DNA of 46,631 nucleotides from Thermoplasmata archaeon (GTDB taxonomy: Archaea > Thermoplasmatota > Thermoplasmata > Thermoplasmatales > GCA-001856825), in contig JAJYUV010000011.1 in NCBI GenBank assembly GCA_021792355.1, positions 1-46,631 of the forward strand, written 5' to 3'. Below the pieces are notes generated by a model. It was given only the letters and a program-made list of their open reading frames with translations. It was not told where the DNA came from and searched no databases. The position numbers were made by a program, and so were the translations under genes. Position 1 is the stretch's first letter, and the number at the start of each line of letters is the position of its first letter. Shown here piece after piece: positions 1 to 46,631 of this stretch.

Positions 1-103
1 GAATTTCTCCGTGCTCGAATAGAAGTCTTCCTACTGTGGTCGACTTACCATGATCAACGTGACCAATGGTTACGAGATTCAGATGTGGTTTTTGCGTAGC
101 CAT
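1..103 (-). CDS. tuf: Translation elongation factor EF-1alpha (aEF1A), N-terminal fragment, runs off the window
   Basis: The first 34 codons read on the minus strand from the ATG at 103 give an N-terminus containing the G1 P-loop GHVDHGKST, diagnostic of aEF1A, the GTPase that delivers aminoacyl-tRNA to the ribosome. The rest of the gene lies beyond the left edge. A GGAGG Shine-Dalgarno sequence lies at 113-117, about 9 nt before the start. The AT-rich block TATATAC near 151-157 could be its own TATA box. It is the last visible gene of the str-type series S12, S7, EF-2, EF-1alpha. The identification is secure although only the start is seen. Confidence 0.95.
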
Positions 104-234
104 ACTATTGTGCCTCCATATTATACTTAGCTACCGCCTATTTTATCTCCGTATATATCCTTTGTTGTGTCAGTTTCTGGTCCCACACATTGACCGTGCG
201 GATTGCGGGCGGTAGTCCATTTCTCCGGAATCTG

Positions 235-816
235 TCACCCGAAGAAGAGTATGTAAACTGCAGTCAGGAAAAGTGCAAGAACGACAAACAAATCGACTGT
301 CGAAGGCTTTAATCTAGAGAGACTCCTCACAACCCCTATCATTACTACATCCAACACCAACAACAGTGCGGCAATGCTTGTTACGACAAAAGCGATGCTC
401 ACAAATGCTATCTCCGAGTTTCCAAAACGGAACGATGCTATTATTATTGGCAAAAGTACTGGATCGGGAAAAATGCTCACCAGAAGGGAAGTGCCCTCTA
501 TGTTCTTGATCTTCCTTCCTTCTCTGATACTGTTTACCAGAACGTAAACCCCTACTGCTACTAACACAATGATGGAAACTTCTTTAAGCGAGTTGATTCC
601 AAAAATGTTCACTCCGAGGAAGAGGGCAAACAGTGATAGGATTACGGAAGAGGACCCATGAAGAAATCCCAGGAGTGCAGAGATTCCCAGGACTCTTCTC
701 TTCGTATAATTTCTCTTTACTGACAGAGCCGTTAGAGGAAGCCAGTGATCCGGGGCGACCATGTGAAGGGATGCTATAACTACGGCTATCCCTATGTATA
801 TCAGGCCCGGATACAT
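235..816 (-). CDS. Polytopic membrane protein, UreH/NicO-like metal transporter family (tentative)
   Basis: A 193-residue, very hydrophobic protein with about six predicted membrane segments. Near the N-terminus is H-x4-PDHW (H18, D23, H24) and further on GFLHGSSS (H53). Paired HxxxxDHW and HG(S) motifs are typical of UreH/HupE/NicO-like membrane proteins that move nickel or cobalt or are related to sulfite exporters. The substrate cannot be told here. There is no clear SD; an AT-rich TTTAATACC lies about 25-30 nt upstream, so it may be transcribed leaderless on its own. It sits between EF-2 and EF-1alpha on the same strand, an unusual position for a non-translation gene. Family assignment is by motif resemblance only. 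Confidence 0.55.
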   Translation of the reverse strand: MYPGLIYIGIAVVIASLHMVAPDHWLPLTALSVKRNYTKRRVLGISALLGFLHGSSSVILSLFALFLGVNIFGINSLKEVSIIVLVAVGVYVLVNSIREGRKIKNIEGTSLLVSIFPDPVLLPIIIASFRFGNSEIAFVSIAFVVTSIAALLLVLDVVMIGVVRSLSRLKPSTVDLFVVLALFLTAVYILFFG

Positions 817-931
817 TTTCTGATTATCATTCCTTGGTATTAAATTGTCTTTTGGCAGAATCCTAAAAAGAACTCAAAAAATATGGAAAAGAAGGAACAG
901 GGTTCCTCCATTGGGGATGATATAAGAAAAC

Positions 932-3136
932 TCAAAGCTCTGCGTAGTATTTCGCGTCGTAGGGTTCTGGCTTTAGCCCTTTTCTCTCCCTGATCTTAGC
1001 GACTACTTGTGCCTGCAAGTCCCTCGGCACCATCTGGTGACCGTGATTCTCCGTGGACCAGAGCACTCTTCCTCCTGTGGCACCTCTTATCGCTGATGCA
1101 AACCCAAACATTTCGGGTACAGGAACCATCGCAGAAATCTTGGACTGTTCTCCTTCCTGCTCCATTTCAGTAATGACCCCCCTTCTCTGCTGGAATTCCC
1201 TAGTTACCGATCCTGATTCCTCTAAAGGGGTATCTACGAAGACTTTCTGAATGGGTTCTAGAAGTATTCGGTTTGCCATGCACATCGCCCCGTATATGGC
1301 ATTCCTCACAGCAGGTATTACCTGAGCTGGCCCCCTGTGAATGCTGTCCTCGTGTAGCTTCGCGTCTACTAACATGACTTTGACTCCGTACACTCTCTCG
1401 TTTGCAAGGGGTCCCCTATCCATTGCTTCCGTGAATGCCTCCTTTACTAACTCCATAGTTTCACTCAAGTACTGAATACCCTTTGTCATGTCGAGGAGAA
1501 CATTCGGACCATGAACTGCTTCTATCCCCTTCGCCTCGTCCCTATCTAGTCCCAGTCCCTGAAGTGTCGCAATTACAGCCTTCTTATCCTTTATCCTATC
1601 AGCCTGTGCAATGTCACCCTTGAGGATTGCTTCCACAATTGGTTTTTCTAAAGGTTCAACTTCAACATAGAACCTGTTGTGCTTGTTCGGAGACTTTCCT
1701 TCGAACGGCCCACCTTTGGTCTGGACTGTTTCCCTGTATACTACTATCGGATCGGAGGTATCCACTTCTACCTTGTGATCGTTCTTTATTCTGTAGAGTG
1801 TAACGTCCAGGTGCAGTTCTCCCATACCCGACATCAGGTGCTCTCCTGTTTCCTGATTAATTTCTACCTCGATACTAGGGTCAGCCTTTGCAATTGTTCT
1901 CAGAACCTCTATGAGCCTGGGAAGATCCTTAGTATGCTTTGCTTCTATCGCCACCGTGACGACCGGCTCAGAATAGTGGACCATCGGTTCGAAAACTTCC
2001 ATGTTCCCTATACTTGACACGGTAGATCCTGCGATTGCATCCTTGAGGCCCACAACTGCAGGGATATTTCCAGCATCCATCTCATCTACCGGTATCCTGT
2101 CCGGACCAACCATCATTGCCAACTGCTGTACCTTGTACTTTTTATCCCCTGTACCGGAAATATAAAGCTCGACGCCCTTCACTAGTTTTCCACTGAAGAG
2201 TCTTCCAACAGCAACCTCTCCCGCGTGCTCATCAATTATAATCTTGGTGATCATCATCATTACCGGACCATTCGAATCACAGGTCGTCATTGCCTTTCCA
2301 ACTTCAGACGTTATATCTCCCTTCCATATCTGTGGAATCCTGTAGACCTGAGCTACCTTCGGAGAAGGAAGGTGATGCACCACTGCGTCCAGGAGAACTT
2401 TGTGCAGTGGGGATTTTTTGGCCAGGGTCTTCTGGTCACCGGCTTGGAGATGCTGATAGACCTCCTTGAAACCTATCGATGATCTGGGAGTATATTTGGT
2501 TGAAACAGCCCAGTTGTTGAACGCAGAACCGAAAATAACTGACCCATTCTCTACGTTGACCTGCCACGAATCCTTGAATTCCTCCGGGGCATATCTTTTC
2601 AAAAGCCTGTTAACCTCAGTGATTATCTTGACGAACCTCTTCATCATATCCTCTGGGCCGAGTTTCAGTTCATTTATCAGTCTGTCGACCTTGTTTATGA
2701 AGAGTATTGGTTTGACCTTCTCCCTAAGAGCCTGACGGATGACGGTCTCGGTCTGGGGCATTGGTCCCTCAACTGAATCAACCACTATGACTGCACCGTC
2801 CACTGCCCTCATCGCTCTCGTAACGTCTCCGCCGAAGTCTACGTGTCCGGGAGTGTCTATCAGATTTACAAGATATGTTGTCCCTTCGACCTCGTGAACC
2901 ATTGACGCAGATGCAGCATTTATTGTGATTCCCCTAGCCTGCTCCTGCTCATCGAAGTCGAGGACAAGCTGTTTTCCCGCCAGTTCCTCGCTCATCATGC
3001 CTGCGCCTGCTATCAGGTTATCAGACAACGTAGTCTTGCCGTGATCTATGTGTGCAGCTATTCCAATGTTTCTAATCCTGGTTATATCCTTCATTATTTC
3101 AGAAGCTTTCTGAATGTTGTCCTCTTTTCTTCCCAT
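932..3136 (-). CDS. fusA: Archaeal translation elongation factor 2 (aEF2)
   Basis: A 734-residue ribosomal translocase GTPase of the usual archaeal length. G1 AHIDHGKTT is at about residues 28-36, followed by RGITI (switch I), DTPGH (G3) and NKVD (G4). Near the C-terminus is the loop with NHGHQMVPRD, which carries the histidine that archaea convert to diphthamide and that diphtheria toxin targets in eukaryotes. The ATG start is 6 nt downstream of the rps7 stop, and an AGGTGA SD overlaps that stop codon, so translation is probably coupled to S7 in the S12-S7-EF-2 operon. Nothing is missing or broken. Confidence 0.99.
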   Translation of the reverse strand: MGRKEDNIQKASEIMKDITRIRNIGIAAHIDHGKTTLSDNLIAGAGMMSEELAGKQLVLDFDEQEQARGITINAASASMVHEVEGTTYLVNLIDTPGHVDFGGDVTRAMRAVDGAVIVVDSVEGPMPQTETVIRQALREKVKPILFINKVDRLINELKLGPEDMMKRFVKIITEVNRLLKRYAPEEFKDSWQVNVENGSVIFGSAFNNWAVSTKYTPRSSIGFKEVYQHLQAGDQKTLAKKSPLHKVLLDAVVHHLPSPKVAQVYRIPQIWKGDITSEVGKAMTTCDSNGPVMMMITKIIIDEHAGEVAVGRLFSGKLVKGVELYISGTGDKKYKVQQLAMMVGPDRIPVDEMDAGNIPAVVGLKDAIAGSTVSSIGNMEVFEPMVHYSEPVVTVAIEAKHTKDLPRLIEVLRTIAKADPSIEVEINQETGEHLMSGMGELHLDVTLYRIKNDHKVEVDTSDPIVVYRETVQTKGGPFEGKSPNKHNRFYVEVEPLEKPIVEAILKGDIAQADRIKDKKAVIATLQGLGLDRDEAKGIEAVHGPNVLLDMTKGIQYLSETMELVKEAFTEAMDRGPLANERVYGVKVMLVDAKLHEDSIHRGPAQVIPAVRNAIYGAMCMANRILLEPIQKVFVDTPLEESGSVTREFQQRRGVITEMEQEGEQSKISAMVPVPEMFGFASAIRGATGGRVLWSTENHGHQMVPRDLQAQVVAKIRERKGLKPEPYDAKYYAEL

Positions 3137-3142
3137 CCAAAA

Positions 3143-3709
3143 TCACCTAGCTGAGGCAGCCTGTCTTTCCTTGTCGTCCTTCTCTTTTATAGAGTAACAG
3201 TTCGGATCGTTTTTAGCAGCTGCAATAATCTCATCCGCGAGAGCATCCTTCATGTTCTTCTTCGTTTTTTTCGCAGTCTGTCTTGCTCCGAAAGAAATGT
3301 TTCGTATCGCAAGATCAAGTCTCCTTGAGGAACTGGTATCTACCGACTTTGGTACGGCAATTCCACCGTATTTAAGTCTGGTGATCTCCTCTCTTGGACC
3401 TGCGTTCTGGATCGCGTTGACGTATACCTGAACTGGGTTTTCTTTCGTCTTCTTCTCAACGATCTCAAAGGCAAGTTTCACTGTCCTATATGCACTCTGC
3501 TTCTTCCCAGTCCACCTAATGGTTCGCATGAGGTTGTTTATCAGTCTTTCAACCACATTCATCTGTGCCTTTCCCATGAACTTGTTCGCGTGCTTTCCAC
3601 CACTGTGAAGCGTTGCTGTTGGCTTCAGGGATATGTACTTGGTGAGACCTGGATCCACGATAGATATTCCTTCAGTCTCCCACTTTTCAAAAACGAGAAT
3701 ACCTGCCAT
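3143..3709 (-). CDS. rps7: 30S ribosomal protein S7
   Basis: A 188-residue S7, which nucleates assembly of the 30S head and binds the 3' domain of 16S rRNA. Seen in the sequence are the S7 core with GGKHANKFMGKAQ, then ERLINNLMR, the VYVNAIQNAGPREE block, and a basic C-terminus. The open frame extends upstream to 3946, but that extension lies inside rps12. The start at MAGILV (ATG 3707-3709) is preferred because it has an AGGTGAG SD overlapping the rps12 stop and gives the normal archaeal S7 length. It is 5 nt downstream of rps12 and 6 nt upstream of EF-2, in one operon. Confidence 0.97.
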   Translation of the reverse strand: MAGILVFEKWETEGISIVDPGLTKYISLKPTATLHSGGKHANKFMGKAQMNVVERLINNLMRTIRWTGKKQSAYRTVKLAFEIVEKKTKENPVQVYVNAIQNAGPREEITRLKYGGIAVPKSVDTSSSRRLDLAIRNISFGARQTAKKTKKNMKDALADEIIAAAKNDPNCYSIKEKDDKERQAASAR

Positions 3710-3714
3710 TTGAC

Positions 3715-4143
3715 TCACCTGACCGGTTTCTCCTTTCTCCCTTTCACCAGCTCTTTGAGGGAAACGTTGTTGACCTTTATGACCTTGTATCTCACTCCTG
3801 GAATATCTCCCTTTGATCTGCCCATTCTCCCCCCAATTCCTTCCACTACAACCTCGTCGTGTTCGTCGATGAAATTGATTGCACCGTCTCCAGGCGCAAA
3901 TGCAGTCAGCTGCCTGCCGTTCTTTATCAATTGTATCTTGACACACTTCCTTATTGCAGAATTAGGCTGTTTCGCTTCTATTCCAACTTTTTCTATGACG
4001 ATACCTCTTGCCTGCGGGGCACCTTCCAGAGGATCGCTCTTTACCTTCAGTCTCAATACTCTTCTCTTATAATCTCTATCCGACCATCGTAACTTGTCCC
4101 TATTCATTCTAACCTGTTTTCCACCCATTAGTCCGTTAGGCAA
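3715..4143 (-). CDS. rps12: 30S ribosomal protein S12
   Basis: A 142-residue archaeal S12 (uS12), the decoding-centre protein of the small subunit. The conserved KQPNSAIRK loop, site of classical streptomycin-resistance mutations, is present, followed by [10 protein letters not shown] and the [15 protein letters not shown]-terminal block. The start is an unusual TTG at 4141-4143, giving M-P-N-G-L as in other archaeal S12 proteins. It is supported by a GAGGTGA SD at 4149-4155. It is the first gene of the operon, and the upstream region carries a TATA-like element inside overlapping palindromes. Confidence 0.97.
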
Positions 4144-4177
4144 TTATTTCACCTCAAGGCGCCTTTCAAAATGGTAA

Positions 4178-4203
4178 AGGCATATAAAAATATGCCTATA
4201 GGC
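4178..4203 (-). promoter_or_regulatory. Probable promoter of the S12 operon with overlapping palindromes
   Basis: AGGCATAT (4178-4185) and ATATGCCT (4190-4197) form a perfect 8-bp inverted repeat around AAAA, and a second perfect palindrome GCCTATAGGC spans 4194-4203. On the minus strand the AT-rich core reads as a TATA-like box about 40 nt upstream of the TTG start, which leaves room for the leader with its SD. The dyad over the TATA box could be an operator. This is inferred from position only. Confidence 0.45.
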
Positions 4204-4302
4204 ACTCTGGGAGAAATGGCTTCAAGCGCTTTCATGACCATGTAAATTCAATTGGAGATTCTATGGCAAAGGAATGCGGGATCACCGACGACAACACGTT
4301 AT

Positions 4303-4716
4303 TCAGAGAAGTGAAACAACCTTTGGATAGAGCTCATTTTCCTCTTGCTTGTGATGTTCTGCCAGCATCTCTTTCAACATGTTTAGATCATTTTCTGTTT
4401 CCGTCCATCCTGTGTACGTGGACTCTACTGACTGCTCAACCAGCTTCATGATCTTGGGGTGCTCTTGAAGGATCTTAATGTATGGCTCAGAGGCTTCTTT
4501 TCCAATTTTGTCTATGAGAAACTTAAGCAGTACTCCCTCTTCATCAATGATGTGCTGTGAAAGGGTTTCGCGGACGTCCGCAATGACTGGAAAAGCTCCG
4601 CTCAGATTTCCTGTCTTGTAGGTGATTACTGCATCGTCAATCGTGGCAGGCAGTGAAGCGTGTTCTTCTTTGAGTTTCTCAATCAGTTCCTTGATCGGCA
4701 GTTCCCTTGGTTTCAT
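4303..4716 (-). CDS. Hemerythrin HHE cation-binding domain protein
   Basis: A 137-residue all-helical protein with the histidine/acidic pattern of the HHE family: H19, then H55 with E59/E60, H86, and H121/H122 with E126 in HHKQEENELYP. Such proteins bind a di-iron site in a four-helix bundle and sense or buffer oxygen, NO or iron. The exact role here is unknown. The gene stands alone, convergent with no partner and divergent from the APC permease. A TTAAAT element about 25 nt before the ATG, without SD, suggests a leaderless transcript. Confidence 0.8.
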   Translation of the reverse strand: MKPRELPIKELIEKLKEEHASLPATIDDAVITYKTGNLSGAFPVIADVRETLSQHIIDEEGVLLKFLIDKIGKEASEPYIKILQEHPKIMKLVEQSVESTYTGWTETENDLNMLKEMLAEHHKQEENELYPKVVSLL

Positions 4717-4899
4717 ATCTGGTTAATCCTATGTATCATTTAATCTTTTCAAGATTGGTTCCGTAATTTTTTGGAACGAGCTCTTTTCTGTGAGCTGCTT
4801 GAATTACGTTCTCGTCAAATGAATGGAATCCGCTGGTTCTTACCGTTTAAAATGTAATGATACCAAAAATGTTTAAATACGACCAAATCAATTGAATCT

Positions 4900-6501
4900 A
4901 TGTCAGAAAATTTGCACCTCAAGAGAGAGCTCTCCTTTTTTGACTTGGTAATTCTAGGAATCGTTGGGGCTATTGGTACTGGCGTTCTATTTTCCACTGC
5001 AGGAATGACTGGGATCGCTGGCCCTGGCAGTCTTCTTTCGTGGTTACTCGGAGGAATTTTTTACTTGTTTATTGGGTTCACTTATATAGAGCTGTCCGCA
5101 ACATATCCTGAGGCAGGAGGGCCATCTAGGTACGTACTTTACACTCACGGTTGGTTCACGAATTTGATAAACTCCTTCGCTGATCTCATATGGTATCTTT
5201 TCATCGCACCCATTGAGGCGTTTGCGATAGTTTATGGACTCACAATTTTCTATCCCAGTCTGGTAACTGCAAAGGGATTCCCTACGTTTTTAGGGGCAGG
5301 ACTTGCCGTACTTCTCTTACTCATAATGCTTCCGTTCAATTATTTCGGTACAAAGGTCTTCGGAAGGTCCACCCTTGTCCTTGGAATTGTAAAACTTGTT
5401 TTTTACTTGGCTGTCGCATTTGGACTTGCGGCTGTCGTGTTTCACGCAGTCAACTTCACGATATATGGTGGAGTGGCTCCTTTTGGTGCAGCGGGTATTT
5501 TCGCAGCAACACCTCTTGCAATGTTCGCATTCGGAGGAATCAGGGTCTTACCGGACTATGCAGAAGAATCCAAGAACTTCAAGAAACTTCCGCTTGCAAT
5601 TGTCATCGTAGTAGTCGGCCAACTTCTGATATACCTATTGTTTGATTTCGTCTTTGTAAGCGGTATAGACTGGAACAGACTTGGCATTACCCCTGGAAAC
5701 TGGGCAGGTGTAAGCGGGATATCTGGAAATCCATTCATCACCATGTCTCACAGCTACAATGCTCCTTTTCTGTTCATTCTTACCCTGATCATTGGGATCA
5801 TAGGTCCTTTCGTGGTAGGTTACATCTACGTCGGGGGAGGCTCGAGGATAATGTATGCGATGAGCAGGACTCAGATTATGCCCCAGATTGCAAAATTCCT
5901 TCACAAGAAATTCATAATTCCTTACTGGGCAATCCTTATAATGATCTTGGTTGGAGCATTCCTTGCCTTCCTCGCTGCACCCCTTCCGAATATATATACC
6001 CTTATTGAGGACGCTGTTGTAGCGGGTTACCTGGGATTCTCTGTGAACCCAGTGGCACTGGTTGTGACAAGGAGGCAGGGGCAGACAAAATGGAAGGTAC
6101 CAGGCGGTTCCGTTCTCGCAGTGTTTGGATTTGCATCCGCAGCGCTGATTGTGTTCTGGAGCGGTTGGATAACGGTATACTATGCCGTCCTGATTCTGCT
6201 GGCCGCAGTCATAATATTCGGCATTATAGTACCATTCGCAAGAGGCACCTGGAGAAGGGACCTCAAGCATTTCCCTAATTCCCTCTGGTACATCTTTTAT
6301 ATAGCCTTCCTACTGTTCATGACCTATATAGGAAGTGACGGCGCACTGAACCTGGTATCTTTCTATGAAGCGACTGCGATAACCGTAGTGGTTTCCCTGG
6401 CAGTGTTCTTCCCACTTGGGGTAATGTCAGGATTGAAAACCAAACTGGAAGTCCCTGAGTACAGGGCAGATGTGGAGGTTTCCTCGACAGGAGCAAAGTA
6501 A
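4900..6501 (+). CDS. APC-family amino acid permease
   Basis: A 533-residue membrane protein with about 12-14 hydrophobic segments. The N-terminal stretch ILGIVGAIGTGVLF is the glycine-rich TM1 signature of amino acid-polyamine-organocation carriers, and EAGGPSRY follows, matching the conserved (E)xGGxY region. It presumably imports amino acids across the cytoplasmic membrane; the substrate cannot be read from the sequence. A strong TATA-like box GTTTAAATAC (4871-4880) sits about 25 nt upstream of the ATG, so the mRNA is probably leaderless. An ornithine cyclodeaminase-like frame follows after 10 nt on the same strand, hinting at amino or imino acid use. Confidence 0.9.
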   Translation: MSENLHLKRELSFFDLVILGIVGAIGTGVLFSTAGMTGIAGPGSLLSWLLGGIFYLFIGFTYIELSATYPEAGGPSRYVLYTHGWFTNLINSFADLIWYLFIAPIEAFAIVYGLTIFYPSLVTAKGFPTFLGAGLAVLLLLIMLPFNYFGTKVFGRSTLVLGIVKLVFYLAVAFGLAAVVFHAVNFTIYGGVAPFGAAGIFAATPLAMFAFGGIRVLPDYAEESKNFKKLPLAIVIVVVGQLLIYLLFDFVFVSGIDWNRLGITPGNWAGVSGISGNPFITMSHSYNAPFLFILTLIIGIIGPFVVGYIYVGGGSRIMYAMSRTQIMPQIAKFLHKKFIIPYWAILIMILVGAFLAFLAAPLPNIYTLIEDAVVAGYLGFSVNPVALVVTRRQGQTKWKVPGGSVLAVFGFASAALIVFWSGWITVYYAVLILLAAVIIFGIIVPFARGTWRRDLKHFPNSLWYIFYIAFLLFMTYIGSDGALNLVSFYEATAITVVVSLAVFFPLGVMSGLKTKLEVPEYRADVEVSSTGAK

Positions 6502-6511
6502 TTCCCTAGAA

Positions 6512-7437
6512 ATGCTTGTAATCGGCGATTCGGATATTCCAGATGACCAGAACTACAAAGCGATCTCTGAAGAACTGAGGTTACAGTTCGCCAAGCTTGA
6601 AAAAGGAACGTCAAGAAACTTGTACAGGACTAGGCTGGAGACTGGGCAAGGGATCCTGGACATAATGGGGGAATAGATGAAGAGGAGCACTTAGGAGCTG
6701 TAAAGCAGTACTTCTTCGGTCAAAAGATAGATTTTCTTATTTCCCTCTTTTCAACAGAGAATTCTGAGATACTAGCCATTTTTCCGGGAAGGAAAGTAAC
6801 CAGAATCAGGACAGCTGGTGCCTCAGCTCTGGCAACAGACATTCTTTCTCCAAAGAATTCCAGCGTACTCGGATGCATAGGGGTTGGTTATCAGGCTTAT
6901 GAACAGATAAGAGCTATATCTCAGATTCGACAGATAAAGAAAGTATTAGCTAGCGACATAGACGAAAGCAAATTGGAGATTTTCAGGCATGAGATTTATG
7001 GGAGTCTTGGGATAGAAACCGTTGTGGATAAGCGAGTGAGTGAAAGTTTCAGGGAAGCGGATATAATAATTACTGCGACCACCTCCAGTACCCCAGTGAT
7101 AAATGACAAATATATCAGGGGCGACTGTTACATTAACTCAATCGGCAGCTATACTCCCGAGATGAGAGAGATCGAGAGATCCACTATCTGCGAATCCAGG
7201 GTAGTAGCTGTAGATTCTCTAGAAGAGACGTCAAAGAGCACGGGTGAAATAATTGATGCGCTATCCTCTGGTTGCCTGAAAAGGGGTGACATAAACCAAT
7301 TTACGGACCTTGTCAGTGGAAAGATAAGGTCGCGGAATGGCGTTCGGCGTGAAGGAAGCTACTTCAAATCTATTGGTGTGGGGCTGGAAGATCTGGCAAT
7401 CGCAAAGTACCTTTATTCGAGCTTATCTTCTGACTAG
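6512..7437 (+). pseudogene. Ornithine cyclodeaminase / mu-crystallin family gene with a -1 frameshift
   Basis: The ATG at 6512 opens a frame reading MLVIGDSDI and later RTRLE, typical of the start of this NAD(P)-dependent family (ornithine cyclodeaminase, alanine dehydrogenase, ketimine reductase). It stops at a TAG just after the run of five Gs at 6667-6671. One extra G would join it to the second frame, which continues GGIDEEEHLG, then LAIFPGRKV, the Rossmann segment LGCIGVGYQA and ITATTSSTPV to the stop at 7437. The corrected product would be about 308 residues, close to normal family length. It is either a true single-base deletion, programmed slippage or a homopolymer sequencing error. 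It is 10 nt behind the APC permease. Confidence 0.8.
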
Positions 7438-7475
7438 ATTCTCGAGCTAGACGAAGTTTCTGCTCGATGGGTAGG

Positions 7476-8675
7476 TTAATAGATAGTACCTATCTTCGTG
7501 TACTTTGACGTAATCAATTTCCCTTGACTAAACCGATCGGGACTAAAGTTTCTCCAGTCAAATGTTGCACGATCTAGATCCACGTCCGTTACCATCTCTG
7601 AGGTTATCAATCCGTATGCGGGAGATAGTTTGAACCCGTGGCCACTCAGTCCCGCGCAAACAAATACTCCGTCTAATCCAATCTTCTCTAGGGGGGATAT
7701 TATCGCTTGCCCGTCCGGTGTCATATCGTAGAGTCCAGTCACGGATGATACTATGGTGGCATCTCCCATGCCGGGTATTCTGCTTGTCAGTCGACCAACG
7801 TAATCTTCAATGTAATTGTAGTCTGCCACTTCCGGCAGATTACCTTCAGGGTCTACCGGTCTGTTGTCGATATCAGGGTCTAGACTGCCGACAGCGAGTA
7901 AGGATGACCCCTCCATCTTATAGTAAGCGAGATTCGGAGGGTCCCAGAGTATTGGCTTTTCCCCTTGAAAAACGGGAGGCCTCTTTAGATATATCACTGC
8001 GTGCTGAGAAGCAGTTATTCGGAGAAGACTGCCCTTCGAAATTCCAGAATTACTTAGCAGCTTGTTTGTCCAAACGTTTGTCGCAAGTATAACCTTTTTT
8101 CCTGATATACTCGAGCCGTCATTCAGATCGACCAAGACTCCATCTTTCTTGGACTCGACTCTCATGACCTCTCTTCCGATTTTCACTACTGCCCCATTCT
8201 TTCTTGCCTGTTCTGCATATGAGTTTGATACCGCCACAGGATCAGCATAACCGGCGTGTGGTTCGAAAACTACATAGTCGAATCCTTCCAGGGATGCCCC
8301 CGGGAAATGCCTTTCTATTTCTTTGGGAGACAGTTCCACTTCCTCTATGCCCAGTCTTCTCAGCATCTCAACATTTTCCTTTGCAGTTTCCCGATACTTT
8401 TCATCAAAGGGAAATAACATGCCTGGCTGGTGGAGTCCTGAAAAGCCGATGGAATCGAATTTTGAAATAAAATCATATGAATACTTCCCCATCGCAGCGA
8501 TCAATTCGTTGCTGTAATGGGTCCTTATTAGAGCACTGGACTTACCGGTGTTTCCAGCGGCAATACCCCTCGAGTCCAGCAGTAGGACCTTCCTGCCATA
8601 TTTTCTGAGATGATAAGAAATGCTCGTACCTGTGCTTCCCGCGCCCACAATTATGAAGTCGAAGTCCGTGTACAT
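7476..8675 (-). CDS. FAD-dependent oxidoreductase of the DAO family (glycine/D-amino acid/sarcosine oxidase-like)
   Basis: A 399-residue protein beginning with the dinucleotide-binding fold FIIVGAGSTGTSISYHL (GxGxxG) and ending with GVFVCAGLSGHGFKLSPA, the second FAD-contacting motif characteristic of DAO-family flavoproteins. These enzymes oxidise secondary or primary amines such as sarcosine, glycine, proline or D-amino acids. The substrate is not predictable here. It converges on the cyclodeaminase-like gene with only 38 bp between them, and the adjacent APC permease suggests a small amino/imino-acid module. ATG start; no obvious SD. Length is normal for the family. Confidence 0.88.
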   Translation of the reverse strand: MYTDFDFIIVGAGSTGTSISYHLRKYGRKVLLLDSRGIAAGNTGKSSALIRTHYSNELIAAMGKYSYDFISKFDSIGFSGLHQPGMLFPFDEKYRETAKENVEMLRRLGIEEVELSPKEIERHFPGASLEGFDYVVFEPHAGYADPVAVSNSYAEQARKNGAVVKIGREVMRVESKKDGVLVDLNDGSSISGKKVILATNVWTNKLLSNSGISKGSLLRITASQHAVIYLKRPPVFQGEKPILWDPPNLAYYKMEGSSLLAVGSLDPDIDNRPVDPEGNLPEVADYNYIEDYVGRLTSRIPGMGDATIVSSVTGLYDMTPDGQAIISPLEKIGLDGVFVCAGLSGHGFKLSPAYGLITSEMVTDVDLDRATFDWRNFSPDRFSQGKLITSKYTKIGTIY

Positions 8676-8716
8676 ATTAACGCAACAGTAATCCGTACTA
8701 TAATTTAGTCCTTGAT

Positions 8717-9742
8717 CTAGTGCTCTTGGCTGTCTTGTTCTCCAGTTCTTTCTGCTAAATAGTATCTATCCTTGAATTTGAATATGTAGATCGTAGTGGT
8801 GCCATCGAGCCCTCTTTCGATAATCCTCCTCTCTTCATAATACTTCGATGGATCTATCGGGTATCTCAGAACTACTTTAGCTGCTTTTTCATCAATTAGC
8901 TTCCTCTTCACTTCATTCAGGCTGGTCGCAGTATCGTTCACTGAATATGACCTGACAATGAAAGGATCGATAATGAATTTCTCACTGGTAAGCAATGTCT
9001 TCTGTCTATCCTGATACAGCAGTTCAAGGTCTTTCCTTTCATCAAGAAATTCCGGGAGTAGTCCAGAGTAGAAAATTGATCCGTCCAGATCATACAACCA
9101 TTTATGAGGACGATCCGTGGGTTCCACCTTCCTCGGTACATCCTTGTTGTGTACGATTCTTTTTCCGATTGGAAGAGTGAGTGCGCTCTTATCGAACTTT
9201 TTGACTCCACCCAGATAGGTGCTGAGTCGCTTCAGTTCGCCATGGAGTGATATATATTCCAATTCCCATTCATTGGGAATAAGGTTGGGATGCATGAAGG
9301 CGGGAATATCAAAGGAAATGTTCTCTTGACGATACAGTCTTGCTATTTCAAGAGGATTTGGAGAAAGGTCTGCAAAAGTCCAAACTTCCCCCGTCTTTTT
9401 TCTAGAGGGATCTGAATGAACGACTTCTACATCCTCGAGTCTATCGATTACCGTCTTTTCTGTCGCATTACCTTCAATGAACTCTATGTTTACCAGTCCC
9501 ATTAATTCAGCATTTTTCCTACATTCTTCCAGCCTTCTGAGGTTGTTCTCTACCGCTACCACGTGCCTCGAAGTCTGAGCAAAATAAAGAGACTGTACCC
9601 CTATTCCTGATCCCAGGTCCGCAATACTATCAGTCTTCAGCCTCTTTGCTTTGTATTCTGCTATCTGAGAAGGAGTACTCATTCTGAACCCTTCTTCGTC
9701 GAAGACGAGCTTGTCTGTAAGCTGCTTCTTCACTTCCGTCAT
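8717..9742 (-). CDS. Class I SAM-dependent methyltransferase, THUMP-like C-terminal domain (probable)
   Basis: A 341-residue protein. After an N-terminal segment comes ADLGSGIGVQSLYFA (SAM motif I), then VVAVENN (motif II acidic residue) and VVHSDPSRKK, a DPxR-type motif seen in a group of methyltransferases with a C-terminal THUMP-like domain, often considered RNA-modifying. The C-terminal part is uncharacterised. The open frame extends to 9859, but that part overlaps the upstream RHH gene. MTEVKK at 9742 gives a non-overlapping start 23 nt after that gene. Substrate unknown. Confidence 0.7.
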   Translation of the reverse strand: MTEVKKQLTDKLVFDEEGFRMSTPSQIAEYKAKRLKTDSIADLGSGIGVQSLYFAQTSRHVVAVENNLRRLEECRKNAELMGLVNIEFIEGNATEKTVIDRLEDVEVVHSDPSRKKTGEVWTFADLSPNPLEIARLYRQENISFDIPAFMHPNLIPNEWELEYISLHGELKRLSTYLGGVKKFDKSALTLPIGKRIVHNKDVPRKVEPTDRPHKWLYDLDGSIFYSGLLPEFLDERKDLELLYQDRQKTLLTSEKFIIDPFIVRSYSVNDTATSLNEVKRKLIDEKAAKVVLRYPIDPSKYYEERRIIERGLDGTTTIYIFKFKDRYYLAERTGEQDSQEH

Positions 9743-9765
9743 TATTTTATTGACTCCAGAACACG

Positions 9766-10341
9766 TCAGGGAGAAGGCTTGATTTTTCCTGTAACCTTCG
9801 CAAATCCTTCTGATACGGTGTCCTGCATGTCTCTCACCCCATATACACTCAAGAAACACTTCATTGCTTCTGCGGTTACCCTGGCTGCACCTATGCTGTA
9901 CCCTGTCCCCATTAGAAGAAACTCTACATTTTCCCCTTCGTTCCTTAATTCCATCTTACCGAGGGGGGTGAAGTTCGAATATTCCTTAATCTCTTCCGGA
10001 AGTTTTCTAATGTCTGGTTCCACTCCCTTAATAAATTCCCCGGTCATCTTTGCACTCTCGCACCAGAGTTCTAATATTTTGTCCTTCGAACTCTGAAGAG
10101 CAAGATTTAGTGTCGAGTCCAATAATATGTTCGGAATTGGAACTGCGTTCATAGACTTGATAACTTCGAAATAGCTCAGAAGTCTCATTAAACTGCTCCT
10201 TGAAAGCCCCATCTCCTTAAGATGAAGATACAAATCTACTGATTCTGTAATTAAAGAGCTTATGGTCTTTCCATCCGATTCCGCAGAGTCCTGAATCTTC
10301 TTTGCCATCTCATTCGTGAGGGAAACGTTGAGTCTTGCCAT
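9766..10341 (-). CDS. Ribbon-helix-helix (RHH) DNA-binding protein with an unknown effector domain
   Basis: A 191-residue protein whose first 45 residues (MARLNVSLTNEMAKKI...DGKTISSLITESV) have the beta-strand-helix-helix pattern of CopG/MetJ-type RHH repressors. The remaining 145 residues form an uncharacterised domain with a hydrophobic patch VEFLLMGTGYSIGAARV. It is transcribed toward the methyltransferase gene (24 bp apart) and is divergent from a membrane protein. A 7-bp inverted repeat in the shared upstream region (10395-10413) is a plausible operator. The function of the C-terminal domain is not recognisable by eye. Confidence 0.7.
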   Translation of the reverse strand: MARLNVSLTNEMAKKIQDSAESDGKTISSLITESVDLYLHLKEMGLSRSSLMRLLSYFEVIKSMNAVPIPNILLDSTLNLALQSSKDKILELWCESAKMTGEFIKGVEPDIRKLPEEIKEYSNFTPLGKMELRNEGENVEFLLMGTGYSIGAARVTAEAMKCFLSVYGVRDMQDTVSEGFAKVTGKIKPSP

Positions 10342-10394
10342 CCTGTTTTGTGAATAATGGTGAGTATAAATGTGTTCTCTTGTACATCTTTGTG

Positions 10395-10413
10395 CTTATC
10401 AGCGAGTGATAAG
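10395..10413. promoter_or_regulatory. Inverted repeat in divergent promoter region, candidate RHH operator
   Basis: CTTATCA (10395-10401) and TGATAAG (10407-10413) are perfect 7-bp arms around GCGAG, midway between the RHH regulator (ends leftward from 10341) and the membrane protein starting at 10454. Such short dyads are typical of dimeric regulator sites. The link to this RHH protein is inferred from position. Confidence 0.4.
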
Positions 10414-10453
10414 TGAAATACGGTCTTGTAATCTTGGTTTGGTGACCTAAAAT

Positions 10454-11050
10454 ATGGCATGGCTATTTACAGACCCACTTGCGGCAAACCTATTCGTAGT
10501 AGGCATAATGTTTGCTTCATTTGGATCTTATGCAATCTATCGGTTCCTCTTAAACAGGAACAAGACTGAAATAAACATGGGCTTCGCTTATCTGATTATA
10601 GCTACGGGAATATACGCACTCTTCTACGGAATACTCTATAGCATTGTTGTTCCGACACCGTTCACAGTTGCGGATGGAGAACTATTCGGGGACCCACTAA
10701 TAATCCTGGGTGTAGCATCTATTCTGATTGGAGTCCTGATGAACAAGAAGGTATCGCTTGCTTTTGCAGGAATATTCACATTCTTTGGGGGAATAATGGG
10801 AGTCGTCTATGCAATCGAAGGGTACAGGCTTGGCATGTCTTCTCCACTCTACCTACTTCTCCTGTACCTTGGGGCTGGAATAGGAGGAATACTCACTGCA
10901 CCTTTGGTGGTTCTACCCAACAAGAGAGCGGTCCAGATTCTTGCTGTACTCGTTGCAATCGCATTCATCGGAGTGGCAATCCTTTCATTCTTCATAGGCA
11001 CAACTGCAATCGGCGGACACCTAGTTGACTTTGCGAAAGCAAGAGCGTAA
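10454..11050 (+). CDS. Six- to seven-span membrane protein, DUF981-like
   Basis: A 198-residue, strongly hydrophobic protein with about six or seven membrane helices separated by short loops (for example NRNKTEINMG after TM1 and PNKRAVQ before the last pair). It resembles the archaeal DUF981 membrane family by length and pattern, but that match is from memory. No catalytic motif is visible. ATG start preceded by the AT-rich CTAAAATATGG and no SD. A small zinc-ribbon gene follows after 19 bp on the same strand. Function unknown. Confidence 0.6.
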   Translation: MAWLFTDPLAANLFVVGIMFASFGSYAIYRFLLNRNKTEINMGFAYLIIATGIYALFYGILYSIVVPTPFTVADGELFGDPLIILGVASILIGVLMNKKVSLAFAGIFTFFGGIMGVVYAIEGYRLGMSSPLYLLLLYLGAGIGGILTAPLVVLPNKRAVQILAVLVAIAFIGVAILSFFIGTTAIGGHLVDFAKARA

Positions 11051-11069
11051 ATTATTATCTTCTTTTTTT

Positions 11070-11252
11070 ATGCAAACACTGCTGGTCTCCTGCCCGAAAT
11101 GCGGATCCAAGGATTTTACAATCATGGAGCCAGCAGCAATTACTTATAGATGCTTCATCAAAGTTCCGTTCATCTGCAACAACTGCGGCTACAAGGGAGA
11201 TATCAAAGTCTTGAAAGACGAGAAAAAGGAAATTGAGATAGTGGTGGAGTGA
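11070..11252 (+). CDS. Small zinc-ribbon protein (60 aa)
   Basis: The ATG at 11070 gives a 60-residue protein with CPKC at residues 8-11 and CNNC near residues 36-39, a classic two-knuckle zinc ribbon, followed by a charged C-terminus. The open frame extends back to 11025 inside the preceding gene, but the ATG start avoids that overlap. Thermoplasmata carry many such small zinc proteins. Its partner is unknown. It probably shares a transcript with the upstream membrane protein gene. Confidence 0.7.
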   Translation: MQTLLVSCPKCGSKDFTIMEPAAITYRCFIKVPFICNNCGYKGDIKVLKDEKKEIEIVVE

Positions 11253-11345
11253 AATAAATCAATTTTTTAAATATTTAAGCATGGATTTCGCAAACTAAAA
11301 TAATTTTACCGAAACATTTATTTCAGGTATAATTTAATCATAGAT

Positions 11346-12743
11346 ATGTTGTTTAAGAAAGTGAAGATAATTACTGTGTTGATAGTAATATCACTTTCTT
11401 CTGCAACTGCGGCGGGTACGATGGTCAAGGATCTTTCTACATCCGGAATAGTCCAACAGAATGTCCTGCCCTTGGACCCTCTTAACGGGAGCTTCGAATT
11501 CCTTTCAGTATTCAATCAAACCAACGATTATTCGCATTATGGATGGTCACTGATCACGGGTAGCCCCCCACCTCCAATCTCAAACTTTCCAAGTTATTAC
11601 GGTGAACCGTCTCTTACCATTCCAAATGGAACCACGCTGTATACCAACAAGGACATCGTGACGGGAGATAGGTCCGTTTCATTCCAGTTTGCAATAAATG
11701 CGGGTTCTGGTAACGGAGCGTTCTCCATAACTAACGATACTGGTTCCAAGATTGCTACACTGTCCGCTAACAACAATAACATCTCCATTAGCACGAGTTA
11801 TGGAAATCCCACCATCTCGAGAAGTATTCCTGCCAACATAAATACATATCAGGGATGGGTTCTTGTTTCTGGAAATCTTTTCAATTGCACAGATGCGAAT
11901 GGCACGGGTTGGATGCTCCAAGTATTTGTGGATAACACTTCAACCGTCTTCGCCAACGTCAGCGACTCATTAGGCCACTCTTATGCAGGTATAGAAATTT
12001 CGTCATCTAAGGGGACTGTTTATTTCACTAACATCATTTTTACAAGCTACAGGATGGCACTGTTCATACCTGGTTATAACAACATGGAAGGTTATGGCCA
12101 GGGTTCAGGAGCACTCGTGAGCCTTCTGCAGCCCTTTACTATACTTCACGCAAATTTTTTGCTCTACAACTGGTCTGTTGTGAGGTACTCAACATTGAGT
12201 TTCCAAATAAATGCTTTGAATTTGACAGCCGCTGAGGCCCCAACAGCAGTAGGGTTCTTTCAACTGGGAGTAGACCTGGACCCAAATGGAAAGATTGCCC
12301 CATGGTACGTGACGGGCAAGAATGCAATAGCAATATATTTCAATAATCACCCAAGTCCTGACTTCATGCCTGGATTTAATACTCCAAACGGAACGGTTCT
12401 GGGCCTGACAATTCAGTACCTGCCTCAGGATCAGAAAATTGCCTTTCAGGTAGTTGATTATAGTGTAAACAATCAATTCAGATTCTGGAACACGAGTATC
12501 TACTACAACGGACCTGAATTCTGTGCGGCATACACTCAGATTGAAACGTCCGCAATGAATGGAAGTCAGCTAAACGGCTACCGCTTCAACGGAACCATGT
12601 TTAACATATCTTGTGGCTCAGAAATGTCAAACATGACGCCCCTGAACAGCAGTTATATGCTCCCCTTTTCGATTGATTCTCCGAGCACATGGAGTCTCAC
12701 TTATTATAGCGACGTTACCGCGGGTTACAGGCAAGTAGATTAA
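11346..12743 (+). CDS. Large secreted or cell-surface beta-rich protein
   Basis: A 465-residue protein with an N-terminal signal-like segment (KKVKIITVLIVISLSSATAAG). It has a serine, threonine, asparagine and aromatic-rich body with many N-x-S/T sequons, as expected of N-glycosylated surface proteins of wall-less acidophilic archaea. The first half has alternating beta-type stretches with a WVLVSGNLF segment, reminiscent of a LamG/concanavalin-like jelly roll. No membrane anchor is seen at the C-terminus, so it may be released. The family was not recognised; no enzymatic motif is evident. The TATA-like ATAATTTAA lies about 15-20 nt upstream of the ATG. Confidence 0.7.
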   Translation: MLFKKVKIITVLIVISLSSATAAGTMVKDLSTSGIVQQNVLPLDPLNGSFEFLSVFNQTNDYSHYGWSLITGSPPPPISNFPSYYGEPSLTIPNGTTLYTNKDIVTGDRSVSFQFAINAGSGNGAFSITNDTGSKIATLSANNNNISISTSYGNPTISRSIPANINTYQGWVLVSGNLFNCTDANGTGWMLQVFVDNTSTVFANVSDSLGHSYAGIEISSSKGTVYFTNIIFTSYRMALFIPGYNNMEGYGQGSGALVSLLQPFTILHANFLLYNWSVVRYSTLSFQINALNLTAAEAPTAVGFFQLGVDLDPNGKIAPWYVTGKNAIAIYFNNHPSPDFMPGFNTPNGTVLGLTIQYLPQDQKIAFQVVDYSVNNQFRFWNTSIYYNGPEFCAAYTQIETSAMNGSQLNGYRFNGTMFNISCGSEMSNMTPLNSSYMLPFSIDSPSTWSLTYYSDVTAGYRQVD

Positions 12744-12771
12744 CGGGTAGGTCGGCGGTACAATAAAATAG

Positions 12772-13407
12772 CTAGCTGGGCATTTTAGTCTGATCGGTGT
12801 CGCTCAATCCGTTCTTGAGGTCTCCAATAATTTCGTTGAGGTTTACTACTTCGTATCTCACTCTTCTGGCACTTACTGCATCCCTTACTCTTCTCTCCCT
12901 CGAAACAAGTCCAGAAGATTTGCCGCTCTTGATTTCAAGAAACAGTACTTCTATATCCTCAGCATCATCGCTAAGTCCCTTGAATGCAACAAAATCAACC
13001 GGTGTTCCAAGATGTCTGAAGTCTTTGAGATTTACCCCGAACTTGTTTGACAGTAGCACGGGTGAAAACTCTTCTCCTATCTTTCCCAGAAGAGTGTTTA
13101 TTGACTTCTGGATGGCATCTTCCCTGATTTTCTTTTCTTCTTGTTTCTTCCACGATTCCAATTGGACCTGATAATCCTTATTTAATGTGTCAGTTATCTG
13201 GGCTCTCATTGAGTTGACTGTGGTCTCTGCCCATTGACTGAATAGTTTCTGAGCGACCTCCTGGGCATATTTTTGTCCTGCTACCTTTTCCTGTTCAAGT
13301 AGAACGGTTAATTTAGAGATCCTTCTTTCGAAGAGGAAACTGATTATCAGGATTACTACAAGGGAAATTAGGATTATGCCGACTATCAAACTGTCTGTCG
13401 TAGTCAC
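12772..13407 (-). CDS. Membrane-anchored Holliday-junction-resolvase-related (PF10107-like) protein
   Basis: A 211-residue protein. Residues about 7-27 form one N-terminal membrane helix, residues 30-105 are a charged coiled coil, and the C-terminal part has PVDFVAFKG, VLFLEIKSGKS and RERRVRDAV, the order seen in the PF10107 family of Holliday-junction-resolvase-related domains (PD-(D/E)xK-like fold, with E-x-K in LEIKS). A nuclease-fold domain tethered to the membrane is a recurrent archaeal arrangement of unknown role. It converges with the surface-protein gene. Confidence 0.75.
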   Translation of the reverse strand: MTTTDSLIVGIILISLVVILIISFLFERRISKLTVLLEQEKVAGQKYAQEVAQKLFSQWAETTVNSMRAQITDTLNKDYQVQLESWKKQEEKKIREDAIQKSINTLLGKIGEEFSPVLLSNKFGVNLKDFRHLGTPVDFVAFKGLSDDAEDIEVLFLEIKSGKSSGLVSRERRVRDAVSARRVRYEVVNLNEIIGDLKNGLSDTDQTKMPS

Positions 13408-13463
13408 GGCTGAATATGAGCATAAAACTAAAAGATTTAACTAATCGGTTGCCTGAATTCAAC

Positions 13464-13829
13464 CTACTTACTGTCGTATGTCATGACTGGCGAGATGTCC
13501 ATGTATATTCTGTAGTCCTCGATTAGGTTTCCTCTGTACTTCATTACGCTGACGACTGGAAGCGAAATTAACTTTCCATCCTTCATTTTGTAATTAGCTA
13601 TTGCTTCGACCGCATAACCTCTCCCCTTAACGTAAATGCCCTTCAGGTCGTGTTTGAGGGCGGTTATCTTTGAGAATAGATAGTCCAGTCCTGATACAAC
13701 TGCATCTCTTCCCGTCCATAGATCGTTATTCGCAAACCTGAATTTCACGTCTGTGGTCAAGAGTTCTGAGAAGGCAACAGCATTCATTTGGTCTGCGACC
13801 TTTAAAACACCCTCCACATTTCTTGCCAT
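13464..13829 (-). CDS. SnoaL/NTF2-like protein
   Basis: A 121-residue protein with the alpha-plus-beta cone pattern of NTF2/SnoaL-like folds: an N-terminal helix (VADQMNAVAFSELLTTDVKFRF), then WTGRDAVVSGLDYLF and later beta strands ending EDYRIYMDISPV. Members act as isomerases, dehydratases or ligand-binding proteins. No specific reaction can be assigned. It lies between a nuclease-fold gene and a RidA-like gene on the same strand, with no evident functional link. ATG start at 13829. Confidence 0.65.
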   Translation of the reverse strand: MARNVEGVLKVADQMNAVAFSELLTTDVKFRFANNDLWTGRDAVVSGLDYLFSKITALKHDLKGIYVKGRGYAVEAIANYKMKDGKLISLPVVSVMKYRGNLIEDYRIYMDISPVMTYDSK

Positions 13830-13921
13830 GTGTCGGTAATAGGAAACGAGATTAAATTGATTGCTTAGACGACCAATTTCTCACTTTTTCCTCTGTTGAT
13901 CAATAGCTTCTTTGGGTTATC

Positions 13922-14283
13922 TCACTTGGAAGCGATGACGTCAATCTCAACTAACGTCTCACTGCTGGGAAAGGCTGTTACAACTGTAGTTCTGGCTGGT
14001 GATTTTTCTGGGAAATACTTGGAATAGATTTCGTTCATCCTCTGGAAATCCTCCTTCTTAAATAGATAGACTGTAGTTTTGACAACTTGTTCCATGCTGA
14101 ACCCTCCAGTTACAAGTATTTTCTTCACCTTTGCCATCGCGTTTTCCAGTTGTTCTTCAATATTGGTTGCCTTATCGGGAGCCGTTCCAACCTGCCCTGA
14201 TAAAAAAGAAAGTTTCCTGCGAGAACCGCGTGAGAGTAGTGTCCTGCCTTTGGTATATCAGGCACTTTTATTGCTTTTGACAC
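13922..14283 (-). pseudogene. ridA: RidA (YjgF/UK114) family gene with a -1 frameshift
   Basis: Two minus-strand frames together encode a RidA protein, the enamine/imine deaminase that protects cells from reactive PLP-enzyme products. The first contains KAGHYSHAVLAGNFLF, and the second, beginning near 14200 in the +1 frame, contains QVGTAPDKATN, TVYLFKKEDF and SPARTTV. Adding one base to the six-A run at 14202-14207 restores FLFLSGQVG and a 120-residue protein of normal length, with the RidA arginine (ARTTV) intact. The start chosen is GTG at 14283, which has a TTAAAT box about 25-30 nt upstream; an ATG at 14355 is the alternative. Decay, slippage or a homopolymer error are all possible. Confidence 0.8.
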
Positions 14284-14571
14284 AGAACGTATTAATTGTT
14301 GTAGATTTAAGATTTTTCTGAGATAGTCATGCACTGGTAAGCGGGAATACTCCAAGGAGATGGGGAATTAATTGTTAGAAATATAAGAGACTCCGTGCAA
14401 AGGAAGGCGGACAAGAGGCTGAATAAACTAAAGGAATGCAATGCAGCCAAACTCTATCGTTTACCTCAAGCATCGCCGATTCCATCTTCTTGATGTCTAT
14501 TCCACCCGAGTGCGCACTGGAAAATTTCTTCATGAATCTTAATAGCCAAATTGGAAAGCAGTTTTGAGAAC

Positions 14572-14928
14572 ATGAGAAAAGTAACTATCATCATAATGAT
14601 TGTTCTCCTCCTGTTTGCACTTTTCGTCTATTATGATCTTGCCGTACCTCACCCAACCACTGTTAGTACCATACTTACGCTCCCCGGCTCCAACCAGATC
14701 CTCAATTATTCTGGCAATTATTCTTACGGTAACTATACCCGTCTTCTTACCGACTACAAAAGCCTGATTGCTAACTTTACTCTGATATTCACCTCTATTC
14801 ACACTGAACTATCTCTTGCCTACCAAAGAGGCTTGACGATTGGTATTTTTGTCGGCATATTCTTTGGATTTCTATTCGGAGCGGTCCTCGAAGGAGTGAG
14901 AAGGAAACCTAAGAAGGATCAATCCTAG
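14572..14928 (+). CDS. Small bitopic membrane protein (118 aa)
   Basis: The ATG at 14572 gives an N-terminal membrane helix (KVTIIIMIVLLLFALFVYY), an outside loop of about 70 residues with several N-x-S/T sequons, and a C-terminal glycine-rich helix (IGIFVGIFFGFLFGAVL) followed by a basic tail VRRKPKKDQS. A TTG at 14551 could extend it by seven residues. It has no recognised family. It is the last intact gene before the casposon. The preceding 14284-14571 holds no convincing gene. Confidence 0.5.
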   Translation: MRKVTIIIMIVLLLFALFVYYDLAVPHPTTVSTILTLPGSNQILNYSGNYSYGNYTRLLTDYKSLIANFTLIFTSIHTELSLAYQRGLTIGIFVGIFFGFLFGAVLEGVRRKPKKDQS

Positions 14929-15091
14929 CTTCAATCAAGAAGACGTCAATAAAATCCGCAATAGGATCTCGTAGAGCGTCCGAAAAACCTACCTCCCAGA
15001 AATGAATGGTTTGCTTAAATATCCCCTCTATTAGATTTCAGTACCCGGGAAGGAACTCATTTCTGGACAGGGATAAGTAGGAGGTGAAGAA

Positions 15092-15220
15092 GTGAATTTA
15101 GGTAGAATGAAAATGGAATCCGAACCAAAACCAAGTGGGGGGGATATAGACAAGACCGAAAAACGTGCCGCTTTATTATCTGATACTACAAATATTAAAT
15201 TCTGGGCTCTTGTTTCTTAG
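15092..15220 (+). CDS. Short ORF with strong SD, redirected by the casposon insertion (doubtful)
   Basis: A near-perfect SD AGGAGGTGA (15079-15087) stands 4 nt before a GTG at 15092, and a TATA-like GCTTAAATAT lies at 15013-15022. The frame runs through the left target-site copy and 80 bp into the casposon (42 codons). In the uninterrupted locus it would have read on into the antisense strand of tRNA-Pro for a 30-codon peptide. It could be a real mini-gene or just chance antisense coding opposite a tRNA. Confidence 0.25.
   Translation: MNLGRMKMESEPKPSGGDIDKTEKRAALLSDTTNIKFWALVS
15125..15140 (+). repeat. Casposon target-site duplication, left copy
   Basis: CCAAAACCAAGTGGGG at 15125-15140 is an exact direct repeat of 26281-26296. 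The right copy includes the last four acceptor-stem bases and the discriminator of tRNA-Pro, so this left copy is the duplicated one. Sixteen bp is the maximal match. The true duplication may be 14-16 bp because G and C runs adjoin the ends. Confidence 0.93.
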
Positions 15221-15377
15221 ATTTGTACATTTCATTCAATGTTCTAGCTATCTTTGAGCTGTTCTTAAGACCCTTCCCTTGCCTTATTTTCTGCTTGAAA
15301 TTCCTCAAGCCTCTTTCCGATATCCCTCTATCCCTCACGTCCTTAGGCCTGAGTGATAATACCCAATCATAGAATTC
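15141..15377 (+). repeat. Casposon left terminal inverted repeat (237 bp)
   Basis: Starting GGGATATAGACAAGACCG, it is the exact reverse complement of 26044-26280 over all 237 bp by direct comparison. Identity stops abruptly after GAATTC (15372-15377). Read on the minus strand, 15195-15377 encodes the last 60 residues of PolB, so this repeat is itself a duplicated polB end. Confidence 0.95.
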
Positions 15378-15476
15378 GCTGAGGTTCTCATACTCAAGGT
15401 AAGAATCCTTATCTAACCCTAACAGGGATGCCTCGTCAAGGTTGTTTGATTCCTTAATATTGTAACGCTCTTTTGG
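15195..15476 (-). pseudogene. Truncated second copy of the casposon polB 3' end
   Basis: The minus strand encodes 93 residues ending exactly like PolB (...KKQEPRI). The last 60 are identical to the intact polymerase and lie inside the TIR. The 33 residues before them (with KESNN, DKDSYLEY) match PolB at 20 of 33 positions in my alignment, and an in-frame TGA at 15477-15479 closes the fragment. No start codon or upstream polymerase sequence exists; the restriction-modification gene ends directly next to it at 15480. It therefore comes from a related but different polB, homogenised only within the TIR. Confidence 0.88.
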
Positions 15477-15479
15477 TCA

Positions 15480-18161
15480 TTAGAAGGAGGTGAGCGGCCA
15501 GTAAAGGAAGTCATTCTCTACGATTGAAATTTCTTTCTGAGTCAAACCATATATTTTATAAATTATGTTGTCTATTTCCATACTCAATTTTTCGGATAAT
15601 CTAAGTGATTCGGCATCTCGGTCTGAACTGAATTTGCCGTCGGTCTCAAATGATGACATAATCGAAGTTATTTTTTCGACCTTGGCAATGACTTGCTCCA
15701 TAAGATTTGGAGGTATATCCGTTCGTAATGGAAAATTCCTTGCATAATCATACATGAATTCCATGGTGAGTTGAGACCGATTATATAAGTATCTATGTGC
15801 GAACCAACTGATGAGTTTGGAATTGAAAAAACCTACTAAGTACAATAGGTCAAGTTTAGAATTCCACAATAAAGTAACGGTCTTGTCTGCATAATAATCA
15901 TCGTTTGCATATGTACAGACTATCCTAGCGTTTCTGTAATTTGAAACAAGTTTCTCACCAAATCTTGAGATTATTCTTTGAAACAGCAATTTTTCACCCT
16001 TTACGTAATACGATTCAATGATGTCTGTCTTGGGAATATACCAATTTATTTCGAATCTGTACCTTTGAACATCTCTTCCTCGAATGCATGGAATGGTATC
16101 CTTTGAGCTGGTTTGTATAAGAAACTTTGCTACCATTCCACCCCAATTAACTTGTGCTATTGAAGACAAAGGCACGGCGTTTCTTATTACTTTTTCAAAA
16201 ATCGACTCATTATTCTCATCTATCCATAATGGGAATCTGTTTTCGGAAAACCACTTAGCGTGTATTGACCGAATATTAAAGGCATTTTTATTTGAAAAAC
16301 CCACTATTACCTTATCCTCCTTCGTACTAGTCTTTTTGGCAATCGCTATCACTTGCTCAAGTTCCACATCTCCAAATGCTTCCGATACATCCATTATTTG
16401 TGAAATTTGATTTCTTAATAGTAAGTTTCTTGTTCCGTTCCAACTTGTGACATAGGTAAGTTGCTTAGGCACTATCATAGCAAAAATACCATTAGGTTTC
16501 AAAACATCGAGTGATTTCGAAATAAAGTAAGAAGCGGAATTCCCAGTATTTTCATTCTTGAATTTGGCACTAAGAAATTCTTTTGACCTTATATCAAAAT
16601 CCGCACCATATGGAGGATTCCCGATAACAATATCGAATCCCCCATTTTTTATAATCTCTGGAAATTCCTCATTCCACTTGAAAGCCCTATCGCTTATGAT
16701 AGGGTCATCTATCAAGCTGTTTCCAACCTTGATGTTGTTTTGAAGTATCGGTAACCTCTGTTTTCTCTCTGATATTTGCAATAAAAGATTCAACTGAGCT
16801 ATTTCCACAGCTTTAGGGTCAAGGTCTACCCCGAATATGTTATTTTTAAGGATTTCAACCTTCTTTGAATAGAATTCCTCACTTTCAAGGGTAAGCTGAG
16901 CAAAATCTGAGTTATTCTTCCAGTAATTTTCTAATTCCTTGTAAGCTCTTATGAGGAAACTCCCAGACCCACAAGCAGGGTCAAGAACCTTGACATTTCT
17001 GATTTCCTCAGGTGAATGCATCTTTATGTAGTCACCAACTGTATTTTTCACGATATAATCTACGATGTAAGAAGGTGTGTAGTAGATGCCTTGCTCTTTC
17101 CTGTGAACTTTTGAAGATTCAAGTTTAACTCTCTTAGTTGTTGCCTTCAAGATGTTTCCCAGATATTGTTCATAGATGTTTCCAAGTACGTCAGATTCAA
17201 TTATGGCAAAATCGTATCTGTAAGAATTGTCCTCAGACTGATTTAGTCCTTCTATGACCTTTTGCAATACTTGATTTTCGACATAGAGGTCATCGCATAG
17301 ATGCTTTGCAAAAAGTTTGCTGTTATACTGGTCATCGAAGTAAGAATAAACCTTCGATATCTCCTTAACAAGCTCTCCTTTACCTTTAGAAGACCACTGT
17401 CTCACATTGGACAAAAGCTTATTCTCTTCGAGACCCCTATCCTCAGCGTTTCTTATAAAGATGAGGCGGTCAAGAATTCTCTGGACTGATTCGTCTATGT
17501 CATCCTGAGTTAACTGTTTTTCCTGATTGTTTTTCAGAATGTCCTTTGAAAGAGATTCCCTGAAACTTATCATATCAAGCAACAACTGTTTGTCAATGCG
17601 ATTTTTCAGTTGCTTCTTGCCGTATTTCAAAGCTTCTTTGTCTAGCTCGCTCCCTGCAAAAGATTCTTTAGACAGCTTCTTGAATCTATCATCGGTCAGG
17701 AAATCACTAGGATGTAAAATGAAAAACAGATTTCCGTATAGATTGGGTGATTTCCAGTCTGCATTGTAGATTGCCAGAGTTTCAAAGTTGGTCAGGATAG
17801 CCCAAGAACAAGATTTCATCCAAGAGTAATCTATCGCCTGAACGACATACTTAGCGTTGTTTTGTATATCTTCTTCTTTCAAGGACTTAGCTTCTAGGTA
17901 GAACTTAGGAATTCCGTCGATTCTGAATCCATAATCAACTCTTTTCTTTGATATCGTTTCCTCAGCACTTATTGAGCTATCTCTTTTTCCTCTGTTGTAA
18001 ACATTCCAACCTAGAGCTTCAAATAGAGGTTGAATGAAGTCCTTCTTTGTCGTCTCTTCGTTGTATTTTCTGATTTCACCCGATTTCTTTATTTCTTCAT
18101 ATTTTGTGATAAGTTCTAAGACTCTTTCGAAATCTATTCCTAGCTCAACATCAGTTGTCAT
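15480..18161 (-). CDS. Type IIG-like restriction-modification enzyme (nuclease plus N6-adenine methyltransferase)
   Basis: An 893-residue protein. The N-terminal part has VDYGF (about 75-79) and FYLEAKS (87-93), a PD-(D/E)xK-type nuclease signature. The middle has GIYYTPSYIVDYIV, DPACGSGSF (394-402, SAM motif I) and IGNPPYG (NPPY at 515-518, motif IV of N6-adenine methyltransferases). The C-terminal third would be the target-recognition domain. This order fits single-chain Eco57I-like Type IIG enzymes, which cut and methylate DNA. The ATG overlaps the end of the 486-aa gene by 11 bp and has a GGAGAG SD. It is casposon cargo, possibly for host defence or element maintenance. Confidence 0.88.
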   Translation of the reverse strand: MTTDVELGIDFERVLELITKYEEIKKSGEIRKYNEETTKKDFIQPLFEALGWNVYNRGKRDSSISAEETISKKRVDYGFRIDGIPKFYLEAKSLKEEDIQNNAKYVVQAIDYSWMKSCSWAILTNFETLAIYNADWKSPNLYGNLFFILHPSDFLTDDRFKKLSKESFAGSELDKEALKYGKKQLKNRIDKQLLLDMISFRESLSKDILKNNQEKQLTQDDIDESVQRILDRLIFIRNAEDRGLEENKLLSNVRQWSSKGKGELVKEISKVYSYFDDQYNSKLFAKHLCDDLYVENQVLQKVIEGLNQSEDNSYRYDFAIIESDVLGNIYEQYLGNILKATTKRVKLESSKVHRKEQGIYYTPSYIVDYIVKNTVGDYIKMHSPEEIRNVKVLDPACGSGSFLIRAYKELENYWKNNSDFAQLTLESEEFYSKKVEILKNNIFGVDLDPKAVEIAQLNLLLQISERKQRLPILQNNIKVGNSLIDDPIISDRAFKWNEEFPEIIKNGGFDIVIGNPPYGADFDIRSKEFLSAKFKNENTGNSASYFISKSLDVLKPNGIFAMIVPKQLTYVTSWNGTRNLLLRNQISQIMDVSEAFGDVELEQVIAIAKKTSTKEDKVIVGFSNKNAFNIRSIHAKWFSENRFPLWIDENNESIFEKVIRNAVPLSSIAQVNWGGMVAKFLIQTSSKDTIPCIRGRDVQRYRFEINWYIPKTDIIESYYVKGEKLLFQRIISRFGEKLVSNYRNARIVCTYANDDYYADKTVTLLWNSKLDLLYLVGFFNSKLISWFAHRYLYNRSQLTMEFMYDYARNFPLRTDIPPNLMEQVIAKVEKITSIMSSFETDGKFSSDRDAESLRLSEKLSMEIDNIIYKIYGLTQKEISIVENDFLYWPLTSF

Positions 18162-19611
18162 ACTCTCTCCGTAATTTCTGAAAATATTTAGATAGTGAAT
18201 CCATTTCTAATTTTATTACAGACTCGAATGTTGGGATTTCGTGTTCTAGTACCTTATATTCCATCATAGAAAAGTTTGGAAGGATTTGTAAAGTTGGAAT
18301 GTAAGGGTGAATAAAGAGGCTGTAATCATTCCATATCCTTTCAAGTTGCTCCCAATCATTTCCACCAAACGCACTTTTCAAAAACTGAAGTATGAAATTG
18401 GTAGTTGGAAACTTTGGAACACCATATGAGTAATGTTCCCACTTATTCTCCACATATGACTTGAATAATTCAACTTGGCGCTTATCGGCGGAATTGTTCA
18501 ATCTAATATTGCCTAAGCACTTACCAATTTCCTTAATTCCCTCCTCTATGACAGTCTTTTCGACATAAGGAATAAAGATGTTCTCCTTATATTTCGGAAT
18601 GGAAATGGTCGGTTCACCAAAGAGAGTGATGTACATTTCAATTGACATTCTAGTAACCAGTTCCTTACTAATTATTGATTTGAGCTCCGAATTCATTTGA
18701 ATTCCTTTTGGTATTAGTTTACCAAGCCACCTTAACTGCTCTGTGTTCTTTTTACGCCATTGTGGATTTACGTTCAACAGCATTGAGGGTATTCCTCTTG
18801 CCTTCATTTTCCAATATCCAAATGAATTTGCAGAGAGGTAGTCGTCAAGAATAAACCAAGAGAGCCTTTCAGTTAGACTTCGCATTTCTCTGTAACAAGC
18901 TGAAACATACCCATTTTCAACGAGACTTCTTATTGTATATATCCCGACTATGATTTCGGGAAGAAATTTAAGGAGAGAAGAAGTTGAATACGCCTTCTTG
19001 GTATTATCAAGTTTTTTCTTCAGAAAAGCAAGAAGACCGTCTAGAGTATTAAGAATAAACTCTTTATCTGTGTCGATAGCCGTGTTAAAAGATTCATGGA
19101 ATCTTCCCATCGAATTTTTTGCTATTGTATAATTCTGAGGCTGTAGTAAAAATATTGTTGCTGAAGTTAACTCTTCGCCATAAAATTTTGTTTGCTCGAT
19201 ATACTTGTATTTCTCGTATAATGTTACCTTATCCGAATCAGAAATGGTATCTATGAAGTTGAGGAACGCTATTTTATTAGGGTAATATCCAAAAAGGAAA
19301 GGTTTCTTGCCGTTTTTATTGACGTGGACATTTAAGGTAATGAAGGGTTTAAGAGTTAATCCTAGTCTGTTTCCTATTTTCTTTAAACTCTTTCTATGTG
19401 AATCATTAAATTCTTTTACGAGCTTTTCTGCACAGGGGAGAGCCCTATTTGAAGGTAATCTATCACACTTCCTCAATATCTCTAAGTATGCCTCTACAAT
19501 TAAATTATTTTGAACGTCCGAGTAAAAATGATGATTCATAAAGCCAAACAATTTTGCATTTCTCGTGTAATATTTCATAAAAGGAAGTACTGGAAGAGCG
19601 TTACTGTTCAC
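18151..19611 (-). CDS. Unknown 486-aa casposon protein, possibly with a HEPN-like element
   Basis: No family is recognised with confidence. It starts with GTG (19609-19611) overlapping the cas1 TGA and ends 11 bp inside the restriction-modification gene, so it is translationally coupled to both. The protein is mostly helical. YREMRSLTERL (about 240-250) and WNDYSLFIHP (about 427-436) resemble the paired R-x3-E and S-x3-HP motifs of some HEPN-like domains such as DUF5677, RNases common in toxin and defence systems. That reading is speculative. Position between casposase and restriction enzyme suggests a defence or transposition accessory role. Confidence 0.6.
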   Translation of the reverse strand: MNSNALPVLPFMKYYTRNAKLFGFMNHHFYSDVQNNLIVEAYLEILRKCDRLPSNRALPCAEKLVKEFNDSHRKSLKKIGNRLGLTLKPFITLNVHVNKNGKKPFLFGYYPNKIAFLNFIDTISDSDKVTLYEKYKYIEQTKFYGEELTSATIFLLQPQNYTIAKNSMGRFHESFNTAIDTDKEFILNTLDGLLAFLKKKLDNTKKAYSTSSLLKFLPEIIVGIYTIRSLVENGYVSACYREMRSLTERLSWFILDDYLSANSFGYWKMKARGIPSMLLNVNPQWRKKNTEQLRWLGKLIPKGIQMNSELKSIISKELVTRMSIEMYITLFGEPTISIPKYKENIFIPYVEKTVIEEGIKEIGKCLGNIRLNNSADKRQVELFKSYVENKWEHYSYGVPKFPTTNFILQFLKSAFGGNDWEQLERIWNDYSLFIHPYIPTLQILPNFSMMEYKVLEHEIPTFESVIKLEMDSLSKYFQKLRREYDN

Positions 19612-20789
19612 TTAATTTTCACCCTTGTCTTATTGTACACTTTCAATATATTTCCCTCTTTAATCTTCTTTTGCTGATACCACAGCGTTGATTTGTTTAT
19701 TCCCAACTCTTTTCTTTTCTGAGGGTCAATCGACATAATCCTTGACCTTACATCCTTGTTGTCCGCTCTTTCAATCCTTATTTCTGGAATCTGGAAATCT
19801 AAGGTTTTGGATTTACCTATCAAGTAACTGCTCAGTATCCTTACGTTCTCGTACAGGATATTATCAAGTGTGTACTGCTTACCTTTGAACTCGTATCTTC
19901 TATTGAAGTTCTCCTTTACTTTTTCAATCAAACGCTTAGCAGTTTCAGGTTTCAAACGAGTATGGTAATTCTCCGTAATGATAAAATCGCTCTTCTTTAG
20001 CTTCGCTTCGAGCAGTTCGATAACGGAATAATCGATAACGTATCGAAACAGCTCTTGCAAATCGTAAACGAGAGGGTGCTTTGAAGGTGTTATTTCGTGC
20101 AAGAAGCCGATTGAAGGGTCAAAACCTATCTCGTTTATCCTTTTGCGGACGTTCGATTCAAGAACCGCATAACCGTAATTGAACAAAGCGTTTACCTCAT
20201 CGGAAGCGTTCATGTTCCAAGAATACGATAGGTTTTTCCTCGTTTCGAAACGGAAATCCTTCGCTATTTCGTTGAAAACCTTCGATAAGTAAGACCAGTA
20301 TGCCGATGCGATTCTACCCTCGAACATCATTATCGTGTTCAGAGAATCTGAATCGTAATTGTTTATCTCGTTTTTTACCGTAACAGAATCGATATCGTAG
20401 AATCGGGATAGTCGATTTATCAGCCCTATCGAAGACTTGACCTTTTGTTTCACTATCTGATTTGCTATGTACAATCGCTTTTCGTTATCGAGATATGATT
20501 GGTATTGCTTTATCCTCAAATCAGCGTTATAGGTTTCCTTTGGTATCGCAGTATAAAGCATATTACCGTTCCAGTTTAGAAGCGACAAGGAAACGTCATG
20601 TTTCGATAACCAATACAGAGCTTCCAACGAAACAGAGCCGTAATGACCGTCCAAGATAATAGAATCGTAAGGTATCTGGCGAGGTCTGAACTCATAGCTC
20701 TCTGTTTCACTGTGTGCATTACTGACTCTTAGACAAGCTCTGTTTACTGTTATACTGACACCGTAACCAGACAGTAATAGGGGGTTCAT
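19608..20789 (-). CDS. cas1: Cas1-family integrase (casposase) with C-terminal HTH
   Basis: A 393-residue Cas1 homologue, the metal-dependent integrase that would join casposon ends to the target. The N-terminal beta-rich domain (1-80) has LDGHYGSVSLEAL and LLNWNGNML. The catalytic helical domain has FEGRIASAYW (E157), GFDPSIGFLHE (H231) and LVYDLQELFR (D243/E246), matching the Glu/His/Asp-type active site of Cas1. Residues about 345-393 (KELGINKSTLWYQQKKI) form an added HTH, as in known casposases and unlike most CRISPR Cas1 proteins. The ATG overlaps the upstream wHTH gene by 4 bp. No cas2, CRISPR array or effector gene is nearby. Confidence 0.96.
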   Translation of the reverse strand: MNPLLLSGYGVSITVNRACLRVSNAHSETESYEFRPRQIPYDSIILDGHYGSVSLEALYWLSKHDVSLSLLNWNGNMLYTAIPKETYNADLRIKQYQSYLDNEKRLYIANQIVKQKVKSSIGLINRLSRFYDIDSVTVKNEINNYDSDSLNTIMMFEGRIASAYWSYLSKVFNEIAKDFRFETRKNLSYSWNMNASDEVNALFNYGYAVLESNVRKRINEIGFDPSIGFLHEITPSKHPLVYDLQELFRYVIDYSVIELLEAKLKKSDFIITENYHTRLKPETAKRLIEKVKENFNRRYEFKGKQYTLDNILYENVRILSSYLIGKSKTLDFQIPEIRIERADNKDVRSRIMSIDPQKRKELGINKSTLWYQQKKIKEGNILKVYNKTRVKIK

Positions 20790-21811
20790 TTCTTAGCCTC
20801 TGGAAGGAATACTTCACCTAAGATTTTAGATGAGTCATCATTCTCAATAATGCTTCCATTCAGCTCGTCCGCTATCATCAGAGATTTTAGGATTGTAACA
20901 ACTGGATTATCCGTAATCACGTCGCTGAAATCAACGATTTCCTTCAAAATACCTATCTTGTCCTTTTCTGCAAGGGATTTATCCTGACCTAATGCCGCGA
21001 GCTTTACCAATTTATTAGGATTCTTGACAACGGCAGATAAGAAGAATTGAACTGCAACTCCAAACAGGATTTCTGGTCTCTTGAACTTTGGATTAAGCAC
21101 GAAATCCAATGCTGAAGGAGAAGTCTTCAAAATGGTAAGTAGTTGTCTTTTCTGTATTGCTGGAATGAATGAATCTAAAATATTGATAACGCTTTGTTTG
21201 GTGAACAAGGAATCTTCCTCAGTTGATATGAAACTAATGAAGCTGTCTGGTGACTTATTCTTCAGGTCTGTTAGTGACCCAATGTTATAGGGTTCAAACA
21301 GTTCTTTTCTGGTTTCTTTTAGCTGTTCAATCAAATTCAATTCTCCAGAGACTTGGGCTTCGTCTAAGAGAGACTGATATTTGGTGTCTTCTAATAAGAG
21401 TTCCAGTATTCCAGTATACATGTAATGAAGAACATTGTAAACGATAGCAACAAACATGTAATCCGATTCGATGAATTTTGTAAAATATTGGCTCTTCAAA
21501 AATTGTAACGCAAACCCTCGCTCTTTCAAATAATTAAACGAATTCCTGAGACTATCAAAGGATTCGTTTAGGAAATATTCATCGCTCAATCCCCTTCCTA
21601 CTTTAACTCTCTGAATAAGATTGTCATTCGACAAATCTGAAAGGTGCTTTCTAATAGTTTTTGGGTTTCTTATATTAAACGAAGTTTTAAGATTGCTTCG
21701 AATATCTGTTAACGATGCTTTGGGATTGTCTGAAATGAATAACAAGATTTCCGATTTCGTTCTACCGACTGGTTCTTTCTGGCTTGGTCTCCTTCTTTTA
21801 CGAGTTGCCAT
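20786..21811 (-). CDS. Winged-HTH DNA-binding protein, casposon regulator or accessory (341 aa)
   Basis: Residues about 18-78 (SEILLFISDNPKASLTDIRS...IRKHLSDLSNDNLIQRVKVG) have a typical winged-helix pattern: helix, turn, recognition helix, then a basic wing. The remaining 260 residues are helical and of unknown family. It is the first gene of the leftward casposon operon and overlaps cas1 by 4 bp (ATGA), so its product is made together with the casposase. It may repress the shared promoter or help bind element ends. Its ATG at 21811 follows an AT-rich TATATAAGAT region. Confidence 0.75.
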   Translation of the reverse strand: MATRKRRRPSQKEPVGRTKSEILLFISDNPKASLTDIRSNLKTSFNIRNPKTIRKHLSDLSNDNLIQRVKVGRGLSDEYFLNESFDSLRNSFNYLKERGFALQFLKSQYFTKFIESDYMFVAIVYNVLHYMYTGILELLLEDTKYQSLLDEAQVSGELNLIEQLKETRKELFEPYNIGSLTDLKNKSPDSFISFISTEEDSLFTKQSVINILDSFIPAIQKRQLLTILKTSPSALDFVLNPKFKRPEILFGVAVQFFLSAVVKNPNKLVKLAALGQDKSLAEKDKIGILKEIVDFSDVITDNPVVTILKSLMIADELNGSIIENDDSSKILGEVFLPEAKK

Positions 21812-22010
21812 TATATAAGATAATTTATCAAAATATAATAATATTGTGATTGTTAGACAGTATACCCTATGAAATTAGTTTTCACAGTATACCCTTTAAA
21901 ATAAAAAAATACCAATAATATTGAATCCTGCATATATGTATTGTGAAACTATCAACACAATCTAATGTGATGATTGCATTGACTGTCTTACTGGAATGTG
22001 ATAAAAAAAT
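21812..22010. promoter_or_regulatory. Divergent casposon promoter region with direct repeats
   Basis: This 199-bp AT-rich region separates the two casposon operons. The 12-bp word ACAGTATACCCT occurs twice on the plus strand (21857-21868 and 21884-21895), 27 bp apart, each with the palindrome GTATAC. A shorter word (T/A)TGTGA recurs near 21845, 21950, 21968 and 21995. TATA-like stretches flank both start codons. The repeats are good candidates for operators bound by the element's own wHTH or RHH proteins. Confidence 0.55.
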
Positions 22011-22367
22011 ATGAGACACATATTTACAGTGTCGGTCGACACTGAATTGGAAGATGAACTAAACAGTTATCAGAAAAACAGAGGATATCAGACAAGAAGC
22101 GAAGGTGCTATACAGTTGTTGAAAAGGGGTCTGAAGTATGATTCTGAGATTGAATCTCTACAAAAGAGAACAAAAGAGCTCGAAGGCAAACAGAATCAGA
22201 TACACTTGCCTTGTTCAGTATGTAGAAAGCCTTTTACAGTGTATGAGAGAATTGACGACCCTGTTTACAAGGATATGAAGAATACATACGCTAACTGGGG
22301 CCACAGCTCTTGCATCGACTCAAAAAGTAGCAAGGTAGAAGCATGGAGTTTCTTAAATCGAGGGTAA
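22011..22367 (+). CDS. RHH plus coiled-coil plus zinc-binding protein (118 aa)
   Basis: The first gene of the rightward casposon operon. Residues 1-45 (IFTVSVDTELEDELNSYQ...SEGAIQLLKRGL) look like an RHH DNA-binding domain. Then comes a short coiled coil (SLQKRTKELEGKQNQ) and a C-terminal module with CSVC and later H-x-x-C (GHSSC) that could bind one zinc ion. It is probably a DNA-binding regulator of the element. ATG start with no SD; the AT-rich TGATAAAAAA precedes it. Similar architecture is not known to me by name. Confidence 0.65.
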   Translation: MRHIFTVSVDTELEDELNSYQKNRGYQTRSEGAIQLLKRGLKYDSEIESLQKRTKELEGKQNQIHLPCSVCRKPFTVYERIDDPVYKDMKNTYANWGHSSCIDSKSSKVEAWSFLNRG

Positions 22368-22376
22368 GGAACGGGA

Positions 22377-22535
22377 ATGGAAAGCAAGAAATTTGCTGAA
22401 CTTGTTTGCTATCGTTGTGGCTTTTTTGATATCGCCTTAATAAACAACCAAGACGACAAGCTAGTCTATAAATGCCAACGTTGTGGCAAGGTATGGATAA
22501 AGAGGGATGGGGATGGTCTCACGCAAGGACTTTAG
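22377..22535 (+). CDS. 52-aa zinc-ribbon protein in the casposon
   Basis: The ATG at 22377 opens a 52-residue frame with CYRC (residues 11-14) and CQRC (33-36), spaced as in a zinc ribbon, and ends at TAG 22533-22535. It begins 9 nt after the RHH-zinc gene and overlaps the next gene (start 22507) by 29 nt in another frame. GGAACGGGA just upstream is a weak SD. Two intact CxxC knuckles and the tight spacing argue that it is real despite its size. Role unknown; possibly nucleic-acid binding. Confidence 0.65.
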   Translation: MESKKFAELVCYRCGFFDIALINNQDDKLVYKCQRCGKVWIKRDGDGLTQGL

Positions 22536-23181
22536 ATTTTCGCCTGATTTCAACACATATGAAGATTGGCTGAAATCCCAAGATGTAACAAAACCGTATC
22601 TTCAGAGAATCATAAGGGGTCATTCCAGATTCCCAAATGCTTCCCTGTCACAGTTAAGAGGTCACGCTTCAAAAGGTAGAAAATCGGTTTCAGAGCTTAA
22701 GGAGAGACCCATTTACAGTCGGTCATGGACTTCATTAAACAAACTAGAACTTGCTTCTAGAGGAAAGAGCCTTGAAGCACTGTCTAGAGTTAAAGAAGGG
22801 AAGAGTTTAACAAGAGCATCTAAGGATTTGCATACTTCGCTTAAAACTGCACTTGGCTATACGAACGCATTTCAAAAAGTAAAGGGGAGATGGATTCCGA
22901 AGGAATATGACCGTATATCCAGAATTATGAGCATATACGAAAATGGCAAACAAAACTGGATTGAAATAAGAGATTCAAGGACTGCTTCCAAGATTGGTAA
23001 ATACAACAATGCAGTGAAACAGTTCCTTGCAACTGGTAATGCTGACATTATTAATGAATTAAAAAAACCCATTAGAGACGCTCAAGGCCACTTGCATCAT
23101 TTTGAAATTGATTCTAACAAATTGATAGAGATAGCTGAGGCTCAGGAAGAGCCTGAGTTCTTTGAGATTTACAGGATATGA
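22507..23181 (+). CDS. Casposon protein of unknown function with HTH-like segment (224 aa)
   Basis: A basic protein. Residues about 90-115 (LEALSRVKEGKSLTRASKDLHTSL) look like a helix-turn-helix, followed by RISRIMSIYENGKQNWIEIRDSRTASKIGKYNNAV, a pattern I associate with small DNA-binding proteins of phages and integrative elements, and a C-terminal segment ending in an acidic tail. It overlaps the zinc-ribbon gene by 29 nt and the HNH gene by 4 bp. The start is ATG at 22507; a second ATG two codons later is equally possible. Function unknown, probably DNA binding. Confidence 0.6.
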   Translation: MGMVSRKDFRFSPDFNTYEDWLKSQDVTKPYLQRIIRGHSRFPNASLSQLRGHASKGRKSVSELKERPIYSRSWTSLNKLELASRGKSLEALSRVKEGKSLTRASKDLHTSLKTALGYTNAFQKVKGRWIPKEYDRISRIMSIYENGKQNWIEIRDSRTASKIGKYNNAVKQFLATGNADIINELKKPIRDAQGHLHHFEIDSNKLIEIAEAQEEPEFFEIYRI

Positions 23182-23600
23182 TTTCCCAGATTTCCCTATC
23201 TAGTGAAATACTTGAAGCTTTATACAAGGCTAAGGATATTGAAGATAGGGAATACGAAGAAGCTTTGAAATGGACAATCGATATCATTAAAAATCCTGAC
23301 AGACCAAAGCTGAATTACTGTGAGATTTGCGGTCATTCAGACAGAAAACTCGAAGAGCATCATATAAGAGGACAGAAACACGGAAATGAGTGCATTACGG
23401 TTTGCTACGAATGTCATACGAAACTGACAGACAGTCAAAGACTGTGGGATAGGTCATGGCTTGACCAAGACAGTGAGAATAAGGACTCTTTCCTCAAACT
23501 TGGACTTATAGACATATGCAACCTCAAGCACAAAAAGACTGGTGAGGAAATTTACCAGTTAATAGCAGAACAATTAACAGTGGGCTTAAGCTATGACTGA
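23178..23600 (+). CDS. HNH endonuclease
   Basis: A 140-residue protein with a zinc-stabilised HNH module: CEIC (C48, C51), EEHHIRG (H61/H62), an Asn in KHGNECITV, and CYECH (C76, C79, H80). HNH nucleases are a standard casposon component; a role in processing DNA ends or the donor is assumed but not shown. The ATGA overlap with the preceding gene and an 8-bp overlap with polB show tight coupling in one operon. No separate regulatory signal is seen. Confidence 0.88.
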   Translation: MISQISLSSEILEALYKAKDIEDREYEEALKWTIDIIKNPDRPKLNYCEICGHSDRKLEEHHIRGQKHGNECITVCYECHTKLTDSQRLWDRSWLDQDSENKDSFLKLGLIDICNLKHKKTGEEIYQLIAEQLTVGLSYD

Positions 23601-26226
23601 CATTTTCGTTAGAGCTTTCACCGATTTTGAGCATGAAGGTAAAGGGAAGTATCAGGAAAATCACAATCCCAACATTCAGTTGATTTTCGATACTGAAACA
23701 ACGACAGACCAATATCAGAATTTGCTGTTTGGGTCTTGCCTTGTCAGGACTAAAATTAGTTCTGGTTTTAAAGGGGAATGGTATCTATTCTATGGTAATA
23801 TCTCGGAAGAGAACAGAAAAACCATTGAACAGTACGGCAAAGAACACAACATCAATGTGATGAGTGTTAGGGGTTTCGTTGATGATATTTTCTATCATTA
23901 CGCTTACAGAATAAGAGCAGAGGTCATCGGCTTCAACTTGCCCTTTGACGTATCCAGATTGGCTATCGGATATGGAATATCTCGCAAAGCGAGAGACGGA
24001 TTCTCGTTCAAGCTGTCAGAGTATGCGAAGAAGCCGAGAATCAGGATACAGTCAATAGACCAGAAGAGGACTTTCATATCTTTCCTGAGAGCGTTGCAAA
24101 AGAAGAGCGACAGGAAATTCAGGCATTATTCAGGATATTTCGTAGACCTAAAGACACTGACATTTGCTCTAACTGACAAGTCTCATACATTAGATTCTGC
24201 ATGCAATGACTTTAACGTTTCAAGAAAAACACATCCCGAAGAGCATGGAAAAATAACAGAGAAATACATAGACTACAACATAAATGACGTGAAAATAACT
24301 AGCGAATTGTACCAATCGGCTTTAGTAAGATACAAAATGTTCAACTTACCAGATTCTGTTAACAAGCTCTATTCACCCGCATCAATTGGCAAGGCTTATC
24401 TGAGGAAAATGGGAATACATCCCTTCACACAAATGAATCCTGATTTCCCTAAGGAGATTTTGGGATATGTTATGTCTGCTTACTATGGCGGTAGAGCAGA
24501 GGTACGGATAAAAGACAGAGCTATCCCAATTACCAACCTTGATTTTACGTCAATGTATCCAACCGTTTACACTCTTTTAGGACTGGATAGATTCCTCAAG
24601 GCAAAGGACATTGGATACAAGCACGACAAAGAGGGGGTAGCTCAGTTCATTGGAAATCTCAGAATTGAAGATTTACGTAACAGGGATACGTGGCAAAGAG
24701 AGGAAATGCACTCAATCGTCCTGATAAAACCTAATGACGACCTATTCCCGATAAGAGCTGAGTATTCAAGGGAAGACAAGAACATAGGAATGAATTATCT
24801 TGTTTCAAGCAAACCGTTTTGGTATTCTATTCAGGACGTTATAGCTTCTTTTATGCTGACTGGCAAGGTTCCCGAAATTGTTGATGCAATTACTTTCTAT
24901 TCAGAGGGAATTCAAGAAGGATTAAAGGACGTTGAAATATCTGGAATCACAGTCAAAAGCGATGATGACTTTATCAAGAGGATAATAGAGGAACGAATCA
25001 GAGTCAAGAAGTCCAATAGTCCACAGAGAGACCAGATTCAGTTGATATTGAAGATAATTGCAAATGCCACTTCTTACGGCATATACATAGAAGAAAATCA
25101 GGAATCGTTAAAGAAGCCACAAGAGATATCCGTTTATTCCTCAGACCAGTTTGCCATTAAATCAGACAAAATCGAAAAACAAGGAGAACACTTCAACCCC
25201 ATTGTAGCAGTCTTATTGACGAGTTCAGCCAGATTGATTCTTTCAATGGCTGAACGTTTGGCAGTAAAAAATGACGGATACACAGCATACATGGACACAG
25301 ATTCGATGTTCGTCAAACCCGATAGGGTCAGGGAAATACAGGAATTTTTCAGACAACTCAATCCCTATTCCACTGAAACAGAGATGTTCAAGATTGAAGA
25401 AGACGATGAGGGAAGACCTCTGGATAAAGTCCTATTTTACGGAATTTCGGCTAAAAGATATTGCCTTTACAAAATGGAAAATGATGAGATTAACATAAAG
25501 AAATATTCCACTCATGGCTTGGGTCATCTTTTGAAAATAAATGGTGAACAGACATGGAAAGATATCCTGAGTAAGAAATTTGATGATTATGCTGATAAAA
25601 TAGCCGTATCCCAGATAACAATAACCAAGCCGTCAATCCTCAATCGTTTTAAGGCAATGAATGATAATAGGCCTCTTGATAAAAAGATAAAGCCATTCAA
25701 TTTCATGCTCGTTGGGTCTGATGTCAACGGGACTATCCCTTCTTTGCCTTACAGAAAAGACATTTCAGAAATCCAATACAGCAAATTTATAGACTACAGG
25801 ACTGGTAAATCATCTCACGAATTACCTTTGCCTTCAAACTACTACTGGAAATCCATTCAAGACGTGCTTATTCGATACGTCAGGCACAATGACCATAAAT
25901 TCGATTACGTAGAAGGCATAGCACAGAGGAAACACATCGTTGTCGATAGGATAAGATACATAGGCAAGGAATCAAACAACATTGACGAATCAATGGTCTT
26001 TGGATTGGATGAGGACTCATATCTCGAATACAACAATCTCAAGGAATTCTATGATTGGGTATTATCACTCAGGCCTAAGGACGTGAGGGATAGAGGGATA
26101 TCGGAAAGAGGCTTGAGGAATTTCAAGCAGAAAATAAGGCAAGGGAAGGGTCTTAAGAACAGCTCAAAGATAGCTAGAACATTGAATGAAATGTACAAAT
26201 CTAAGAAACAAGAGCCCAGAATTTAA
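23593..26226 (+). CDS. polB: Casposon family B DNA polymerase
   Basis: An 877-residue polymerase. The exonuclease has IFDTETT (Exo I, D33/E35), GFNLPFD (Exo II, N115/D119) and YNIND (Exo III, Y228/D232). The linker YYGGRAE (297-303) follows. The palm has DFTSMYPT (motif A, D317), ILKIIANATSYG (motif B, K487 to G496) and YMDTDSMF (motif C, D568/D570), then KRYCLYK (KxY). All catalytic residues are present, so both synthesis and proofreading look intact. It would copy the element, as in Polinton-like self-synthesising transposons. Its last 60 codons lie inside the right TIR. The start overlaps the HNH gene by 8 bp. Confidence 0.95.
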   Translation: MTDIFVRAFTDFEHEGKGKYQENHNPNIQLIFDTETTTDQYQNLLFGSCLVRTKISSGFKGEWYLFYGNISEENRKTIEQYGKEHNINVMSVRGFVDDIFYHYAYRIRAEVIGFNLPFDVSRLAIGYGISRKARDGFSFKLSEYAKKPRIRIQSIDQKRTFISFLRALQKKSDRKFRHYSGYFVDLKTLTFALTDKSHTLDSACNDFNVSRKTHPEEHGKITEKYIDYNINDVKITSELYQSALVRYKMFNLPDSVNKLYSPASIGKAYLRKMGIHPFTQMNPDFPKEILGYVMSAYYGGRAEVRIKDRAIPITNLDFTSMYPTVYTLLGLDRFLKAKDIGYKHDKEGVAQFIGNLRIEDLRNRDTWQREEMHSIVLIKPNDDLFPIRAEYSREDKNIGMNYLVSSKPFWYSIQDVIASFMLTGKVPEIVDAITFYSEGIQEGLKDVEISGITVKSDDDFIKRIIEERIRVKKSNSPQRDQIQLILKIIANATSYGIYIEENQESLKKPQEISVYSSDQFAIKSDKIEKQGEHFNPIVAVLLTSSARLILSMAERLAVKNDGYTAYMDTDSMFVKPDRVREIQEFFRQLNPYSTETEMFKIEEDDEGRPLDKVLFYGISAKRYCLYKMENDEINIKKYSTHGLGHLLKINGEQTWKDILSKKFDDYADKIAVSQITITKPSILNRFKAMNDNRPLDKKIKPFNFMLVGSDVNGTIPSLPYRKDISEIQYSKFIDYRTGKSSHELPLPSNYYWKSIQDVLIRYVRHNDHKFDYVEGIAQRKHIVVDRIRYIGKESNNIDESMVFGLDEDSYLEYNNLKEFYDWVLSLRPKDVRDRGISERGLRNFKQKIRQGKGLKNSSKIARTLNEMYKSKKQEPRI

Positions 26227-26280
26227 TATTTGTAGTATCAGATAATAAAGCGGCACGTTTTTCGGTCTTGTCTATATCCC
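26044..26280 (-). repeat. Casposon right terminal inverted repeat (237 bp)
   Basis: An exact reverse complement of 15141-15377. Positions 26044-26226 are coding (last 60 codons and stop of polB); only the outer 54 bp are non-coding. The terminus reads GGGATATAGAC inward on the minus strand. The right boundary is set by the adjoining 16-bp target duplication. Confidence 0.95.
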
Positions 26281-26296
26281 CCAAAACCAAGTGGGG
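26281..26296 (+). repeat. Casposon target-site duplication, right copy (tRNA 3' end)
   Basis: An exact copy of 15125-15140. It overlaps the last four acceptor-stem bases (26293-26296) and discriminator (26292) of tRNA-Pro and continues 11 bp downstream of the gene. Insertion at a tRNA 3' end with a long duplication matches known archaeal casposon target choice. Confidence 0.93.
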
Positions 26297-26364
26297 CTGC
26301 CCGGATTTGGACCGGGGTCTCAGGCTCCCAAAGCCCGTAGGATACCAAGCTACCCCACAGCCCC
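26292..26364 (-). tRNA. tRNA-Pro (anticodon TGG)
   Basis: A full cloverleaf can be drawn on the minus strand: acceptor GGGGCTG/CAGCCCC, D stem GGGT/ATCC with loop AGCTTGGT, anticodon stem CGGGC/GCCTG with loop TTTGGGA (anticodon TGG), variable AGAC, and T stem CCCGG/CCGGG with loop TCCAAAT, then discriminator A. CCA is not encoded and there is no intron. The casposon lies immediately downstream of its 3' end and the gene itself is intact. GATATTAA about 25-30 nt upstream (near 26388-26395) may be its TATA box. Confidence 0.95.
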
Positions 26365-26540
26365 TTGCGACCTCATTTTTACTCGGTTAATATCCCTTTT
26401 CCTCGAAATTGCTGCTTCACTTGCCATAATCATGGCATAGAAGGTTTGCGTCTTGGTTTCAACCCCCTTTTCGATCGCAGTTCTACTGTATCAAGTCTTT
26501 CAGCCATTAAAATTATCTACTAATTGTCTCTTCTACAACC

Positions 26541-26975
26541 ATGAACTGTGAGTTGTGTGGAAGGGTCATAGACCGGTATCATGAAGTTATCATAGATGGA
26601 GTGACTATGAAGGTCTGTCATGACTGTGCAAAGTACGGGAAGGAGATCACAAGGAAGCCTGCCCCCGTACAAAGAGAACCCGCCCAACACATCGTTCAAA
26701 GCAGCAACTTCGTTCACGTATCCCCACCACCCCCCGCAAAGAGGAAAACTTCCGCAAGTGTGGAAGATTCTGATGAACCGATCCTAGACTTTGGGAAAAC
26801 GATAAAGAAGAGGAGGGAAGAAATGGGTCTCTCGCAAGAGGAGCTTGCCAACAAGCTTCAAGAAAAGAAAAACCTGATAGCCAAGATCGAAAGGGAAGAG
26901 ATAAAGCCTGACAAGCAGACGGCTAGAAAGATAGAGAAAATTATGGGTGTACGAATTCTAGAAAAGGTCCAGTGA
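26541..26975 (+). CDS. mbf1: Multiprotein bridging factor 1 (archaeal MBF1)
   Basis: A 144-residue protein with the standard archaeal MBF1 layout: a zinc ribbon (C3, C6, C26, C29), a flexible proline-rich linker (SPPPPAKRK) and a Cro/CI-type HTH (FGKTIKKRREEMGLSQEELANKL...). In eukaryotes MBF1 bridges activators and TBP; in archaea it is linked to translation and stress. It lies between tRNA-Pro and the convergent lysS, as a single-gene unit. The ATG at 26541 has no SD; the AT-rich ATTAAAATT is about 25-30 nt upstream. Confidence 0.93.
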   Translation: MNCELCGRVIDRYHEVIIDGVTMKVCHDCAKYGKEITRKPAPVQREPAQHIVQSSNFVHVSPPPPAKRKTSASVEDSDEPILDFGKTIKKRREEMGLSQEELANKLQEKKNLIAKIEREEIKPDKQTARKIEKIMGVRILEKVQ

Positions 26976-26994
26976 ATTCTGAAACAGTTTACAT

Positions 26995-28482
26995 CTAACG
27001 CTTCCCTGAATCATCCTGCGGAAGCTTCTTCATTGGAGGGAAAAGAATGACCTCCTTTATTGATGTCTGGTTGGTGAATATCATCGCAGGTCTATCGATT
27101 GATATTCCAATCCCGGCAGTAGGTGGCATGCCATATTCTATTGCCTCAATGAATTCTTCGTCAAACGGTGGAGCTTCCTCGTCTCCCTTATTCCTTTCCT
27201 TTTCCTGTTCCTCAAACATCTTCCTTTGATAGATGGGATCTGTGAGTTCAGAATAAGAATTGGCTATCTCCATTCTCCCTGCATACAGTTCGAACCTCTC
27301 CGCAAGCTTCGGATTTCCTCTCTTGACCTTCGTAAGCGGACACATGTACGTTGGAAAGTCAAGAATAAAAGTTGGCTGAAAAGTCTTCTCCTTCAGGTAT
27401 TTGTCGAAAAGCGAGTCCGCAACATGGTATCGATCCGGATGTTTCAGTGCTAGTTTTTCAGAGTCGTTTATTGTGAAAGCATCCTCATCTGACATAGATG
27501 AAACGTCAATGCCTGTCATCTTCTTCAACTCGTCTACCCAGAACATCCTTTTGAATGGCGGAGTGAAGTCTATCGTCTCACCCCTATATTCTATCTTAAG
27601 GCTCCCGAACGTCTTTAATGTAAACGAGCTCAGCATGTCTTCCATCATTTTCATGAAGACTTCATAGTCGCTGTATGCCTCGTAATATTCTATCTGAGTG
27701 AATTCTGGATTGTGAGTTGTGTCTGCATCCTCGTTCCTGAAGTCTTTAGATACTTCGTAGACTCTTTCTGCTCCCCCGATAATCAACCTTTTCAGGTAGA
27801 GTTCATCAGATATTCGCAGGAACATTAGTTTGTCATCCAGAGTGTGGTAAGTCGTTGTGAATGGCTTTGCGTTTGCTCCTCCATAAAGGTCCTGGAGTAT
27901 GGGGGTTTCCACTTCAATTGCTCCCCTCATATCAAGAGTACTCCTGACGTGCGTCATGAATTTTGCCCTGATCTCGAACGTTCTCAGGACCTCCTGGTTC
28001 ATCATTAAGTCCAGGTGTCTCGACCTGTATCTTGTTTCTGTGTCGGTCAGCCCCTGCCATTTGTTTGGCAGGGTTCTCAGCGTCTTGGATAGCATCGTAA
28101 TCTCCCTCGCTCCCACGCTGATCTCACCTCTCTTGCTTTTCATGACCACCCCTCTTATTCCGAGGGTGTCTCCTATCGAGGAGTTCGTCAATACAAGCAG
28201 TGATTTCTGGTCGAGTTCATTGTTCCTGATCAGAGCCTGTATTCTTCCGGTCCTGTCCTGGATATCAATGAAGGTTATTCCACCCATCTGTCTCATCTGC
28301 ATCGCCCTTCCGGCAATGCTGACATCCCTCCCCTCCAGGTCGGAAAACCCATCCTTTATCTCTTTAGCGTGGTGGGTTACGCTGTAGGTATATGGGTACG
28401 GTTCTATCCCTGCTCTTCTGAGGACGTTTATGCTCTCCAACTTTGCACTGTCGATTGAAGTTATGTTATCACAACTCCCCAA
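26995..28482 (-). CDS. lysS: Lysyl-tRNA synthetase, class II
   Basis: A 495-residue class II synthetase that charges tRNA-Lys. The N-terminal OB-fold anticodon-binding domain (VSIAGRAMQMRQMGGITFIDIQD) is followed by motif 1 (near RAKFMTHVRS), motif 2 (FRNEDADTTHNPEFTQIEYYEAY) and motif 3 (GIGISIDRPAMIF...ILFPPMK). Length and motifs are those of the bacterial-type class II LysRS found in Thermoplasmata, whereas many other archaea use the unrelated class I enzyme. Start ATG at 28482. It converges on MBF1 with 19 bp between stops. Confidence 0.97.
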   Translation of the reverse strand: MGSCDNITSIDSAKLESINVLRRAGIEPYPYTYSVTHHAKEIKDGFSDLEGRDVSIAGRAMQMRQMGGITFIDIQDRTGRIQALIRNNELDQKSLLVLTNSSIGDTLGIRGVVMKSKRGEISVGAREITMLSKTLRTLPNKWQGLTDTETRYRSRHLDLMMNQEVLRTFEIRAKFMTHVRSTLDMRGAIEVETPILQDLYGGANAKPFTTTYHTLDDKLMFLRISDELYLKRLIIGGAERVYEVSKDFRNEDADTTHNPEFTQIEYYEAYSDYEVFMKMMEDMLSSFTLKTFGSLKIEYRGETIDFTPPFKRMFWVDELKKMTGIDVSSMSDEDAFTINDSEKLALKHPDRYHVADSLFDKYLKEKTFQPTFILDFPTYMCPLTKVKRGNPKLAERFELYAGRMEIANSYSELTDPIYQRKMFEEQEKERNKGDEEAPPFDEEFIEAIEYGMPPTAGIGISIDRPAMIFTNQTSIKEVILFPPMKKLPQDDSGKR

Positions 28483-28554
28483 ATCATATAAACAGACTCT
28501 TCTCCTCGTAGAATTTCTATGTTCGAGCCTTAATTAACAGGTAGTTCTCACTCA

Positions 28555-29145
28555 TCACTTGAGGGACCTGGCCCTTATGAGAGCCCTCAAAGGGACCCCT
28601 TCGATTTCATCCTTCGTGGTTTTGTTTGTCAGAACCACAACCAGGATAGGATTTCCCTTTTCTTTCCTAACTGCATTTACGGCCCTTGAGATAGTATCTC
28701 CGGTACTCACCACGTCATCGACAATAACGACGTTCTTGCCAGAGATGTTTGCATAGTTGCTGGAAAATGTCCCCTCTCCCTTGGTTGTTATGGACCTGTA
28801 TATCCCGAGCTCTGTCCCCAGAATGTCGGAAATAAAAGTGGCGTAAGGTATTCCGTTAATCGTTATACCCACTACCGTGTCTACGTCCTTTTCCAGTCTC
28901 TGCGTCTCTTCCTCGATTATGTCTGCCATGATCTCAGCGATGTTGTATATGCGATTTGAGTACACTCCAACACTTCTCCACCCTATCTTGACATCCTCTG
29001 GAGCCTTCTCTATTTTTGACTCACCGCTGAGTAACCATATTATTGTGTTAAGGGAAAGGTGCATCTCCGTTGCTATGTCCTTGTCGTTCATTCCCTTCTG
29101 TTTTAGCTGTTTTGCAATCTCTGCCAGTTCTTCTATACTCTTCAT
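28555..29145 (-). CDS. gfcR: GfcR-type transcriptional regulator (HTH plus orotate-phosphoribosyltransferase-like domain)
   Basis: A 196-residue protein. Residues 1-45 are a HTH (KQKGMNDKDIATEMHLSLNTIIWLLSG), and the remainder is a type I phosphoribosyltransferase fold with the PRPP motif VVIVDDVVSTGDTIS at about 139-153. This is the archaeal PyrE-like GfcR family, which in haloarchaea controls sugar-metabolism genes rather than making UMP. The target genes here are not known. It is upstream of lysS on the same strand with 72 bp between. The start ATG at 29145 is followed by a K-S-I-E-E helix typical of the family. Confidence 0.9.
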   Translation of the reverse strand: MKSIEELAEIAKQLKQKGMNDKDIATEMHLSLNTIIWLLSGESKIEKAPEDVKIGWRSVGVYSNRIYNIAEIMADIIEEETQRLEKDVDTVVGITINGIPYATFISDILGTELGIYRSITTKGEGTFSSNYANISGKNVVIVDDVVSTGDTISRAVNAVRKEKGNPILVVVLTNKTTKDEIEGVPLRALIRARSLK

Positions 29146-29445
29146 TTATTATCACCATTCAGCACTCATAGGGGTCATCACAGCCTTAGCTCAGCTGACC
29201 CTCTTATCATCACTATTTCTAATATGCAATGGCAATATAAACTCTTTTTCGAGACAAGAACGCAAGACTGTCTCCTATTTATTGGAAAATCTGGTTATAT
29301 CCTAAGCTAAACTATAGACCTTGCTAGCCAATTGTCACAGTGGGCAAATTCTGAATACAGGTGAGTCTTGCCATTGTTGCAACGTAGATATGCAAATTAA
29401 GATCTAATGTAAAAAACTAAAAGCACGGAGGCTATGCTATGAACA
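29146..29445. other. Intergenic region between divergent gfcR and a surface-protein gene
   Basis: A 300-bp gap with promoters for both sides. I see AT-rich TATA-like blocks but no tRNA, no long dyad and no plausible ORF. AGCTCAGCTGACC near 29189-29201 contains a short CAGCTG palindrome only. Confidence 0.5.
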
Positions 29446-29967
29446 ATGGTCTCGTCAGCAAACCCAAGCGGAACGACTAGAAGGAGAACCCAATTCAATT
29501 CTATTGTGATTGTGTTGATAGTATGCCTAGTTTCGGCATCAGTCCTTTCTGCAGTTTTCTACCACGATTACGAAAGTGTGCTGGCATCAGAACCCCACTA
29601 CGCATATCCGAAGTACTACGTACAAGCACTCAACACTTCTTTGTTAAGTGGACCACTCGAAAATGGAAGTATAATTGGAATTCCAGTAAATCTGTCATGG
29701 CCAGCGCATGTCTACGGTCCTCTGTCTTATGACGGCCCTATATACTTCTTTATACTTTGGACTACCCATAACTATCCTTCTCGATTTTCAAACGTAATTT
29801 CAGATGACCGTAATTGGAGCATCTACTTCGTAGGACCCGTGAACAACACAACTATATCGCTTTCTCTTCCGCCAGGTAGTTACCTCTTCTGCGTTGCGTT
29901 TCTATCATCCAGTCCTGTAAAAGGAGTGGCACACATCAACGTTGATTACAGCTATTTCTCGCCATGA
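29446..29967 (+). CDS. Membrane-anchored extracellular protein (173 aa)
   Basis: A short basic N-terminus (TTRRRTQ) precedes one hydrophobic helix (FNSIVIVLIVCLVSASVLSAV), and the rest is a single outer domain with many aromatic residues and N-x-S/T sequons (NTS, NGS, NLS, NWS, NNT). It looks like a type II-anchored or signal-peptide surface protein of the kind common in wall-less Thermoplasmata. No family is recognised. It is a stand-alone gene with no SD. Confidence 0.55.
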   Translation: MVSSANPSGTTRRRTQFNSIVIVLIVCLVSASVLSAVFYHDYESVLASEPHYAYPKYYVQALNTSLLSGPLENGSIIGIPVNLSWPAHVYGPLSYDGPIYFFILWTTHNYPSRFSNVISDDRNWSIYFVGPVNNTTISLSLPPGSYLFCVAFLSSSPVKGVAHINVDYSYFSP

Positions 29968-30064
29968 CTCTTTTATAGAGTATAACAAAGATGTTTCTTC
30001 ATTTTTATGCGATGTAAAATATCAAAAAATACTACCAGTTGTTGAAAAGAACTGTCAACCTGGA

Positions 30065-30086
30065 GTTCTAATTATATCTTTAGAAC
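30065..30086. promoter_or_regulatory. Inverted repeat around a TATA-like core
   Basis: GTTCTAA (30065-30071) and TTAGAAC (30080-30086) are perfect 7-bp arms around TTATATCT. The site lies about 140-160 bp upstream of nnrD in a 256-bp gene-free gap (29968-30223), so it may control an unannotated upstream start or be coincidental. Confidence 0.3.
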
Positions 30087-30223
30087 GACATTAATGTGAC
30101 CAACACTTACACAAGAGAAGGTTATATGAGCCACCTAGTCCAATATAACACAGCTCTAGTGGGAAAAAATGAGGGTAAAAGAGAAAACACACAGGTAAAA
30201 TATGAGCGAATGATACTAAGTAC

Positions 30224-31636
30224 GTGCACACCGTTCTGGACTCTAAGATATTGGATGTGAACGCAGAAGCATCGGGTGTGAGAATGGAGGAGTTGATGGA
30301 CAATGCGGGAAGAGCAGTTGCCAAACTAGTAGAATCTCTCAAACCAAGAAATACGTTGGTAATCTGCGGAAGCGGGAACAACGGTGGCGACGGTTATACT
30401 GCTGCTTCCTTGCTTCTAAAGGAGGGATTTCAAGTCGAATGTTTTCCTGTCGTTAATCCAGAGAGCGATCTCTGCAGGAAGAAATATGAGGAATACAGGA
30501 GACATAGGGGGAGGGTTGTACGTTCTGTCAGAAAAGGGAGATATGATATGATCGTTGATGCACTTCTGGGCGTTGGGATTTCGGGACCTCCAAGGGAACC
30601 ATACGATTCGGCCATAGATATGATCAATGAGTATGGTGCGACCATAGTTTCTGTAGACGTTCCATCAGGATTTCCATCTGATCACCACGTCAAGCCACAA
30701 TTTACCGTAACTATGCAATTCAAAAAGGAGGGGATGAATAAGTCCAACAGTGGAAATATTGTGGTTGCAGATGTCGGTTTTCCGCATGATGTGATAGATA
30801 TGATAGGACCGGGGGACCTGATGGCATTTCCAAGATCTTCGAAGGATTCTCATAAGGGAGACAATGGGATATGCGTACTGGTTGGCGGAAGCAAGAGTTA
30901 TTTTGGCGCACCACTCTATATGGCGGAATCAGCTTTACGAATGGGACCGGATCTTGTCAACTTGTTCACTCCCTCCGTCATTCACGATTACGTTGCATCC
31001 AACTGTCAGGGCATAATACTCAAGAAATCAGGAATCACAGACATAGAGTTCAATTACGAGCTCATGAAGATGCTGAAGGAGAGAGCAGACTCCCTTGCAA
31101 TAGGACCCGGTATATCCAAGAGCCAGTTCGCACTTGATGAGGCATTGAAGATTATCGACTTTACTATTTCTGTCAAGAAGAACATAGTGATAGACGCAGA
31201 CGCCCTTGAAGCTTCCCGATCCATAGATGATTTCAAGGGACTTGCGGTGCTCACTCCTCACAGGGGTGAATTCAGGTCCACATTCGGACTAGATCCGACT
31301 GAGGAGAATGCGAAGAGAGTAGCAAGGAATATCAATGCCATTTTGTTTGTAAAAGGGGAGATAGACCTTGTCACTGATGGTGAAATTCTCAAGAAGAACA
31401 GGTCTTTCCATCACCAGAGCATGACCAGGGGAGGTACAGGAGATCTAGTTACTGGAGCGGTCGCTGGACTTCTCTCCAGAAAGGTGGATCCACTGCATTC
31501 TGCTTTTCTCGCCTCCTACGTAATTGGTCAGGCCGGTCTAAATGCATTCAAGAAAATGGGAGACGGTTACATGACTTCCGACATTGTTGATATTATCCCA
31601 GAAGTTCTGATTTCGAAAGGTAAACAAAATTCTTAA
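30224..31636 (+). CDS. nnrD: Bifunctional NAD(P)HX epimerase / ADP-dependent NAD(P)HX dehydratase
   Basis: A 470-residue metabolite-repair enzyme that restores hydrated NADH/NADPH. The N-terminal YjeF_N epimerase domain (about 1-205) has VICGSGNNGGDGYTAA and IVDALLGVGISG. The C-terminal carbohydrate-kinase-like domain has VLVGGSKSYFGAP, AIGPG and TRGGTGDLVTGAVAGLL, the nucleotide-binding and catalytic signature. The start is GTG at 30224 with a TAAAATATG box about 20-25 nt upstream, so it is probably leaderless. It begins a dense co-directional block reaching tldE: the CBS protein follows after 21 bp. Confidence 0.95.
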   Translation: MHTVLDSKILDVNAEASGVRMEELMDNAGRAVAKLVESLKPRNTLVICGSGNNGGDGYTAASLLLKEGFQVECFPVVNPESDLCRKKYEEYRRHRGRVVRSVRKGRYDMIVDALLGVGISGPPREPYDSAIDMINEYGATIVSVDVPSGFPSDHHVKPQFTVTMQFKKEGMNKSNSGNIVVADVGFPHDVIDMIGPGDLMAFPRSSKDSHKGDNGICVLVGGSKSYFGAPLYMAESALRMGPDLVNLFTPSVIHDYVASNCQGIILKKSGITDIEFNYELMKMLKERADSLAIGPGISKSQFALDEALKIIDFTISVKKNIVIDADALEASRSIDDFKGLAVLTPHRGEFRSTFGLDPTEENAKRVARNINAILFVKGEIDLVTDGEILKKNRSFHHQSMTRGGTGDLVTGAVAGLLSRKVDPLHSAFLASYVIGQAGLNAFKKMGDGYMTSDIVDIIPEVLISKGKQNS

Positions 31637-31657
31637 CCAAGCTATCAATTTGTAATC

Positions 31658-32758
31658 ATGGTGACCGTAGGAGAAATAATGACCACAAAAGTGATTACAT
31701 TGACCGCTGACGATTTTATCTCTACGGCAATAGCGAAGATGAGTGACAATAAAGTGCACCACATCCCCATAGTGGACGAAAAGGGGGGATACATTGGAAT
31801 GCTGGACTACAACCTTCTGTTCAAGAGGGAATCCATACCCGTAACGACAAAGGTTAAGACCATAATGGAACGGACCCCGTCAATAGGTTCTGACGCATCC
31901 ATAGCAGATGCGGCAAGACTCATGGTCGACAGCGGCCTGAAAGCACTTCCTGTCCTGGAAAAGAACAAGGTCAAAGGAATCGTGACTTCTACTGACATCG
32001 TTCATTCCGTAAATTCCATTCCGGAAGTTGCGAACATGACCGCGGCTGAAATCATGTCGGGGGAACCCATAACGGTTACTGAGAATGATGATCTGATAGA
32101 AGCGCTGAGGAAGATGAGAAGCATAGACGAGACGAGTATACCTGTTGTAGATAAGGATGGAAAGATCTCGGGATTGGTTAATATCAACGACATAAGCAAG
32201 GAACTCTGGAGGGAGAGAGGAAAGATGAGGCAGGGAGAATATTACAGGAACAAGGTCAGACCTACAGTGAAGGATGTTATGGTCTCACCTCTAGTGATAA
32301 ATGGTAATCAGAGCATATCCACCTGCATGAAGGAAATGATGGACTCCGATGCCAGAATCTGCACGGTTGTTGACGAGAATATGATCCCTGAAGGAGTGAT
32401 AAGTCAGAGCGACATCCTCGGGGAAATCGTAAAGGGTTCAGCGGAAAAAACCGTCCTAGTAAATCTTTCCGGTGCAAAGTTCGAAGACCCGGAAGTCTAT
32501 GATAAAGTGTATTCTATAATAGAAAAGTCAGCGGGGTCCATTGCTAAGTTCAAGCGCATGCGACCTATGTTGATCAATATCCACATCGAGGAGTACAATC
32601 AGACGGGTAAGGAGACAAAGTACTCAATAAGAGGAAAGATGGTCACGGAGTCCAAGACATTCTTTTCCAGAAGCTGGGACTGGAACTTATTCAGGGCGAT
32701 CAAGGAGCTTATGGGACAATTCGAAATGATGGTGAAGAAGAACAAGACCTACAGGTAG
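31658..32758 (+). CDS. Four-CBS-domain protein with a C-terminal HPF/RaiA-like domain
   Basis: A 366-residue protein with four CBS units (about 7-52, 68-113, 130-180, 205-260), each with the PVVD/(D)I-type end motif, expected to bind adenine nucleotides as two Bateman modules. Residues about 270-366 (TVLVNLSGAKFEDPEVYDKVYSII...INIHIEEYN...FSRSWDWNLFRAIKELMGQ) have the beta-alpha-beta-beta-beta-alpha pattern of ribosome-hibernation factors. It could therefore couple energy state to ribosome dormancy, which is inferred. It is 21 bp after nnrD and 12 bp before tldD. Confidence 0.8.
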   Translation: MVTVGEIMTTKVITLTADDFISTAIAKMSDNKVHHIPIVDEKGGYIGMLDYNLLFKRESIPVTTKVKTIMERTPSIGSDASIADAARLMVDSGLKALPVLEKNKVKGIVTSTDIVHSVNSIPEVANMTAAEIMSGEPITVTENDDLIEALRKMRSIDETSIPVVDKDGKISGLVNINDISKELWRERGKMRQGEYYRNKVRPTVKDVMVSPLVINGNQSISTCMKEMMDSDARICTVVDENMIPEGVISQSDILGEIVKGSAEKTVLVNLSGAKFEDPEVYDKVYSIIEKSAGSIAKFKRMRPMLINIHIEEYNQTGKETKYSIRGKMVTESKTFFSRSWDWNLFRAIKELMGQFEMMVKKNKTYR

Positions 32759-32770
32759 GGGGAAGGATCT

Positions 32771-34153
32771 ATGGAAGAGTTTGTCGATAAGGCGTTGGAT
32801 TATGCGTCAAAGAAGGCAAGATTTGTCGAGGTAAGGTTTTTCTCATCGTCCAAGAACATAGTCCTTCTGAAGAACGGAACGATCTCTGCCAGCGGCTACT
32901 CCGTTGATTCTGGATTGGCGATCAGGTTGTTGAACAGATCGATAGCTTTCTCTTCAATTAACATTGCCAGCTGGGATAGGATCAGAGAAGAGATAGATAG
33001 GGCCCTGAGGATGTCAGAGAGATCTGGAAGAAATAAATTTTCAGCTGAACCTCCTATGCAGGATTCCTGGCAGGTAGATCAGAGCAAGAAAATTGAAGAT
33101 GTGAGTTTCGAGGAAAGGATATCCAGGATGAGAGAACTTGACACTCTCCTCAATAATGAGAAGGTCTCTATGCGGATACTCTCACTGGGAGATACGATTG
33201 AGCAAGAGTACAACACCAACTCGGAAGGAATGGCACTGAGGTCAAAGCTTCCAAAGGTCTCGTTCTTCGCCATGCTGGGATTCATGGAGAATGGCAGCTT
33301 TGAACAGGGGACAGTGGAGGTTGGATCTTCTGGTGGATACGAATCTTTTGACAAGTGGAAACTGGATGAGAGACTTAAACACGAATCGGATGTGCTCAAG
33401 AGTGCAGCCCGTGCAAAGAAGCTGGAAGAAGGAACTTACGATCTTGTTGCAGGACCTGAGATTTCAGGCATAGTAGCCCACGAAAGTGCAGGTCATCCTA
33501 CTGAATCAGATAGGATACTTGGAAGAGAAATGGCGCAGGCGGGGGAGTCGTTCATAAGGAAGGACGACAGGGGGAGAAGGGTAGGCTCAGACATAGTCAA
33601 CCTCGTTGACGATCCAACCATGAACAACAGCTTCGGATTCTATAAGTACGACCGGGACGGAGTTAGGGCCCGAAAGAGGTACCTCTACAAGGACGGACTC
33701 ATAAATGAGTTCCTCAGCAATAGAGAAAGTGCAGGCAGAATGGAGTCAGTGAGCAATGGAGCATCCCGATCTTCTGAGTGGGATAAGGAACCTTTAGTCA
33801 GAATGAGCACCACATATATCGAGCCGAGAGACTACGATTTTGAAGAGTTAATAGAGGATGTTAAGGAAGGGATATACATGAGGAGCTTCACAGAATGGAA
33901 TATTGACGATATAAGGTTCAATGAGAAATATGTCGGCAGAGAAGCATACCACATTCAAAATGGCAAAATAAAGGAGGCTGTAAGGAGACCAGTTATCGAA
34001 ACTACAACGATCAACTTTTATTCATCAATAGACGCGATCGGAAAGGATCTGGAGTTTTCGGCTGGTACCTGCGGCAAGGGTGATCCAATGCAGGGAGTGG
34101 ATGTGTGGATGGGAGGACCTCACATCCGGCTTAGAAATCTCAATGTGAGGTGA
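32771..34153 (+). CDS. tldD: TldD metalloprotease subunit
   Basis: A 460-residue TldD, the catalytic partner in the TldD/TldE heterodimeric metalloprotease that trims unfolded or modified peptides. The zinc-binding HESAGH motif (H237, E238, H242) is in IVAHESAGHPTESD, followed by the conserved GSDIVNLVDDPT and later FSAGTCGKGDPMQG near the C-terminus. ATG start; GGGGGAAGGA immediately upstream is a fair SD. It is followed by tldE after 5 bp, so the two subunits are co-translated. Confidence 0.95.
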   Translation: MEEFVDKALDYASKKARFVEVRFFSSSKNIVLLKNGTISASGYSVDSGLAIRLLNRSIAFSSINIASWDRIREEIDRALRMSERSGRNKFSAEPPMQDSWQVDQSKKIEDVSFEERISRMRELDTLLNNEKVSMRILSLGDTIEQEYNTNSEGMALRSKLPKVSFFAMLGFMENGSFEQGTVEVGSSGGYESFDKWKLDERLKHESDVLKSAARAKKLEEGTYDLVAGPEISGIVAHESAGHPTESDRILGREMAQAGESFIRKDDRGRRVGSDIVNLVDDPTMNNSFGFYKYDRDGVRARKRYLYKDGLINEFLSNRESAGRMESVSNGASRSSEWDKEPLVRMSTTYIEPRDYDFEELIEDVKEGIYMRSFTEWNIDDIRFNEKYVGREAYHIQNGKIKEAVRRPVIETTTINFYSSIDAIGKDLEFSAGTCGKGDPMQGVDVWMGGPHIRLRNLNVR

Positions 34154-34158
34154 ACTGA

Positions 34159-35457
34159 ATGGATATCGAAAAAATTTACGCAAAACTAGAAAAGAGGGTT
34201 GACCAAGCAGCTGTAAAGCTCACTAGGTCAAGGGTCACTCAAGTGAGATTTTCCAACAATTTGATAGACATCACCAACGAATGGAACGAAGAGCTTGCAT
34301 CAGTGTTCCTCGCAAAGAATGGGAGAACGTTCGTGTTTGATCTAAAGAGCGAGGATGACCTCGATGGAATAGCCTCCCGGGCACTGTCTGCTCTGAAGAG
34401 CATAGAGAAGAATGAAGATTTTTTCAGTCTAAATGATAAAAAGAGCACTTACAGAAATAAGAAGATGAGAGATGAGAAGCTCAGGCAAATTGAGGGACAG
34501 GAATTTGTAAACGATTTCATTGATGAGGTCAAGCCCTTTGTGAAAAGAGTTGGTGGAGTCTTCTATAAGAAGGAGGTTGATGAGGAAGTTCTAACGCCCT
34601 TTAATAGGGGAACTGAAAGACAATTTGGAATAGAGTTTGTGTCAAGGGCATTCGACGACAACGATTATCCCGTTCAAACATCCATAGCAACTTCGACTGA
34701 TGAAGACATTAAAAAACTGGCTACCCAGGTAGATGAAACATTAAAACTCACGAAAATGGTGAAAAACATAAAGGAAGGCAGGGAGGGGAAGTACAACGTC
34801 ATATTCAGTCCACTCTGCTTTGCCTCTATTGTTTCATACACGATACCCATGGCCTCCGCATTTCAGATAGACTCTGGAATGTCCATGTTCGCAGATAGAA
34901 TGGGAGAAAAGATCGGAAACTCCATCTTGACGGTCTACGATGATCCCTCGGATGATACGATGTTCAACTCAAGAAGTTTCGATGAAGAAGGGAGTCCGAC
35001 TAGAAAGACTCCAGTCATTGAGAAAGGATTAGTTAAGAACTTCCTCCACAACTTCTCTACTGCAAAAAAATACGGAGTGGAAACTACCGGAAATGCAGGC
35101 ATTGTGAGCCCAGGTCCCTGGCAGATCTCTGTGGAACCAGGAACGGAAGACATTGACGACATGATATCGTCCACCCGGAAGGGCCTCCTCATCAACAACA
35201 CCTGGTACACCAGATTTCAGGATTATAGAGAAGGGATATTCTCCACGATACCGAGAGATGGTATCTTCTATATCGAAAATGGAGAGATTAAAGAGAGCTG
35301 GGGAGGGATAAGGATATCGGATTCGCTTCTCCACCTTTATAAGAACATCGAAGGCATCAGCAGAGAAACTGACAAGGTAAAATGGTGGGATGAAACTATG
35401 TTTACAAAATCACCGTTTGTCGCAGTAGCTGAGGTGAATATTTCTCGAAGCAGGTAG
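34159..35457 (+). CDS. pmbA: TldE/PmbA subunit
   Basis: A 432-residue non-catalytic partner of TldD. It shares the overall fold (FSPLCFASIVSYTIPMASAF, then MGEKIGNSILTVYDDPSD, where TldD has the zinc motif and the DDPT loop) but has no HExxxH, as expected. Near the end are GLLINNTWYTRFQDYREG and WGGIRISD. It starts 5 bp after tldD. It is the last gene of the nnrD-CBS-tldD-tldE block; a GC-rich hairpin lies 80 bp downstream. Confidence 0.93.
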   Translation: MDIEKIYAKLEKRVDQAAVKLTRSRVTQVRFSNNLIDITNEWNEELASVFLAKNGRTFVFDLKSEDDLDGIASRALSALKSIEKNEDFFSLNDKKSTYRNKKMRDEKLRQIEGQEFVNDFIDEVKPFVKRVGGVFYKKEVDEEVLTPFNRGTERQFGIEFVSRAFDDNDYPVQTSIATSTDEDIKKLATQVDETLKLTKMVKNIKEGREGKYNVIFSPLCFASIVSYTIPMASAFQIDSGMSMFADRMGEKIGNSILTVYDDPSDDTMFNSRSFDEEGSPTRKTPVIEKGLVKNFLHNFSTAKKYGVETTGNAGIVSPGPWQISVEPGTEDIDDMISSTRKGLLINNTWYTRFQDYREGIFSTIPRDGIFYIENGEIKESWGGIRISDSLLHLYKNIEGISRETDKVKWWDETMFTKSPFVAVAEVNISRSR

Positions 35458-35887
35458 CCGCTGGCGGAGGTGTTTTGGTACCCCCGGTGAAGAGATATTG
35501 TAGAAATGTAGATATATTAAGTTAAATTAAGTAATAGCTCACTGCCCCTTGGCCCCTCCTATCGGGCAGTGAGTTTAATTTTAAGTTCGTACTTATATGA
35601 AGCTGTTCTCTCTATTCTGGTCATTTTTGAGTGTTAACGCAAAAAATTGCACATTACTTCTCAATGTGATTGAGTTGACCTTCCAGCGTATTCGATCCTG
35701 ACCGGGTCCCACCACGCCTTTGCTACATTCCGTCCTAGGATTGACGGAACGTGACTAATGATAAGCGCTTCTGTTGTACCGAAAAATAATTCTATAATGT
35801 GAAAAAAGATTGTGGATGTCCGTGCTCCGACCGGTGGAAATGCATCAGTCATCCGCCAACCTTGAATGATCGTGCCTGGCGCCCAGT
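35458..35887. other. Convergent intergenic region with hairpin
   Basis: A 430-bp region between the tldE stop and the superoxide dismutase stop. It contains the 10-bp hairpin at 35538-35573. A 63-codon minus-strand frame (35661-35852) lies downstream of the superoxide dismutase gene but shows no recognisable domain or start signal, so I do not call it. Confidence 0.5.
35538..35573. terminator. Strong stem-loop in the convergent region (terminator or small structured RNA)
   Basis: CTCACTGCCC (35538-35547) and GGGCAGTGAG (35564-35573) pair perfectly with a 16-nt pyrimidine-rich loop, and both sides are AT-rich (TTAAATTAA before, TTTAATTTTAA after). Archaeal termination usually needs only T-runs, so so GC-rich a stem is noteworthy. 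It may be an RNA element or a DNA-binding site instead. Confidence 0.5.
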
Positions 35888-36514
35888 TTACAGCAATCTC
35901 CCAAGTTTCTTGTTTGCCTCATCCCAGTTAACTATGTGCCACCAGGCACCCACGTAATCTGCCCTCTTGTTCTTGTACTGTAGATAATAGGCGTGCTCGA
36001 ACTCATCCAGAATTAAAACAATCGGCATCTCGGCGAGATGATTCATGAAATGATTTTCCACCGTCATGATGTTTAGATTGCTGTTTTCCTTGTCGTACGT
36101 TAGAACCGCCCATCCTGTACCTGGATTCGAGTTTGCGGCTTCCGTGAATATCTTCCTGAACTTTTCATAGCTACCGTATTGCTGCTCTATCAGGTCACCA
36201 AGTTTTCCACCTGGCTTGTCTCCGCCCTTTCCTTCTGGGGCCATATTGTTCCAGTAGAGCGTATGTAGCTTGTCCCCGTTAATGTTGAATGTGAGATTTC
36301 TCAATACACCGTGAATGTCGTAGCTTTTTACCTCCTCCTTAATAATTCCGTTTAGTCTATCTATAAGGTTATTTGCAGTATTTACGTAGGCTTTATGATG
36401 CCCGTTATAGTGGACATCCACTATATCCTTGTTAATGTGGGGCTCAAGTCCGTCAATTCGGTAAGGTAGCTGAGGTAGCTCATATTTATTCAATCCTTTA
36501 TATTCCACCTTCAA
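35888..36514 (-). CDS. sod: Superoxide dismutase, Fe/Mn family
   Basis: A 208-residue enzyme that dismutates superoxide. Metal ligands are seen in order: the first His in [17 protein letters not shown], a second in [12 protein letters not shown], and the Asp and His of [29 protein letters not shown]. The iron or manganese preference cannot be read safely. Length is normal. A weak SD-like GGTGAT lies before the ATG at 36514 (TGCGGTGATTTGAAGGTGG). It is a stand-alone gene between the hairpin region and a 215-bp gap with no gene. Confidence 0.96.
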
Positions 36515-36729
36515 ATCACCGCATCACCATATGAAGGTTCGTTTTAATATTTTTGTCAAGATGTCGGGAAATGCCGTTAGAATTTCTTTGCCTTGCACGA
36601 AATATTACAGACACTAAGGTCGGGCTCATCTTGAATTTTGGCATCGGGGTTCGATGAATAGTAGCTAGATATCTGTCGGAGTACCACGTATCTTATCGTG
36701 ATCACTAGTGACACTTCAGGATTGACCCT

Positions 36730-37857
36730 TTAACTCTTTAGAAGGGCCTTTGCGATCACTATTTTCCTAATTTCCGTGGTTCCTGCCCCGATTTCGTAGA
36801 GTATAGCATCCCTCAGATATCTACCCAAGGGATAGTCTTCCGTGTAGCCGTACCCGCCGAAAATCTGTATGGCTTCCTTAGTCACTTGTGTTGCCGTTTC
36901 CGAAGCCAGCATTATGGACGCTGCTGCAAATGATGGGTCCGACATCTTGCTTCCGACGAGGGTTGCGGCCTTGTATGAGAGAAGTCTTGCTGCTTCGAGT
37001 CTAGTGAACATGTACGCCAATTTTTCCTGAATAAGCTCAAACTCTCCTATCTTCTTTCCGAATTGTTCCCTCTGATTACTGTAGCTTATGGCTTCGTCCA
37101 GTGCACGCCTTGCAATCCCGAGTGGACCAAATGCTAGAACTGCCCTTTCTGCATTCAGACCCTGGTAGATAATGCTCTTCGCTTGACCCTCTCCCTTCAC
37201 TATCCTGTCTCTGCTGACAATCACGTTCCTGAAAACAACTTCTCCAGTTGGAGAGCCCCTCATTCCAAGCTTCGTGATTTTCCTGGGAGTTTCTACTCCA
37301 TCCCCTTTCTCCAGTATGAATGCAGAATACGATTTTCCATTTCTCGCATAGACAAGAAAAACATCTGCAACGGGTGCATTTGTTATGAATGTCTTGGACC
37401 CATTTATTTCATAGTCCGTCCCTTTCTGTTCATATACCGTTTTCATACCTCCCAATGCATCCGACCCAGCACCGGGTTCCGTAAGACAGAGCGATCCGAT
37501 CTTCCTACCAGATACTAAGTCAGGAAGATATCTCTCTTTCTGTTCCTTGCTGGCGTTTCTGTGTATGTTATCGAGAACGAGATTGTTGTGGGCACCATAC
37601 GAGAGACCAAACGATCCCGAGTAATATGAAATCTCCTCGAGGACGACCCCCTCTGTGAGATAGTCCATCCCAGCTCCTCCGTACTCCTGCGAAATAGTAA
37701 GTCCGAGCATGCCTAGCTTTCCCATTTCCCTAAAAAGCTCTATAGGAAAGTGATCTTCCTTGTCCATTTTGGTGGAAATGGGTTCAATCTTTTTCTGAGA
37801 AAATTCCCTGACCAAATCTCTTATGGCGAGAGTGTCGTCCGGAAGCTTGAAATCCAT
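36730..37857 (-). CDS. Acyl-CoA dehydrogenase
   Basis: A 375-residue FAD enzyme that desaturates acyl-CoA at C2-C3. Seen are the N-terminal helical domain, the GLTISQEYGGAG and SLCLTEPGAGSDALGG beta-domain motifs, the FAD-binding segment (QREQFGKKIGEFELIQ) and QIFGGYGYTEDYPLGRYLRDA near the C-terminus. The likely catalytic glutamate is in LYEIGAGTTEIRK, the usual site for short/medium-chain members. Chain length preference unknown. ATG start; divergent from the MqnA-like gene across 91 bp with a TATATATAG block. Confidence 0.95.
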   Translation of the reverse strand: MDFKLPDDTLAIRDLVREFSQKKIEPISTKMDKEDHFPIELFREMGKLGMLGLTISQEYGGAGMDYLTEGVVLEEISYYSGSFGLSYGAHNNLVLDNIHRNASKEQKERYLPDLVSGRKIGSLCLTEPGAGSDALGGMKTVYEQKGTDYEINGSKTFITNAPVADVFLVYARNGKSYSAFILEKGDGVETPRKITKLGMRGSPTGEVVFRNVIVSRDRIVKGEGQAKSIIYQGLNAERAVLAFGPLGIARRALDEAISYSNQREQFGKKIGEFELIQEKLAYMFTRLEAARLLSYKAATLVGSKMSDPSFAAASIMLASETATQVTKEAIQIFGGYGYTEDYPLGRYLRDAILYEIGAGTTEIRKIVIAKALLKS

Positions 37858-37948
37858 AATTGTTCTACTTCATTATATATAGCCCAATTATAAGATTTGC
37901 CAGTGCCTGCCAAAGGTTATTAGGTTCTGAAAACTATAGAAGTGGATA

Positions 37949-38683
37949 ATGGAAATAGTGTTTCCGGACATACCAGAGTACCATTTCATCCTAAAGGGAC
38001 TGTATTCAGATAAGTTTACCCTATATCCAAAGTTCCACTGCGAGGCCACAACAGATTTTGATCAGGAAATAACTGCCGATGTCGCGTTCTTACCAGCACC
38101 AATCGCAATGATGAACGCCCACAATTATGCTCTCCTCAAGACTGGGAATATTTTTTCCTATTTTTCGGGTCCTCAGCTGTTCTCTCCTCTGAAAGAATTC
38201 AACGAGGTCTTTATCGACAAGAGGGATTTTGTTTCAGAATATTATGCAAGAATACTGTTGAAGGGTGTGAATGTGAGGAAAGGAGATGGCTCTCCGGCAC
38301 TTATGGAACCCAGGATTGCGATGATGAGCCCCCAAACAAATCAAGAGAAGATGGACCTGTACGAACACTGGAGAACTTTGGCAAATAGCCTCCCCTTTCC
38401 ACTCTACTGCGGGATGATAAGGAAATCAGCAAGGGGGCTCAAAGGGATAGTAGAGGATGCTATAAACGCTTCCGTGAAATACGCACTCAACAATTCCTCT
38501 GATGTTATAAAAGAGATTGCAATGATGCACAGAATAGAAAACTTCGAGCTCTTAAAAAGAGTGATGTTCCAGTTCATTAACAAGAACACGCTGGCAATAT
38601 CTGAGGAAGAGATGGAGTCCCTGAGGGTACTGAATCGAGAGATGGAAAACAGGGGTTTCCCAGTGTACAAGCTGAAAATATGA
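37949..38683 (+). CDS. MqnA/MqnD-like (DUF178) periplasmic-binding-fold protein
   Basis: A 244-residue protein with a type II periplasmic-binding-protein-like pattern. ADVAFLPAPIAMMNAH and IFSYFSGPQLFSP match the D(V/A)xxxPxxxAxxN and SxxxVxSVxLFS positions of MqnA/MqnD enzymes (futalosine menaquinone pathway). There is no signal peptide, fitting the cytoplasmic location of those enzymes. The similarity is moderate and a related unknown function is possible. A menaquinone-type prenyltransferase fusion (40291) is two genes downstream, which gives some support. ATG start at 37949. Confidence 0.5.
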   Translation: MEIVFPDIPEYHFILKGLYSDKFTLYPKFHCEATTDFDQEITADVAFLPAPIAMMNAHNYALLKTGNIFSYFSGPQLFSPLKEFNEVFIDKRDFVSEYYARILLKGVNVRKGDGSPALMEPRIAMMSPQTNQEKMDLYEHWRTLANSLPFPLYCGMIRKSARGLKGIVEDAINASVKYALNNSSDVIKEIAMMHRIENFELLKRVMFQFINKNTLAISEEEMESLRVLNREMENRGFPVYKLKI

Positions 38684-38741
38684 ACCGTACAAGGACTGCA
38701 GAATACGCACTTATTAATATCATGAACTTTCATGATGAAAT

Positions 38742-39674
38742 ATGGAGTACATAGATGAAATTAGGTCTCTTGGGAATCAACTTTCATTTCATGGGGTCAT
38801 GGACGTTCCAAGTGAAATTAATAAGATCGTGATAGCAGGAATGGGAGGCTCTGGGATAGCGGGCATGATCTTCCGGGATTGCTATACCAAGAAACCAGTT
38901 ACGCTGGTCAATTCCTATAACATTCCAGATTTTGTCGATAAAAATACTCTTTTCGTTGCAATCAGTTATTCCGGTAATACATCGGAAACACTCGAAGCAA
39001 CCAGAAGGGCGCTGAAAAGAGGTGCCCAGGCGAGAGCCATATCTACCGGAGGAAAACTTGCAGAAATGGTGGAAAAAACAGTTATCGTTCCAGGTGGTTT
39101 CCAGCCGCGTTCTGCCGTTGGGTTCCTCACCATCCCCCTTTTCAGAGGCTTCGGACTAGTCGATGATTCAGAGATAGATTTCACGAGGAAGTTACTTGCA
39201 AGCTTGGATGTGTTTGTGGACCCATTCAGGGAATTTGCGGACAAGATATTCTCCGGGAAGAAGATCCCCGTTATTTTTGGAACTCCTGGATTCGACAGCG
39301 TTGCTTATAGATGGAAGACACAGTTCAATGAGAATGCCAAGGTACTGGCTTATTCCACATCATTCCCTGAGCTGAACCACAACGACACCATGGCTCTTGA
39401 AAGTACGTACAGGAAAGAGGAATTCTATTTCTTCGTACTGACCCATCAATCCCTGGAAAAAGAGATCAGCGATAGGATCAAAATCACTTCCAAACTATGC
39501 AACATAGAGATGAACCGGGTTGACGGGGAGGGTGCATCACAGTTCTCGAATATATTCACGCTCATACACAAAGGAGACTTCATCTCCTACTATCTGGCGG
39601 AAAGGAGAGGGGTTGATCCAAGAAATGTTGAGATCATTGAAAAACTTAAGAGAGATCTTGAGAAGTCTGTCTAA
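38742..39674 (+). CDS. Bifunctional phosphoglucose/phosphomannose isomerase
   Basis: A 310-residue archaeal PGI/PMI interconverting glucose-6-P, mannose-6-P and fructose-6-P. It has two SIS domains. The first has AGMGGSGIAGM, ISYSGNTSETLE and QPRSAVGFL. The second has FNENAK (E197) and ELNHND (H213), a Glu/His pair 16 residues apart, as I recall for the catalytic pair of the Pyrobaculum enzyme. Length is normal. A TATA-like TATTAATATC is about 25-30 nt upstream of the ATG. It feeds glycolysis and gluconeogenesis; neighbours are not pathway-specific. Confidence 0.92.
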   Translation: MEYIDEIRSLGNQLSFHGVMDVPSEINKIVIAGMGGSGIAGMIFRDCYTKKPVTLVNSYNIPDFVDKNTLFVAISYSGNTSETLEATRRALKRGAQARAISTGGKLAEMVEKTVIVPGGFQPRSAVGFLTIPLFRGFGLVDDSEIDFTRKLLASLDVFVDPFREFADKIFSGKKIPVIFGTPGFDSVAYRWKTQFNENAKVLAYSTSFPELNHNDTMALESTYRKEEFYFFVLTHQSLEKEISDRIKITSKLCNIEMNRVDGEGASQFSNIFTLIHKGDFISYYLAERRGVDPRNVEIIEKLKRDLEKSV

Positions 39675-39772
39675 CCACCTTTTTGAGAGTGCGTCCCTTA
39701 ATCACATACTAGTTATCACAATGCACTAAACATAATTATTAATATGAGGCGCCTTTAGACCATGAAATCTAG

Positions 39773-40126
39773 ATGACGGTTATAAAAAGGGAGGAGCTTG
39801 TCACAGCCCTTAACGTTATATTCAAACCGTCCGGGATGAATCAAAAGGAAATAGAGGAGCTTGCAGATTACGTGCTCAGCTTTTTCGGATTTGAGGACAC
39901 TCTTGTGGACAACATTCTGTCTCAACAGGACAGAGATGTTTTCTATACCCTGGAGGAGACTGGAATTCTTTCCACCAGCAGCGAAGACATAACCCTGATG
40001 AAGGGAAAGACTTGGAGGATCCATTACTGGCACATCAACGATTTGAAGATCAAGAACATCCTAAGCACTCGGAAGGAAGGAGAGGAAAACATTTACGACA
40101 AGATCTTCAGAGAAGAACTGAGATAA
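39773..40126 (+). CDS. Conserved small helical protein (117 aa), possibly DUF6015
   Basis: A 117-residue acidic and basic helical protein (ELVTALNVIFKPSGMNQKEIEELADYVLSFFG, then DRDVFYTLEETGILSTSSEDITLMKGKTWRIHYW). The winged-helix-like TLEETGIL...WRIHYW stretch resembles a family in Thermoplasmata that I recall as DUF6015, but I am not certain. No catalytic residues are visible. The ATG at 39773 is preceded by ATTATTAATATGAGG. It stands alone after PGI/PMI. Confidence 0.6.
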   Translation: MTVIKREELVTALNVIFKPSGMNQKEIEELADYVLSFFGFEDTLVDNILSQQDRDVFYTLEETGILSTSSEDITLMKGKTWRIHYWHINDLKIKNILSTRKEGEENIYDKIFREELR

Positions 40127-40290
40127 GCCTGCTGATGGCGTAGTATATAAAAAAAAGGGGCGGAGTTGATCTGTTGATACTGGAAGCTATTAAACTGGTC
40201 GATTCCATTAGAATGATTGCTTGTTGATATCCACTGCCTTCTTTCAACTTACTCCTAACATTATTATAATCACTAAAGATTACTCACTCA

Positions 40291-41640
40291 ATGCAATCCG
40301 AGGTTCTGAACTTACTCAGGAAGGGCAGGACTATGGTCATTTCAACGACTGGAGAGACCCTGTGGTCGGCAAAGGTATATTATGCACTTGAAGGTGGGCT
40401 GGTTTTCTTAGTAGAAAAGGGAAGCCTGACACTAAAGAATCTCCAGAAGAACGACAGTGTGGTTTTCACGATAGATTTCGATACCCCTGACCTGTTCATA
40501 CAGGGGGTCGGAAAGGTCTCGATACTCGGCGAACCTAAAGAATTTCACAAGGAGAGAGGGACTCTACTTTACAAAGTTCCGGAAGACACCCTCTTCGTTA
40601 AATCTGGACACGTGCTCATTGCTAAGCTGACTCCTGAAAATGTTCGATTCAGTGATTTCCGTGCTCAACCAAAGAAGACGGACAATAAGTTCAAGCCAGA
40701 GGAGCTCACTGAAAAGAAGACTTTCAGGTACTGGAGGGCCTTGCGTCCTTGGTCGTTCCAGCAGAGTGTTACGTCATTAGTCTTTGGTGCCCTGCTTGCT
40801 TTCCAGGTTAGTTTTTCTTATCGAATAAATCTCTTCCTCCTCCTGCTCTCAGCCATTTCCCTTATAATGGTTCATGGGGCATTCAATGCGTACAGTGATT
40901 ATTTCGATTTCACCCTCAAGACGGATAAACCTGAGGGTATGGGCTCTGCTGGGGCAAGAGTTCTGATAGACCGGATCGTCCCTACAAGCAAATTCCTGGT
41001 ATTTACCACGACCGTTTTTGTAATAGGACTGGCAATTGGCATCTATCTTATAACGCTGAGGCCTGTCATTATTCCTTACGTCCTTATTGGTTTGATTGCA
41101 GGCGTGGTATATGGTCTACCAAAATTTGGATGGAAGAGGATCGCACTAGGAGATCTTGCAGTCTTCCTTGCATTTGGCCCCGGCATATTTCTCGGATCGC
41201 TGGTACTTCAAGGCGGCCACGTTGGTATTCCACAGCTGCTAATAGCATTCTCCCTAGGAATGATCATAGTCGCAATACTCCACGGAAACAACTGGAGAGA
41301 TATCAAGGACGATAAGGAGGCAGGAGTTAGGACGGTTGCCCTATATCTTGGAGACAGGGGGTCCCTAATCTACTACATAATGCTGATATGGCTTTCCTAC
41401 CCGTTATTCATTATAGCGGTTCTCCTTGAACCCAGACTGTTTCCGATACTGGGAGCCCTACTGACAATACCGTGGGCAGTAAGGTTAACGAGAATAGCAA
41501 GCAACTCAAAGAACATGAAGAGAAACCTCCTGGATATGCTGACGGCGAACTTCACTTCTCTCCACATATACTTCTCAGTCGTTTTCCTGGTTATATTCCT
41601 GGCAGTGATCTACTACTTTCCCTCAATACACCTTCCCTGA
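40291..41640 (+). CDS. Fusion of a PNPOx-like split-barrel domain with a UbiA/MenA prenyltransferase
   Basis: A 449-residue protein. Residues about 1-125 look like a pyridoxamine-phosphate-oxidase-like flavin split barrel (MVISTTGETLWSAKVYYAL...VVFTIDFDTPDLFIQGVGKVSILG). Residues about 145-449 form a UbiA-family membrane prenyltransferase with nine or so helices, with NAYSDYFDF (about 199-206) and HGNNWRDIKDDKEAG (about 330-345) as the two Asp-rich motifs; the second is close to MenA. It would prenylate a quinone precursor in the membrane. The fusion joins a redox-type soluble domain to the enzyme. A TAAAGATTA box lies about 20 nt before the ATG. Confidence 0.85.
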   Translation: MQSEVLNLLRKGRTMVISTTGETLWSAKVYYALEGGLVFLVEKGSLTLKNLQKNDSVVFTIDFDTPDLFIQGVGKVSILGEPKEFHKERGTLLYKVPEDTLFVKSGHVLIAKLTPENVRFSDFRAQPKKTDNKFKPEELTEKKTFRYWRALRPWSFQQSVTSLVFGALLAFQVSFSYRINLFLLLLSAISLIMVHGAFNAYSDYFDFTLKTDKPEGMGSAGARVLIDRIVPTSKFLVFTTTVFVIGLAIGIYLITLRPVIIPYVLIGLIAGVVYGLPKFGWKRIALGDLAVFLAFGPGIFLGSLVLQGGHVGIPQLLIAFSLGMIIVAILHGNNWRDIKDDKEAGVRTVALYLGDRGSLIYYIMLIWLSYPLFIIAVLLEPRLFPILGALLTIPWAVRLTRIASNSKNMKRNLLDMLTANFTSLHIYFSVVFLVIFLAVIYYFPSIHLP

Positions 41641-41645
41641 TACAT

Positions 41646-42212
41646 TTAACTTCTTATTTGCCTTTGGTAACTGACTTCAGTAACCAGATTGTTTAGTAGA
41701 TCTCGCATGAATTTCTCTGCATTTTCGTCCGCGAATTCTCCCTTTTCATTAATCTTCTTATCAACAAAATTTATGATTACCTCTGGCCTGTTTATTATCC
41801 TTGCATCCAGGAATACAAATGACTGCCTGAGGTGATACTGTGCTCTTGCCCCTCCCATCATACCTGTTGACGAGCTCATTATAGCTCCTGTTTTCTTCGC
41901 AAAGACATTCTTTGGTACTGAAGCCCAGTCTATAGCATTCTTTAAGAAACCAGGGACTGAATAGTTGTACTCTGGGGTCACTATCAAGAAACCATCAGTT
42001 TCATTTATGAAGTCTCTGAATTCTACAACGGATTGTTGCGGTTCCCCCAGTTCGTCTGCATTGAATAATGGAATTTTGGATATATCAAAAATCTTCAGCA
42101 TTGATCCATCTGGCATAAAGCTCTTGGCTCTTTCGAGTACCTTTTTACTAAAAGATGCCTTCCTTAAGCTCCCTCCGAATCCTGCAATTACAATCCTGTC
42201 ATTCCCGTTCAT
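41646..42212 (-). CDS. NAD(P)H-dependent FMN reductase (flavodoxin-like)
   Basis: A 188-residue protein of the NADPH-dependent FMN reductase family. IAGFGGSLRKASFSKKVLERA is the phosphate-binding loop region, and VTPEYNYSVPGFLKNAIDW is the signature FMN-isoalloxazine loop, followed by GAIMSSSTGMMGGARAQYHLR. It reduces FMN or quinones with NAD(P)H in the cytosol. It converges on the UbiA fusion with 5 bp between stops. Start ATG at 42212. Substrate uncertain (flavin, azo compounds or quinones). Confidence 0.93.
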   Translation of the reverse strand: MNGNDRIVIAGFGGSLRKASFSKKVLERAKSFMPDGSMLKIFDISKIPLFNADELGEPQQSVVEFRDFINETDGFLIVTPEYNYSVPGFLKNAIDWASVPKNVFAKKTGAIMSSSTGMMGGARAQYHLRQSFVFLDARIINRPEVIINFVDKKINEKGEFADENAEKFMRDLLNNLVTEVSYQRQIRS

Positions 42213-42331
42213 TTCCTATAATCTCTTCTGGATAGTTAAATTTCCTTGCATCTCTTGTAACTTCGTGTTGCAAACACATTTGTTGTCTTGTACCATACCA
42301 AATACATTAATCGGTGTTTGATTGCAGTTGT

Positions 42332-43144
42332 ATGGCAGATGATTTTCCGGAAGTGACCTTTACGGAAATGGGAAAGACTGGAGAAAAGGTATCAGCAATC
42401 GGCCTTGGAACTTATGGAATTGCCGATTATAAAAAAGGAGAAGAAGCGTTTATTTATGCTATAGAGCGTGGAATAAACCTGATCGACACAGCTGAGATTT
42501 ATAACACTGAAGATTTTGTAGGAAGAATCATTAAAAAAGTTGGAAGGGAAAGATTGTTCATAACTACCAAGGTGCATCCGAAGAATCTGGCTTCTAAGGA
42601 GAGCACAATCAAGGCAGCAAGAGGGTCCATGAGTAGGCTCGGAACGGATAGCGTTGACTTGATTCTCATACATTGGCCTCATAACACTATGAGCATAGGT
42701 GATCAAATAAAGAACATCGAGGCAGTCCAAAAGGAGGGCCTGGCTAGACACATTGGGGTCAGTAATTTTTCGGTTAAACAGATGCAAGAAGCAAGAGATT
42801 CCACCAGTTCCGCTGAAGTAGTGTGCAATCAGGTGAAGTACAATCTTGATGAGAGGGATATAGAAAAAGACATCATACCCTTCTGTGAAAGGAATGAAAT
42901 GAGTGTTGTGGCCTATACCCCTATCGGCAGGGGTGGACTTTATAAGTCCAAGGAAATGAAGCAAGTCACCGAGACCAATGGAAAGACCCCCATTCAGGTA
43001 GCTCTTAATTTTCTGATGAGGAAGCCTAGAGTCATCCCGATCCCAAAAACTGAAAAAATAGAACATATGAAAGAGATACTTGGTGCAATGGGATGGAAAA
43101 TGAGTGACCAGGAGGTCATGCTCTTTGAGAGAGGAGTAAAATAG
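42332..43144 (+). CDS. Aldo/keto reductase
   Basis: A 270-residue NADPH-dependent aldo/keto reductase with the full catalytic tetrad: D52 and Y57 (IDTAEIYNTE), K80 (FITTKVHP) and H114 (ILIHWPHN). IGVSNF and the C-terminal PRVIPIPKTEKIEHMKE motif that binds the NADP phosphate are present. The start is taken at ATG 42332. A GTG at 42314 would add six residues (FDCSCM-type) without better support. It probably reduces sugar-derived or fatty aldehydes. It is divergent from the FMN reductase. Confidence 0.94.
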   Translation: MADDFPEVTFTEMGKTGEKVSAIGLGTYGIADYKKGEEAFIYAIERGINLIDTAEIYNTEDFVGRIIKKVGRERLFITTKVHPKNLASKESTIKAARGSMSRLGTDSVDLILIHWPHNTMSIGDQIKNIEAVQKEGLARHIGVSNFSVKQMQEARDSTSSAEVVCNQVKYNLDERDIEKDIIPFCERNEMSVVAYTPIGRGGLYKSKEMKQVTETNGKTPIQVALNFLMRKPRVIPIPKTEKIEHMKEILGAMGWKMSDQEVMLFERGVK

Positions 43145-43290
43145 GGACGACCAGTTAAAATAAGAGCCTGATTTAAAGAAAGACTCAACACGATACTTTC
43201 AATTCATGCCCCCCAAATATTTACTACGAAACCGATAATCATACAAATTTTGCTTGATATCATTAAGTATTATCTGCCTTTATTCGGCTT

Positions 43291-44355
43291 GTGTCAACGA
43301 ACAACAGACTTATGATCATTAGAGACCATCTTGATCGATTTCTGGCCGTTTACGTCGTGATTGCAATCATAATAGGACTATTGGCTGGATATTACGATTT
43401 CAGATGGATTGCCGCTAACAAGGACTTGATAAAAAATCTACAACTGGTTGCAATAATAATCATGATATTTCCAATGATGGTCATGATGAATTTCCGGGGC
43501 CTCGGAGCAGCCCTTAAGAATTGGAAATTGCTGGTGATTGTTTTGCTGATGAACTTTGGGTGGGGGCCGATTATGGCAATTTTATTAGGAGATCTATTCG
43601 TGACCAACCCATTAGTGAAATTAGGATTGTTCCTTGCTTGGCTGGTTCCATGCTCTTCTATGAGCGTTGGATACGTAGGTCTTATGCGAGGGAACATAGA
43701 GGCTTCAACCGCCATGGTTACGGTGACTTTCTTGATTGCTATACCCATTATACCATTGTTTGCAAGCCTCTACGGGACTGCCTATCACGTTCATGTCTCG
43801 ACGATACTTTTAGTCGTAACAATCATTGAGATCATAATCGTGCCGCTCCTGGTTGGAATACCAACTCATGAGGTGCTCGTCAGACGTCTGGGAAAAGTAA
43901 AATTCAAAGCTATTACTCCACTCTTTCCCACCGTTACGATGTTTGGAATGTTCATGATAATATTCCTGATATTTTTCGGTGAATCAAGGATGATAGTAAC
44001 CAATCTTCACGCAGTGTTTGGTGTGTTCTTTTCAGCATTGGTATTTGGAACGGTGTCACTTATCTTCCTCACACTTCTCTTCAAAGCCCTTAAATTCGAT
44101 TACTGGGATAGTATGGCCGGTCTGTTTCCAAGCATTGGAAAGAATGAGGGAACTGCAATTGCGATAGCCGCTACGGCATTTTCTCCACTTGTCGCGATAG
44201 CGCCTGCCACACTACCTGTATTCCAAGTTATATTCCTTATAACGTACATTAAGCTAAGGCCTAGAATCGCTCACTTTTTCGGTATAAAGGGCAGGGATGT
44301 TACTTTCAAAGAAGAAATGCGTGACATTTCAACTGACGGTGGGGGTGGAAATTGA
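43291..44355 (+). CDS. BASS/ACR3-type transporter, arsenite-efflux-like
   Basis: A 354-residue membrane protein with about ten helices. WLVPCSSMSVGYVGLMRGN corresponds to the conserved PC-x-Ser motif region of ACR3/BASS carriers, and SIGKNEGTAIAIAATAF is the second conserved helix break. True ACR3 proteins have a slightly different sequence after the Cys, so arsenite is only one candidate; organic anions are another. The GTG start has a CATTAAGTAT box about 25 nt upstream, so it is probably leaderless. A UspA gene follows 1 nt after its stop. Confidence 0.8.
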   Translation: MSTNNRLMIIRDHLDRFLAVYVVIAIIIGLLAGYYDFRWIAANKDLIKNLQLVAIIIMIFPMMVMMNFRGLGAALKNWKLLVIVLLMNFGWGPIMAILLGDLFVTNPLVKLGLFLAWLVPCSSMSVGYVGLMRGNIEASTAMVTVTFLIAIPIIPLFASLYGTAYHVHVSTILLVVTIIEIIIVPLLVGIPTHEVLVRRLGKVKFKAITPLFPTVTMFGMFMIIFLIFFGESRMIVTNLHAVFGVFFSALVFGTVSLIFLTLLFKALKFDYWDSMAGLFPSIGKNEGTAIAIAATAFSPLVAIAPATLPVFQVIFLITYIKLRPRIAHFFGIKGRDVTFKEEMRDISTDGGGGN

Positions 44356-44356
44356 A

Positions 44357-44806
44357 ATGTTCAGGATACTCGTCCCTGTTGACTTTTCATCAGACTCGAA
44401 AGAGTTCGTTGAAGAGGGATTCAAGATCCTTCCAAATGTTGACGAAGCGTCGTTTATCTACGTAGTACCTCTGGGGATGAAGGAGTTAGAAGACTTCATG
44501 GAAAAGGACGATCTTGCGCTGGCCAAGAAAAAGGCAGAAAAGAAAATGGATTCATTCCTGCGCAGCCTAAATATTAAAGCAGGAAAAATATCAAAGGCAG
44601 TCACAGACGGAGACCCAGGTAGGACTCTGATAGATTTGGCAAACAGTGGCAATTTTGACGCCGTTTTGATAGGTCATAGAGGGTTCTCTTACATAGAAGA
44701 TTTCTTCATAGGAAGCGTTACCTTGAAATTGATTTCTAAGGCAAACATTCCAGTGATAGTCGTAAAGAAAAATAAAAGGAAGGAGGATATTCTCGAGATG
44801 GAATAG
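44357..44806 (+). CDS. UspA-family universal stress protein
   Basis: A 149-residue UspA protein with ILVPVDFS at the start and the ATP-binding signature G-x-R-G-x9-G-S (GHRGFSYIEDFFIGSVT) followed by IPVIVVKK. The ATG at 44357 lies 1 nt after the transporter stop. An upstream GTG at 44345 and a longer frame from 44297 overlap the transporter and are less likely. The tandem arrangement suggests that it regulates or senses the load of the transporter, as in other Usp-transporter pairs. Confidence 0.93.
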   Translation: MFRILVPVDFSSDSKEFVEEGFKILPNVDEASFIYVVPLGMKELEDFMEKDDLALAKKKAEKKMDSFLRSLNIKAGKISKAVTDGDPGRTLIDLANSGNFDAVLIGHRGFSYIEDFFIGSVTLKLISKANIPVIVVKKNKRKEDILEME

Positions 44807-45056
44807 TTTGATATTTTTCAAATTACCCTCCTATTTTTTTATAGTTTAGATTTCCATATTTCCTCTTTTCCTTTTAGGGGCTTACGCCATTAAATGGCTA
44901 TCAGTGTCGTCTTTGAGGGGATTATATCGGTATGCACTAGAATGGTTGCGTACGGAATGACTCTAGAAAACAAACTAAAAATGATAAGAAACCTGAGGCG
45001 GCCGGAATCGGCAAAGGTTCAAGAATGCCTCATTTTAAGAGGAGGCTGTTAGTCCT

Positions 45057-45797
45057 CTAAACCAGCAAACTTTCCATATTTTTAAGAATCTCTATCGCGG
45101 ATACGATTGCTCTATTGCCTATCACAAACCTGGTTGTCGCAATTGCGTCTTCAACTTCCCCAAGTCTTCCCTCATTTTCGAAGAATAGACTTAGGTAAAC
45201 TCTAGTACATTCCTCGCTGGCTAGAGCCAGAGCGACAGAAAATGCATCGAGAAAAATAAACTTCATATCTAGCTTCATTGGGGTAAGAAGTTCCGTTCTT
45301 TCTCTGAGGTGTTCGGTGAACAGATCAAACGAAAATTGAGAAAGCGTGTTGAGACTTTCTGGCATCAGTCCCAAATTCATCTCGTTTTTTAGCTTATTGA
45401 CTATCTTATCGACCGCCTTTCTGTTGTAACTGAGTCTTGATTTTTCCTGCATGATTGGAAGACACGGTTTGAAGGAAGACATGGATGATGACATTAGAAC
45501 CAATTTTGTTATCTTGATAATGTCAAGTATCTCTGTTCTGCTTACCTTGAACTGACTCGCTTCTTTGAAGTAGATGAAAGCGGAATCTTTATCACCAACC
45601 GCGAGGGAGACAGAAATCGCAATTAAAGAGAGTTCTTTCGGAGTAAGGTTCCTTCTTCCTAGGTAAAGTGCAGAATTTTCCCTTATCTGTTCCTGTGCAA
45701 GTTGCTCGTCATACCTGTGTAGTAGATTTGATATCTCTGTTTCATCTGTGAATTCTGCGCTAATAAGGTCCTTGTTCTTCCCCATACTTTTCTGCAC
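45057..45797 (-). CDS. Degenerate tandem AhpD/carboxymuconolactone-decarboxylase-like protein
   Basis: A 246-residue protein. Residues about 50-100 (LTPKELSLIAISVSLAVGDKDSAFIYFKEASQFKVSRTEILDII) fit the AhpD/CMD helix pattern, but the usual CxxC...H site is absent (GDKDS in its place, and Phe for His). Residues about 175-240 (DAFSVALALASEECTRVYLSLFFENEG...VEDAIATTRFVIG) look like a second copy with one Cys left. It is probably a structural or sensing relative that has lost peroxidase or disulfide chemistry. Function unknown. Start ATG at 45797 or 45785. Confidence 0.55.
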   Translation of the reverse strand: MQKSMGKNKDLISAEFTDETEISNLLHRYDEQLAQEQIRENSALYLGRRNLTPKELSLIAISVSLAVGDKDSAFIYFKEASQFKVSRTEILDIIKITKLVLMSSSMSSFKPCLPIMQEKSRLSYNRKAVDKIVNKLKNEMNLGLMPESLNTLSQFSFDLFTEHLRERTELLTPMKLDMKFIFLDAFSVALALASEECTRVYLSLFFENEGRLGEVEDAIATTRFVIGNRAIVSAIEILKNMESLLV

Positions 45798-46110
45798 CGG
45801 TAAAGTATTAAGAATGTCTATTAAACAGAATCCAACAAAATTTGCTTATTGCCGTTAGGTTTCCAACAAAAAAGTCAATTTTAACCAGCTTGCTCCGGTC
45901 GGACGCAGATATCAACTTAGCAATTCTTAGTATTCTCGGGATTATTAAGTTCCCTGAATTAAACAGACACTAGTCCTTAGCAATAAAATTTCTAGAGACC
46001 AATAATAAGTTATGCCTCCCCCGCTGGATTTCTTTCGATGTGTTTTACGTACTAATAGGTAAAAATTGTATATAAGTAAAACGAACCGGTTTGTAGTACA
46101 GAAGAGTTTA
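45798..46110. other. Gene-free AT-rich region with a TATA-like box
   Basis: 313 bp without a convincing ORF. GTATATAAGT (near 46068-46077) is a strong TATA-like motif on either strand but has no clear downstream gene. GGGGGAGG on the minus strand near 46017-46024 resembles an SD with no start codon in the right place. I see no RNA gene. Confidence 0.45.
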
Positions 46111-46590
46111 CTAGAACCCATTTCGTAAGGCGACAATGAATCTTCTTTCTCTCTTAAGACTGTACAATGCAAATGTTACTCCAACCACACCTCCAAGAAT
46201 GGAAAGTGATAGAATAACATGCCCTACTAGGCCAGTGGTGGTTAGGAGAGCTAGAATTTCCAAAATCACTCCTACTACGCCGGTCAAGATTGAATACAAA
46301 AAGAAGAGGAGAGTTGAAGCTCCTGATTCGACTCTCCTGACCAGTATGAGTTCTTCAAGCAACCTGTCATATTCAATGAATTTTTCATACAACATTCTTT
46401 CCTCCCTTAAGGTCTCGTGACTCATCACGTGGTTATCTATTTCCTTTCTCTTCATTAAGAGTTTATTAGAGACGTTGTTGATGCTAGTCGTTGGGTCTAT
46501 TCCATTTCTTTTCTTTACAATTCTTAGTAGGAAGTTATTAACTGAATCCTGATTAAGGCGGAACATTCTCCCCCGTAATTTTCTGAGCAT
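46111..46590 (-). CDS. Membrane protein with N-terminal helical domain and two membrane segments (159 aa)
   Basis: Residues about 1-85 are charged and helical (VKKRNGIDPTTSINNVSNKLLMKRKEIDNHV...YDRLLEELILVRRV), likely cytoplasmic and partly coiled. Residues about 92-115 and 122-143 are two membrane helices rich in Leu, Gly and Val, followed by a short basic tail (SLKRERRFIV). No family is recognised. The start is ATG 46590 or MFRLNQ eight codons later; a CTTAAAG box is just upstream. It resembles the small two-helix membrane proteins frequent in Thermoplasmata. Confidence 0.55.
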   Translation of the reverse strand: MLRKLRGRMFRLNQDSVNNFLLRIVKKRNGIDPTTSINNVSNKLLMKRKEIDNHVMSHETLREERMLYEKFIEYDRLLEELILVRRVESGASTLLFFLYSILTGVVGVILEILALLTTTGLVGHVILSLSILGGVVGVTFALYSLKRERRFIVALRNGF

Positions 46591-46631
46591 TTATGCTCTT
46601 TAAGATTTCCATCCCGTTGACAAAGGCCCTA

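Follow-up and report, generated by a model that had tools for sequence, protein, structure and literature searches.

Positions 15140–26281 of the window, by which we mean the whole stretch of 46,631 nucleotides analysed here, represent with a probability of about 0.93 a complete family 2 casposon, predicted to have been inserted by its own Cas1 beside a tRNA-Pro(TGG) gene through recognition of the tRNA T-arm and 14-bp staggered cuts. A preliminary description had proposed a single complete element of about 11.1 kb, and this is borne out: the span, with ends set by comparison with relatives, is 11,142 bp, and the Cas1 tree, core gene order, terminal inverted repeats (TIRs), target site duplication (TSD), tRNA target and empty sister sites all agree. 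Sequence directly shows the element ends and genes, the 14-bp duplication, the unoccupied sites in sister genomes and, among relatives, a constant spacing of T-arm, cut and element end. The order, in which full-length casposon-type Cas1 is rare (4 genomes), thereby gains a casposon that appears intact and whose site is empty in sister genomes. The features are as follows.

15126–15139: left TSD, 14 bp, identical to 26282–26295; frame taken from relatives with 14-bp duplications
15140–15377: left TIR, perfect 238 bp, starting GGGGATATAG; 238/238 against the right arm
15195–15455, minus strand: second copy of the 3′-terminal part of polB (C-terminal HTH region), lacking the polB body; its translation matches the PolB tail
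15378–15455: left repeat, inner diverged part, 55/78 identical to 25966–26043 inverted
15480–18161, minus strand: Type IIG restriction-methyltransferase, 893 aa (PADLOC REase_MTase_IIG, E 1e-101; Pfam HSDR_N, Eco57I, N6_Mtase, TaqI_C)
18151–19611, minus strand: ORF486, unknown family, sharing 4 bases with cas1 and 11 with the IIG gene
19608–20789, minus strand: cas1 (casposase), 393 aa, with C-terminal extension (Pfam Cas_Cas1 1.4e-54; 6opm 1.6e-79; tree)
20786–21811, minus strand: HTH protein, 341 aa (SufR 2e-4, a weak N-terminal HTH match under the cut-off; 34% full-length homologue in casposon locus L158)
22011–22367, plus strand: ribbon-helix-helix-type (RHH) protein, 118 aa (N-terminal NikR match 1.5e-5, under the cut-off)
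22507–23181, plus strand: ORF224, conserved in casposons and lying upstream of HNH and polB (L001, L104, L091, L150–L153 and L158 have it at the same position)
23178–23600, plus strand: HNH endonuclease, 140 aa (IscB HNH part 2.3e-4; Pfam HNH 0.042; 26–56% homologues in the same place in casposon loci)
23593–26226, plus strand: polB, 877 aa, a B-family DNA polymerase whose C-terminal tail is HTH-like (motifs; model pLDDT 88.5; fold match)
25966–26043: right repeat, inner diverged part, within polB (arm comparison)
26044–26281: right TIR, perfect 238 bp (arm comparison)
26282–26295: right TSD, 14 bp, its last 4 bases being the tRNA 3′ end (relatives and tRNA call)
26292–26364, minus strand: tRNA-Pro(TGG), the target gene, left whole (ARAGORN 26291–26364; Rfam RF00005 26292–26364)

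Element ends, tRNA target and empty sites

The arms at 15139–15377 and 26044–26282 are inverted-identical over 239 bp if one target-shared base is counted and over 238 bp at the true ends, so the perfection noted earlier for the termini stands, at a length of 238 instead of 237 bp. Further inward, identity between the arms drops to 71%; the remaining inverted pairs from the same window search are of 18–21 nt. The terminal repeat takes in the 3′ end of polB. This overlap, the tRNA-Pro gene at the target and the Type IIG gene are additions to the preliminary description. The direct repeat CCAAAACCAAGTGGGG (15125–15140 and 26281–26296, 100% identity), previously taken as a perfect 16-bp target duplication, consists of a 14-bp duplication, CAAAACCAAGTGGG, and two bases common to the element ends. 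We dropped the 16-bp length because L001 and CP009479 (L104 together with L159) have clean 14-bp duplications and share the start GGGGATATAG. The duplication of L091, which is probably AciBoo-C1, the family 2 casposon of Aciduliprofundum boonei, has the same 14 bp with one base extra. Features that define family 2 are present: TIRs (238 bp) together with a TSD (14 bp), insertion at the 3′ end of a tRNA gene, an element-encoded PolB, an HNH endonuclease, and a casposase-clade Cas1 with four catalytic residues and a predicted fused C-terminal HTH.

The choice of target is uniform. At all 20 tRNA-side junctions examined, which lie at Pro, Val, Ile and Met tRNA genes, we read [TC][TC]C[AG]AATC-8 bp-CCCA, with the cut 8 bp past the T-arm and the duplication opening CCCA; the distance from motif to element end is constant in 18 of them. 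This motif agrees with the target mapped for the A. boonei casposase, given in an excerpt of PMC6614799 as TCAAATC 8 bp upstream plus CC, against which the window T-arm has one mismatch. Cas1 would recognise the T-arm, and the staggered cuts would span 14 bp, namely the last four tRNA bases and ten beyond. By analogy with the published A. boonei and M. mazei enzymes, Cas1 would also perform the joining, and PolB would copy the element. At times one end may be copied onto the other, which would explain both the PolB tail in the two repeats and the identity of their outer 238 bp.

Comparison with sister genomes had been proposed as a check, an empty site being expected to hold one target copy. 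Among ten sister loci, eight of them with both flanks on one contig, none encodes element proteins (E up to 1e-3), and in three (L081, L086 and L087) the flanks meet over a single target copy; the contrary outcome, the same repeats without any insertion polymorphism, was not seen in the ten. Judging from these alignments, the element arrived after divergence from the sister lineages, which show 75–83% identity in their right flanks. The suggestion of recent movement holds in this sense, whereas dating from identical ends does not: 238 identical base pairs give way abruptly to 78 bp at 71%, so the ends have likely been homogenised; homogenisation, or else the assembly of the repeat from short reads, can hold the arms identical at any age. 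The target duplication gives no date, as 14 bp is too short.

The perfect 238-bp identity might instead be an assembly artefact, the repeat arms having been collapsed, as the window probably comes from a metagenome assembly and short-read assemblers can merge near-identical arms. We consider this improbable, since collapse does not create an abrupt fall in identity, and three other complete elements were assembled with arms differing from base 14, 16 and 33 on. That the element is recently dead or a one-time insertion, looking intact but no longer mobile, is doubtful. Casposon-type Cas1 matches occur in 20 of 117 genomes of the order and are full-length in just four of the 20, which speaks for such a loss of mobility; against it, all eight frames are open, the catalytic residues are intact, the ends and target duplication are perfect, and a Cas1 differing by one residue sits on a separate 7,950-bp contig.

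Cas1 and the accessory genes

The Cas1 active site is intact, as had been claimed: E157, H231, D243 and E246 are all found and align with the Methanosarcina mazei casposase (6opm). The latter is also the best PDB match (1.6e-79 versus 6e-22 for the top CRISPR Cas1), and alignment with it reaches residue 378 of the query, whereas CRISPR Cas1 matches stop by residue 328. In a tree of 55 Cas1 rows, a quick search with long branches in which 17 P-numbered rows were assigned to the casposon side by similarity alone, 31 casposon-side rows split from 24 genomic CRISPR-side Cas1 of the same order with an SH-aLRT of 100. The window Cas1 groups with casposases and not inside any CRISPR subtype. Cas2 is the neighbour in 10 of 10 tested among the 24 genomic Cas1; L149, L154 and L155 show no PolB within the locus stretch examined. 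A CRISPR adaptation module, or a solo Cas1 having lost its array, would equally produce the Cas1 Pfam match, but is hardly conceivable here given the position among casposases, the TIRs, the TSD and PolB. Moreover, direct repeats of at least 22 bp and tandem arrays are absent within the window, and a Cas2 profile that recovered 7/7 held-out controls had no match in its six frames at E up to 10, in line with the earlier remark that neither a CRISPR array nor cas2 lies nearby. Casposons are the proposed ancestors of CRISPR adaptation; to this link the present locus adds nothing.

The HNH assignment is likewise upheld: its Pfam E-value of 0.042 is weak and under the cut-off, yet the gene occupies the position held by HNH genes in related casposon loci. 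As to the two conserved HTH proteins of family 2, the 341-aa protein has weak family scores, and ORF224 combines conserved placement with no family match. ORF486 has 13 homologues besides itself among the matches listed and no convincing Pfam match, and adjoins the IIG gene in L010 as well; comparing its model (pLDDT 77) with the PDB yielded nothing at E of 0.001 or below. DUF5677, considered for this protein, touches 3 of 14 aligned members with a best E of 0.22, and ten other families touch one member each; all were rejected as too weak.

The remaining cargo is a predicted DNA-cutting defence gene. Nuclease (HSDR_N), N6 methylase (Eco57I) and recognition (TaqI_C) parts lie in a single predicted chain, as in the Type IIG enzymes that PADLOC classes as REase_MTase_IIG; the one here is casposon-borne. 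Its recognition part varies from casposon to casposon. The frame is open at no fewer than 870 aa in 10 of the 12 loci carrying one, and where relatives have a broken cas1 beside the gene it is open in 8/9; eleven broken-Cas1 loci show no IIG gene. The enzyme may help the element or the host and would therefore be kept after cas1 and polB decay, which suggests that casposons deliver restriction enzymes able to outlast them. Selection on the gene is not demonstrated, because pN/pS was uninformative, failing to part the kept IIG gene (N-part, 0.12–0.34) from Cas1 remnants (0.12–0.42).

A 48-bp inverted repeat in L007 had raised the suspicion of non-autonomous mini-casposons with an IIG gene, which was not upheld. 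An exact search located the first nine end bases in L002, L007 and L008, at just the tRNA side, and no second end beyond Cas1 was found in L002, L007, L008, L092, L097 or L100 with up to 2 mismatches in 15 bases, a search that also failed to recover the ends already established for L002 and L007 and gave one L002 match outside the element. These candidates look like one-ended remnants.

PolB and its priming mode

The exonuclease and polymerase motifs of PolB are intact, in agreement with the preliminary description: D33, D119, D232, D317, D568 and K621 are invariant in 38/38 aligned sequences and N491 is found in 37. The model has a B-family polymerase fold. Its best structural matches are phi29-type protein-primed polymerases (495–506 of 562–571 residues aligned), and the motif spacings leave room for both TPR1 and TPR2 insertions. 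In contrast to phi29-type enzymes, the casposon PolB has an extra C-terminal HTH-like tail and no known terminal protein, for which ORF224 is a candidate by place alone; the sequence profiles are split. We raise, as a tentative proposal, that replication of family 2 casposons starts at the ends and relies on a phi29/tectivirus-like protein-primed polymerase, end-to-end copying extending the repeats into polB and preserving their identity. The A. boonei casposon that has been used in experiments is predicted to have the same polymerase architecture. As a separate observation, seven terminal bases of PRD1 agree with casposon ends, a lead rather than a test.

The phi29-like predicted fold runs against the published view, for excerpts of PMC4046053 and PMC4104785 describe family 2 PolBs as RNA-primed. 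We lean slightly towards this view, that PolB is an ordinary RNA-primed archaeal-type enzyme and terminal priming plays no part. The 38-row profile hits archaeal PolB in the PDB (3.3e-5) but, up to an E of 1, not phi29; PF00136 is carried by 11/38 rows versus PF03175 by 1/38; and Foldseek ranking by E-value places RB69 first, phi29 close behind. Four distant family 2 PolBs score higher against two of the three RNA-primed sets whether or not L091 is included (123, 142 and 85 versus 86 for the protein-primed set), whereas the 38-row profile set favours protein-primed polymerases. Controls show that such profiles resolve poorly: when single protein-primed polymerases are compared with the other two of their kind and with six RNA-primed enzymes, the respective scores are 40 and 50 for phi29, 80 and 52 for PRD1, and 37 and 33 for His1, while 18 archaeal PolBs reach 75 with the protein-primed set. 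The protein-priming proposal consequently draws on fold and spacing. The priming mode is the novelty left to test, the element being otherwise a new member of a known casposon family; were PolB terminally primed, casposon self-copying could be put to the test by combining end oligonucleotides with just one or two purified proteins.

Comparison with known casposons

In IMG/VR no casposon relative was confirmed with Cas1 or PolB, and plasmids held no DNA near-identical to the element. Among the matches listed for open papers there is no account of this casposon lineage, and we make no firm claim that it is undescribed. A close parallel is AciBoo-C1 (probably L091), in which PolB-HNH-ORF224 likewise face Cas1-methyltransferase. 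Both elements target a tRNA 3′ end, with a duplication opening CCCA and ends GGGGATATA, and identity is 50% for Cas1 and 48% for PolB. Unlike in the window, the arms of AciBoo-C1 diverge from base 14 and its far end is without the polB tail; its 967-aa methyltransferase is just 23% alike over the methylase part, and ORF486 has no match there. L001 has the core order PolB-HNH-ORF224-Cas1-IIG, without ORF486, the 341-aa HTH protein or the RHH gene. An excerpt of PMC10354927 mentions a gene associated with casposons from a different genome of the Thermoplasmatales.

Two further family 2 elements share part of this design. The Cas1 of MetMaz-C1 from M. mazei (6opm) aligned from residue 2 of the window Cas1 onwards, and the TIR of that element, GGGATATAGG...AAAAAAACGC in an excerpt of PMC10359463, resembles that of the window, although it is 31 bp long and the cargo is other. 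M. mazei casposons lie at tRNA-Leu sites, according to part of PMC6977970, versus tRNA-Pro in the window. NitNCS1-C1 of Ca. Nitrosotalea, as described in an excerpt of PMC6563490, differs in host phylum and in its fragmented polB, but resembles the window element in having a tRNA-Pro target, Cas1, PolB and HNH, and it has two HTH proteins, for which the window element has putative counterparts.

A complete casposon and its Cas1

The element set out in the preliminary description is real and complete. Its perfect inverted termini are borne out by arms identical across 239 bp (15139-15377 and 26044-26282), one base of which is common to the target, and the 16-bp direct repeat is present in the window. 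Clean 14-bp duplications, with ends beginning GGGGATATAG, are seen in two relatives: L001 (at tRNA-Val) and the CP009479 casposon (at tRNA-Pro; loci L104 and L159). L091, probably the A. boonei casposon locus, carries an identical 14 bp on either side, with one extra base. In the frame that these relatives set, the window element spans 15140-26281 (11,142 bp). Its GC content in 1-kb steps is 0.34-0.41, versus 0.40-0.49 outside, and eight genes lie between its arms.

Features of the window casposon
15126-15139 and 26282-26295, target site duplications (frame from relatives)
26292-26364, minus strand, tRNA-Pro(TGG), the sole tRNA of the window
Between the arms, minus strand: Type IIG restriction enzyme, ORF486, cas1, HTH341
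Between the arms, plus strand: ribbon-helix-helix-type protein, ORF224, HNH, polB

The homologues listed for ORF486 (18151-19611) number 13, not counting the protein itself, and two carry names from MAGs of Nitrososphaeria and Parvarchaeota.

The Cas1 active site is intact, as had been claimed, with all four catalytic residues present. Among solved structures its best match is the M. mazei casposase (6opm; 1.6e-79 over residues 2-378); the best CRISPR Cas1 match stands at 6e-22. We built a quick maximum-likelihood tree from 55 rows (61 gathered, less six genomic Cas1 pieces below 300 aa), the check proposed in the preliminary description. It places the window protein among 31 casposon-side rows, split with an SH-aLRT of 100 from 24 genomic Cas1 sequences that belong to the window's own order, and all ten tested of the latter have a Cas2 neighbour. 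The casposon-side rows include 17 P-numbered ones assigned there by similarity and three (L149, L154, L155) in whose fetched stretch PolB was sought and none seen. Cas1 remnants at five loci (L006, L008, L009, L010, L097) retain in-frame, stop-free C-terminal stretches of 97-171 codons in a frame chosen by tblastn; in the L008 and L009 genomes, stretches a little longer than these contain stops. Such remnants may reflect either youth or some use for the HTH end.

Empty sites and the target at tRNA genes

Searching the order's 117 genomes with the right flank turned up close sisters. Ten loci were fetched, eight with both flanks on a single contig; at L065 and L089 the left flank was sought and had no match. 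At E up to 1e-3, not one of the eight element proteins is encoded at any of these ten loci. The left flank (15085-15140) joins the right flank (26281 onward) across one target copy in L081, L086 and L087, the very empty site that the preliminary description had proposed seeking. The 16 target bases are identical to the window's in L081 and differ at one position in each of the other two. At the remaining five both-flank loci the DNA just past the tRNA is too dissimilar to align, so these show absence of the element rather than a joined site. Right-flank identity to the window is 75-83%, which bounds the insertion age only loosely. Casposon remnants lie elsewhere in the sister genome G006 (I-plasma), at tRNA-Val(CAC), and in G011, at tRNA-Val(GAC). 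The stretch from the conserved left gene to the tRNA (window 14282-15085) is a variable spot: it measures 0.8 kb in the window, grows to about 4.9 kb in L081 and shrinks to 0.24 kb in L082.

All 20 tRNA-side junctions inspected, the window's included, read [TC][TC]C[AG]AATC, eight bases, CCCA, element end. The distance from motif to element end is equal in 18 (L090 is three longer, with an extra G, and L099 one shorter), and the genes are tRNA-Pro, Val, Ile and Met, with one uncertain (L091). The set omits ends lacking a called tRNA alongside (L013, L017, L094, L105). Most junctions were located via the end pattern, which itself selects for agreement in the first nine end bases; L009 and L099, located without it, give the same reading save the first base or one G. 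On the tRNA strand, the first four bases of the window duplication are the tRNA 3' end, CCCA. According to PMC6614799, the A. boonei casposase requires CC where the duplication starts and, eight bases upstream of it, TCAAATC, and in M. mazei only the first four duplication bases are fully conserved. Taken with the 20 junctions, this makes it likely that the T-arm, common to tRNA genes, is what is read, not a tRNA kind. The window T-arm site has one mismatch to TCAAATC. The T-loop of its tRNA-Pro(TGG) is TCCAAATC, with C in place of the usual T, likewise in all ten sister loci.

Past the PolB-side end of L017 (1276-1311), a 14-bp stretch is followed by a second inverted casposon end: two casposons stand in tandem at a single site. 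Genome G239 (L156, L157, L158) has casposon loci at both tRNA-Met and tRNA-Val, at least two in all, and L157 and L158 may be halves of one element split by contig ends. The CP009479 casposon spans the record origin, and 1,326 bases in mid-PolB had no match. MAGs bearing the labels Marsarchaeota, Nitrososphaerota and Parvarchaeota also contain casposon genes (L004, L013, L014), which may be there by transfer or by misbinning.

Type IIG cargo and the extended repeat

Twelve of the 28 loci surveyed carry the Type IIG gene, and in ten of them its frame stays open for at least 870 aa (L001, L002, L006, where it reaches the contig end, L007, L008, L009, L010, L091, L097 and L100). It is broken in L092 and cut by the record end in L104, whose frame across the origin has a stop at codon 287-288. 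Cas1 is whole in three of the twelve (L001, L091, L104) and partial in nine, eight of which keep the frame open; in L009, L010 and L097 the Cas1 fragment lies no more than about 330 bp from a contig end. Among the 16 loci without the gene, L090 has a whole Cas1, eleven a broken one and four PolB pieces only. These counts suggest that the IIG gene may be kept after casposon death, a question on which pN/pS was uninformative. In an alignment of ten of the proteins, which takes in the window's and leaves out those of L091 and L092, residues 1-620 are 69-84% identical; beyond residue 620 identity is 15-32%, except for L008/L009 (62%). The casposon IIG enzymes are thus one chassis with swapped recognition parts. 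At the corresponding position L091 encodes a distant methyltransferase, and PMC4046053 lists AciBoo-C1 with an N6 methyltransferase.

The last 60 polB codons and stop are contained in the perfect arms, and an inner extension goes to codon 792. Compared with each other, the window arms are identical at 238 of 238 outer positions and at 55 of 78 inner ones, the inner differences numbering 6, 2 and 15 at codon positions 1, 2 and 3. One old duplication would hardly leave 238 unbroken matches next to 29% divergence, so the outer 238 bp were probably homogenised later. Collapsed assembly could have inflated the perfect outer identity, but it could not produce the inner divergence. Homogenisation would fit one element end having been copied onto the other. 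Five loci (L002, L007, L008, L090 and L100) have a polB tail without a polB body at their IIG or Cas1 end, and in L101 and L102 such a tail adjoins a tRNA; none was found at the IIG/Cas1 end of L001, L009, L010, L091 or L097. In relatives the arms first differ at base 33 (L001), 16 (CP009479) or 14 (L091).

The polymerase question is the part of this casposon that deserves a bench test; TPR1 and TPR2 are names of regions with places in phi29 polymerase. As a family 2 element, the window casposon joins a known kind; it has an extended repeat and carries a restriction enzyme as cargo.
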